Source of the DNA: an uncultured PS1 clade bacterium
Lineage (GTDB): Bacteria > Pseudomonadota > Alphaproteobacteria > MED-G09
Length of the DNA stretch: 45,074 bases
Assembly (NCBI GenBank): GCA_902609025.1
Contig: CACLQD010000005.1
Coordinates: forward strand, 1-45,074
Direction: 5' to 3'
This document shows positions 1-45,074 of this stretch, piece after piece (the stretch's first letter is position 1; every line of letters begins with the position of its first letter). A program made the position numbers and the translations under genes. The notes under the pieces were generated by a model that was given only the letters and a program-made list of their open reading frames with translations, did no database searches and was not told the origin of the DNA.

Positions 1-1572
1 CAGGATATCACAAAACTTTCAGTTCAATTTTCACAAAATCTTTTAGCTGAAACAAATGATTTTGAAATAATACTAGATCAAGCTGATCTCGTAGGTCTTC
101 CTAGTGATATTGTTGATTTAGCTAAACTTGAAGCAGAGAATAAATTTAGTAAAAATAAAGATGATAAATATAAGGATAAATATGTTTTCACAGTGCAAAG
201 AAGCAGTATGTATCCTTTTCTTACATACTCAACACGTCGTGACTTACGAGAAAAATTATATAAAGGATATATTCAAAGAGGGGATAATAATAACCAGTAT
301 GATAATAAGGAAATTACATCAAAAATTGCCTCTCTCAGAGTTGAAAAAGCTAATATTTTAGGTTTTGAATCTCACGCACATTATGTGCTTGATAATACAA
401 TGGCAAAAACCCCTGAGGCAGTTTATGGGTTGCTCAATCAACTATGGGCACCTGCTCTTAAAAGAGCAAAAAATGAATTAAAGGAGATGCAAATCCTTGC
501 AAATGAAGAGGGTAATAATTTTGAGATTGCTTCTTGGGATTGGTGGCATTATGCGGAAAAGGTTCGAAAAGATAAATACGACTTAGATGAAGAAGAAATT
601 AAAGAATATTTTACTTTAGACAACACAATTGATGGAATCTTCAAAACATCAAATAAATTATTTGGACTAACCTTCGAAGAAAAGTTTGATCTTGATCTCT
701 ATCATTCAGATGCACGAGTTTGGGAAGTAAAAGATAAAGATGGTTCTCATGTAGGACTTTACATTGGCGATTATTATACGCGTTCGAGTAAAAGAGGCGG
801 AGCTTGGATGAGTTCATTTAAAAGCCAATCAAATTTTGATGGAAAAGAAAGACCAATTATAGTTAATGTTTGTAATTTTCCACCACCATCTAAAGACAAG
901 CCATCCCTTTTAAGTTTTGAACATGTAACAACACTTTTTCATGAGTTTGGCCATGGGCTTCATGGTTTATTAACAAATACAAATTACAAAAGTTTGTCAG
1001 GAACAGCTGTATCGAGAGACTTTGTTGAGTTCCCTTCTCAGGTTCTTGAGCACTGGGCAAGCGAGCCAGAATTACTTAAGTCATATGCTAAGCACTATGA
1101 AACTGGTGAAGTTATCAGCGATGAGCTAATTGAAAAAATGCAAAACGCAAGTAAGTTCAATCAAGGTTTTGCAAATACAGAATATCTTGCTGCTTCATTT
1201 TTAGATATGGATTGGCATACTCTTACAACAACTGAATTACAGGACACAAATTCTTTTGAAGAAAAATCTTTAAAAAAGATTGGTTTAATCGACGAAATAG
1301 TATCTCGTTATAGGACAACATATTTCCAGCATATATTCACACATTCATATTCTGCAGGTTATTATAGTTATATCTGGGCTGCCGTACTTGACTCTGATGC
1401 GTTTGCTGCTTTTAAAGACTCAGGAGATGTATTTAACGAAGAATTAGCTAATAAATATAGAGAGTTTATTTTAGAAAAAGGTGGCACAGAAGACCCTATG
1501 GAACTTTATAGATCATTTAAGGGAGACGATCCTGATATTTCTGCTCTTTTAGAAGATAGAGGTTTGAACTAA
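1..1572 (+). CDS. M3 family metallopeptidase (oligopeptidase A / dipeptidyl carboxypeptidase type), 5' end missing
   Basis: Zinc endopeptidase of the thimet-oligopeptidase family, which cuts short peptides in the cytoplasm or periplasm. The frame is open from base 1, so the gene begins before the window; 523 residues are visible, against about 680 for the family, so roughly 150 N-terminal residues are missing. The HEFGH zinc motif (bases 940-954) lies in the context TLFHEFGHGLHGLL. The third zinc ligand is expected in the following SQVLEHWASEPE segment. The conserved C-terminal HSYSAGYYSYIWA block is intact. The internal ATG at 193 is not the start, because the upstream codons continue the family-like sequence without a break. 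The DUF6580-like gene follows 22 bases later on the same strand. Which M3 subfamily (PrlC or Dcp) cannot be settled from this fragment. Confidence 0.93.
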   Translation, partial: QDITKLSVQFSQNLLAETNDFEIILDQADLVGLPSDIVDLAKLEAENKFSKNKDDKYKDKYVFTVQRSSMYPFLTYSTRRDLREKLYKGYIQRGDNNNQYDNKEITSKIASLRVEKANILGFESHAHYVLDNTMAKTPEAVYGLLNQLWAPALKRAKNELKEMQILANEEGNNFEIASWDWWHYAEKVRKDKYDLDEEEIKEYFTLDNTIDGIFKTSNKLFGLTFEEKFDLDLYHSDARVWEVKDKDGSHVGLYIGDYYTRSSKRGGAWMSSFKSQSNFDGKERPIIVNVCNFPPPSKDKPSLLSFEHVTTLFHEFGHGLHGLLTNTNYKSLSGTAVSRDFVEFPSQVLEHWASEPELLKSYAKHYETGEVISDELIEKMQNASKFNQGFANTEYLAASFLDMDWHTLTTTELQDTNSFEEKSLKKIGLIDEIVSRYRTTYFQHIFTHSYSAGYYSYIWAAVLDSDAFAAFKDSGDVFNEELANKYREFILEKGGTEDPMELYRSFKGDDPDISALLEDRGLN

Positions 1573-1594
1573 TTTGTTATAAAATGAGATTAGT

Positions 1595-2098
1595 ATGACT
1601 TATATAATAGAAACTTTAAAATCATGTTGGCTTTTACTTCTTTGTCTTATTGTAGCTCGTTTTATAGGCTTTCCAGCTAATTTCACGCCAATACTAGCCT
1701 GTGCAGTATTTATGCCCTTTATGACGGATAACAAATATATTCAGATGTTTTTACCTGTTAGTATTTTGATAGTTACTGATCCATTTCTTGGATTATATTC
1801 TGCAATGCCAGTTGTATATTTGTGTATTATATTTGCAAGTGTAATTTCATCTCTATTTAAGAATTACAATTATAAAAATATGATCATTTCAGGACTAATC
1901 AGTGTTGGTATATGGCATATTCTAGTTAATTTAGCTGTATGGATTTCTGGTATACAGGCATTACCTTTAAGCGCGGTATATATACTAGCTATTCCTTATG
2001 ATTTTAGATTACTTGCTAGCACTATAATCTTTTCTAGCCTCTTTTTTTGGTTTCGATCTTTACTTTTAGGATGGTACAGCCGCCTAGATTCGAACTAG
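1595..2098 (+). CDS. DUF6580-like integral membrane protein
   Basis: A 167-residue hydrophobic protein with about five predicted membrane segments. The early ARFIGFPANFTPILA block, the central TDPFLGLYSAMP block and a later GIWHILVNLAVW segment resemble DUF6580 (ECF-transporter-S-like) membrane proteins as I remember them. Function is unknown; a role in substrate uptake is only a guess from the fold class. It sits 22 bases after the M3 peptidase gene and may be co-transcribed. The last nine codons (GWYSRLDSN) and the stop lie on the strand opposite the 3' arm of the tRNA-His gene, so the C terminus is antisense-encoded by tRNA sequence. No earlier stop exists in this frame. Confidence 0.7.
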   Translation: MTYIIETLKSCWLLLLCLIVARFIGFPANFTPILACAVFMPFMTDNKYIQMFLPVSILIVTDPFLGLYSAMPVVYLCIIFASVISSLFKNYNYKNMIISGLISVGIWHILVNLAVWISGIQALPLSAVYILAIPYDFRLLASTIIFSSLFFWFRSLLLGWYSRLDSN

Positions 2099-2148
2099 GG
2101 ACCTCCTGATCCACAATCAGGCGCTCTAACCGACTGAGCTACGGCTGC
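2072..2148 (-). tRNA. tRNA-His (GTG)
   Basis: Read on the minus strand, the acceptor GCAGCCG pairs with CGGCTGT (one G-U pair). The D arm is GCTCAG…GAGC, the anticodon loop TTGTGGA is closed by CCTGA/TCAGG, and the T arm contains GTTCGAAT. CCA is encoded at 2074-2072. The discriminator is A73 (base 2075) and the base before the 5' end is T, so the near-universal G-1 of tRNA-His is not encoded. Loss of G-1 together with A73 is a known trait of a large group of alphaproteobacteria. The 3' half overlaps the end of the convergent DUF6580-like gene by 27 bases. Confidence 0.96.
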
Positions 2149-2254
2149 ACATAAAAATTTCATATCATAATAACTAATAACTATGAAGTTTTCTTTTAAT
2201 TTCAGTCTTAAACATATTATTTACTATTTAGGTTAAAAAATATAGATTTCGTCA

Positions 2255-2896
2255 ATGAACAAGAAGTACTTAGGTATACATCGTGAAGGATGGAAGTTTT
2301 TTATCATCTTTATCCTAATTTCTCTTTTTAGTTTTTTTATAACGAAAATTATATTCTTAATTTCTCTCTTTCTTTCAATATTTACTCTCTGGTTTTTTCG
2401 TGACCCTGAAAGATATTTTGACTCTCAGGATAATCAGTTATTAAGTGCCGCAGATGGTAAAATCTGTTTTATTGGAGAAGACACTGCACCAATAGAAACA
2501 GGTATTAATCAGAAAATGAATAAAGTAAGTATCTTTATGAATGTTTTCAATGTGCACGTAAATAGAAGTCCTGTTAACGGAGAGATTGAGAAAATTATTT
2601 ATAAAAATGGAAAATTCTTCAATGCAAGCCTTGATAAAGCAAGTGAACATAATGAGAGAAATTCAATAATTATTAAAAATAATGATGAAAAGATAATTGT
2701 TGTCCAAATCGCGGGTTTAATAGCTAGAAGAATATTAAGTTTTATTTCGGAAAAAGATATTATGACAAAGGGAGAGAGGATTGGGCTTATTCGCTTTGGT
2801 TCTAGAGTAGATATATATTTACCATTAAATTATCAAATCAAAGTACATCAAAATGATATTGTTGCTGCTGGTAAAACAATTATTGCCGAAAGATAG
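2255..2896 (+). CDS. psd: phosphatidylserine decarboxylase proenzyme, short form
   Basis: Converts phosphatidylserine to phosphatidylethanolamine at the inner membrane. It is 213 residues, the normal length for the short archaeal/alphaproteobacterial type. Residues about 13-48 form hydrophobic membrane segments and are followed by WFFRDPER. The NVFNVHVNRSP block carries the conserved histidine. The self-cleavage motif is RFGSRVDIYLP with Gly182-Ser183; cleavage there makes a pyruvoyl group on an alpha chain of about 31 residues. The partner gene pssA starts three bases after the stop, so the two act as one operon making PE from CDP-diacylglycerol and serine. The start has no clear Shine-Dalgarno; a TATAGA box at 2241-2246 ends only 8 bases before the ATG, so the message may be nearly leaderless. 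Confidence 0.96.
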   Translation: MNKKYLGIHREGWKFFIIFILISLFSFFITKIIFLISLFLSIFTLWFFRDPERYFDSQDNQLLSAADGKICFIGEDTAPIETGINQKMNKVSIFMNVFNVHVNRSPVNGEIEKIIYKNGKFFNASLDKASEHNERNSIIIKNNDEKIIVVQIAGLIARRILSFISEKDIMTKGERIGLIRFGSRVDIYLPLNYQIKVHQNDIVAAGKTIIAER

Positions 2897-2899
2897 GTT

Positions 2900-3625
2900 A
2901 TGAGAAAAATAAAAAAAATAGACTTTAAATCACAAATACCAAATTTTATAACTCTTGCAGGTCTCTCATTTGGCTTAAGTTCTATAAGATTTTCTTTAGA
3001 TTATAATTTTGAAGTAAGTGTTATATGTCTTCTTTTGGCCTCGGCTTGTGATGCTTTGGATGGTTTTTTTTCTAGAGTCCTGAAAAGTGAATCAGAGTTA
3101 GGCGCGGAACTTGATTCTTTATCAGATTTCCTATCTTTCGCAGTAGCTCCATGTATTCTCATTTATATGAGTCTTATCAGTCAGAATGAAGTAATAGGTT
3201 CAATAGCTTTGCTTTTGTTTGTTGTGTTTTCATGTATAAGGCTAGCTGTTTTTAATTTAAATAAAGATAACGCTCAAGATATATCAAGTTTTTTCAGTGG
3301 TGTTCCAACGCCAGCAGGATGTGGTCTTTTGATTTTACCTCTCGTACAAAGTTTTTTAGGCTTTAATTGGGCTAAAGAAAATGAAATATTTTTAAGTATT
3401 TATATTTTAATTATTGGTATTTTGTTAGTAAGTAACATACCAACATTTTCTTCAAAGCAATTTAAAATAAAAATAAGTAGAAAAAATTATATATATTTTT
3501 CACTATTCTTTTTTCTCATTTACCTGTCACTGATAAACTTCTTATGGATAGCAATAAATATAATAGGAATATTGTATTTACTCAGTATACCAGTTTCAGT
3601 ATGGACCTATAAAACACAAAGCTAA
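2900..3625 (+). CDS. pssA: CDP-diacylglycerol–serine O-phosphatidyltransferase
   Basis: Integral membrane enzyme that makes phosphatidylserine from CDP-diacylglycerol and L-serine. It is 241 residues with several transmembrane helices. The CDP-alcohol phosphotransferase signature is present in full as DG-x2-SR-x8-G-x3-D-x3-D, within DALDGFFSR…GAELDSLSD; its aspartates hold the metal and carry out catalysis. It lies three bases downstream of psd, the usual alphaproteobacterial pair. The TAA stop overlaps the stop of the convergent NTF2-like gene by four bases (CTAA), leaving no room for a terminator between them. Confidence 0.96.
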   Translation: MRKIKKIDFKSQIPNFITLAGLSFGLSSIRFSLDYNFEVSVICLLLASACDALDGFFSRVLKSESELGAELDSLSDFLSFAVAPCILIYMSLISQNEVIGSIALLLFVVFSCIRLAVFNLNKDNAQDISSFFSGVPTPAGCGLLILPLVQSFLGFNWAKENEIFLSIYILIIGILLVSNIPTFSSKQFKIKISRKNYIYFSLFFFLIYLSLINFLWIAINIIGILYLLSIPVSVWTYKTQS

Positions 3626-4188
3626 TTTATTTTATAATAATCTGGTATTTCATTTTCATTGATTGGTTTTAAAGTTTCCATCGGATTCTCACCAAAATAA
3701 ATATCCTCACCAACCAATTTTAAATCTGGATCAGATGGCCATACTGTAATTAATTGTGTATTACTTAACCACAAATCACTATTATCAATTTCTGCGAAAT
3801 TATCTTTTGTTAATCCCATGAGTTTTAAATTATCTTTTGTGTAAACTTGCTTAACCTTACCCTCGGTAATAACGCCATCATCATTAACAATAATTCGTTT
3901 TGTGACAACCTCAAATTGTTCACCACCATTTTGGAACATATTGCTATAAAAACCAGAGACTTCCTTATAACCATTAAGAATCATATTCACATCACTTACT
4001 CTCCAAAAATGATAAACAGGTTCTGCAGTAAGTGTATTCATTAAAGGCTCTAATTGTCCTTTGATTTCTGCTTCCATATGATTTGCTACTTCATTTAGTA
4101 GTTTTTTATGATTTATATTTTCAATCTCACTCGCTTTTTCTCTTAAAGGCAACCAACTTTTGTGTGGATCTATTTTTAGTTCAGGCAT
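3622..4188 (-). CDS. SnoaL/NTF2-like protein of unknown function
   Basis: A 188-residue soluble protein with no signal peptide. Features that suggest the cone-shaped NTF2/SnoaL fold are an N-terminal helical stretch, a central VNMILNGYKEVSGFYSNMF helix and later alternating strands (TKRIIVNDDGVITEG). That fold is used by polyketide cyclases, ketosteroid isomerase-like enzymes and many small-molecule binding proteins. No catalytic residues can be assigned with confidence. The start is supported by AAGGAAAG six to seven bases upstream. It is transcribed away from the MFS/SDR run at 4293 through a shared 104-base spacer, which may tie it to that catabolic cluster. Substrate is unknown. Confidence 0.6.
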   Translation of the reverse strand: MPELKIDPHKSWLPLREKASEIENINHKKLLNEVANHMEAEIKGQLEPLMNTLTAEPVYHFWRVSDVNMILNGYKEVSGFYSNMFQNGGEQFEVVTKRIIVNDDGVITEGKVKQVYTKDNLKLMGLTKDNFAEIDNSDLWLSNTQLITVWPSDPDLKLVGEDIYFGENPMETLKPINENEIPDYYKIN

Positions 4189-4292
4189 TTTACTTTCCTT
4201 CTTTTAGTAGTAACAAGATAACATTAATATAAAAAAGTACTTTCTAATAGGTTATTAAATTTCTATTCTAAATTTCACTTAAAGAATAACTT

Positions 4293-5528
4293 ATGTCCAC
4301 TGAAACATTGAAACAAAAATTTTATGGTTGGCGAATGATTGCAGGTGCAAATCTTGTTGATTTCTTCTCAGCAGGCCTTGCTTTTTATGCTTATGCCGTA
4401 TTTTTTGGTTTTATTCAGGAAGAATTTTCAGCAAGTAGATTTCTAGTTTCTTTAACGGTATCTATAACTATTTTAGCAGCTGGCATTTATTCTCCACTTT
4501 TAGGTTATATCCTTGATAAGTTTCCAATAAAGAAAGTTTTAACTATTGGAGCATTGATATTCGGACTGGGTTTTATTTTGCTCTCAATTACACAAACATT
4601 TTTTCAATTTTTACTCGTATATGGCGTTGTGATTGCATTAGGTATGGTTATCTTTGGTAACCTTAGCACTTCAAAATTGATTGCAAATTGGTTTAATGAA
4701 AAGATTGGTACTGCGTTAGGATATGCATCAATTGGATTATCATTCTCTGGAGTAATTATTCCTCCAATTGCTGTTTTTTTAATCTCAAACTTTACATGGC
4801 GGGGCGCTTATCTTGTTTTTGGTTCATTTGTCCTAATTGTATGTTCTATCTCTGCATATAAATTTTTTATTGATAAACCAGAAGATATAGGACAGTTTCC
4901 TGATGGCGTAGAGGGAGATTTGTTAGCAGATAAAATTTCTAGTGCCAATGTTTTGTCTTTTAAGGATATTCTTTCAAACAGTATTTTCTGGATTTTAACA
5001 ATAATTTTTACTCTTCAATTGAGTGCAAATCTTGGTGTTTATACTCATATACCTATTTTTTCACAAGATCTGGGTTATAGTCCTTTGCAGGCATCTTGGA
5101 TCTATTCTGTGGCAGCTTTTCATGCAGCTATGGGTAAAATAGTTTTTGGAAGATTGTTAGATAATTTAGGTGCAAGAAGAACAATATTAATATCTCTATT
5201 TTTCCATGGTCTTGGGATCGGTATTTTAATTTTTGCTACAAATTTAATTATGCTTTTACTGGCCGTAATGGTAATGGGCTTAGGCCTAGGTGGTACCATC
5301 CCACTTATGAACTCAACTTTTGCTATAGCCTTTGGTAATGCTAACTTTGGCAAGGCTAGAGGTTTAGTAGGGCCATTTATGGTACCAATGCAAATAACGG
5401 CTGCACCATTATCAGGTTGGTTATACGATACCTACGGTAATTATTCTTTGGCTTTTTCTATAAATGTGGTTCTATGTGTTATTGCAGGAATTGTAGTATT
5501 ATTTCTACATCTTCCTGATAGGAAATAA
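4293..5528 (+). CDS. MFS transporter, monocarboxylate/oxalate-formate-like
   Basis: Major facilitator of 411 residues with about twelve transmembrane helices. The N-terminal FYGWRMIAGANLVDFF start, the LLGYILDKFPIKKVL loop between helices 2 and 3, and the matching GRLLDNLGARR loop in the second half resemble the monocarboxylate-porter/OFA branch, which moves short organic acids. It is the first gene of a plus-strand run with an SDR (5561), a DUF6324-like protein, a GPH carrier, a Rieske oxygenase and an alpha/beta hydrolase. It probably imports a substrate or exports a product of that set. The substrate cannot be read from sequence. No strong Shine-Dalgarno precedes the ATG. Confidence 0.85.
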   Translation: MSTETLKQKFYGWRMIAGANLVDFFSAGLAFYAYAVFFGFIQEEFSASRFLVSLTVSITILAAGIYSPLLGYILDKFPIKKVLTIGALIFGLGFILLSITQTFFQFLLVYGVVIALGMVIFGNLSTSKLIANWFNEKIGTALGYASIGLSFSGVIIPPIAVFLISNFTWRGAYLVFGSFVLIVCSISAYKFFIDKPEDIGQFPDGVEGDLLADKISSANVLSFKDILSNSIFWILTIIFTLQLSANLGVYTHIPIFSQDLGYSPLQASWIYSVAAFHAAMGKIVFGRLLDNLGARRTILISLFFHGLGIGILIFATNLIMLLLAVMVMGLGLGGTIPLMNSTFAIAFGNANFGKARGLVGPFMVPMQITAAPLSGWLYDTYGNYSLAFSINVVLCVIAGIVVLFLHLPDRK

Positions 5529-5560
5529 TTTTAATTTTTGATTAATTATAGGGGAATAGA

Positions 5561-6370
5561 ATGTCTGGAAAATTAAATGGTAAAGTTTCACTAATCTTAG
5601 GTGCGGCTGGAAAAGATAATATGGGTCAGGTAATGGCTAGAAGGTTTGCTCAAGAAGGCGCTAAGATTGTTGTAGCTGGTAGAAAAGAAGATTCATTAAA
5701 TGAAATATCAAGCGAATTAGGCGGAGATTATGCTATTTGCGACATAACAAAAAAAGAAGATATTGATGCCATGATTTCCAAAGTTATCGATCTTCATGGA
5801 AAACTTGATATAGGAATTCAAGCCACTGGCTGGGGGTATTTATCACCCTTTTTAGAAAGCACAGAAGAAGATTTAGTAAAAATTATGAATCTTCAATTTA
5901 AAGGTCCTTATCAATTCTTTCAATCATGTATCCCAGCAATGAAAGATGGAGGTAGTATTATTCAAATTTCTTCTGCCACAGCAACCATTATGCTTGATAA
6001 TCATGCTGCATATATGGGAACGAAAGCTGGAATCGATCATGTTATAAGAACCATTGCAAATGAGTTTGGTGAAAAAGGTATTAGAGCAAACTCCATTTCA
6101 CCAGGTTTAACAGCAACACCAATGACATCCGATGCTATGGCGGCTCCTGGCCTTGAAGATGCATTTAAAAAAGAGTATCCGCTTGGAAGAATTGGAACAT
6201 CTGAAGATGTTGCTGCGGCTGCAGTCTTTTTGTGCAGTGATGAGTGTTTTTTATCTGGTCAAAATCTTCAAGTTAATGGCGGTTTAACTCTAAGAAGAAA
6301 CCCTAGGAGCCATGAAATAGATGTTTCAGTGGCCGCTGCGGTAGCAAAATTAGAGGATAATAAAAATTAA
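5561..6370 (+). CDS. short-chain dehydrogenase/reductase (SDR) family protein
   Basis: NAD(P)-dependent oxidoreductase of 269 residues with a Rossmann fold. The catalytic Tyr151 and Lys155 lie in YMGTK, with the serine in QISSATA about 13 residues before the tyrosine. The NSISPGLTATPM segment and the FLSGQNLQVNGG C-terminal block are typical of classical SDRs. The nucleotide-binding loop is unusual: GAAGKDNMGQ in place of TGxxxGxG, with extra residues between the glycines, somewhat like divergent enoyl reductase-type SDRs. An AGGGGAATAG Shine-Dalgarno precedes the ATG. The next gene starts 8 bases after the stop. The substrate is unknown; context suggests an alcohol or keto intermediate in the catabolic run. 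Confidence 0.9.
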   Translation: MSGKLNGKVSLILGAAGKDNMGQVMARRFAQEGAKIVVAGRKEDSLNEISSELGGDYAICDITKKEDIDAMISKVIDLHGKLDIGIQATGWGYLSPFLESTEEDLVKIMNLQFKGPYQFFQSCIPAMKDGGSIIQISSATATIMLDNHAAYMGTKAGIDHVIRTIANEFGEKGIRANSISPGLTATPMTSDAMAAPGLEDAFKKEYPLGRIGTSEDVAAAAVFLCSDECFLSGQNLQVNGGLTLRRNPRSHEIDVSVAAAVAKLEDNKN

Positions 6371-6378
6371 GGTTTGAT

Positions 6379-6573
6379 ATGAAAAATTCTGGAATTAATA
6401 AAGAAAGTGATATTGTTGCAGATATACAAATTGGTCCAACTAATAAAGGTATGGTTAGAATATTTGTATCTTCAGATAAGATCGAGATTCCAATGGATTT
6501 TTCTCCAGAGGAAGCAATTAATATTGCAGAGGAATTAAAAGTATCTGCAGAAACAGCAAAAAAGAACAATTAA
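6379..6573 (+). CDS. small acidic protein, DUF6324-like
   Basis: A 64-residue soluble protein. The core DIVADIQIGPTNKGMVRIFV, then IEIPMDFSPEEAINIAEEL, matches my memory of DUF6324, a small family of unknown function found mainly in alphaproteobacteria. The predicted shape is two or three strands followed by an acidic C-terminal helix; there are no cysteines and no signal peptide. It begins 8 bases after the SDR stop, with AAGG upstream of the ATG, and ends 16 bases before the GPH carrier. It is therefore part of the same transcript. Its place inside a catabolic operon may be accidental or may point to a role in regulating or assembling the neighbouring enzymes; nothing in the sequence decides this. 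Confidence 0.75.
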   Translation: MKNSGINKESDIVADIQIGPTNKGMVRIFVSSDKIEIPMDFSPEEAINIAEELKVSAETAKKNN

Positions 6574-6589
6574 AAATTAAGAAAGCGTA

Positions 6590-7996
6590 ATGCAAAGTAA
6601 CAAAAATTTTATGTTATATGGATTAGGATCTGTTGCTTTTGGCATCAAGAATAACGCCTTTGGATGGTTCCTTTTATTTTATTATAATATTGTTCTCGGT
6701 TTACCTGGGTGGATGGCATCTTTAGCCATTGCTATTGCGCTTATAATAGATGCTGTTTCTGATTTGTTAATAGGTTATGCATCAGATCATACGCGTTCAA
6801 AATTCGGAAGAAGGCATCCTTATATGTACGCAGCTCTTCTTCCTGTACCTTTAAGTTTTTATTTGTTATGGAATCCACCTTCTTTTTCTGAAGATATAAA
6901 TTTATTTATATATCTCCTAGTAATGACTATTTTTGTGAGAACAAGCACAACCCTTTTTGAGATTCCAAATCAAAGTTTAGGGCCTGAGATAACCAGGGGA
7001 TATGATGAAAGGACAAAATTAATGTCTATTCGTTACTTCTTTGGTTGGATGGGCGGTAACGCAATGTCCTTACTCAATTACTTTGTATTTCTTACACCAA
7101 CAATTGCCTATCCCGATGGACAATTAAACCCTGCCGGCCATCAAATGTATGGTGTTGTAGGGGCTTGGTTAATATTTGGCTCAATGCTTTTATCTTCAAC
7201 AGGCTTACATAAGATTATTCCAGATTTAGAAGAGCCAGTTAAGAACGAAAATTTTGATGATATAAAAAAAGAATTGCGACATACATTATTGAATACCTCT
7301 TTTGTAGTTCTTTTTGTAGGTGGAATTTTTTCAGGTATGGCTGCAGGATTTTCAGCAGCATTAAATATATATTTTAATACTTATTTTTGGGGTTTTTCAT
7401 CTACACAAATAGGTATTGCTGGTGTTGTCGGAGTTATCCCAGGTATTTTAGGAGCAGTTGCATTATCAACATACTTATCAAAAAGAATTGGTAAGAGAAG
7501 GGGCGCAATTTACTCTTCTCTTATAGCAATATTTTTTTCTCCCTTTCCTTATTTATTGAGAATTTATGGTTATATGCCTGAATTTGGTTCTTACGATTTG
7601 CTTTGGATCATGTGCGGTTATTTTTTTCTTGAGGTTATGACAGCAGTAGCATCAACAATATTAGTATCGTCCATGATAGCTGATATTGTAGAAGATTCTG
7701 AGTTAGCAACTAAAAGAAGATCAGAAGGTCTATTTTTTGCTACAGTAGGTTTTTCTGGAAAAGCAATATCAGGTGTTGGTATATTTTTAGCAGGGTTAGT
7801 AACTTCAATTGCAGGCTTACCCGAGGGCGCTAAGCCAAGCGAAGTAGATGACAATATATTAATAAATGTTGTCTTTCTTTTTTTACCTATCTATATTTTA
7901 TTTTATTTAATATCCGTGTACTTTTTTAGTCTTTATAAAATTAATCGCGATAAGCATGAATCTAATTTGGAAGCGATTAAACAAAGAAATAACTAA
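6590..7996 (+). CDS. MFS_2/GPH-type sugar-or-organic-solute:cation symporter
   Basis: A 468-residue transporter with about twelve helices. The region DAVSDLLIGYASD then SKFGRRHPYMY is the helix 2-3 signature of the glycoside-pentoside-hexuronide:cation family (MelB fold). The FEIPNQSLGPEI segment and the SSMIADIVEDSELATKRRSEG block in the second half are also typical. Members use a sodium or proton gradient to take up sugars, glycosides or related compounds, but many marine members are uncharacterised and may carry other solutes. It lies between the SDR/DUF6324-like pair and the Rieske oxygenase and probably feeds that pathway. A second, distinct GPH carrier is at 22741. Confidence 0.88.
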   Translation: MQSNKNFMLYGLGSVAFGIKNNAFGWFLLFYYNIVLGLPGWMASLAIAIALIIDAVSDLLIGYASDHTRSKFGRRHPYMYAALLPVPLSFYLLWNPPSFSEDINLFIYLLVMTIFVRTSTTLFEIPNQSLGPEITRGYDERTKLMSIRYFFGWMGGNAMSLLNYFVFLTPTIAYPDGQLNPAGHQMYGVVGAWLIFGSMLLSSTGLHKIIPDLEEPVKNENFDDIKKELRHTLLNTSFVVLFVGGIFSGMAAGFSAALNIYFNTYFWGFSSTQIGIAGVVGVIPGILGAVALSTYLSKRIGKRRGAIYSSLIAIFFSPFPYLLRIYGYMPEFGSYDLLWIMCGYFFLEVMTAVASTILVSSMIADIVEDSELATKRRSEGLFFATVGFSGKAISGVGIFLAGLVTSIAGLPEGAKPSEVDDNILINVVFLFLPIYILFYLISVYFFSLYKINRDKHESNLEAIKQRNN

Positions 7997-8012
7997 TTTT
8001 AAGTTAATTATA

Positions 8013-8040
8013 TTTACAAATTATGTAGTTTTTCTATATT
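8013..8040 (+). promoter_or_regulatory. predicted sigma-70-type promoter for the Rieske oxygenase gene, leaderless
   Basis: TTTACA at 8013-8018 and TATATT at 8035-8040 are spaced by 16 bases. The -10 box ends only 7 bases before the ATG at 8048, and no Shine-Dalgarno is present in between. Transcription would start at or within a base or two of the start codon, giving a leaderless message. This is a consensus match in AT-rich DNA, so it is a moderate call. Confidence 0.45.
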
Positions 8041-8047
8041 TACTTGC

Positions 8048-9274
8048 ATGAAAACAAAAAAAATCAATGAAGTAAGAAAACAAATTGAATATGAGTACAA
8101 ACGAAACTCATATCCAGATGGTTTTCCTAAGATTCCTGATATTTCAGGTAAAAGATATACTGATCAAGAGTTTTTTGACCTTGAATTTAAAAATATTTTC
8201 TTAAAATCTTGGCTAATGATCTTTAGAGAGGATGAGATTCCTAATCCTGGAGATTTTAAAATATTTGATAAATTGCAAAGAGATATTTTGATTGTCAGAC
8301 AGAAGGATAAAAGTATTAGGGCTTTTTACAATACATGTTCTCATAGAGGTGCTCCAGTTGTTAGAGAAAAACAGGGTTCAACAAAGTTACTTAAATGCCA
8401 ATATCATAGCTGGGCTTATGATCTTGATGGATCTTTATTAAGAGTTCCTGATGAAAGAGACTTTTTAGAATTAGATCTTTCTTGCAGAGGGTTAAAGCAA
8501 GTTCATTGTGATACATGGGATGGATGGGTTTTTATATCACTTCAAGATAATAACCCTGGTAGCCTTATGGAATTCTTAGAACCAGTAGCTTCAGAGATGG
8601 ATTGTTTTAAAAGCTCAGAATTAACAACAATTTGGAAAAATAGCACTCTTGTAAAAGCTAACTGGAAAACTTGTCTTGATGCCTTTATGGAAGTTTATCA
8701 TTCGCCAACTATTCATAAAGATACAGTTAATATTTTGCTAGATGGAAATGGTATGGCAGCCGGCTTATTAAAAAATGGTCATTCAAGAATGGTTACTCCA
8801 AAAAGAATAAATCTCGATGGAGGAATGTTAGGTGCTGAAGGACAAGATTTTGTTCCATTTATCGAAACATGCGACAGTATTCATGCTGAAACAAATGTTG
8901 CTTATGCAATGTTTCCTAATTTTATTACTCCTACAGATACTTCTGGTTATGTTGCAATACTTTTTTGGCCGAAAAGTCTTCGTGAAACTGAAATTGAATA
9001 TTTACAATTAGGCCCTAAATGGGAAGGTAAGGAGAAACCACAATATTGGATTGATCAGGAAACCTCTTTTTATTCAATAATGGAAGAAGATTTTAAAAAT
9101 TTAGAACCAATGCAAAAGTCTCATGATTCTGGGGTTTTTGAAAAAATGCCATTAAATTATCAAGAAAGAAGAATATATTACTATCATCAAACAGTGGATG
9201 ATTGGGTTGGAAGAGAAAATATCAAGAATGATCTTGTTACAAAAGATATATTGACTCCCTTCATTGAGAACTAA
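8048..9274 (+). CDS. Rieske [2Fe-2S] ring-hydroxylating oxygenase, alpha subunit
   Basis: A 408-residue catalytic subunit of a Rieske non-heme iron oxygenase. The Rieske centre is formed by Cys97-x-His99 (CSHRGAP) and Cys117-x2-His120 (CQYHSW). The mononuclear iron site is visible as His218 and His223 in EVYHSPTIH, with Asp348 in EEDFKNLE as the likely third ligand. Asp211 or Glu215 is in the place of the bridging acid that carries electrons between the two centres. No beta subunit, ferredoxin or reductase gene lies nearby, so electrons must come from proteins encoded elsewhere, and the enzyme is probably a homo-oligomer. The alpha/beta hydrolase follows three bases later and may act on the product. 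Substrate unknown: aromatic acids and quaternary amines are both possible. Confidence 0.93.
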   Translation: MKTKKINEVRKQIEYEYKRNSYPDGFPKIPDISGKRYTDQEFFDLEFKNIFLKSWLMIFREDEIPNPGDFKIFDKLQRDILIVRQKDKSIRAFYNTCSHRGAPVVREKQGSTKLLKCQYHSWAYDLDGSLLRVPDERDFLELDLSCRGLKQVHCDTWDGWVFISLQDNNPGSLMEFLEPVASEMDCFKSSELTTIWKNSTLVKANWKTCLDAFMEVYHSPTIHKDTVNILLDGNGMAAGLLKNGHSRMVTPKRINLDGGMLGAEGQDFVPFIETCDSIHAETNVAYAMFPNFITPTDTSGYVAILFWPKSLRETEIEYLQLGPKWEGKEKPQYWIDQETSFYSIMEEDFKNLEPMQKSHDSGVFEKMPLNYQERRIYYYHQTVDDWVGRENIKNDLVTKDILTPFIEN

Positions 9275-9277
9275 TTA

Positions 9278-10078
9278 TTGCCTTTTATAAATACTAAAAA
9301 TATAAAAATTTACTATGAGTCTGCTGGCCAAGGTGACGCAGTTCTATACATTTCAGGAACAGGTGGAGACTTAAGGAAATCACCGAGTGTTTTTGATAAT
9401 GATTTAAAGAATAACTTTCATTTAATTTCTTATGACCAAAGAGGTCTTGGACAAAGTGAAATTCCAGTAGGTCCATATAGTATGAAAGATTATGCTGATG
9501 ATGCATTTAACTTTATAGAAAAACTTAATCTTAAAAGAGTTTATGTAATTGGTGTAAGTTTTGGAGGAATGGTAGCCCAACATTTGGCAATTAATTATCC
9601 TGGCATAGTCGAAAGACTAGTATTGATGTGTACTTCTCCTGGAGGAGAAAAATATCATTCTTTTCCTTTACATGAGTTAGAGGAAATTATCGATGATCAA
9701 GAATATGTAAGAAAGTTTATCTCTATTTCAGATTTGAGAATTAATACAGATTATATAAATAATAATTCCAAGCAATATACAATTTTATCTGACCAGATAA
9801 AAAATTATCTAAGAAGTCCAGAATCAAAAGAAAATAAGGGTAAGTTTTTACAACTTGGAGCCAGAAAAGATCATAATGTTATAGATTTCCTAAATAATAT
9901 CAAATGCCCAACTTTAATTATGGGTGGTCTGTATGACGGTATTGCGCCAAAAGATAATATTGATATTTTAGACGAGCAAATTCCAAATTCAGTCAAAAAA
10001 TTTTATGAGGGTGGGCATGGTTTCTTTTTAGAGGATTATCAGGCTTGGAAGGACGTAATAAGTTTTCTTAAAGATTAG
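9278..10078 (+). CDS. alpha/beta hydrolase (enol-lactonase / RutD-like)
   Basis: A 266-residue soluble hydrolase. The nucleophile elbow is GVSFGGM with Ser94, the acid is probably the aspartate in GLYDGIAP, and the base is the histidine in GGHGFFLED. It starts with TTG three bases after the Rieske gene stop; this start is chosen because MPFINTKNIKIYYESAG is the normal N terminus of the family and no ATG lies nearby. The family includes 3-oxoadipate enol-lactonases and ester or C-C bond hydrolases, so a job after the ring-opening or hydroxylation step of the neighbouring oxygenase is reasonable. The stop overlaps the stop of the convergent DUF4345 gene by four bases (TTAG). Confidence 0.9.
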   Translation: MPFINTKNIKIYYESAGQGDAVLYISGTGGDLRKSPSVFDNDLKNNFHLISYDQRGLGQSEIPVGPYSMKDYADDAFNFIEKLNLKRVYVIGVSFGGMVAQHLAINYPGIVERLVLMCTSPGGEKYHSFPLHELEEIIDDQEYVRKFISISDLRINTDYINNNSKQYTILSDQIKNYLRSPESKENKGKFLQLGARKDHNVIDFLNNIKCPTLIMGGLYDGIAPKDNIDILDEQIPNSVKKFYEGGHGFFLEDYQAWKDVISFLKD

Positions 10079-10455
10079 ATTCTTGATCTTATAAAAAGTA
10101 TCAACGCATAAGAGTACTCAATTACCGCAAATATTATTAAAGTTTGATCTAAACCGTCCAAATAAAGGCTTATTGATCTTCCAATGGCTAATCCTAACAT
10201 TAGTAAGGCGAAAGCTGAAAACCAACTTTTCTTACCTAATGAGTTATGCGTAGCATAGATTATCCCGAGTCCAAGTGTGGTAAGAAGACCTCCAAACGAG
10301 CGGATATCGCTCATACCAAATTGACCGGTTATTTGAACATGTAGAGCTGCCCATGCGCTTTCTGTAAATAATTCTGGATCAATTATTCCCAGTACACCAA
10401 AAACTAACCAGGATAAGCCGATTAAATAAGTAAGGACATTTATTATTAAAACCAT
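10075..10455 (-). CDS. DUF4345-like small membrane protein
   Basis: A 126-residue protein with four predicted transmembrane helices and short loops. The pattern of a first helix followed by GIIDPELF, then SDIRSFGGLLTTLGLGI, then RSISLYLDG is the layout I associate with DUF4345, a family of unknown function in proteobacteria and actinobacteria. It lies 37 bases after the oxidase gene at 10493 on the same strand and may be the last gene of the metF–metH transcript. The spacer contains only a weak 5-bp stem (CTTTA…TAAAG). Function unknown. Confidence 0.7.
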   Translation of the reverse strand: MVLIINVLTYLIGLSWLVFGVLGIIDPELFTESAWAALHVQITGQFGMSDIRSFGGLLTTLGLGIIYATHNSLGKKSWFSAFALLMLGLAIGRSISLYLDGLDQTLIIFAVIEYSYALILFIRSRI

Positions 10456-10492
10456 TTTTTTTTCTTAAACTAATTCCTTTAAAATATAAAGA

Positions 10493-11647
10493 TTATCTAA
10501 ATCTTAAGTTATCTTTATTTAAATCTTCAAGAGAATTACATCCCATGAGTTTCATATTACGAATAATTTCTTCTTGCATAAGTTGAAAAGCTCTAAAAGT
10601 CCCTTTATAGCCCCCAGCTGCAAGTGCATATAAGTAGTACCGTCCACCTGAACATGCTTTAGCGCCTAGGGAGAGGGCTTTTAGGACATGACTACCTCTT
10701 CTTATTCCTCCATCACAAATAACATCTATTTTATCTCCTACGGCATCAACTATTTCTGCAAGTTGATCAAAGGGAGCCCTTGATCCATCTAATTGTCTTC
10801 CGCCATGATTTGAAACCATTATTGCTGTTGCGCCAACATCAATACATTTTTTTGCATCCTCAACTGACATAATGCCCTTTAAACAAAGGTGACCGTCCCA
10901 TTGGTTTTTTATTTTTTCAATATCTTTCCAAGTAATGCTTTGATCAAGCATCGTTGAGAAATAATCCCCAACAGAAATATTAATATTAGTACCTTCACTT
11001 ACAAAATCTTGGAGCTGAGGTAATTCAAATTTTTTTCTAAATAAATAATTTAAGGTCCATTCGGGATGAAAAGCATAACTTAAGAAGCTATTAAAATCTA
11101 ATTTCGGTGGCGATGTAAAACCTGTTCGAAGATCTCTCTCTCTATTTCCACCAACAACAGTATCTAAAGTTATCGCTAATGCATCAAAATTATTCATCTT
11201 GCATTTTTCTATCATGCTATCGTTAAGGCCTTTATCTTTATGGATATACATTTGAAATATTTTTGGGCAGGAAAATTTTTTACCAACATCTTCTATGCTC
11301 GCAGTAGCTAAAGATGATATTCCAAAAAAAGTATTAAAATGTTCAGCAGCTTTTCCAACAGCAATTTCTCCTTGATGATGGAATAATCTTTGAAGAGCTG
11401 TTGGAGAGAAGAATAATGGAGTACTTATCTTTTTACCCATAAGTTCTGTACTAATATCAATATTTTCAACTCCTCTTAAAACATTTGGAACTAGATCAAC
11501 TTCTTCAAATGCTTGTGTATTTCTTTTTAAGGTAACTTCATCATCTGCTGCACCATCAATATAATGAAATACAGGAAAGGGAATCTTTCTTTTTGCAAGT
11601 TTTCTAAAATCTTCTGTATTGAAACAATATTTAATTGAATTGAGCAT
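10493..11647 (-). CDS. FMN-dependent alpha-hydroxy-acid oxidase/dehydrogenase (LldD-like)
   Basis: A 384-residue flavoenzyme that oxidises 2-hydroxy acids such as L-lactate or glycolate to 2-oxo acids. It has the family's TIM-barrel order: an N-terminal DFRKLAKRKIPFPVFHYIDG, then SPTALQRLFH, then the ALAITLDT-like strand, and the active-site SNHGGRQLDG with the catalytic base His281. VICDGGIRRG contributes FMN phosphate binding. The middle contains a loop (about residues 180-230) that could meet the membrane, as in LldD. The start codon overlaps the stop of the M48 lipoprotein gene by one base (TAATG), so the genes are translationally coupled. The exact substrate (lactate, glycolate, mandelate-like) is not decided by what is visible. 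Confidence 0.9.
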   Translation of the reverse strand: MLNSIKYCFNTEDFRKLAKRKIPFPVFHYIDGAADDEVTLKRNTQAFEEVDLVPNVLRGVENIDISTELMGKKISTPLFFSPTALQRLFHHQGEIAVGKAAEHFNTFFGISSLATASIEDVGKKFSCPKIFQMYIHKDKGLNDSMIEKCKMNNFDALAITLDTVVGGNRERDLRTGFTSPPKLDFNSFLSYAFHPEWTLNYLFRKKFELPQLQDFVSEGTNINISVGDYFSTMLDQSITWKDIEKIKNQWDGHLCLKGIMSVEDAKKCIDVGATAIMVSNHGGRQLDGSRAPFDQLAEIVDAVGDKIDVICDGGIRRGSHVLKALSLGAKACSGGRYYLYALAAGGYKGTFRAFQLMQEEIIRNMKLMGCNSLEDLNKDNLRFR

Positions 11648-12762
11648 TAATCTTTTTCTATTCTTTCAGGTAAAAGTTGAAGGTTATTATCAATTTTATA
11701 TTGAATTTCTTTTTGTGCAGCTCTTATGTTGGCCCACCTTTCAGATGATGTAGGATGTGTTGAATTATAGTTGATAGTTGAACTAGGGTTTTCTGCTGCA
11801 AGTTTTCTCCAAAAATTTTCAATATTTGAGGAATCTATATTTGATTTAGCTAAAATATACAAACCAACATAATCTGCTTCTCTTTCAAAATCTTGTGAAT
11901 ACATTTGAGCTCCCATAGCACCAAAACTACCTCGTGTATCAATACCTGCTCCCGCAGCTGCTATATCAATTATTGTTCCTAAAATAGAATTATTTACCTT
12001 TTTGTCTATATGTCCCTCAATATTATGGGCAAGTTCATGGGCTAAGATAAATTGTAATTCCCGATCTTCGTCAACAAATCTTAGCATACCAGTTGTTAAA
12101 TACAGATTATTACCATCAGCATAAGCATTGAGAGAATCGTTTTGCGCAAGAACAACTCCATAATTACAGATTTTTTTAGGCATAATTTCAAACTCTAATA
12201 ATTCTTCTTGTTGAATATCTTCCGTTGTTTTGTTCTTACGTATTACGGAAACTTCTAATATCTCTTTAGAATAATTCTTTTTTTCATTATTTTCAAAAAT
12301 ATCATCATTTTCCCATTTCTCATTGAGAGTGCTTACTTCTGAAATAATATCACCAGACCTTATACCGGCTTTTGCGCTAGGAGAGCCATCGATAGTGAAG
12401 AGAACTTTTTGACTTTCTGTTATCATTAATTTCTCTTTTGCAGCTTTACGAAATCTTTTATCAATTTGATTAAGTGAAATTGTCTTTAAACCAATATCAT
12501 ATTTTATTCGACTTCCACAAAATTCAGTTGATTTTGTTAATAGAGGATAGGTTAAGTTATTTAGTTTCTCGAAACGTTTATAATAAGTATCCAAAGCAAT
12601 GCCTTGCATTATTATTCTCTCTTTATCAATTACTGACGTATCTCCTCTTGTAATCACTGTTGTAGGAGAGCCGCAGGAATTTAAAAAGACTACAAAAGTT
12701 AATATAAGTATTATTTTTAATAAATTATTATTTACTTGTAATTTAGAATTGGCATTAACCAT
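11647..12762 (-). CDS. M48 family metalloprotease lipoprotein with PDZ-like domain
   Basis: A 371-residue predicted periplasmic, lipid-anchored zinc protease. Residues 14-29 are hydrophobic and lead to a lipobox-like LNSC with Cys30. A PDZ-like segment (about residues 110-175, [15 protein letters not shown]) precedes the peptidase domain. The zinc motif HELAH starts at His242, and the third ligand lies in FEREADYVG. This layout resembles M48 proteases that act in envelope protein quality control. The ATG overlaps the 3' end of metH by 31 bases; it is kept because no later start would leave the signal peptide intact. Sharing a transcript with methionine synthesis genes is odd and probably reflects compaction. 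Confidence 0.9.
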
Positions 12763-15700
12763 TTTTCACATTCCAACAAAGTCATTGATTTTCTTTTAGC
12801 ATAATCTTTAACCTGATCTTTACTAATTTTACCAACTCCAAAATAATTACTTTCTGGATTGCTAAAATATAATCCAGAAATTGAAGCCCCAGGTAACATT
12901 GAAAAGCTCTCAGTTAAGGATACATCAATATTTTTTGCAACCTCTAGTATCTCAAATAATTTGCCTTTTTCGGTATGATCAGGTTGGGCTGGATAACCAT
13001 GCGCAGGACGTATTCCACTGTATTTTTCTTTAATTAAGGCATCATTGTTCAAATTTTCCTTTGGTGAATAACCCCAGAATTCTTTCCTAACTCTTTCATG
13101 CATTCTTTCAGCAAATGCTTCAGCTAATCGGTCTGCTAAAGCTTTTGTCATAATTGAGTTATAGTCATCAGAATCCCTTTTAAATTTTTCTGATAATTCA
13201 TTTTCTCCATGCCCACATGTTAGCGCAAAGCCTCCAATGTAATCTTTGATTTTTTTGTTTTTTAATAACGGCGCAATAAAATCAGCCAAAGCATAATTTG
13301 GTCTATCTGTAGAATGTGAAGCTTGCTGCCTAATTGTATGAAAAACCGCTAGCTTTGAATTTCTTTTATCATTATTAAATAAGATAATATCATCCTTATC
13401 GCTATTTGCAGGCCAAAATCCAATTACGCCCTTAGCACATAATAAATTATTATTAATAATTTCATCTAATAAATTATTTGCGTCTTTATATAGATTCTGA
13501 GCTGTTGAGCCAACAGTTTGATCCTTTAAAATATTTGGATAACTTCCATGAAGATCCCAGGATCGGAAAAACGGCGTCCAATCAATATATTTTCTTAATT
13601 CTTCTAAATTATAATTTGTAAAAACTTTATTACCTATAAATGAAGGTTTTTTTGGAATGTAGTCCTCATAATTAGCGCTATATTTATTTTTTCTAGCTTC
13701 AGATATGCTTAACCTTCTGGATTTATTTTGACCACTTTTATGGTTTTTCCTTATCTTCAAATATTCATCATGTGTATTTTTTGTGAACTCACTTTTTTTA
13801 TCTTTAGATAATAGATTACTAACTACACCAACAGCCTTGCTTGCATTTGATACATAAAAGGTTTGTCCTTTTAGATAATTTTCAGAAATTTTCACTGCGG
13901 TATGAACTTTGCTTGTAGTTGCCCCACCGATTAATAGAGGTATTTGAAAATTGTTTTTTTCCATTTCTTTTGCCACGGAACACATCTCATCTAGACTAGG
14001 CGTAATTAATCCAGATAAACCAATCATATCTACTTTATGTTCTATAGCTTTCTTTAAAATCTCTTCGCCTGGAACCATAACTCCAAGATCAATAACCTCA
14101 TAATTATTGCATTGTAAAATGACACCAACAATATTTTTACCAATATCATGAACATCGCCTTTAACTGTAGCAAGAAGTATTTTGCCAGAATGCATTTTAG
14201 TCTTATTTTTTTCTTTTTCCATAAAAGGCTCTAAATAAGCAACAGCCTCTTTCATAACTCTTGCTGATTTAACGACCTGTGGAAGGAACATTTGTCCAGA
14301 GCCAAACAAATCCCCAATATGATTCATGCCATCCATTAATGGACCCTCAATTACTTTTATAGGGTTTCCAAATTCTATTCTTGCTTCTTCTGTATCTTTC
14401 ACAATAAATTCACTTATACCTTTTACTAAGGAATACTTTAATCTTTCAGGTATATTCTCATTTCTCCATTTTACTTCTTTTTCTTCAATTTCATTTTTTG
14501 TATCTTTATATTTCTCAGCTAATTGGATGAGTTTTTCTGTAGCATTTTTATCTCTATTAAAAAGAACATCTTCAATGGATTTTTTTAGGTCCTTATCAAT
14601 ATCTTCATAAATTGATAATTGACCTGAATTAACTATTCCCATATCTAAGCCATTTTTTATTGCGTGAAACAAGAAAACGGAATGCATTGCTTCTCTTATC
14701 GTATCATTGCCTCTAAAGGAAAAAGAGAAATTTGAGACGCCACCAGAAACATGAACATTTCTCATTTCTTTCTTTATTTTTTTTGTAGAATTTATGAATG
14801 CCTTCCCATAATCTCCATGCTCTTCAATGCCTGTTGCAACAGCAAAAATATTTGGATCAAATATTATGTCTTCCTCAGGAAACTCAATTTTCTTTGTAAG
14901 CAAATCGAAAGCTCTTTTACAGATTTCATATTTTCTATCTTCTGTGTCCGCTTGACCTTTCTCATCAAATGCCATGACGATAATAGCTGCTCCATATTTT
15001 TTACATAATCTGGCTTGTTTAATAAATTCTTCTTCTCCTTCTTTTAGTGAAATAGAATTAACAATAGCCTTACCTTGGATATGCTTTAAACCTGCCTCAA
15101 TTACATCCCAATTCGAGCTATCAATCATAAATGGTACCTTAGCTATATCAGGTTCTGTTGAAGCAATTTTCAGAAAATGTTCCATAACATTTTTTGATTC
15201 AAGCATTCCTTCGTCCATATTTACATCAATGATTTGGGCCCCATTTTCAACTTGCTGTCTTGCCACTTCTATAGCTGAATTATAATCTTCTTCTAGGATT
15301 AGTTTTTTAAACTTTAGGGATCCTGTAACATTTGTCCTTTCACCTACATTCACAAAAGGTATTTCTTTAGTTAAGTTTAGTGGTTCTAATCCGGAAAGAC
15401 GCATAATATTTTTTATTTTTGGCAACTTTCTTGGTTTATATTTTTCAACTTGTTTAGATATCTGTTTTATATGATCCGGTGTTGACCCACAGCACCCTCC
15501 AACAATATTTAGATAACCATCTTTTGCAAAATTTTCTAAAATATTAGACATATCAAAGGGAGATTCATCATATTCCCCCATTTCATTCGGTAATCCAGCA
15601 TTTGGATAGATGCAAATATGTGTATCGGCAATTTTAGAGAATTCGGCTACATATGGAGCCATTTCTTTTCCGCCTAAAGCACAATTAATACCAACAGCAA

Positions 15701-16433
15701 AAGGTTTTGCGTGTCTAATAGAATTCCAAAATGCTTCTATTGTTTGACCTGATAATGTTCTTCCAGAAAGATCTGTTATTGTTCCAGAAATTATTATTGG
15801 AAGATCAATATTTTTATCTTCAAAAAAAGTTTTAATAGCATTAATTGCAGCCTTCGCGTTAAGAGTATCAAAAATAGTCTCAACTAAAATTAAATCTACT
15901 CCACCATCTATTAATCCATTAACTGCTTCATAGTAACTTTCATAAAGTTCATCATATGTTATGTCTCTTTTACTAGGATCTGAAACATCTGGAGATAATG
16001 ATGTGGTTTTATTTGTTGGCCCAATTGCACCTGCAACATATCTTGGTTCATTAGGAAACTGTTTTTCATATTCGTCACAAATATTTCTAGCAATTTTTGC
16101 GCTTTGCAAGTTTAATTCATAAGCTAAATCACTCATTAAATAATCATCCTGAGAAATACTTGTAGATGAAAAAGAGTTTGTCTCAATAACTGAACTTCCA
16201 GATTTTAGAAATGCTAAATGAATATTTGAAATTAAATCGGGTTGCGTGATGGATAAAATATCATTATTTCCAAATAGACTTTTCTTATGATCTTTAAATC
16301 TTTCACCTCGGTAATCTTCTTCGGTAAGTTTTTCAGCCTGAATCATAGTGCCCATCGCTCCATCCAAAACGAGTATTTTATTTTTTAAAAGCTTTGGTAA
16401 TTCTTCAATTCTTTTTTTACGATTCCATTTCAT
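12732..16433 (-). CDS. metH: cobalamin-dependent methionine synthase
   Basis: A full-length 1233-residue MetH that transfers the methyl group of 5-methyltetrahydrofolate to homocysteine. All four modules are present in order. The homocysteine/zinc domain has Cys251 in GINCALGG and Cys314-Cys315 in GGCCGST. The pterin-binding domain starts near [13 protein letters not shown]. The B12 domain contains GDVHDIGKN, in which His762 is the cobalt ligand. The C-terminal activation domain binds SAM through [12 protein letters not shown] near residues 1141-1152. It starts four bases after metF. Needing B12, the cell must import or make cobalamin; no cobalamin genes and no cobalamin riboswitch are seen in this window. 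Confidence 0.98.
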
Positions 16434-16437
16434 TTAA

Positions 16438-17271
16438 TTATTCATCACTAATATTTAAACTTTGGCAAACTGATAGAGTTAACTCAGACTGGTTTAATGT
16501 ATAGAAGTGAATTGCTCTAAAGTCATTGCTGATAAGTTTTTGACAAAAATCAATCGCAACTTCTTTAGAAACTTTTTTTCTTTCATCAAGCCTGTCTTCT
16601 AAACCATTATATTTATATTCAAGCCATTTTGGTATAGATGTCGAACACTGTTTAGACATTTTCTGAATACCTTTAAAATTAGTAGTTGGCATTAATCCAG
16701 GTATTATAGGGATGTTTATATTATGCTTTTGAAGTAGATCTCGATAAGCGAGAATGATTTGAAAATCAAAACAGAATTGAGTAATTGCCTGAGTTGCACC
16801 TGCATCAATTTTTCTTTTCAAAAATTCAATATCCTCATCAAATGATAGGGCGTCAGGATGTTTCTCAGGATAAGCACTTACAGTTACATTAAAGTTTTGT
16901 TCACTAAGATTTTTAACTAAATCAATAGATGTTTTATAACCTTTAGGGTGCGGTTTAAAATTGTCAAAATTTGGCATGTCCCCTCTAACTGCAACAATAT
17001 GTTTAACGCCTATTTTCTTATATCTATCTGTTATTTCCTTTATTTCATCTTTAGTAGAGTTGACACAAGTTAGATGAGCTGCAGGCTCTAGTTTAGTTTC
17101 GTCAATAATCTTTTTTACACAATTATGTGTTCTATCTCGTGTAGTTCCTCCAGCGCCATATGTTACAGACACGAAATTAGGATTTAAGGGTTCAAGTAGC
17201 TTTATTGAGTCCCATAATACAATTTCAGCCTTTTCAGAGCTTGGCGGAAAGAATTCAAAAGAAATATCCAT
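16438..17271 (-). CDS. metF: 5,10-methylenetetrahydrofolate reductase
   Basis: A 277-residue flavoprotein TIM barrel that reduces 5,10-methylene-THF to 5-methyl-THF, the methyl donor for MetH. The N-terminal SFEFFPPSSEKAE, the VTYGAGGTTRD loop, AHLTCVNSTKDEI, and HIVAVRGDMPNF blocks are diagnostic. The length is at the short end of the family (about 290), which suggests a slightly trimmed C terminus. It is the first gene of the metF–metH–M48–oxidase run. Only 55 bases separate it from tRNA-Phe, and I could not fit a SAM or SAH riboswitch into that space. Confidence 0.97.
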   Translation of the reverse strand: MDISFEFFPPSSEKAEIVLWDSIKLLEPLNPNFVSVTYGAGGTTRDRTHNCVKKIIDETKLEPAAHLTCVNSTKDEIKEITDRYKKIGVKHIVAVRGDMPNFDNFKPHPKGYKTSIDLVKNLSEQNFNVTVSAYPEKHPDALSFDEDIEFLKRKIDAGATQAITQFCFDFQIILAYRDLLQKHNINIPIIPGLMPTTNFKGIQKMSKQCSTSIPKWLEYKYNGLEDRLDERKKVSKEVAIDFCQKLISNDFRAIHFYTLNQSELTLSVCQSLNISDE

Positions 17272-17326
17272 AATTAAAAATATTAATACACTATGATTTA
17301 AATTAGAATTTAATAATTATCTTAAG

Positions 17327-17402
<76 letters not shown>

Positions 17403-17462
17403 GTATTTAAAAATTGAATGATGCAATATAAACTTTTAGACACCTTTTTCACAACCCTAAAT

Positions 17463-17615
17463 TTAATTATTACTGCCATCATCTTCATTAACGCTAATAT
17501 GATATTTTTCACCCAACCATCTGTTTAAATCAATTTGAGAGCAACGTTTTGAGCAAAAAGGAATGTATTCTTCTTTGGAATTTTTTTTACAAATTGGACA
17601 ATTTTTGGATTCCAT
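17463..17615 (-). CDS. yacG: YacG-like zinc-finger protein (DNA gyrase inhibitor family)
   Basis: A 50-residue protein. Four cysteines form the family zinc finger: CPIC at residues 6-9 and CSKRC at 21-25, followed by the conserved IDLNRWLGEKY motif and an acidic tail. In E. coli YacG binds GyrB and inhibits gyrase; whether this copy does so is inferred. It lies 8 bases downstream of infA on the same strand. In many alphaproteobacteria maf and rng sit between infA and yacG; here they are absent. The spacer to tRNA-Phe holds no clear terminator. Confidence 0.93.
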   Translation of the reverse strand: MESKNCPICKKNSKEEYIPFCSKRCSQIDLNRWLGEKYHISVNEDDGSNN

Positions 17616-17623
17616 AAGTTACT

Positions 17624-17842
17624 CTACTTATGTCTATATGTGATACGACCTTTTGTTAAATCATAAGGAGTCATTTCCACTGTTACCTGGTCTCCTGCAA
17701 GGACTCTTATTCTATTTTTTCTCATCTTACCTGCAGTATGAGCTATAATTTCATGATCGTTTTCTAATTTAACCTTAAAAGTAGCGTTAGGTAATAACTC
17801 TGTTACAACACCTGGAAATTCTAGTAATTCTTCTTTAGCCAA
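17624..17842 (-). CDS. infA: translation initiation factor IF-1
   Basis: A 72-residue OB-fold protein that fills the ribosomal A site during initiation. The sequence [20 protein letters not shown], then [20 protein letters not shown], is diagnostic. The start codon is TTG (17842-17840), supported by AAAGGA about 8 bases upstream and by the normal MAKEE N terminus. A non-ATG start on this gene is unusual and may lower output. A good promoter (TTGACT–16–TATAAA) sits in the 55-base gap before it, so infA and yacG can be transcribed separately from the hisD block. Confidence 0.98.
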
Positions 17843-17859
17843 TTTTTTTCCTTTAATCG

Positions 17860-17887
17860 TTTATATCAAACAATCTTTTATAGTCAA
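17860..17887 (-). promoter_or_regulatory. predicted promoter of infA–yacG
   Basis: On the minus strand TTGACT (17887-17882) and TATAAA (17865-17860) are separated by 16 bases. Transcription would start near 17853, giving a leader of about 10 bases that contains the AAAGGA ribosome-binding site of infA. This is one of the better consensus matches in the window. Confidence 0.55.
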
Positions 17888-17897
17888 ATTTCAGGTT

Positions 17898-18374
17898 TTA
17901 AATATACAAAGAATATAAAAGTGTAAACATTCTTCTTGAAGTATTGTGATCCATAGTGAAATGTGACTCAGTGATTTTAATCAATTGATCAGCACCTTCG
18001 TTATGAATATTTCTTCTATTTTTCTCAATTTCTTCTATTTTATCTATTGAGCCTTTTTTAATTGAGTCGAAATATAAATTACAAGCTGAATGATAGATTT
18101 TAACCGTCTTTTTTAATGAATTGATTGGAACTCTATAATCTTCTGAATATAACTGATTATCATTAGTTATATTTACAATTAGTACATTATCACTAATTTT
18201 TATATCAATAACATATGGTCCTTCAATGTCGTCTTCATTTATTGAAAATGAATTTTCATTAATTAGATCATGAATAGCCGCTTGCCTCTCATAATAAATA
18301 AATTCGGCTATACTTTCACCATCTTCGTAATTTAAATTTATTTTCTTAATGTAATTCTTATTTTGATCCGACAT
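17898..18374 (-). CDS. UPF0262 family protein
   Basis: A 158-residue soluble protein of unknown function. It matches UPF0262 in the ERQAAIHDLINENSF block near residue 30, the GPYVIDIKI strand, the KTVKIYHSACNLYFDSI helix, the RRNIHNEGADQL motif and the C-terminal TSRRMFTLL. The family is confined to alphaproteobacteria and is found directly after hisD, as here, where it begins at the base next to the hisD stop. It is a good lineage marker. No catalytic residues are known. Confidence 0.9.
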   Translation of the reverse strand: MSDQNKNYIKKINLNYEDGESIAEFIYYERQAAIHDLINENSFSINEDDIEGPYVIDIKISDNVLIVNITNDNQLYSEDYRVPINSLKKTVKIYHSACNLYFDSIKKGSIDKIEEIEKNRRNIHNEGADQLIKITESHFTMDHNTSRRMFTLLYSLYI

Positions 18375-19673
18375 TTAAGAATCTTTTATTCTTATTTTTA
18401 TAGAATTTGCATGTGCATCCAGACCTTCGCAATCTGCTAATAACATTGCCGAGGGACCAAGAGTATTTATAGTTTTTTTACTACTTGAGATAGTTGATTG
18501 GCGTCTTAAGAAATTGTAAACTGATAAGCCCGATTGTCTTTTAGCCATCCCATTTGTTGGCAGAATATGGCTTGGACCAATAATATAATCACCCATAGAT
18601 TCTGGAGTCCATTCATCAGAAAATATAACACCAGCATTAGTGATTTTTTTTTCTATTTGATCATTTTCTTTACATAGTATTGATAAATGTTCAGGAGCTA
18701 TATTATTAATAATCTCAATCGCATCCTTAATATTCGATACAAGAATACCATAGCCATTTTCAGCGATACTTTTTTTAACTATATCTTTTCTTTCGAGATT
18801 TTCTGTTTGATTAACTAATTCATTAATAACATTTTCTAATAAACTTTCACTATCAGTTACTAAAATCGCCTGAGCAGAAATATCGTGTTCTGCTTGAGAT
18901 AAAAGATCAGCCGCAATCCAATCAGCTCTATTATTTTTATCTGCTAAAATTAATATTTCGCTAGGTCCTGCCAACATATCAATATTTATATTTGAAAGAG
19001 CCTGTTTTTTTGCTTCGGCAACCCATTTATTTCCAGGCCCAATAATTATATCTACACTGTCGACAGATTCAGTTCCCCATGTAAGTGCAGCTATTGCTTG
19101 AGCACCTCCAATTTTGTATATTTTTTTAATTCCACATAAATCCAAAGTAGCCAAAACAAGCGGATCAATTTGATTATTTGGACAAGGAACTGTCGCAGAT
19201 ATTTTTTTAATTCCAGCAACTTGCGCTGGAATTACTCCCATTAATACTGAACTTGGATATGAAGCAGTGCCGCCAGGGATATAAATTCCAGCACTATCTA
19301 GTGGAATCCATCTAGTCTTTATACTTACTTCTTCTTGATCCTCATATATTGAGTCTTCGGGTAATTGATGTTTATGAAATGCCTCAATACGATTTTTAGC
19401 AAGTTTGATTGCTTCAATACTTTCTTGTGTACAATTTTTTTTTGCTGATAAAATATCTTCTTCATTATAGTAAATATTCTCCGCAGTACATTCTACATTG
19501 TCATACTTAGACATATATTTAAAAAGGCTTATATCGCCATTATTTTTTATATCCTGAATTATATCGTTAACTTGATTAGTTATATCTTCGTCAAAGTTTT
19601 TTCTAGAGTTTATAATCTCAGTAACACGGATATGAAAATTTTCGTCTTTATATCTTAATAAATTTAACATCAT
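18375..19673 (-). CDS. hisD: histidinol dehydrogenase
   Basis: Zinc- and NAD-dependent enzyme for the last two steps of histidine synthesis (L-histidinol to L-histidine). It is 432 residues, the usual size. SAGIYIPGGTASYPS, the GAQAIAALTWGTES block, GPGNKWVAEAKK, MLAGPSEILILAD, SQAEHDISAQ and IAPEHLSI are all present, with the zinc and catalytic histidines in the last two. Its ATG overlaps the DUF2948 stop by four bases (ATGA), and UPF0262 follows immediately. The other his genes are not in this window; a detached hisD beside murA is the usual arrangement in alphaproteobacteria. Confidence 0.97.
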   Translation of the reverse strand: MMLNLLRYKDENFHIRVTEIINSRKNFDEDITNQVNDIIQDIKNNGDISLFKYMSKYDNVECTAENIYYNEEDILSAKKNCTQESIEAIKLAKNRIEAFHKHQLPEDSIYEDQEEVSIKTRWIPLDSAGIYIPGGTASYPSSVLMGVIPAQVAGIKKISATVPCPNNQIDPLVLATLDLCGIKKIYKIGGAQAIAALTWGTESVDSVDIIIGPGNKWVAEAKKQALSNINIDMLAGPSEILILADKNNRADWIAADLLSQAEHDISAQAILVTDSESLLENVINELVNQTENLERKDIVKKSIAENGYGILVSNIKDAIEIINNIAPEHLSILCKENDQIEKKITNAGVIFSDEWTPESMGDYIIGPSHILPTNGMAKRQSGLSVYNFLRRQSTISSSKKTINTLGPSAMLLADCEGLDAHANSIKIRIKDS

Positions 19674-20092
19674 TCATTATCATGATTAGGTTTTTTAGCA
19701 GTTAACCATGGCTCTCCAATATCTGTGAGAAATACTTCTATATTCTCTACCGATAAATTAATAGCTTTATTTCCAGAAAATTCTAAAGTTATTGACCCAC
19801 TTGGTTTTTTTATTTCATCAAATTTAATTGCTAATAAAACAAGAGTTTCATCTTTATCATCTTTATTAATATTTTTTGTTTTTAAGTTTTCAACATAATC
19901 AAAATGAATAGCAGTTCTTATTCTTTGTTTATCCATTGTTTCGTAACAAAATCTATTCATTAAAATAGCAAATCTTTTAGATTTTTCATCATAATCGTAT
20001 TCATTTTCTTTGATTATTGAATCCTGACATAATGAAGAAATAATAGTCAGCCCATCTTCATCAAAAGCTTTTAATTTTAATTCTTCACTCAT
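19670..20092 (-). CDS. DUF2948 family protein
   Basis: A 140-residue soluble protein. LKAFDEDGLTIISSLCQDSI at the N terminus and SKRFAILMNRFCYE shortly after are the family's marks, and a C-terminal LTDIGEPWLTAKKPNH closes it. Function is unknown. It always neighbours murA and hisD in alphaproteobacteria, and here it overlaps both: one base with the murA stop (TAATG) and four with the hisD start. This tight coupling suggests it is made in step with them, but does not reveal its role. Confidence 0.88.
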   Translation of the reverse strand: MSEELKLKAFDEDGLTIISSLCQDSIIKENEYDYDEKSKRFAILMNRFCYETMDKQRIRTAIHFDYVENLKTKNINKDDKDETLVLLAIKFDEIKKPSGSITLEFSGNKAINLSVENIEVFLTDIGEPWLTAKKPNHDNE

Positions 20093-21351
20093 TATTCGCT
20101 AATCCTTTTTATTGACGCTCCACAATTATTTAATTTACATTCTAAATTATAGAATCCTCTATCTAAATGGTAAATCCTACTAATTGTAGTTTTACCTATT
20201 GCAACTAGTCCTGCTATTATTAATGAAGCTGAAGCCCTTAAATCTGTTGCCATAACATTTGCTCCATTTAGATTTCTAGTACCTCTTATAAGTGCCTTAT
20301 CTTTATCTAATTTAATATTAGCGCCCATTCTTACAAGTTCTTGTACATGCATAAATCTATTTTCGAAAATATTTTCTTTAATTTCTGATTTACCATTTGA
20401 TATTACCATAAGTGTCATAATTTGCGCTTGTAAATCAGTTGGAAATCCAGGATATGGACTAGTCTTAATATTTACTGGATATATTTCATCATTCATTTTT
20501 TCAATAATAATTGATTTTTTTGATTTGCTAATTTTTGATCCAGTTTTTTCTAATATTTTGAATAATGTTTTATTTTCATCATAATTCGTATTTTCTAATT
20601 TGATCCTCCCTCCAGTTGCAGAAACTGCTATTGCAAAAGTTCCAGCTTCAATTCTGTCTGAAGGTACTATTTCATTAATTCCGTTTAACTTTTTAACACC
20701 CTCAATGATTATTTTCTGTGAGCCTAATCCTTTAATTTTAGCGCCCATTTTGTTTAATAGCATTCCAAGCTGAACTACCTCAGGTTCGCAGGCTGCATTA
20801 GATAGTTTTGATGTACCAGTTGCTAAGCACGCAAGCATAAGAAAAAAATGAGTACAACCAACAGACTTTTTTTCTAGTTTGAAGTTTATGCCTCTAATGG
20901 AGGATTCTGCTTTTGCTACTATATAGCCATTATTTATTGAATATTTGATATTCATTTCTTTAAGTATTTCTAAATAAATATCTATTGGCCTTGTTCCAAT
21001 TGCGCAACCTCCAGGCAAAGAAACTTCCGCATATCCTTTCTTTGCTAAAAGAGGAGCAAGAACCCAAAAACTAGCCCTCATTTTTTTTACTAAATCATAT
21101 GATGCTTTATGATTAATTATTTCTTTTGTGTGAAGATGAAGGTTATCTTTTTTATACTCAATATTAGTACCTAAAGATTTTAGAATAGATATTAGTGTCT
21201 TCACATCTGACAACATAGGTATGTTATTTAAAATCATTTTTTCGTCTGTCATTAATGATGCTATCATCATTGGTAGGCAGGCATTTTTAGATCCAGAAAT
21301 AGGAATATTACCTATTAGTTTTTTTCCGCCATTTATAATTAGTGAGTCCAT
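20092..21351 (-). CDS. murA: UDP-N-acetylglucosamine 1-carboxyvinyltransferase
   Basis: First committed step of peptidoglycan synthesis: transfers enolpyruvate from PEP to UDP-GlcNAc in the cytoplasm. It is 419 residues, normal for the family. The N-terminal GGKKLIGNIPISGSKNA and MRASFWVLAPLLA are diagnostic. The active-site loop is LPGGCAIGTRP with Cys116, the residue that binds fosfomycin, so the cysteine-to-aspartate resistance form is not present. The DLRASASLIIAGL block closes the second domain. It starts directly after the stop of a 36-codon basic ORF, with no bases between. Confidence 0.98.
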   Translation of the reverse strand: MDSLIINGGKKLIGNIPISGSKNACLPMMIASLMTDEKMILNNIPMLSDVKTLISILKSLGTNIEYKKDNLHLHTKEIINHKASYDLVKKMRASFWVLAPLLAKKGYAEVSLPGGCAIGTRPIDIYLEILKEMNIKYSINNGYIVAKAESSIRGINFKLEKKSVGCTHFFLMLACLATGTSKLSNAACEPEVVQLGMLLNKMGAKIKGLGSQKIIIEGVKKLNGINEIVPSDRIEAGTFAIAVSATGGRIKLENTNYDENKTLFKILEKTGSKISKSKKSIIIEKMNDEIYPVNIKTSPYPGFPTDLQAQIMTLMVISNGKSEIKENIFENRFMHVQELVRMGANIKLDKDKALIRGTRNLNGANVMATDLRASASLIIAGLVAIGKTTISRIYHLDRGFYNLECKLNNCGASIKRISE

Positions 21352-21462
21352 TTATTTTTTATCAATTAATTTATTTTTCTTAATTTGTTGCTTTCTTCTT
21401 TTTAGGTTTTTCCTTAAGGCATCATTTAGATTTTCTTTTCGTTCTATGGATTTATTTTTCAT
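21352..21462 (-). CDS. small basic protein upstream of murA
   Basis: A 36-residue ORF whose TAA is followed at once by the murA ATG. The product is one charged helix (NLNDALRKNLKRRKQQIKKN), with about 15 Lys/Arg and few acids after residue 14, so RNA or ribosome binding is possible. Alphaproteobacteria often carry a similar short ORF of the form LREALRANLKRRKAQ at this place, which argues that it is real. The zero-base junction suggests that its translation feeds ribosomes into murA. No strong Shine-Dalgarno is visible. Function unknown. Confidence 0.65.
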   Translation of the reverse strand: MKNKSIERKENLNDALRKNLKRRKQQIKKNKLIDKK

Positions 21463-21542
21463 TAATTATTCTCTATAAGTTTAATTTCTTAATATATAAG
21501 GGATATTATAGTAAAAAATTATAATTAATAATGTTTCATTTT

Positions 21543-21617
21543 GCCCACGTAGCTCAGGGGTAGAGCACTCCCTTGGTAAGGGAGAGGCCAAGAGTTCAAT
21601 TCTCTTCGTGGGCACCA
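21543..21617 (+). tRNA. tRNA-Thr (GGT)
   Basis: The acceptor GCCCACG pairs with CGTGGGC. The D arm is GCTCAGGGGTAGAGC, the anticodon loop TTGGTAA is closed by CTCCC/GGGAG, and the T arm contains GAGTTCAATTCTC. A73 and an encoded CCA (21615-21617) follow. A TATAAT box at 21520-21525 is placed well for its promoter, though no good -35 box was found. It is divergent from the murA block. Confidence 0.97.
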
Positions 21618-21773
21618 GACATAATTTATTATAATAAAAATCAATAAATACAAATATTTACGAGGTATTATTTTTAAACTAAATTTTTAGTGGTGATTCG
21701 TATCATACCATTATCAATTTGATGTATTTTTTATAATATTATTACAATATTTTCTAAATAATTTAGAAAAGTT

Positions 21774-21796
21774 AAAAAAATACCACATCTGGTATT
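21774..21796 (-). terminator. possible weak minus-strand terminator or hairpin operator
   Basis: AATACCA (21779-21785) and TGGTATT (21790-21796) form a perfect 7-bp stem around a four-base loop. Read on the minus strand, the stem is followed by seven T residues, the shape of an AT-rich intrinsic terminator. No minus-strand gene lies to its right before 26217, so it would end an unknown antisense RNA, or it could act as a protein-binding dyad. Confidence 0.3.
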
Positions 21797-21913
21797 ATAT
21801 TCGTATAAAGTCATACAAATTCTATTCACACGAGTTAAACACCTATTTTCTGCCATTACTGAGCATTAAAAATTAAAATATGGCAAAATTTTGTCAAAAA
21901 TATGATTGTTTGG

Positions 21914-21942
21914 TTGACAATATTGATAGAAAAATATGGAAT
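21914..21942 (+). promoter_or_regulatory. predicted promoter of the 73-residue membrane protein gene
   Basis: A consensus TTGACA at 21914-21919 is followed by TATGGA (15-base spacer) or TGGAAT (17-base spacer) near 21935-21942. The -35 box is the right arm of a perfect 7-bp inverted repeat (TTGTCAA…TTGACAA), so a regulator could cover it. Transcription from here would give a leader of about 50 bases. Confidence 0.5.
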
Positions 21943-21986
21943 CGTACACAAGTGAAGATTCGGAGGGATCCCACTAATTAATGCAA

Positions 21987-21993
21987 AAGGAGG
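21987..21993 (+). promoter_or_regulatory. strong ribosome-binding site
   Basis: AAGGAGG, the full anti-16S complement, ends 6 bases before the ATG at 22000. Most genes in this window have weak or no Shine-Dalgarno, so this marks the downstream gene as highly translated. Confidence 0.85.
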
Positions 21994-21999
21994 ATTAAC

Positions 22000-22221
22000 A
22001 TGCTTAATTCAGCTAAAAACTTTTTACGTGAAGTTGTTCAACTAGGACTTTTATTAATTGCTGTAGCAGTTGTGCTACAAGTGATTTTCGGTAGTGCTGT
22101 ACCTTTCGTAGGTGGAGATATCGTTGGTAACCTTACTGGTATTATTACTAGTTTAGGTGACGGAGGACTTGTTGGGTTAATTTCTGTAGGAATTATCCTA
22201 TATCTTCTTGATCGTGCGTAA
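22000..22221 (+). CDS. 73-residue two-helix membrane protein, probably highly expressed, function unknown
   Basis: A very hydrophobic small protein. An amphipathic start (LNSAKNFLREVVQ) leads to a first membrane helix (about residues 14-33, LGLLLIAVAVVLQVIFG). A glycine-rich link follows (VPFVGGDIVGNLTGIITSLGDGG), then a second helix (about 57-70) and a short DRA tail. There are no cysteines or histidines. Expression signals are exceptional here: TTGACA promoter, AAGGAGG site and a 13-bp terminator right after the gene. Both arginines are CGT, and Phe and Asn favour TTC and AAC, whereas neighbours mostly use AGA, TTT and AAT. It is a single-gene unit. Glycine-rich helices of this kind could pack as an oligomer, a small subunit or a channel, but I do not recognise a family with known function. 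Confidence 0.88.
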   Translation: MLNSAKNFLREVVQLGLLLIAVAVVLQVIFGSAVPFVGGDIVGNLTGIITSLGDGGLVGLISVGIILYLLDRA

Positions 22222-22244
22222 TTAATTACCACATCAATTAAATT

Positions 22245-22278
22245 AAAGGGAGACATTGAAAAATGTCTCCCTTTTTTT
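22245..22278 (+). terminator. strong intrinsic terminator
   Basis: AAAGGGAGACATT (22245-22257) pairs perfectly with AATGTCTCCCTTT (22262-22274) around a GAAA loop, giving a 13-bp stem followed by a run of seven T residues (22272-22278). It lies 23 bases after the stop of the 73-residue gene and is the clearest terminator in the window. Confidence 0.95.
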
Positions 22279-22317
22279 GTTTTTAGTGTAATGTTCTTGT
22301 AATCGTTGGAGATTAAA

Positions 22318-22710
22318 ATGTCAGGATCAGGTAGTTGTTTATGTGGAAGTGTTAATTTAAAATATAACTCAGAACCAAACTTTTTTTTATTATGTCATTG
22401 TACAGATTGTCAAAAAGCTACAGGTAGCCCTGTTGCGTCTATCATTGGCATTCCGGAGGATGATTTTATAATTAAAGGTGAAACGAATAGTTATAAATGT
22501 GAAGCCGGTGTAACAAGGTCTTTTTGTATAAATTGTGGTTCACAAATTTTTAGCACTGCAGAAGGTGCGCCTGGTTTAATGTTAATTAAAACTGGAGTCC
22601 TTGACGAACAACCAAATATTGATCCAACTATGGTTTGTTGGACAGATAGCAAACCCAATTGGCTTGAAATTAAACATCCAGATATAAAATTTGAAAAAAA
22701 TCCAGGTTAA
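22318..22710 (+). CDS. GFA (glutathione-dependent formaldehyde-activating enzyme)/CENP-V-like zinc protein
   Basis: A 130-residue cytosolic protein with the GFA/CENP-V fold. The zinc-binding cysteines appear in order as CLCG near the N terminus, LCHCTDCQKATGSP in the first third, and CINCGSQIF around residue 80. The ATG at 22318 is chosen over the in-frame TTG at 22306 because a GGAG site lies 6 bases upstream and MSGSGSCLCGSV is a normal family start. Members are often annotated as glutathione-dependent formaldehyde-activating, but most have no proven activity, so only the fold and metal binding are claimed. It starts 40 bases after the strong terminator and so needs its own promoter. Confidence 0.92.
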   Translation: MSGSGSCLCGSVNLKYNSEPNFFLLCHCTDCQKATGSPVASIIGIPEDDFIIKGETNSYKCEAGVTRSFCINCGSQIFSTAEGAPGLMLIKTGVLDEQPNIDPTMVCWTDSKPNWLEIKHPDIKFEKNPG

Positions 22711-22740
22711 TATTCCTAATTATATAAATTTTAACAATTA

Positions 22741-24078
22741 ATGATAAATAAACTTACTAAACCAATACTTATTTCTTATGGAGCTTTAGCTGTCCCTCTT
22801 GCTGCTTTAGGTTTGCCACTTACAGTCTATCTTCCTCCATTTTATGAAGGACCGATTGGTTTGAGTGTTGGCACAGTTGGTATTATTTTTATGGTTGCTC
22901 GATTTTGGGATATTTTTACAGATCCTTTAATGGGGGCCTTAGTTGATAGATATCCCAGTAAATGGGGTAGGAGAAAGCATTGGATAGTTATTGGTATACC
23001 AATTTTAATGTTGGCTTCTTGGTATGTGTTTATCCCGTCTGAAGGTGAAAAAACTGCTATTTATTTAGCTTTTTGGTTATTTATTTTATATTTAGCATAT
23101 ACTTTTGTTGGCCTTACGCAACAAGCCTGGGGAGTAGACTTAACCTCAAAATATAATGAAAGATCACAGGTTTATGGCTGGAGAGAGATAGGCTCTATTT
23201 TTGGAATGATGGCTGTATTAGCTTTTCCAGCTATTCTAGAAATATTAGATTATGATTTTAGGACAATGATTGCTGGGATGGGTTATTTTCTCTTAGTTGC
23301 CTTTCCCCTAACCGCTCTAATAAGTCTTGTTATTATTCCTGACAATAAAGGTTCTAAAGGAACTTATTTTCCAAAAATTTTTGATATAAAAAAAATTATA
23401 AAAAATAATAACCCATTAAAAAGAGTTCTAATGGCAGAAATGCTATGTAGCACTGCTTCATCAATATCTGGTTCTACATTTATTTATCTTGCAATACATG
23501 TTTTTGAAATGGGAGATATTTCAAGTAGAATTTTATTTGTTTATTTCTTTGCTGGTTTATTAGCTATGCCGCTATGGATGTTTCTTTCATATAAAATTGG
23601 TAAACATAGAGTTTTATTTATTTCCGCCTTATTATGTTCAGTAATCTTATCCACATATATTCCTCTTTATTACCTAATTGATATATCCGAAGCTTTTTGG
23701 TTAGTTTTATTTTTAACGACATTATTTGGAGTTGGCTATGGTGCACCATTTACACTGACTAGAGCAATGATGGCTGATATTGTTGATGCAGATGAGCTTA
23801 GAAGTGGTGAAAAAAGACCTGCATTATTTTTTGCAGTTTTAACAACATTATCAAAATTTGGGAGTGCTTTAGCAGTTGGTATGGTTTATCTTTATCTTGA
23901 ATCAACAGGCTTTGGCTCTGGAAAAGAAGTTACAGAGTCTATTAGAGCGTCTTTAGTATTTGCTTTTGCGTTTTTTCCAATGTTATTTTATTTTTTAGCT
24001 TCATTGATTTGTATAGGTTACGAATTAACACCTGAGAAACATAAAGATATTCAATTAGAGCTAGAAAAAAGAAACTAA
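22741..24078 (+). CDS. MFS_2/GPH-type cation symporter
   Basis: A 445-residue carrier with about twelve helices. FWDIFTDPLMGALVDRYPSK then WGRRKHWIVIG is the GPH signature between helices 2 and 3. TQQAWGVDLTSKYNERSQVYGWRE and the later MMADIVDADELRSGEKRPALFFA are the matching conserved blocks. It is related to, but clearly different from, the carrier at 6590. It precedes a CaiB/BaiF CoA-transferase and an HSL-type hydrolase on the same strand, so it probably imports a compound that is then activated with CoA or hydrolysed. The substrate is not known. Confidence 0.87.
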   Translation: MINKLTKPILISYGALAVPLAALGLPLTVYLPPFYEGPIGLSVGTVGIIFMVARFWDIFTDPLMGALVDRYPSKWGRRKHWIVIGIPILMLASWYVFIPSEGEKTAIYLAFWLFILYLAYTFVGLTQQAWGVDLTSKYNERSQVYGWREIGSIFGMMAVLAFPAILEILDYDFRTMIAGMGYFLLVAFPLTALISLVIIPDNKGSKGTYFPKIFDIKKIIKNNNPLKRVLMAEMLCSTASSISGSTFIYLAIHVFEMGDISSRILFVYFFAGLLAMPLWMFLSYKIGKHRVLFISALLCSVILSTYIPLYYLIDISEAFWLVLFLTTLFGVGYGAPFTLTRAMMADIVDADELRSGEKRPALFFAVLTTLSKFGSALAVGMVYLYLESTGFGSGKEVTESIRASLVFAFAFFPMLFYFLASLICIGYELTPEKHKDIQLELEKRN

Positions 24079-24126
24079 TTAATATTTAATTATAATTTAG
24101 TTAGATCATGATTTGGGAGGATTAAG

Positions 24127-25317
24127 ATGGGACCATTAGAAGGAATAAAAATAATAGATATATCAACAATTGTTTCAGGCCCTTTAGCAGCTTCGATGCT
24201 TGGTGATCAGGGCGCTGAGGTTATTAAAATTGAACCTCCATTTAGAGGAGAAAATGCAAGAGTAATGGGTCCTATAAAAGAAGGAAGCGGTGCTTTATTT
24301 GCAGCAGTTAATAGATCAAAAAGAAGTTTAGCTATGGATTTAAAACAAGAAGAGTCAAAAAAAATAATCTACAAATTAATTGAAACTGCCGATGTTATTA
24401 TTGATAATTTTCGTCCCGGAGCATTAGAGAGGTTAGGATTGGATTATGATAATATAAAAAAACATAACCCAAAAATCATTCAAATGTCCATTACAGGATA
24501 TGGAGAAACTGGACCTTATTCAAAAAGAAGAGTTTATGACCCACTTATTCAGGCCACTGCCGGAGTTTGTGATGCTCAATCAATTGAAGGCCAACCTAAA
24601 TACATGAAAACGCTTATGTGCGATAAGATAACTTCACTTACTGCAGCTCAAGCTATGACAGCGGCATTATACAAAAGAGAGAAAACGAATAAGGGGCAAA
24701 GAGTAACGTTATCCATGCTCGATACGGCTCTTTATTTTATGTGGTCTGATTCTATGTATAATTATTCTTGGCATGGTGATGATTGGGCCCCAATGCCTAA
24801 TATTGCTGATTTTTACGAACCAGTTAAAACAAAAGATGGCTTCATTGCTTTAGTGGCTATTAATGATAGTGAATTTGCAGGTGTGCTAAAGGCAATTGGA
24901 AAAGAAGATCTTCTAGAGGATGAGAGATTTTCAACGACAGAGAATAGGATGATGAACGTTATGGAAATGCAAGAAATCTTGCTAAATGCTTATTTAGACT
25001 TTACTTCAGATGAGCTCGTTAAGAAGATGGAAGAAAATGATGTTCCTGCGGCTAAAATTAATAAAAGAGAAGAAATATTTTCAGATCCACAAGTTATAAA
25101 TAATCAAACTGTAATTAACACAAAGAAGGATGGTGAAGATCTTTTAAAAGGACCAAAACCACCTGCTAACTTTCTTGACAATCATTGCGAGGAACCAAAG
25201 TTTATGCCAGCGCTTGGTCAGCACTCATCTGAGATTCTTCAGGAATATGGATTTTCTAATGAGGAAATTAATAAGTTAATTGATAGTCAAATTGTTCAAG
25301 GGGATAAAGTTGGTTAG
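24127..25317 (+). CDS. CaiB/BaiF family CoA-transferase
   Basis: Family III CoA-transferase of 396 residues that moves CoA between carboxylic acids. The N-terminal GPLEGIKIIDIS start, GPLAASMLGDQGAEVIKIEPP and DNFRPGALERLGL are typical. The catalytic aspartate is in RRVYDPLIQATAG. A GGGAGG ribosome-binding site precedes the ATG. The gene overlaps the downstream hydrolase. Related enzymes act on formyl-, carnitinyl-, bile-acid-, succinyl- or mesaconyl-CoA, and the sequence does not tell which. A second, divergent family member is at 36670. Confidence 0.92.
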   Translation: MGPLEGIKIIDISTIVSGPLAASMLGDQGAEVIKIEPPFRGENARVMGPIKEGSGALFAAVNRSKRSLAMDLKQEESKKIIYKLIETADVIIDNFRPGALERLGLDYDNIKKHNPKIIQMSITGYGETGPYSKRRVYDPLIQATAGVCDAQSIEGQPKYMKTLMCDKITSLTAAQAMTAALYKREKTNKGQRVTLSMLDTALYFMWSDSMYNYSWHGDDWAPMPNIADFYEPVKTKDGFIALVAINDSEFAGVLKAIGKEDLLEDERFSTTENRMMNVMEMQEILLNAYLDFTSDELVKKMEENDVPAAKINKREEIFSDPQVINNQTVINTKKDGEDLLKGPKPPANFLDNHCEEPKFMPALGQHSSEILQEYGFSNEEINKLIDSQIVQGDKVG

Positions 25318-26224
25318 TATAAGAGGAAAAATTTGGTTTTCAATTATAAATCGTATCATAAAAAAGTTAGATACATTATTTGATATTGATAAATTAGATA
25401 ATCAAAAATTAGGGTCATCTTTTCCAGGATGGAAAAAAGCCACTTTTGTAGATATCTCAGAATTCAAAATTGGCGAATTAGAAGTTCTGAAACTTAAAAA
25501 TATCAATAACAAAAATAAAAAAACTCTTTTATATCTTCACGGAGGAGCTTATGTAGCATGTGGTGCTGAAACTCATGGTCCATTAATAACGACACTTTCT
25601 GAGTATTCGCATTCTGATGTCTATTTTCCAATTTACGGTTTAGCTCCAAAAAATCCATTTCCGTGTGCTATTAACGATGCTCTTAACACATATAAATATT
25701 TGCTGGATAATGAAATAAGTGCTGATAAAATATTTGTAGCAGGGGATTCTGCTGGAGGAGGTCTTACACTTGCTCTTTTACAAAAAATTCGAGAGGAGAA
25801 TTTAGAAATGCCAGCATGCGTTTCATTGATCTCTCCTTGGACTGATCTAACATTATCTGGAAAATCTGTTGTTGAAAGAGCAGAGAGAGACCCAATGATT
25901 AAGCTGGACAGTAACTTTGATAAGATAATTGAGGCATATGTGGGTAATGAGAGCACAAAAAATCCTTTAATTTCTCCTATCTTTGCCGATCTGAGTAATT
26001 TTCCACCTTTTCAAGTTCAAGTTGCATCTGAAGAGGCAATTTATGATGATAGTACAAGACTAGTTGACCGTTTAAAGGAATTTGGAAATGATAAAGTCGA
26101 ATTCCTTGAATGGAAAGGTCTTTTCCACGTTTTCCAATCATTTTGTATGGGTTTTTTAGCTATTCCAGAGGCAAAGAAGTCACTAAAAGAAATTGCAAGA
26201 TTTTCAAAAAAGTATATTAACTGA
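25310..26224 (+). CDS. alpha/beta hydrolase, hormone-sensitive-lipase type
   Basis: An esterase-type hydrolase of 304 residues. The oxyanion motif is HGGA (YLHGGAYVA) and the nucleophile lies in GDSAGGG. The acid is likely in IYDDSTRL and the base in GLFHVFQ. The TTG at 25310 is preferred over the upstream ATG at 25280. It overlaps the CoA-transferase stop by eight bases, has AAGGGG six bases upstream, and gives the family-like start VSIRGKIWFSIINRIIK. The ATG would add ten residues inside the previous gene. It ends eight bases into a convergent hydrolase gene of the same broad family. It likely cuts short-chain esters. Confidence 0.88.
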   Translation: MVSIRGKIWFSIINRIIKKLDTLFDIDKLDNQKLGSSFPGWKKATFVDISEFKIGELEVLKLKNINNKNKKTLLYLHGGAYVACGAETHGPLITTLSEYSHSDVYFPIYGLAPKNPFPCAINDALNTYKYLLDNEISADKIFVAGDSAGGGLTLALLQKIREENLEMPACVSLISPWTDLTLSGKSVVERAERDPMIKLDSNFDKIIEAYVGNESTKNPLISPIFADLSNFPPFQVQVASEEAIYDDSTRLVDRLKEFGNDKVEFLEWKGLFHVFQSFCMGFLAIPEAKKSLKEIARFSKKYIN

Positions 26225-27159
26225 TAATTTTTTTTATTGATTTACTCAAATCCTCAATAGCTTTCTTTGTTATTTTAATATCTAGTGGCCATGACATAAA
26301 GCCATGTACAGCATTGTCATATTCGATATGTTGAACATTATTTCCTGCTTCTTTAAGTTTTGAAGCATAATCTCGTCCTTCATCCCTAAGAATATCACTG
26401 AGAACAGTTACTATATAAGAGGGCGGTAAATTAGATAAATCTTCAGTTAAAATGGGTGAGACTCGCCAATCATTCCTCTCTTCATCAGAGGTTAGATAAA
26501 GCTCATAAAACCAGTTCATAAGATTACTTGATAAAATATATCCTTCAGCATTTTCAATCCAAGATTCATAATTTTTTGACCCATCTGTTACTGGATAAAG
26601 AAGAATTTGATAGATAATATTTAAATTATTATCCTCTCGCGCCATTATTGATAAAACTGCAGCTATATTACCCCCAGCACTATCTCCTGCGACAATGATT
26701 TTTTTTGAATCAACAAATAATTCCTTACAATTATCATTAATAAATTTAAGTGCTGAATAGCTATCTTCTAAAGGTACAGGGAATTTAAAGTCTGGAGATA
26801 ATCTGTATTCAACAGAAAAAAACACGACAACCAGAAGTATTAGCTAAATGTCTGCATAAAATATCATGACCATTTCTTGATCCAACTACCCATCCACCTC
26901 CATGATAATAAACTATTGCTGGTAGCTCATCATCATAAGCAGCATCTTTAGGAAGATAATGATACATTGGTATTGGTCCAAAAGGACCATCAGCTCCAAT
27001 CTCTACAACACATCCTACATCAGGTATTTCATCACCATCACCAGCCGTCCAAGGAATCTGCCTTGCTTCATTTGGTGACATTTCTTCAATTTTTATATTT
27101 AGTTCATTAACTGCATTAAGTCTTTCTTGAACTTGCTTATCTAGTTTATATTTAGTCAT
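26217..27159 (-). pseudogene. HSL-type alpha/beta hydrolase split by a frameshift
   Basis: Two overlapping minus-strand frames make one hydrolase of about 313 residues. The first (27159-26809) has the oxyanion motif YYHGGGWVVGS and ends at HLANTSGCRVFFC. The second (to 26217) continues with SVEYRLSPDFKFP, GDSAGGNIAA, an aspartate in VLSDILRDEG and the histidine in AVHGFM. The break is at a run of seven T (minus strand; 26816-26822). Six T would restore GCRVFSVEYRLSP, the normal family sequence. It could be a real frameshift, a sequencing or assembly error, or a slippage site. All active-site residues survive, which favours a recent event or an artefact. Its ATG overlaps the symporter stop by four bases, so it is the last gene of that operon. 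Confidence 0.85.
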
Positions 27160-28913
27160 TTATCCCCCTCAGGCATCCTAATGTTATCAACTATTTCATA
27201 AACTTCAACTGGCGGTGGTTTAGTAATTGAAGAGATAAATATTGCAACTAAGAAATTAATTATCATACCTATAACTCCAATACCTTCCGGAGATATTCCT
27301 AAAAACCAATATTCAGATGTATTTAATTCCGGAGAGATAAATTTAAAAAATACTATATAAATTGCAGTAAAAGTAAGTCCAGATAACATCCCAAAAATCG
27401 CACCATATTGATTCATTCTTTTTGAAAAGATTCCCATTACTATTGCCGGGAATATTGATGCAGCAGCCAAGCCAAAGGCAAAAGCGACTACTTGAGCGAC
27501 AAATGCTGGAGGATAAATTCCAAAAATACCTGCAATTATTATCGCTGTTGCAGCCGAAATTCTTGCCAGTAGAAGTTCCTGTTTTTCAGTAATTGAAGGT
27601 TTTAATGTCTTTTTCATTAGATCGTGGCTGACAGCCGAGGATATTACAAGGAGTAAACCTGCAGCAGTTGAAAGAGCTGCTGCAAGGGCACCTGCAGCAA
27701 CGAGAGCAATTACCCAGTTAGGTAATTTGGCAATTTCTGGATTTGCTAAAACCATTATATCTCTATCAATATATATTTCATTTGGATTTGATGTTAGATT
27801 ATTAAGAACTAATCTTTGATTATATTGCCCTCGTTCCGATGTAAATTGAGGTTTATTTTTTTCGAGCGCATTTCCTGATCTATATTGAATGATTCCATCT
27901 TTATTTTTATCTGTCCATGAAATCAAACCAATATCTTCCCAGTTTTTAAACCATTTAGGTGTATCTGTATAAGCTGTATTATCAATAGTATTAACAAAAT
28001 TTAGTCGAGCAAATGAAGACACAGCTGGAGCTGTTAGATATAAAATTGCAATAAAAAGCAGTGCCCACCCAGCAGATGTCCTTGCATCTTTAACCCTTGG
28101 GACAGTAAAAAAACGAACTATCACATGAGGAAGACCTGCAGTCCCAACCATTAATGCTGCAGTTATACAAAAAATATCAATTTTTGACTTATTAAAATCG
28201 GTGTATGAGTTAAACCCAATATCATTTAAAACTAGGTTGAGCTTATCCAATAAATATATGTCTTCGGTCAAAAGTTTAGAGCCAAATCCTAATTGTGGTA
28301 TTGGATTCCCAGTCATTAATATAGAGATAAAAATAGCTGGCACCATATAAGCAAAAATTAAAACACAATATTGAGCAACTTGAGTATAAGTAATGCCCTT
28401 CATGCCGCCTAAAACAGCGTAAATAAAAACAATTGCCATGCCTATTATAACGCCTGTGTTAATATCAACTTCTAGGAATCTAGAAAATACAATTCCAACT
28501 CCACGCATTTGACCAGCTATATATGTGAAAGAAATAAATATTAGGCAAATTACAGCTACTAATCTTGCTATATTTGAATAATATCTATCACCTATAAAAT
28601 CGGGAACAGTAAATTTGCCGAATTTTCTTAAATAAGGCGCTAACAAAAGGGCTAGCAATACATAACCTCCTGTCCAACCCATTAGATAAACCGAACCATC
28701 TCTTCCCATGAATGAGATTATTCCTGCCATAGATATAAATGATGCGGCTGACATCCAGTCTGCTGCAGTTGCCATTCCATTGGCAATAGGGTGAACCCCG
28801 CCTCCTGCAACGTAAAATTCGCCAGTTGAAGATGCTCTAGACCAAAGAGCTATTGCAATATATAGGGCAAATGCTGCACCAACTATTATGTATGTTAATA
28901 ATTGAACATCCAT
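27156..28913 (-). CDS. sodium:solute symporter, VC_2705/ActP-like large subunit
   Basis: A 585-residue carrier of the SSS family (SLC5 fold) with about thirteen helices. GEFYVAGGGVHPIANGMATA and ADWMSAASFISMAGII near the N terminus, GQMRGVGIVFSRFL, and VLGGMKGITYTQVAQY are typical of the acetate/short-chain acid branch. A soluble insert of about 100 residues between helices (around residues 300-400) is a feature of the VC_2705 subgroup. The DUF4212 small subunit lies two bases upstream, the usual partner. It probably takes up acetate or another small carboxylate with sodium. An acetyl-CoA synthetase is encoded at 40299. Confidence 0.92.
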   Translation of the reverse strand: MDVQLLTYIIVGAAFALYIAIALWSRASSTGEFYVAGGGVHPIANGMATAADWMSAASFISMAGIISFMGRDGSVYLMGWTGGYVLLALLLAPYLRKFGKFTVPDFIGDRYYSNIARLVAVICLIFISFTYIAGQMRGVGIVFSRFLEVDINTGVIIGMAIVFIYAVLGGMKGITYTQVAQYCVLIFAYMVPAIFISILMTGNPIPQLGFGSKLLTEDIYLLDKLNLVLNDIGFNSYTDFNKSKIDIFCITAALMVGTAGLPHVIVRFFTVPRVKDARTSAGWALLFIAILYLTAPAVSSFARLNFVNTIDNTAYTDTPKWFKNWEDIGLISWTDKNKDGIIQYRSGNALEKNKPQFTSERGQYNQRLVLNNLTSNPNEIYIDRDIMVLANPEIAKLPNWVIALVAAGALAAALSTAAGLLLVISSAVSHDLMKKTLKPSITEKQELLLARISAATAIIIAGIFGIYPPAFVAQVVAFAFGLAAASIFPAIVMGIFSKRMNQYGAIFGMLSGLTFTAIYIVFFKFISPELNTSEYWFLGISPEGIGVIGMIINFLVAIFISSITKPPPVEVYEIVDNIRMPEGDK

Positions 28914-28915
28914 GT

Positions 28916-29179
28916 TTATTCTTCGCTAACTTCAAATTTTTTATCTAATCTATTCATCAAGAAACAATAAATAACTATTAAGAGGACAAAAATAATTATA
29001 GATCCTTGCTGTGCGAACCAGAAACCAAGTTCAAATCCACCAATTTTAATTTTATCTAGAAAATCAGAAAAAATAATTCCTGCACCAAAAGATGAGATAA
29101 ACCAAATAGAAAGCAATATTGAAACAATTTTAAGATTAGCCTTCCAGTAAGAATATTTATTAATTTTTTCTTTATTCAT
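28916..29179 (-). CDS. DUF4212 symporter small subunit
   Basis: An 87-residue membrane protein with two helices. YSYWKANLKIVSILLSIWF begins the first, FGAGIIFSDFLDKIKIGGFELGFW links them, and FAQQGSIIIFVLLIVIYCF is the second. This matches DUF4212, the putative small subunit that pairs with VC_2705-type sodium:solute symporters. It sits two bases before the symporter gene and six bases after the DASS carrier gene. Confidence 0.93.
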   Translation of the reverse strand: MNKEKINKYSYWKANLKIVSILLSIWFISSFGAGIIFSDFLDKIKIGGFELGFWFAQQGSIIIFVLLIVIYCFLMNRLDKKFEVSEE

Positions 29180-29185
29180 TTTTAA

Positions 29186-30634
29186 TTATGAAATCACATA
29201 TGGTAACAAGAAAACAGAAATTAATGCAATTATGATAATACCAATAATATTTAATGCAACACCACTGATCATCATAGATCTTATACTTATGAAACCAGAA
29301 CCATAAACTATTAGATTTGGTGGAGTTGCGACTGGAAGCATAAAAGCACAACTCGCTGCTAAAGTTATTGAAGCACCGAACATTATGGGGTCTTCACCCA
29401 GACCAATTGCTAAAGCAGCAATAACAGGCAAGAAAACACTTGTTGTAGCAATATTAGATGTTAATTCAGTAAGAAAAACAATTAATGTTACTGCGGCAAA
29501 TATTAAGGCTATAAGTCCTAATACACCAAATGGTTCTAAACCATTTCCTAACCATGCAGCTAATCCAGTGGAAGCAACAGCATTTGCTAGGCTTAAACCT
29601 CCGCCAAAAAGAATTAGAAGATTCCAAGGAACTTTCTGAGCATTTTCCCAATCCATTAATTTACCATCTTTACTGCCATCTGAAACAAGGAACAGCGTTA
29701 TTGCTGAAATCATTGCTATAACATGATCAGTTAAATTATTAAGGAAGGGGATTAATTGAATTAAATCCCTAAACATCCATGATAGCGCAGTTAAAGAAAA
29801 AATTATTGCAACTCTTTTTTCAGGAATTGTCATGGGGCCTAATTTTTTGTATTGGTTTTGAAGATGAATAGCTGTATCGCCACCTTTCAAAAAATCTGTT
29901 GAATAAACAATTTTTGATAAGGTTATCCATGAAAGAGGGAGTAAAAGAAGCACAACTGGTAACCCAATTGTCATCCATGCTCTAAAACTAATCTCTACAC
30001 CATAATTGGTTTCAATAAAGCTGGCAAAAATAGCATTAGGGGCAGTACCAACTAATGTTGCCATGCCACCAATACTTGCTGCATGAGCAATACCTAAAAG
30101 GAGAGCTTTTGCAAAATCAGAGTTTCCATCTGTAATTTGATTTTGCTCATTAATTATATGAGCGACGGAAATACCAATCGGAAGTAACATTAATGTTGTT
30201 GAGGTATTCATCATCCACATGGATAAAAAAGCACTTACAAACATAAAGCCAGCTATTAAACTCGGACCACTTCTACCTGCAAAACGCAAAATGTTTAGTG
30301 CTATGCGCTCGTGTAGATTGGACTTTTGTATGCTTAAAGCAAGAATAAAACCACCCAGAAATAAGAAAATATTTTTGTTTGCATATGGAATTGCTGTATC
30401 GGCAAATGAAGAAACACCAAGTAATGGAAAAAAAACTAGTGGAAATAATGCTGTTACAAATAATGGAATAGCTTCGGAAGCCCATAATATGGCAATTAAT
30501 ACACCGACAGCTGCTACATACCATGCTTCAGAGCTTAATCCATCAGGTTTGGGTGATAGAATAATAACTAAAAATAGAGTTAAACCTATAAAAAGACCGG
30601 TGTTTATATTAGTAAATTTTTTTTTCATATTCAT
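29186..30634 (-). CDS. DASS/SLC13 family sodium:dicarboxylate or sulfate symporter
   Basis: A 482-residue carrier with about eleven to twelve helices, normal for the DASS family. The two sodium/substrate hairpins are visible: MWMMNTSTTLMLLPI with VGTAPNAIF in the first half, and ELTSNIATTSVFLPV with VATPPNLIVYGSG in the second. Substrates in the family are C4-dicarboxylates, citrate or sulfate; the SNT-like motifs fit dicarboxylates. An alternative start two codons later is possible. It is the first gene of a four-gene minus-strand set with DUF4212, the SSS symporter and the split hydrolase. A 111-base divergent spacer separates it from the CurA-like gene. Confidence 0.92.
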   Translation of the reverse strand: MNMKKKFTNINTGLFIGLTLFLVIILSPKPDGLSSEAWYVAAVGVLIAILWASEAIPLFVTALFPLVFFPLLGVSSFADTAIPYANKNIFLFLGGFILALSIQKSNLHERIALNILRFAGRSGPSLIAGFMFVSAFLSMWMMNTSTTLMLLPIGISVAHIINEQNQITDGNSDFAKALLLGIAHAASIGGMATLVGTAPNAIFASFIETNYGVEISFRAWMTIGLPVVLLLLPLSWITLSKIVYSTDFLKGGDTAIHLQNQYKKLGPMTIPEKRVAIIFSLTALSWMFRDLIQLIPFLNNLTDHVIAMISAITLFLVSDGSKDGKLMDWENAQKVPWNLLILFGGGLSLANAVASTGLAAWLGNGLEPFGVLGLIALIFAAVTLIVFLTELTSNIATTSVFLPVIAALAIGLGEDPIMFGASITLAASCAFMLPVATPPNLIVYGSGFISIRSMMISGVALNIIGIIIIALISVFLLPYVIS

Positions 30635-30745
30635 AACTATTAATAGAGTAATTTATGCATAAAAATTTAAATATAAAAGGATAGAATTTAAATTATATTT
30701 ATGATTAAGTTCAATTTAAATATGTATTTGTAAAAGGGGATATTT

Positions 30746-31777
30746 ATGGGAAATCAAATAATAAATAGAATGCTAAAGCTTAAATCCAGACCAATGATGA
30801 ATGATGTTTCATTTGAAAACTTTGAACTTGTTGAAGAGGAGGTTAGAGATATTGAAGAGGGTGAAATCTTAGTAAAAAACCTCTATCTATCGTTTGATCC
30901 CACTCAAAGAGGTTGGTTGAATGATGTTCCATCGTATATACCACCTGTTCAAATTGGTGAGGTAATGAGAGCAGGTTCTGTTGGAAAAGTTATTGAGTCT
31001 AAAAATCAAAATTTTTCTGAAGATGATATTGTCCAAGGCTCTTTTGGCTGGCAAGAATATGCCATTTCTGGTGAAGGATCTGGTTTTATGCCTCCGCAAA
31101 AACTTCCTGAAGGTATTTCTCCTACATCTGCTTTAAGTATTTATGGAATAACAGGTTTAACAGCTTATTTTGGAATGCTTGATATAGGTAAGCCAGAACA
31201 AAATGATACTGTTCTTGTATCAGGTGCAGCAGGAGCAACAGGCTCAGTAGCTGGACAAATAGCAAAAATTAAAGGAGCAACAAATGTAATAGGAATTGCT
31301 GGAGGTCCTGAAAAATGCAAATGGGTTATTGAAGAAGCTGGTTTTGATAGTTGTATAGATTATAAAAATGAAGATGTAACTAAAAGAGTTACCGAATTAG
31401 CTCCAAATGGCTTAAATATTTACTTTGATAATGTTGGTGGCTCTATATTAGAAACAGCACTTGGTAATATTGCTCAGAAAGCAAGAGTAGTTATGTGCGG
31501 TGGCATTTCTTCAGGCTATACTATGGAAAGATTAGCACCAGGTCCTTCCACAATTTTTAATCTGATTATTCAAAGGGCAAAAATGGAAGGTTTTATCGTA
31601 ATTGATTACGCTGAACAATTTCCACATGCAGTTATGGAGTTAGCAGGTTGGGTTGCTGAAGGGAAAATTAATTATAAAGAAGATATCGCAGAAGGACTCG
31701 AAAATTGTCCAGATACTTTAGCTAATTTGTTTAAAGGTAAGAATTTTGGAAAACAACTTCTTAAGTTATCAGATTAA
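30746..31777 (+). CDS. NADP-dependent oxidoreductase, CurA/leukotriene B4 dehydrogenase-like (zinc-free MDR)
   Basis: A 343-residue medium-chain reductase that uses NADPH to reduce the double bond of alpha,beta-unsaturated ketones or aldehydes. The Rossmann motif VLVSGAAGATGSVAGQIAK is clear, as are LSFDPTQRGWLND near the N terminus and YFDNVGGSILE in the second half. Structural and catalytic zinc ligands are absent, as expected in this branch. AAAAGGGG lies just upstream of the ATG. The likely role is removal of reactive alkenals or quinone-like compounds. The convergent nitronate monooxygenase-like gene ends four bases away. Confidence 0.92.
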   Translation: MGNQIINRMLKLKSRPMMNDVSFENFELVEEEVRDIEEGEILVKNLYLSFDPTQRGWLNDVPSYIPPVQIGEVMRAGSVGKVIESKNQNFSEDDIVQGSFGWQEYAISGEGSGFMPPQKLPEGISPTSALSIYGITGLTAYFGMLDIGKPEQNDTVLVSGAAGATGSVAGQIAKIKGATNVIGIAGGPEKCKWVIEEAGFDSCIDYKNEDVTKRVTELAPNGLNIYFDNVGGSILETALGNIAQKARVVMCGGISSGYTMERLAPGPSTIFNLIIQRAKMEGFIVIDYAEQFPHAVMELAGWVAEGKINYKEDIAEGLENCPDTLANLFKGKNFGKQLLKLSD

Positions 31778-31781
31778 ATTA

Positions 31782-32717
31782 TTAAGATAAATTCCCAAAT
31801 TTTTCAATAGTTGTATAGAATTCATTTATTGTTTCGTTAATAATGTCTTTCACTGGCTTTTCTTTTTCTATTCGCCCAGCTACTTGACCTGTTAGAGCAA
31901 TTGAAGCTTCCATATCTCCACCAAAATAAAGGTCTAGAGCTGTACCAAATTCTTGCATAGCATTAACATCATCATTCTTTTCAAGTTTATTTGTTTTATC
32001 TGTTCTTAAAGCTCTTAATGCAGGACTTGAAAATCTATTTAACAGAACAGTAGACTGATCATCTGCTGACATTATTGCATTTTTCCAATTTTCATGAACG
32101 GGAGATTCTTTTGAAGAAACCATTCTTGTACCCATTTGTATTCCTTGCGCCCCTAATGAAAATGCAGCAGCCATAGTCTTGCCATCAACAAAACCTCCAG
32201 CCGCAATAACAGGAACATTAACTTTAGAACAAACTAAAGGAAGAAGAACCATTGAAGCGACACCATTAGGACTTTTAAAACCTCCACCTTCAAAACCCTC
32301 AACGACTAGACCATCCACACCTGCATCAATAGCTTTTAATGCTGCAGAAAGTGAAGGCACAACATGAAAAACAGTTAAACCAGCTTCTTTTAATTCACAG
32401 CAATATTTATTTGGATCACCAGCAGATGTTGTTACGAATTTGACGCCTTGATCTATAATAAAATTGACTATATCTGGATCTCTTACAAATGCTTGCGCAA
32501 TATTTACACCAAATGGCTTCTTTGTTTTCTCGCGCATAAGTTTAATTTCATCTCTTATGACATCTAATTCTCCAGAAGAGGTTTCTATTATTCCTAAACC
32601 TCCTGCTTCTGAAACAGCCGAGGCTAACTGTGAACGCGCAATCCAACCCATCGGTGCTTGAATAATTGGATAATCAATATTTAAAATTTCAGTTAAATTA
32701 TTTTTTATTGGTTTCAT
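31782..32717 (-). CDS. nitronate monooxygenase / 2-nitropropane dioxygenase-like flavoprotein
   Basis: A 311-residue FMN TIM-barrel protein. YPIIQAPMGWIA near the N terminus, KPFGVNIA, VDGLVVEGFEGGGF and the VIAAGGFVDGKTMAAAFSLGAQGIQMGTR stretch (FMN phosphate site) mark the NPD family. Members oxidise nitronates, and relatives include enoyl-ACP reductase FabK, so the assigned reaction is uncertain. Its start is divergent from the DsbA-like gene across only 61 bases. Confidence 0.88.
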   Translation of the reverse strand: MKPIKNNLTEILNIDYPIIQAPMGWIARSQLASAVSEAGGLGIIETSSGELDVIRDEIKLMREKTKKPFGVNIAQAFVRDPDIVNFIIDQGVKFVTTSAGDPNKYCCELKEAGLTVFHVVPSLSAALKAIDAGVDGLVVEGFEGGGFKSPNGVASMVLLPLVCSKVNVPVIAAGGFVDGKTMAAAFSLGAQGIQMGTRMVSSKESPVHENWKNAIMSADDQSTVLLNRFSSPALRALRTDKTNKLEKNDDVNAMQEFGTALDLYFGGDMEASIALTGQVAGRIEKEKPVKDIINETINEFYTTIEKFGNLS

Positions 32718-32741
32718 TATAAGTTCTGTAAAATTTAATTT

Positions 32742-32771
32742 TTGACATAAATTCTGTCAATATTTTATACT
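32742..32771 (+). promoter_or_regulatory. predicted promoter of the tandem DsbA-like gene, leaderless
   Basis: Consensus TTGACA at 32742-32747 and TATACT at 32766-32771 with an 18-base spacer. The ATG is at 32779, only 7 bases after the -10 box, so the transcript should start at or next to the A of the start codon. No Shine-Dalgarno exists. The spacer contains TGTCAA (32755-32760), which pairs with TTGACA as an inverted repeat and could bind a regulator. Confidence 0.6.
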
Positions 32772-32778
32772 TTTTAGC

Positions 32779-34119
32779 ATGTTAATAAATATACGCAATT
32801 ATCTTCAAAACAAATTTTTATCTAGAGCACGTAATAAACTAATGATGAATTGGTCTAACGAAGAATTATTAATTCAAGAAAGACAAAAAAGAGAGAAAGT
32901 AAGAGTTTCTGAAAATAGATCACATAAGTTGATTTATTATCATCAGGTTGATGATCCTTATTCTATTTTAGTTCTTCCAGTATTGGAGAAGCTTAAAAGT
33001 TGCTATCAAGTTGATTTAGAATGTATCTTAGTTGGTAGTCCCCCAGAACAAACTGTTCCTGAGCCAAGTATGTACAAAATTCATTGTTTAAATGATGTAA
33101 GAAATATTGCTCCCTGGTATGGGCAAGATAAAAAAATTTTAAATTACCCCTTAAAAAATCAAATAGATTTAGCCAATAAAATTCTTTCAAATTGTGAACA
33201 AGCTGACTTTATTCAGATAGCCTTAGATCTAATGGATATTTTATGGTTTGAGGAAAGTAAAAGCCTTGAAACAATTTATAAAGAAAACTTTAATTCAATA
33301 AATGAAATAAACACTAAAATAGAAATAGGAAATAAATTTAGAAAAGGAAATGGATACTATAGCAGTTCGTCATTTTATTATGAGGGCGAAAGCTATTGGG
33401 GAGTTGATAGATTAAATCATCTTGAAAATAGATTAATAGATTTAGGTCTTAAGAAAAAAGATACAGATGAATACATTATTAGTAGAAAATCTAATAATAA
33501 TTATCCTTCAAATCAGACTAATAAATTAAATTTAACTATATATCCCTCATTAAACAGCCCATATACATTTATATGTTTTCCTAGGGTAAGGAATATAATA
33601 GAGAAATACCCTGTTAACATAATAACAAAGCCAGTGCTTCCTATGCTTATGCGAGGTATGCATATACCTAGATATAAAGGAAAATATATTTTAAGTGATG
33701 CAGCCAGAGAAGGCAGGATTAATAATATTTACATTAATAAAATTTACTCACCTTTAGGTAAACCAGCAGAATTAGCTTATTCACTATTTCCAATAATTAA
33801 TGCTCATAATAAAGGCTTTTCATACATTGAGAAATTAACAATCGCTTCTTTTCATAATGGTATTAATATTGGAAATAAAGCATTTCTAAAAAAATTAGTT
33901 AGAGAACTCGATCTTTCATGGGATGAAATTAAGAAAGATCTTGGCAAAAGAAAATGGAAGAAAGTTTTAGATGAAAATTTAAACGAAATGTATGAAGGGA
34001 ATTGCTGGGGCGTTCCCTCTTTTAGAATTACTGATGAAAATTATGAAAATCCATTTTATCAATGGGGACAAGATAGAATCTGGTTAATTGAAGAAGAAAT
34101 CAAAAAAAGATTAGATTAA
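32779..34119 (+). CDS. tandem DsbA/HCCA-isomerase-like thioredoxin-fold protein
   Basis: A 446-residue soluble protein that looks like two fused DsbA-like (2-hydroxychromene-2-carboxylate isomerase-type) domains. The first, about residues 48-215, begins KLIYYHQVDDPYSILVLPVL. The second, about 249-425, begins LTIYPSLNSPYTFICFPRV and ends with a thioredoxin-like cis-proline segment, GVPSFRI. The usual CxxC is missing from both: the positions read DDPYS and NSPYT, so thiol redox chemistry is unlikely and a glutathione-dependent isomerase or a binding role is more likely. An insert with YYSSSSFYYEGESYWGVDRL lies between the halves. No signal peptide. The stop overlaps the moaA stop by four bases. 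Function unknown. Confidence 0.7.
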   Translation: MLINIRNYLQNKFLSRARNKLMMNWSNEELLIQERQKREKVRVSENRSHKLIYYHQVDDPYSILVLPVLEKLKSCYQVDLECILVGSPPEQTVPEPSMYKIHCLNDVRNIAPWYGQDKKILNYPLKNQIDLANKILSNCEQADFIQIALDLMDILWFEESKSLETIYKENFNSINEINTKIEIGNKFRKGNGYYSSSSFYYEGESYWGVDRLNHLENRLIDLGLKKKDTDEYIISRKSNNNYPSNQTNKLNLTIYPSLNSPYTFICFPRVRNIIEKYPVNIITKPVLPMLMRGMHIPRYKGKYILSDAAREGRINNIYINKIYSPLGKPAELAYSLFPIINAHNKGFSYIEKLTIASFHNGINIGNKAFLKKLVRELDLSWDEIKKDLGKRKWKKVLDENLNEMYEGNCWGVPSFRITDENYENPFYQWGQDRIWLIEEEIKKRLD

Positions 34120-35132
34120 CCTCCTGTTACAGACATATGTCTTTCTATTTTAGTATTTTTCATTCTTGGCTTGATTGAGAATTCATGCTTTTCCGGTTTT
34201 ATTCTCATAGCAAGATTTATAGCAGCATCTAATTTACTGTAATCTTTAGATCTTAATATTGATTTAAAATCAATTTTATCATTTTGCCCCAAACACATAT
34301 ATAACATACCTGTGCAGGTAACCCTTATTCTGTTACAAGAACTACAAAAATTATTTGAGAGGGGTGTAATAAAACCAATATTTTTTCCTGTTTCTTTAAC
34401 CTTATAATAATCTGAAGGACCAGATGTCGTATAAGATGATTTCTTTAGAGTAAACTTCTTTTCAATTTTTTTTCTCATTTCATTAATAGAAAAAAATTGG
34501 TCATAACGGTCGTTATCAATATCTCCTAGAGGCATAGTTTCAATTAAACTAATATCCATTCCATTTTTATGTGACCAATCAATTAACTCAGGAATTTCAT
34601 GTATATTGCTGTCCTTAAGAACAACCGTATTTATCTTTAATTTAAAATTATACTTCTTAGCCTCATCAATACCTCTTAAAACTTTTTTTAAGTTTTTTCT
34701 TCTAGTAATTTTTTCGAAGGTTTCCTCATTTAGTGTATCGAGAGATATATTTATCCTATCAATTCCAGAGTTTTTTAGCTCCTTACTATAATCTTCTAAA
34801 AGAGTACCGTTAGTCGTAAGAGTAATTTCATCAAGCATATTCATATTTTTGAAACTTTTAAGATTATTAATAAATTCTAATATGCCTTTTCTTACGAGAG
34901 GTTCACCACCTGTAATTCTTATCTTTTTAATGCCCCTTGCAATAAAATGCTCACATAATTCATACATTTCATCAAATGATAAAATATCCTTTTTACTCAT
35001 AAATTTCATTTTTTCAGGCATACAATATGTGCATCTTAAATTGCATCTATCAGTCACTGATATTCTTAGGTAATCAATTTTTCTACCAAAATTATCTATT
35101 AAAATATTATCTCTGCTAGGAATTTTTAACAT
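34116..35132 (-). CDS. moaA: GTP 3',8-cyclase (molybdenum cofactor synthesis)
   Basis: Radical-SAM enzyme for the first step of molybdopterin synthesis. It is 338 residues. The SAM [4Fe-4S] cluster is held by Cys30, Cys34 and Cys37 (CNLRCTYC). The second, substrate-binding cluster is held by FCSSCNRIRVTC plus a later cysteine in MLYMCLGQ. The C terminus ends in the Gly-Gly tail needed for activity. TGGEPLVR and NISLDTL are further family marks. No moaC, moaB or moeA is in the window, so the pathway must be completed elsewhere. It is divergent from rpoN; a 14-bp palindrome lies between them. Confidence 0.97.
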   Translation of the reverse strand: MLKIPSRDNILIDNFGRKIDYLRISVTDRCNLRCTYCMPEKMKFMSKKDILSFDEMYELCEHFIARGIKKIRITGGEPLVRKGILEFINNLKSFKNMNMLDEITLTTNGTLLEDYSKELKNSGIDRINISLDTLNEETFEKITRRKNLKKVLRGIDEAKKYNFKLKINTVVLKDSNIHEIPELIDWSHKNGMDISLIETMPLGDIDNDRYDQFFSINEMRKKIEKKFTLKKSSYTTSGPSDYYKVKETGKNIGFITPLSNNFCSSCNRIRVTCTGMLYMCLGQNDKIDFKSILRSKDYSKLDAAINLAMRIKPEKHEFSIKPRMKNTKIERHMSVTGG

Positions 35133-35183
35133 AAATAATGTTATAATATAAAAAGATACTAATGTAGGATAAAATATAAAAAA

Positions 35184-35197
35184 TACAGATATCTGTA
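35184..35197. promoter_or_regulatory. 14-bp perfect palindrome, candidate operator
   Basis: TACAGATATCTGTA is perfectly self-complementary and sits in the 119-base divergent spacer between moaA and rpoN, 51 bases from the moaA start and 54 from the rpoN start. Its central place suggests a dimeric regulator acting on one or both genes. No regulator is identified. Confidence 0.4.
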
Positions 35198-35251
35198 GTT
35201 ACATTGACTATATGCAATATTCATGCCATTTATATAAAAATAAGGTAGATA

Positions 35252-36673
35252 ATGGCAAAAATTTCTTTAGTTCAAAATATAAAACAAAGTCAAAAAATGA
35301 CTTTGACTCCTCAATTGCTCAAAGCAATCAAACTTTTAGAGTTAAATAATATTGATCTTGATAATTATCTTCAGGAAGAGATCCTTGACAACCCACTTTT
35401 AAAAAAAGTAGGTGATGATGAGAGCTTAAAAGACAACATAAATGGCAATGATGAAAATTTATCTTCTCAGAAGAAATTAGAGAGTTCATTCTCGCATAAT
35501 GAAGACTCAGAAGGAAGCCCATCGTTTGACAGAGCTAATCTTTATGAATCGTCATCAACATCAATAGATAATATTATTGAAGAAACAGTAGAATCTAAAA
35601 ATAGTTTATATCAAATAATTACTGATCAAATAAATATATCTTTTCAAAATAAGATTGATAGATTGATTGCTCTATCAATACTTGAATTTATTGAACCTAA
35701 TGGATATTTGAAAATATCTGCAAAAGAGCTTTCTATTGATTTAAATATTGACTTACTTCACATTGAAAAAATTCTAAAGGTTTTGAAGTCATTTGAGCCA
35801 TTAGGTATTTTTTCAAATGATCTTGAAGAATTTTTCACTCTACAACTAAAATCACAAAATTTATTAGATAGTGATTTAAAGCTTCTATTAAAAAACTTAG
35901 CGATGCTTGCTAATGAGAGTATTTTTTCAATATCAAAGAAACTTAAAATTGATATAGAAAAATTAAAAGATAGTTTAGATATTTTAAAAAGATGCACTCC
36001 TGCCCCCATTGATACAGATAGTGATTTAATTTCGCACATTAATTCTCCTGATATTATTGTAGAAAAAGATAAGAATGAATGGATTGTATCTCTTAACGAA
36101 GAAACTTTACCTAAAGTAATTGTATTAACTGGGTATTGGGAGGAATTATCAAGAAAAAAATTATCAAAAGAAGATAAAAAGTACTTATCTGCAAATTTTC
36201 TAGCTGGCAAAGGATTAGTCAAAGCTCTAGAACAAAGAGCTTCAACTATCTTAAAGGTTGCAAAAGAAATTATTAAGAAGCAAGAAAAGTTTCTTAATGA
36301 CGGTGTTATGGGCTTAAGACCTTTAAAGTTAAAGGATATTGCAGATGAACTCGATATTCATGAGAGTACAGTATCAAGAATAACTAATTCTAAAACTATT
36401 TATACGCCCAGAGGTACTTATGATTTGAAATTCTTTTTTTCTAAATCTCTTAATACATTATCTGATGACGACGGATTGTCTTCAAAGGTTGTAAAAGAAA
36501 AAATTATTCAACTAATTAATAATGAAGAAAAAGTATTATCAGATAATAAATTATCGAAATTACTAAAGGAAGAAGGTATTAATGTTGCTAGAAGAACTGT
36601 TACTAAATACAGAGAAGAAATGACGCTTCCTCCATCTCATCAAAGGAAAAGATTGAAACAGTTAGCTGTTTAA
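35252..36673 (+). CDS. rpoN: RNA polymerase sigma-54 factor
   Basis: A 473-residue sigma factor of the RpoN class. Region I is intact (LVQNIKQSQKMTLTPQLLKA), followed by an acidic linker (about residues 50-115), the core-binding domain and the HTH segment (IADELDIHESTVSRITNSK). The RpoN box ARRTVTKYRE that reads the -24 element is at residues 446-455. AAGGTAG precedes the ATG. Sigma-54 needs AAA+ activator proteins; none is in this window. In most alphaproteobacteria rpoN sits with lptB, hpf and ptsN; here it stands alone between moaA and a CoA-transferase. The stop overlaps the convergent gene's stop by four bases (TTAA). Confidence 0.97.
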   Translation: MAKISLVQNIKQSQKMTLTPQLLKAIKLLELNNIDLDNYLQEEILDNPLLKKVGDDESLKDNINGNDENLSSQKKLESSFSHNEDSEGSPSFDRANLYESSSTSIDNIIEETVESKNSLYQIITDQINISFQNKIDRLIALSILEFIEPNGYLKISAKELSIDLNIDLLHIEKILKVLKSFEPLGIFSNDLEEFFTLQLKSQNLLDSDLKLLLKNLAMLANESIFSISKKLKIDIEKLKDSLDILKRCTPAPIDTDSDLISHINSPDIIVEKDKNEWIVSLNEETLPKVIVLTGYWEELSRKKLSKEDKKYLSANFLAGKGLVKALEQRASTILKVAKEIIKKQEKFLNDGVMGLRPLKLKDIADELDIHESTVSRITNSKTIYTPRGTYDLKFFFSKSLNTLSDDDGLSSKVVKEKIIQLINNEEKVLSDNKLSKLLKEEGINVARRTVTKYREEMTLPPSHQRKRLKQLAV

Positions 36674-37875
36674 GTTCTGATAATCTTTTTACTTTCCAGT
36701 TTATCTATTGTGGACTTATCGTAATCTAACTCTTCAAGAATTTGTCTTGTGTGTTCTCCAATTTCAGGGGCGGTTTGAGGTTTTCTTTTCTTTTCATTTT
36801 TCATAAAAATTGGACTATCAACAGTTAATAGATCTTTTTTATCAGTAAACTTAGTAAAAAATCCGTTATCGGCTATTTGTTGATCATTAATATGATCATA
36901 CGGTTCAGAGATTGACCCAAATGTTACACCAGATTTTTCAAAAAGTTCTTTAAGTTGCCCCCAATCTTTTGAGAGAAATTCTTCATCTAAAATTTTCATT
37001 AATTCCAAAGAATTTTTTGCTCGGCCTTCTCTTGTATTAAAACTTTTATCATCATTAACATCTTCTCGTTTTAAACATTTAAGTAAAAGAGGCCATTCTC
37101 TTTCTTCATTTAACATTACTAGAATAAACCATCTGCCGTCCTTACATTTATATTTTTCTGCCAAAGCTCCTTTTGTTCCTCTTCCAGTATTTTCTACAAA
37201 ATTTGCACCACATAATGCTGCTTGATTATATATGCCATTTGACCAGAGCCCGTTAGCCATTAAAGATGAAGAAACTTCTGAGCCTTCACCAGTTATCTCT
37301 CTTTTATATAGTGCCATCATTATTGCCCCAAAGAGCGCTGAGGCAGTAGGGTGATCTCCCATTCCTGGCGTTGATGAACTTGGTTCTGAATTTGAGTTAT
37401 TTCTAACTGCGTGCATTAGTCCTGACCTTGCCCACCATGCCGTTGCATCATATCCTGTCTTATCCTTTTCATCGCCTTTTTCGCCATATGGAGATAAAGA
37501 TGCATATATTAGTTTTTTATTTTCTTCTAATATGTCCTCAGAGTTTATTTTTAATTTAGCCCTAATTGGGAATGGGTAATTAGTTATAAATATATCTGAT
37601 TTTTTTATTAATTTATTAAGAATGATATGAGCTTCTTTGAATTTAAGGTCTAACGCTAAGCTTTCTTTATTTCGACTTGTTAATATCCATGGATAGTTTT
37701 CAGTGCTTTCCGGTAAACCTGGTAAACGAAGTAAACTTCTGTAAGAATCTCCAATACCTGGGGATTCTATCTTGATTACTCTAGCCCCAAAATCAGACAT
37801 TATTGTAGCCGCTGCAGGACCAGCTATATAGCTAGCACAATCAATAACTGTAATATTTTCTAATAAGTGATCCAT
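36670..37875 (-). CDS. CaiB/BaiF family CoA-transferase
   Basis: A second family III CoA-transferase, 401 residues. ITVIDCASYIAGPAAATIMSDF, ARVIKIESPG and the mid-protein SLSPYGEKGDEKDKTGYDATAWWARSG carry the family pattern, with the catalytic aspartate in GYDATAWWA. It differs clearly from the copy at 24127: the DNFRPGALERL block is replaced by TNYPFPIRAKLKI, so it belongs to another subfamily with a different acid pair. It lies alone on the minus strand, convergent with rpoN and divergent from the aminotransferase. Substrate unknown. Confidence 0.9.
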   Translation of the reverse strand: MDHLLENITVIDCASYIAGPAAATIMSDFGARVIKIESPGIGDSYRSLLRLPGLPESTENYPWILTSRNKESLALDLKFKEAHIILNKLIKKSDIFITNYPFPIRAKLKINSEDILEENKKLIYASLSPYGEKGDEKDKTGYDATAWWARSGLMHAVRNNSNSEPSSSTPGMGDHPTASALFGAIMMALYKREITGEGSEVSSSLMANGLWSNGIYNQAALCGANFVENTGRGTKGALAEKYKCKDGRWFILVMLNEEREWPLLLKCLKREDVNDDKSFNTREGRAKNSLELMKILDEEFLSKDWGQLKELFEKSGVTFGSISEPYDHINDQQIADNGFFTKFTDKKDLLTVDSPIFMKNEKKRKPQTAPEIGEHTRQILEELDYDKSTIDKLESKKIIRT

Positions 37876-37957
37876 TCTTTTTTAATAAATGATAAATTTT
37901 TTTTACAATTTATGCAATTAAACCTTTATAAAGACCTTTATTTATTAAGAGAGAGAA

Positions 37958-39331
37958 ATGACTGATAAAATTAAACCGAATTCATATGCGGCCTTAGATG
38001 CTGCGCATCATTTTCATCCTTATTCTAATGCTAAAAGAATTGAAAATCAGGGACCAATGGTTATTGCAAAAGGTAAAGGAATAAAGGTTTGGGATGATCA
38101 AGGTAACGAATACATTGAGGCTATGGCAGGCTTATGGTCAGTAGCAGTTGGATTTGGCGAAGAAAGACTTGTAGAGGCAGCAAAGAAGCAACTTGAAACA
38201 TTACCTTATTATCATTCATTTACTCATAAATCTCATCCTGCAGTTGCTCAGCTTTCGCAAAAATTAACTGAAATTGTTGGTTTGAATATGACTCATGCTC
38301 ATTATACAAATTCTGGATCTGAAGCAAATGACTCTGCTATGAAAATGATATGGTATTACAATAACACTTTGAATAGACCTGAAAAGAAAAAAATTATATC
38401 AAGATTTAAGGCTTATCATGGAATAACAATAGCATCAGGAAGTCTTACTGGCATTCCTTTGATGCATAATGATTTTGATTTACCAATTAAACAGGTTCTA
38501 CATACCAGATGTCCTCATTATTGGAGAGAGTGTCAAGAGGGCGAAACTGAAGAAGAGTTTGCTACTAGATGTGCGAATGAACTAGAGGATCTAATTATAA
38601 AAGAGGGTCCAGAAACTGTTGCAGCTTTTTTTGGTGAACCTGTAATGGGTGCTGGAGGATTAATTGTACCTCCAAAAACATACTGGAAGAAGATTCAAGA
38701 AGTATGTAAGAAATACGATATTTTGATTGTCGCAGATGAAGTTATTAATGGTTTTGGTAGAACCGGAAAAAGATTCGCTTGTGAACTTTATGGCATAGAG
38801 CCGGATCTAATAATTTTATCAAAACAAATTACATCAAATTATATACCAATGGGCGTAGTTCTGATGACAGATAAAATATATGAACCTATTGCTGAAAATA
38901 CTGTTAAAAACAATCTTTATGGAAGTGGGTTTACTTCCGCTGGACATCCTGTTGCATGTGCAGTTGCCCTTGAAAACATTAAAATCCTTGAAGAAGAAGG
39001 TCTTATGGAAAGAGTTTCATCTTTAGAACCAGTTTTTCAAGAAAGACTAAAGAATCTAGAAAAAAAGGAATTAGTAGGAGAAGCAAGAGGCGTAGGTTTA
39101 ATGGGTGCAGTAGAATTAGTAAAAGATAAAGAAACTTCTGCTCCTTTTGATCCTATAGGAAGTGCAGGCCCTGTTTTAGCTGAAGTTGGTCACAGTGAAG
39201 GTATAATTTTGAGAGCTATTGGAGATGTGTTAGCTGTTTGTCCGCCTCTAATTATAAAAGAAAATGAAATTCATGAGTTGTTTGATAGATTTGAAAATAC
39301 TCTTGATAAAGGACTTCAGGCTGTTAAATAA
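37958..39331 (+). CDS. class III (omega) aminotransferase
   Basis: PLP enzyme of 457 residues that moves an amino group from an omega-amino acid or amine to pyruvate or another keto acid. NQGPMVIAKGKGIKVWDDQG and AMAGLWSVAVGFG form the substrate mouth. THAHYTNSGSEAND binds the PLP phosphate, IVADEVINGFGRTG carries the aspartate, and Lys289 in LSKQITSNY is the Schiff-base lysine. Relatives act on beta-alanine, GABA, taurine or putrescine; which one applies is open. An AGAGAGAG ribosome-binding site precedes the ATG. The stop directly abuts the convergent quinone oxidoreductase stop. Confidence 0.94.
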   Translation: MTDKIKPNSYAALDAAHHFHPYSNAKRIENQGPMVIAKGKGIKVWDDQGNEYIEAMAGLWSVAVGFGEERLVEAAKKQLETLPYYHSFTHKSHPAVAQLSQKLTEIVGLNMTHAHYTNSGSEANDSAMKMIWYYNNTLNRPEKKKIISRFKAYHGITIASGSLTGIPLMHNDFDLPIKQVLHTRCPHYWRECQEGETEEEFATRCANELEDLIIKEGPETVAAFFGEPVMGAGGLIVPPKTYWKKIQEVCKKYDILIVADEVINGFGRTGKRFACELYGIEPDLIILSKQITSNYIPMGVVLMTDKIYEPIAENTVKNNLYGSGFTSAGHPVACAVALENIKILEEEGLMERVSSLEPVFQERLKNLEKKELVGEARGVGLMGAVELVKDKETSAPFDPIGSAGPVLAEVGHSEGIILRAIGDVLAVCPPLIIKENEIHELFDRFENTLDKGLQAVK

Positions 39332-40294
39332 TTAAAAAACTTCAAGAATAATTTTTCCAATATTGTTATTATTTTCCATTATTTTATGTGCTTGATCTGC
39401 TTCTCTAATAGGTAATTTTTTATAAATGATCGGTTTGATTATTTTTTTTTCGAAATGATCCCAAATATTTTCATATAATGCGTTCATCACTTTACCTTTT
39501 ACCTCAATTGATCTTGATCTAATTGTCGATCCAATAATTTTTTGTCTTTTCATTAATAGATGACCAATATTTATCTTTCCATTAACTCCGCCTAAAATTC
39601 CAATAATAATTAATCTTCCATCAATAGCTAAATTATTTAAGTTTTCTTCAAAATAATTTGCACCAACAGGATCGAGTATAATATCTAATCCAGAGGGGCA
39701 ATGGTCTTTAAAACTTTTAAATGAATTTTCTAATCTAACAGTGCCAGCACTAGAGCCAAGATCTATACAGAATTCAACTTTTTCTTCACTTCCAGCGGTT
39801 ATATATGACTCACATTGAAAAATATTGCAAAGTTGAATTCCTGCAGTTCCTATTCCACTGGCTCCAGCATGAAATAAAACTTTTTCACCCTTTTTTAAAT
39901 TACCTTCCATAAATAAATTCAGCCAACAAGTCGCAAAAACTTCGGGTATAGCTGCACCATCGCTTAAGTTTATATTTTTAGGAAGAGGAAGAGTTTGAAT
40001 TTCAGGACATGAAACATACTCTGCATATCCACCTCCAGAAAGTAATGCAACAACTTCATCACCTACTTTTCTATTAACAACATTCCTACCAATTTCTTGA
40101 ATGATCCCACTGCATTCAAGTCCAAGAATTTCACTTGCTCCAGGAGGTGCAGGGTATAGTCCTGCTCTTTGAGCAAGGTCTGCTCTATTAACAGCAGTTG
40201 ATTTAACTTTAATAATGACTTCATTATCCTTACAATCTGGATCCTCGTTGTCCATCCAGTTGAGTTTTTTGTCAGCTATTACTATTGCTTTCAT
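39332..40294 (-). CDS. zinc-free NAD(P)H:quinone oxidoreductase (PIG3/QOR type)
   Basis: A 320-residue member of the medium-chain reductase family without zinc ligands. NRADLAQRAGLYPAPPGAS and LGLECSGIIQEIG are typical of the PIG3-like quinone oxidoreductases, and VLFHAGASGIGTAGIQL is the NAD(P)-binding motif. It likely reduces quinones or enones. It is the last gene of the valine/acetate operon, four bases after the acs stop. Confidence 0.92.
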   Translation of the reverse strand: MKAIVIADKKLNWMDNEDPDCKDNEVIIKVKSTAVNRADLAQRAGLYPAPPGASEILGLECSGIIQEIGRNVVNRKVGDEVVALLSGGGYAEYVSCPEIQTLPLPKNINLSDGAAIPEVFATCWLNLFMEGNLKKGEKVLFHAGASGIGTAGIQLCNIFQCESYITAGSEEKVEFCIDLGSSAGTVRLENSFKSFKDHCPSGLDIILDPVGANYFEENLNNLAIDGRLIIIGILGGVNGKINIGHLLMKRQKIIGSTIRSRSIEVKGKVMNALYENIWDHFEKKIIKPIIYKKLPIREADQAHKIMENNNNIGKIILEVF

Positions 40295-40298
40295 GAAT

Positions 40299-42239
40299 TT
40301 ATTTATTTTGTCTATTTTCTATTAATTCATCGACTACCATCGGTTCGGCTAGCGTTGATGTATCACCTAATTCTGAATAGTCATTGTCAGCGATTTTTCT
40401 TAAGATACGACGCATGATTTTTCCTGATCTTGTTTTAGGTAAATTTGGTGCAAATTGAATAAAATCTGGGCTAGCTATTGGACCAATTTCTTTTCTAACC
40501 CAGTTTATTAACTCTTTTCTAATTTCTTCGTTACCGCTTTCTCCAGCATTAAGGGTTACATATGCATAAATTCCTTGACCTTTAATTTCATGAGGAAAGC
40601 CTACAACAGCGGCTTCAGACACTTTTCCATGCGAAACTAGCGCGCTTTCTACTTCAGCTGTCCCCATTCTATGACCAGAAACATTTATAACATCATCCAC
40701 TCTTCCAGTTATCCAATAATAGCCGTCTTCGTCTCTTTTACATCCATCCCCAGTGAAATAGTAACCATCATATTGACTAAAGTAAGTTTCAATAAACCTT
40801 TTATGATCCCCATAAACAGTTCGCATTTGTCCAGGCCAACTATCGGCTATACACAAATTTCCTTCATTTTCACCTTCTAAAATCTTTCCTTCAGAGTCTA
40901 GCAGGACAGGCCTTATACCTGGTAGAGGTTTTGAAGCTGATCCTGGTTTTAAATCTGTAGCACCAGGTAAGGGCGAGATTAATGTTGCCCCAGTTTCTGT
41001 TTGCCACCAAGTATCAACTATTGGGCATTTTTTTTCTCCCACTATATTAAAATACCACATCCAGGCTTCTGGATTAATTGGTTCTCCAACAGTACCAAGC
41101 AATCTTATACTTTTTCTACTAGTTGATTTGACTGGTACGTCACCCTCTTTCATAAGAGCTCTTATTGCTGTTGGAGCAGTATAAAAAATATTAACGCTAT
41201 GTTTATCGCATATTTCCCAAAATCTTGAATTTGATGGATAATTTGGTACTCCTTCAAACATTAAGGTCGTGGCTCCATTAGCTAGTGGCCCATAAACTAT
41301 ATAAGAATGTCCAGTTACCCAACCAACATCAGCAGTACACCAAAAAATATCATTATCACGATAATCAAAAATTATTTCATGAGTATATGATGCATAGACT
41401 ATATAACCACCGGTTGTATGAAGAACACCTTTGGGCTTACCTGTTGAACCGCTAGTATAAAGAATAAAAAGTGGATCTTCTGCATTCATTTCTTCAGGAG
41501 GACATTCATCACCAACAAGTTCAACTGCCTCATGATACCAAACATCTCTATCTTCTTTCATTTCAACGTCTCCACCAGTTCTTTTAACAACAAAGACATT
41601 TTTTATTTCTGGGCATTGTTCAAGAGCTTTATCCGAATTAGCTTTTAATGGTACAATTTTACCGCCCCTTATTCCTTCATCAGCAGTTATTAAGAATTTA
41701 GAATCACAGTCAAGTATTCTGCCAGCAAGTGCATCAGGAGAAAAACCTCCAAAAACAACAGAGTGAATTGCTCCAATTCTTGAACAAGCTAACATTGCGT
41801 ATGCAGCTTCAGGTATCATTGGCATATATATTGTAACTCTGTCTCCTTTTTGAACACCAAAGTGCTTCATCATATTTGCAAATTTAGAAACTTTTTTGTG
41901 TAACTCTTTATATGTAATTTTTTTTGACTCATTTGGATCATCGCCTTCCCAAATGATCGCAATTTGATCAGATTTATCCAATAAATGTCTATCGATACAA
42001 TTATAGCTTGCATTCAAGGTTCCATCATAAAACCATTTAATATTTACATCCTTATTGGACCATGTAACATCTTTGACCTTAGTATAAGGGTTTATCCAGT
42101 TTATTCTTTTTCCTTCTTTTTCCCAAAAGGCCTCAGGATTATCCAAAGCAAATTTATAAGTTTCTTCATATTTATCTTTAGTTAAATGAGCGCTATCTTT
42201 AAAATTTTCAAATACTGGTATTTTGATATTATCGGACAT
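40299..42239 (-). CDS. acs: acetyl-CoA synthetase
   Basis: AMP-forming ligase that turns acetate, ATP and CoA into acetyl-CoA. It is 646 residues from the chosen start. The P-loop-like [19 protein letters not shown], the WWQTETGA motif, [20 protein letters not shown] and the C-terminal [11 protein letters not shown] with its catalytic and acetylatable lysine (607 from this start) are all present. The ATG at 42239 is preferred because [13 protein letters not shown] fits the family. An upstream in-frame ATG at 42260 would add seven residues and overlap the previous gene by 14 bases; neither has a good Shine-Dalgarno. The cell may use it with the acetate-type symporter encoded at 27156. Confidence 0.97.
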
Positions 42240-42246
42240 TTTAAAA

Positions 42247-43137
42247 CTATAGTTCTTCATTCAGTAATTTAATTACACCTGAGAAATCTAAAGTATCAGT
42301 TCCATTCTTTTCCATTTCTTCATAAATAGCAGTAGCTTTTTCGCCTAAAGGTGTTCTTGAGCTTGAAAAAGAAGATGCTTCTTGTGATAATCTAAGATCT
42401 TTCAACATCAATGCAGCAGAAAATCCAGGTTTATAGTCATTATTTGCCGGGCTAGTTGGAACTGGGCCAGGAACAGGACAATAGCTTGTCATCGACCAAC
42501 ATTGACCTGATGCTGTAGAGGCAATATCGAAAAAAGTAGATGCATCTAAACCCAAATTTTTTGCAAGATTAAATGCTTCAGAAGTTCCAATCATTGATAT
42601 TGCTAAAAGCATATTATTGGCTATTTTTGCTACCTGCCCATTTCCTGCTTGACCGGCATGTATAACATTTCCGCCCATAATATCCAAAAATTCTTTTGCC
42701 TTATTAAATGCATCAATATCTCCACCAACCATAAAAGTTAGTGTTCCTGCTTCTGCACCAGTAACGCCTCCAGAAACAGGAGCATCAAGCATTTTTAGAT
42801 TATTTTCGTTTGCATCTTTTTCAACTTCACGGGAAGTCTCAACATCTATTGTAGATGAATCAATTAGGAGTAAATTATTATCAGCATTATTTATAATTCC
42901 ATCATCGCCCATATAAATTTTTTTTACATGATTTCCTGAAGGAAGCATTGTTATTGCTGTATCAGATTTTTTTAATGCACTAGGTATATTTTCCTCTTTA
43001 TTTCCACCTGCAGCAATAAATTGATTCATTTGCTCCTCAGACAGATCGAAGCCATAAACTGTGTGTCCAGCCTTAATCAGGTTTTTTGCCATAGGAAGTC
43101 CCATGTTTCCCAAACCTATAAAAGTTATATTTGCCAT
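42247..43137 (-). CDS. mmsB: 3-hydroxyisobutyrate dehydrogenase
   Basis: NAD-dependent enzyme that oxidises 3-hydroxyisobutyrate to methylmalonate semialdehyde in valine breakdown. It is 296 residues, standard length. The N-terminal [15 protein letters not shown] is the NAD site, [16 protein letters not shown] the substrate site, and [14 protein letters not shown] carries the catalytic lysine. It follows the 3-hydroxyisobutyryl-CoA hydrolase gene by two bases, which confirms the pathway. Confidence 0.96.
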
Positions 43138-43139
43138 CT

Positions 43140-44183
43140 TTACCTCGTATTAAAATTTAACTCATTACTTTCTAAATTCTTGAAAAATTCATCTATACTT
43201 TCATCTGAAATTTCATCAATATTTCCTGGCTTCCATAAAGGTTTATTGTCTTTATCTATTATGAGAGCCCTTACACCTTCATAAAAGTCATGATCAGACA
43301 TTACTTTTGAAACCATTCTATATTCCATTCTCATGCAATCTTCAAAATCTAATTCTGCTCCATTTTTTATTTGTCTAAAAGTAATTTTAAGAGATGTTGG
43401 TGATTTAGATTTTAATAAACTAAGATTTTTTTGAGCAAAATCAGATTGATCGCTCTCTAATTTATTAATAATTTCATCAAGACTATCTCCAGAAAAAAGT
43501 TTATTAATTTCTTCAAAATTATTTTTAAGATCTGAGTTAATCTTATTAGAATGAAATGATGAAAGAATTTCAGTTGGCGAAGAGCCTTCAGATAATTTAT
43601 CAAATATTTCGTCATAATTTTCTGATTCTATGTAATATTCTGCAATACCCAGTTCAATTGCATCAGATGATTTAATGCGACTTCCTGTTAAAGCCAGATA
43701 CATACCAACATTATTTCTTAATCGAGATAGAAAAAAACTTCCTCCAACATCTGGAAATAGTCCAATCCCTGTTTCAGGCATTGCAAATGAGTAATTTTCT
43801 CCAGCTACTCTAAAAGCACCGTGCACCGAAACACCAACGCCTCCACCCATCACAATACCATTAACAAATGATGCATATGGTTTAGAGTATGATTTTATTA
43901 GTTGATTGAGTTGGTATTCTTCATAATAAAAACCAGTAGCTTTTTTATCATTGCTTTTCCCCCAATCATAAAGTGCCCTTATGTCTCCGCCAGCACAAAA
44001 TGCTCTATCACCGACCGCGGTGACTACTACAGTTTTGATTTCATTGTCATTCTCCCAAATTTTAAGTTTTGGATGAATTTCCCTGACCATTTTTAATGTT
44101 AATGCGTTTAATGCGTCTGGCCTATTAAGTGTAATAAGACCTAAAGAACCTTTTTTTTCAAAAAAGACTTCTTCAGAGCTCAT
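43140..44183 (-). CDS. 3-hydroxyisobutyryl-CoA hydrolase (enoyl-CoA hydratase/isomerase family)
   Basis: A 347-residue crotonase-fold enzyme that releases 3-hydroxyisobutyrate from its CoA ester in valine breakdown. GDRAFCAGGDIRALYDWG and SFVNGIVMGGGVGVSVHG form the oxyanion hole, and MPETGIGLFPDVGGSFFLSR carries the acidic residues. The long C-terminal ECH_2 part (DCMRMEYRMVSKVMSDHDFYEG) separates it from ordinary hydratases. It overlaps the acyl-CoA dehydrogenase stop by four bases (ATGA). Confidence 0.95.
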   Translation of the reverse strand: MSSEEVFFEKKGSLGLITLNRPDALNALTLKMVREIHPKLKIWENDNEIKTVVVTAVGDRAFCAGGDIRALYDWGKSNDKKATGFYYEEYQLNQLIKSYSKPYASFVNGIVMGGGVGVSVHGAFRVAGENYSFAMPETGIGLFPDVGGSFFLSRLRNNVGMYLALTGSRIKSSDAIELGIAEYYIESENYDEIFDKLSEGSSPTEILSSFHSNKINSDLKNNFEEINKLFSGDSLDEIINKLESDQSDFAQKNLSLLKSKSPTSLKITFRQIKNGAELDFEDCMRMEYRMVSKVMSDHDFYEGVRALIIDKDNKPLWKPGNIDEISDESIDEFFKNLESNELNFNTR

Positions 44184-45074
44184 TTATTTTCCTTGAGTAT
44201 TTCTCTAGCTATGATCACTCTCATGATCTCATTAGTTCCTTCAAGAATTTGGTGTACTCTTAAATCCCTGAGATTTCTCTCCAGAGGATAATCTTTCAAA
44301 TAACCGTAACCTCCATGAATTTGTAATGCTTCATTCACAATGTTAAAGCCTGCATCAGTAACAAATCTTTTTGCCATAGCTGCGGCTTTTGTTTTATCCG
44401 ATGTATTATCGTCAACTTTTATTGCAGCTTCTCTCAGGATCAATCTTGAGGCTTCTAATTCAGTACACATATCTGCTAGTTTAAACTGGAGAGCTTGAAA
44501 TTCTTGTAATTTTTTTCCAAATTGTTCTCTTTCACCAACATATTGGACAGCTCTTTCATATGCTGATTGTGCTGTACCAAGAGAGCAGGCAGCAATATTG
44601 AGTCTACCTCCATCTAAGCCCATCATTGCAATTTTAAAACCATCACCTTCTTTTCCGATTAGATTTTCCACAGGAACTTTACAATCTTCAAAAATTACTT
44701 GAGCTGTGGGTTGAGAATTCCAGCCCATCTTCTTTTCTTGTCCACCAAATGAAAGGCCTTCGCTATCTTTTTCTATAACAAGGGTTGAGATAGAGTTTTC
44801 ATCGGTTTTAACCATTGTAACATATACATCAGAAAAGCCTCCGCCAGAAATAAACGATTTAGTTCCATTCAAAATATAATGGTCGCCTGATTTTTCTGCT
44901 TTTGTTCTTAAACCCCCGGCATCTGATCCTGCGCCTGGTTCAGTTAAGCAATAAGAACTTATTTTTTTCATCGAACAAAGATCAGGAACAAAACGTTCTT
45001 TTAACTCCTGACTTCCAAAATTATCTATCATCCATGTTGCCATATTATGTATAGATAAAAATGCAGCTGTAGAT
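44180..45074 (-). CDS. acyl-CoA dehydrogenase, probably isobutyryl-CoA dehydrogenase, 5' end missing
   Basis: FAD enzyme that forms methacrylyl-CoA from isobutyryl-CoA, judged by its partners. The frame stays open to the window edge: codons before the internal ATG at 45043 read STAAFLSIHN, which is normal family sequence, so that ATG is not the start. About 298 residues are visible of roughly 380. YCLTEPGAGSDAGGLRTKAE, the GGRLNIAACSLGTAQ helix, EREQFGKKLQEFQ, and the C-terminal QILEGTNEIMR with the catalytic glutamate are present. The methacrylyl-CoA hydratase and BCKDH genes are not in view. Confidence 0.95.
   Translation of the reverse strand, partial: STAAFLSIHNMATWMIDNFGSQELKERFVPDLCSMKKISSYCLTEPGAGSDAGGLRTKAEKSGDHYILNGTKSFISGGGFSDVYVTMVKTDENSISTLVIEKDSEGLSFGGQEKKMGWNSQPTAQVIFEDCKVPVENLIGKEGDGFKIAMMGLDGGRLNIAACSLGTAQSAYERAVQYVGEREQFGKKLQEFQALQFKLADMCTELEASRLILREAAIKVDDNTSDKTKAAAMAKRFVTDAGFNIVNEALQIHGGYGYLKDYPLERNLRDLRVHQILEGTNEIMRVIIAREILKENK

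Follow-up and report, generated by a model that had tools for sequence, protein, structure and literature searches.

A candidate import-and-oxidation cassette with an exchangeable terminal module in PS1-clade Alphaproteobacteria

Several oxygenases drawing on one common electron donor are known from Sphingobium yanoikuyae B1, in which many terminal Rieske oxygenases without local partners are served by one reductase and ferredoxin (PMC1847435). Many Rieske alpha subunits, accompanied by few beta subunits, also characterize the ring-hydroxylating dioxygenase expansions of SAR202 in the marine plankton (PMC6946804). Among Rieske oxygenases of solved structure, the group V enzymes CntA and Stc2 are the closest to the protein discussed here. 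PMC7948474 and PMC10952381 attribute to CntA a bridging Glu205, Tyr203, and a Cys206/Cys209 pair, and the latter source describes a Cys-x-x-Cys beside the iron site in some group V quaternary-ammonium Rieske oxygenases.

Here, we describe a locus of six genes in a window of 45,074 nucleotides (the whole stretch of DNA that was analyzed) from a PS1/OCS116 alphaproteobacterium. The nearest named records of this host are OCS116/PS1-clade single-cell genomes and Rhodobiaceae MAGs, and the Rieske protein of the window is 99% identical in AG-435-F03. The window genome comprises 911,495 bases in 38 contigs and is 67.7% complete. The genus of the window is referred to as g1, and the family's remaining two as g2 and g3, the latter represented by G008. 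While the PS1 organism shares with S. yanoikuyae B1 an abundance of terminal oxygenases without neighboring partners, it differs in its genome of about 0.9–1.4 Mb, in a Fer2 putidaredoxin-like ferredoxin, and in a bridging Glu in 12 of its 13 Rieske alpha subunits. SAR202 belongs to the Chloroflexi, whereas PS1 is an alphaproteobacterium. Neither a match for the PS1 clade together with Rieske nor a report of a Rieske expansion in this clade was found in the literature searched. We propose, with confidence that is evenly balanced, that the locus represents a PS1-clade import-and-oxidize operon, in which a fixed core is combined with an exchangeable opening module and the Rieske oxygenase runs on a genome-wide electron chain.

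Gene content of the cassette

Open reading frames and Pfam matches uphold the six genes at the positions initially annotated, all on the + strand and separated, from 5′ to 3′, by small gaps of 32, 8, 16, 51, and 3 bases. The first gene (4293..5528, +) encodes an MFS_1 carrier of 411 aa (Pfam MFS_1, 4.8e-53), which falls in a monocarboxylate/oxalate-formate-like branch and has its top NCBIfam match, under the cut-off, in the SfMCT L-lactate transporter. It is followed by an SDR dehydrogenase of 269 aa (5561..6370, +; Pfam adh_short_C2, 7.8e-61), a DUF6324 protein of 64 aa (6379..6573, +; Pfam DUF6324, 3.1e-28), and a GPH-type (MFS_2) carrier of 468 aa (6590..7996, +; Pfam MFS_2/GPH, 2.5e-89). 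The GPH carrier scored far over the Pfam MFS_2 cut-off and reached 151.5 bits against TIGR00792, short of its cut-off of 231.35. The two carriers indeed represent separate MFS families, and the DUF6324 protein is embedded between them, both as had been annotated. The last two genes encode a Rieske oxygenase alpha subunit of 408 aa (8048..9274, +; Pfam Rieske, 5.8e-18, and Ring_hydroxyl_A, 1.3e-20) and an alpha/beta hydrolase of 266 aa (9278..10078, +; Pfam Abhydrolase_1, 2.1e-26). The hydrolase begins with a TTG start codon, which recurs in 6/6 copies checked (the window's own counted), and carries a putative S94/D220/H247 triad assigned by motif; its score of 102.8 bits against the PcaD 3-oxoadipate enol-lactonase model TIGR02427 did not reach the equivalog cut-off of 255.85. 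Among the models listed, no specific NCBIfam cut-off was reached by any of the six proteins.

Upstream, the cassette is flanked by genes for a phosphatidylserine decarboxylase and a CDP-alcohol phosphatidyltransferase and by a SnoaL-like gene. The downstream flank lies on the − strand and comprises a DUF4345 membrane protein (10075..10455), which marks the unit boundary and is conserved in g1, g2, and g3, an FMN alpha-hydroxyacid dehydrogenase of the L-lactate dehydrogenase type (10493..11647), which is a possible associate by its matched occurrence, and an M48-type peptidase. A long − strand open reading frame further downstream was assigned by eye to methionine synthase. A promoter and terminator scan of the cassette revealed no excess over shuffled sequences, with 22 promoter-like sites against 30.1 expected, and no regulator, clear promoter, or terminator marks the six genes as an operon.

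The SDR carries the hallmarks of a classical enzyme of this family, with the motif Y151-x3-K155; Y151/K155 and S137/S138 are invariant in 13/13 sequences. Judged by its sequence motifs, it belongs to a distinctive subfamily with common features at both ends, namely a GAAGxDNMGQ-type start and a LQVNGGLTLRRNP tail. Identity to the window protein amounts to 79–83% in g2 and to 49–64% in sphingomonads (on plasmids), Gammaproteobacteria, and G056. In all four sphingomonad plasmid loci opened (L153–L156, among 15 SDR matches listed; L154 and L156 are similar clusters), a Rieske alpha gene is located within ~6 kb of the SDR relative, as read from the record annotation in L154 and also confirmed by script in the other three. 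Four additional loci with an SDR near a Rieske gene (L122, L126, L135, and L040) were retrieved through Rieske searches and are biased in this respect.

In the initial annotation, the DUF6324 protein appeared as a part of the suggested pathway. However, it occurs beside unrelated genes in other alphaproteobacteria. Matches were found in 13 of 190 genomes of the class, 10 of the 13 outside the family, and none of these 10 loci has the SDR near DUF6324 within flanks of ~1.5 kb on each side (shorter at contig ends); its use as a pathway marker was ruled out on these grounds. The neighbors outside the family, named by eye, include alpha/beta hydrolases, PAS-domain kinases, transporters, and others. 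In G020, a GPH carrier is situated ~0.8 kb from DUF6324. The structural model of the protein is a low-confidence beta-beta-alpha arrangement (mean pLDDT 63.6) that is too poor for a structure search, and no mention of DUF6324 was found in the literature searched.

Conservation of the core and exchange of the terminal module

Comparison of gene neighborhoods identified a conserved unit. The full six-gene order is present in five of the seven g1/g3 relatives (G001, G002, G003, G006, and G008, the last counted though its first gene is cut at the contig end), and in the other two (G005 and G004) the contig ends inside the Rieske gene, with the order consistent up to there. The SDR and Rieske proteins are 85–86% identical between g1 and g3, and the MFS_1 orthologues 68–97% within g1/g3. 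Compared with the window, the MFS_1 carrier, SDR, DUF6324, and Rieske proteins of G008 are 68–86% identical and its hydrolase 59%, whereas its GPH carrier reaches only 38%; because of this difference, the GPH carrier of g3 looks as if it had been swapped in place.

The SDR was detected in 14/18 family genomes (E 1e-60) and is present in 7/10 genomes of g2, where it is flanked in 7/7 loci by the MFS_1 carrier (48–50% identity) and DUF6324 (62–67%). The GPH gene comes next, at 65–67% identity in six of these loci, and the seventh contig stops within it, so that the core order MFS1-SDR-DUF6324-GPH is retained in all seven. In the 6/6 loci that reach past GPH, the following gene encodes a beta-lactamase-fold protein (393 aa in L205), after which DUF4345 appears as in g1. 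The NCBIfam model closest to the beta-lactamase-fold protein, AcmB (methyl acetate hydrolase), gave a score of 152.8 bits, under the cut-off of 550. In 5/7 of the g2 loci, the M3 peptidase found at the left end of the window likewise lies near the core, and therefore the g2 core sits in the same neighborhood as the window cassette. Orthologues of the Rieske gene in g2 (71–74% identity) were read at 8 places away from the core, without core genes at any of them; two of the ten g2 genomes (G007 and G015) contain only a 42% relative. The window hydrolase occurs in 7/18 family genomes, all of g1/g3, and in 0/10 of g2. The hydroxyacid dehydrogenase follows the same distribution at ≥75% identity, and its g2 relatives reach only 40–42% and are located elsewhere. 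The matched occurrence of hydrolase and dehydrogenase hints at a joint function, although weakly, since their sharing by g1 and g3 may reflect a single ancestral event.

Given that the order is kept in g1/g3 and the core in g2, the clustering of the six genes is not accidental, and the Rieske gene is a movable addition, as it is replaced at the g2 core and has its orthologue at other g2 places. Scattering of the genes among relatives, which would have made their proximity a matter of chance, was thus encountered by half: the Rieske gene is found elsewhere in g2, but MFS1-SDR-DUF6324-GPH stay together.

The main rival to a single operon is that two separate units adjoin at this locus. One would be a conserved operon of MFS1-SDR-DUF6324-GPH; the other would pair the Rieske oxygenase with the hydrolase, might also include the hydroxyacid dehydrogenase, and would serve another compound. 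We regard this arrangement as a tentative possibility. The location of the Rieske gene in g2 agrees with it, as do the widest gap of the cassette, the 51 bases that separate GPH from Rieske, and the shared distribution of hydrolase and hydroxyacid dehydrogenase in g1/g3. However, order and strand are maintained across g1 and g3 at the SDR/Rieske divergence given above, a hydrolase of another fold occupies the same slot in g2, and in sphingomonads and Gammaproteobacteria the relatives of the SDR have other Rieske genes nearby. Since g2 carries the Rieske gene apart from the SDR, the two enzymes could act on different substrates.

The Rieske oxygenase and its electron supply

The Rieske protein displays the features of an alpha subunit, with a CxH...CxxH cluster and a 2-His-1-carboxylate iron site. 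The ligands were assigned by motif as C97/H99/C117/H120 for the cluster and H218/H223/D348 for the iron, with E215 as the bridging residue, and all of them are invariant in 44/44 aligned sequences, the window counted. The initial annotation had suggested a phylogeny of this subunit with characterized substrates. In a tree of 38 sequences, one of which (L118_GamDLM_4369) is a long, partial branch, the window protein clusters with the orthologues from g3 and g2 (100/100), and this clade is nested in a set of 16 sequences (98/98) from sphingomonads, Gammaproteobacteria, Actinomycetota, and others. The one annotated member of the set bears a generic name, and no relative in the analysis points to a substrate.

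The relatives bear on the second alternative, a fragment of a steroid- or terpenoid-type degradation pathway. In other bacteria, the Rieske and SDR relatives are accompanied by acyl-CoA dehydrogenases, CoA transferases, thiolase, and AMP ligases (L122/L126/L135 and L153/L154/L156), and hydroxysteroid dehydrogenases are among the many SDRs to which the window SDR shows distant similarity. No such beta-oxidation-type genes lie within or directly beside the window cassette, however, and the window Rieske protein falls outside the tree subgroup that derives from those clusters, so that we consider this origin very unlikely.

The AF2 model of the Rieske protein (pLDDT 91.5) is aligned best with CntA by VIA-align (Z 36.4, rmsd 2.6, 338 residues aligned), followed by Stc2 (Z 34.7), with Z values of ≤33.8 for terephthalate dioxygenase and of about 28–31 for naphthalene/biphenyl type enzymes. 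CntA is also the top PDB profile match (positions 21–363, E 3.4e-49). In alpha3beta3 aromatic dioxygenases of the naphthalene/biphenyl type, a bridging Asp precedes the first His ligand. This Asp is absent here, and Glu215 takes its place in 44/44 sequences. Owing to this Glu and to the lack of a local beta subunit, the protein fits a beta-less alpha3 enzyme, and since it resembles alpha3 enzymes, which have none, a beta subunit is not expected.

The likeness to CntA and Stc2 thus extends to an alpha3-type fold and the bridging Glu; the differences are an identity of only ~20–24%, the missing Cys-x-x-Cys, and a genome without a CntB-type reductase. Fold and bridging Glu had prompted an assignment to the group V quaternary-ammonium family, which was ruled out in view of the latter two differences. 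The Cys-x-x-Cys was present in 0/37 Rieske proteins with a readable motif (38 were surveyed, one without it), and the window protein reads E-V-Y-H-S there. At the position of CntA Y203 (clade Va), Phe213 is found in 44/44 aligned sequences, and Phe or Tyr occupies it in 36/37 varied PS1 and other Rieske proteins, the window counted; Phe213 was dropped as a diagnostic. A quaternary-ammonium operon of the CntA/GbcA-like kind, with carriers importing a betaine-like compound, is highly improbable, in spite of Glu215, the CntA/Stc2 matches, and a Phe213 two residues ahead of Glu215 as in OxyBAC (PMC7948474), since the Cys pair is lacking, Phe213 does not discriminate, 0/12 family genomes encode a CntB-kind FNR-type reductase, and Pfam scans of the cassette and flanks revealed no betaine-type (BCCT) carrier or ABC system.

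The import-and-oxidize operon that we favor would require electrons from elsewhere, as no ferredoxin, reductase, or beta subunit was detected when the cassette and the genes next to it were scanned with Pfam, in accordance with the initial annotation. The window genome contains 14 places with a Rieske domain, 13 of which are alpha subunits by motif and length; the remaining 178-aa protein is probably the bc1 Rieske subunit. Recent duplication as the origin of the 13 proteins is unsupported, as the tree forces at least 8 label changes. Twelve family genomes encode 13–21 Rieske domains each, which may be undercounts because the PF00355 control set gave no match in E. coli. An FNR-type reductase (PF00175 NAD-binding domain) was found in 0/12 of these genomes. 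Instead, the search for a separate reductase that had been recommended yielded exactly one Reductase_C (PF14759) reductase in 10/12, the two without it being 83% and 62% complete.

The reductase of the window genome matches the ferredoxin-NAD+ reductases AndAa (332.7 bits) and HcaD (330.8 bits) over nearly full length; it differs from them in remaining under both equivalog cut-offs and in having no oxygenase beside its gene. This single-copy, unlinked gene adjoins one for a 106-aa 2Fe-2S ferredoxin (putidaredoxin-like, Fer2). A ferredoxin lies beside the reductase in 7/10 family genomes, and none was seen within the ~1.5 kb flank in the other three (G007, G009, and G010). The window genome has a second ferredoxin of the same type on contig C14. 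On the basis of this gene content, all 13 Rieske oxygenases likely draw on one common reductase and ferredoxin. The absence of local partners, which had been pointed out initially, is thus real but ordinary, because the 13 enzymes appear to use one chain encoded elsewhere in the genome.

Proposed pathway and meaning for the PS1 clade

In the proposed operon, the core (MFS_1 carrier, SDR, DUF6324, and GPH carrier) would take up a small organic compound through one or both carriers, if these act as importers, and oxidize an alcohol group. The opening module downstream of the core would consist of the Rieske oxygenase and the alpha/beta hydrolase in g1/g3 and of the beta-lactamase-fold hydrolase in g2. 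As a beta-less alpha3 oxygenase, the Rieske protein may hydroxylate the imported compound, with electrons presumably passing from NADH through the AndAa/HcaD-like reductase and the putidaredoxin-like ferredoxin. The SDR could subsequently convert the alcohol to a ketone, provided that it acts after the Rieske hydroxylation, and the alpha/beta hydrolase may open an ester, a lactone, or else a C-C bond. The FMN hydroxyacid dehydrogenase next door may oxidize a released 2-hydroxyacid.

An ester or lactone step is favored because two unrelated hydrolase folds fill the same slot in sister genera, and the g2 swap of Rieske and hydrolase for a beta-lactamase-fold hydrolase is the best hint that such a bond is opened. 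The slot exchange amounts to one difference that separates two genome groups, and drift at a permissive site could account for it. The earlier suggestion of a pathway for a hydroxylated or ester-linked compound retains its main elements, a conserved, catabolic-looking unit for transport, oxidation, and hydrolysis, with the ester or lactone favored.

Furthermore, the cassette could exemplify a plug-in catabolic design of the PS1 clade, with a fixed carrier-SDR-DUF6324-carrier core, a refillable terminal slot, one reductase for all Rieske oxygenases, and DUF6324 as a small helper of the GPH carrier; we deem this extended version unlikely. Its slot fillers would be unrelated substrate-opening enzymes, either the Rieske oxygenase with the alpha/beta hydrolase or a beta-lactamase-fold esterase. 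Expansion by terminal oxygenases alone is known for sphingomonads, and none was found in print for PS1 in the literature searched. The analysis turns an open-ended guess on the cassette into a testable pathway, in terms of the compound imported and oxidized and of one reductase for every Rieske oxygenase. If one reductase feeds every Rieske oxygenase, a 1.3 Mb genome could maintain a broad range of oxidations at low cost, since each addition would take no more than a terminal oxygenase, and the plug-in design, if true, would make recalcitrant dissolved organic matter widely accessible to a streamlined cell of ~1.3 Mb.

Rieske oxygenases within and beyond the genome

Thirteen Rieske alpha subunits are encoded in the 0.91 Mb of the window's own genome, which is streamlined and 68% complete, one of them being the cassette gene at 8048-9274. 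They range in length from 382 to 478 aa, and the bridging residue is Glu in 12 of the 13 and Asp in one. In g2, another genus of the family, the Rieske orthologue lies apart from the core genes and is followed at two loci (L030 and L031) by a 316-aa protein with the P-loop TGGQGSGKT; no model was matched in Pfam (one copy) or NCBIfam (both copies), and the protein may resemble glycerate-kinase-like kinases. Relatives of the SDR and the Rieske oxygenase are clustered together at three gammaproteobacterial loci (L122, L126, and L135), accompanied by putative acyl-CoA dehydrogenase, CoA transferase, thiolase, and GST genes.

Further GPH carriers

A second GPH-like carrier in the window (22741-24078), with 24% identity to that of the cassette, is immediately followed by a CoA-transferase family III gene (24127-25314), forming a further carrier-enzyme pair. 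In another alphaproteobacterial family, DUF6324 is located near a GPH carrier with 41% identity to the cassette carrier (L207, about 5932-8500), a closeness that weakly hints at an association of DUF6324 with GPH carriers.

Uneven divergence within the genus

Across the window's genus, identity of the MFS1 gene is either 76% or 97%, out of step with the neighbouring genes. The block of hydrolase, DUF4345, and dehydrogenase genes likewise departs from its neighbours in divergence, with 67-85% identity in the relative G003 (L025, 6439-8808), compared with 92-96% in other members. Both differences look like allelic replacement through recombination.
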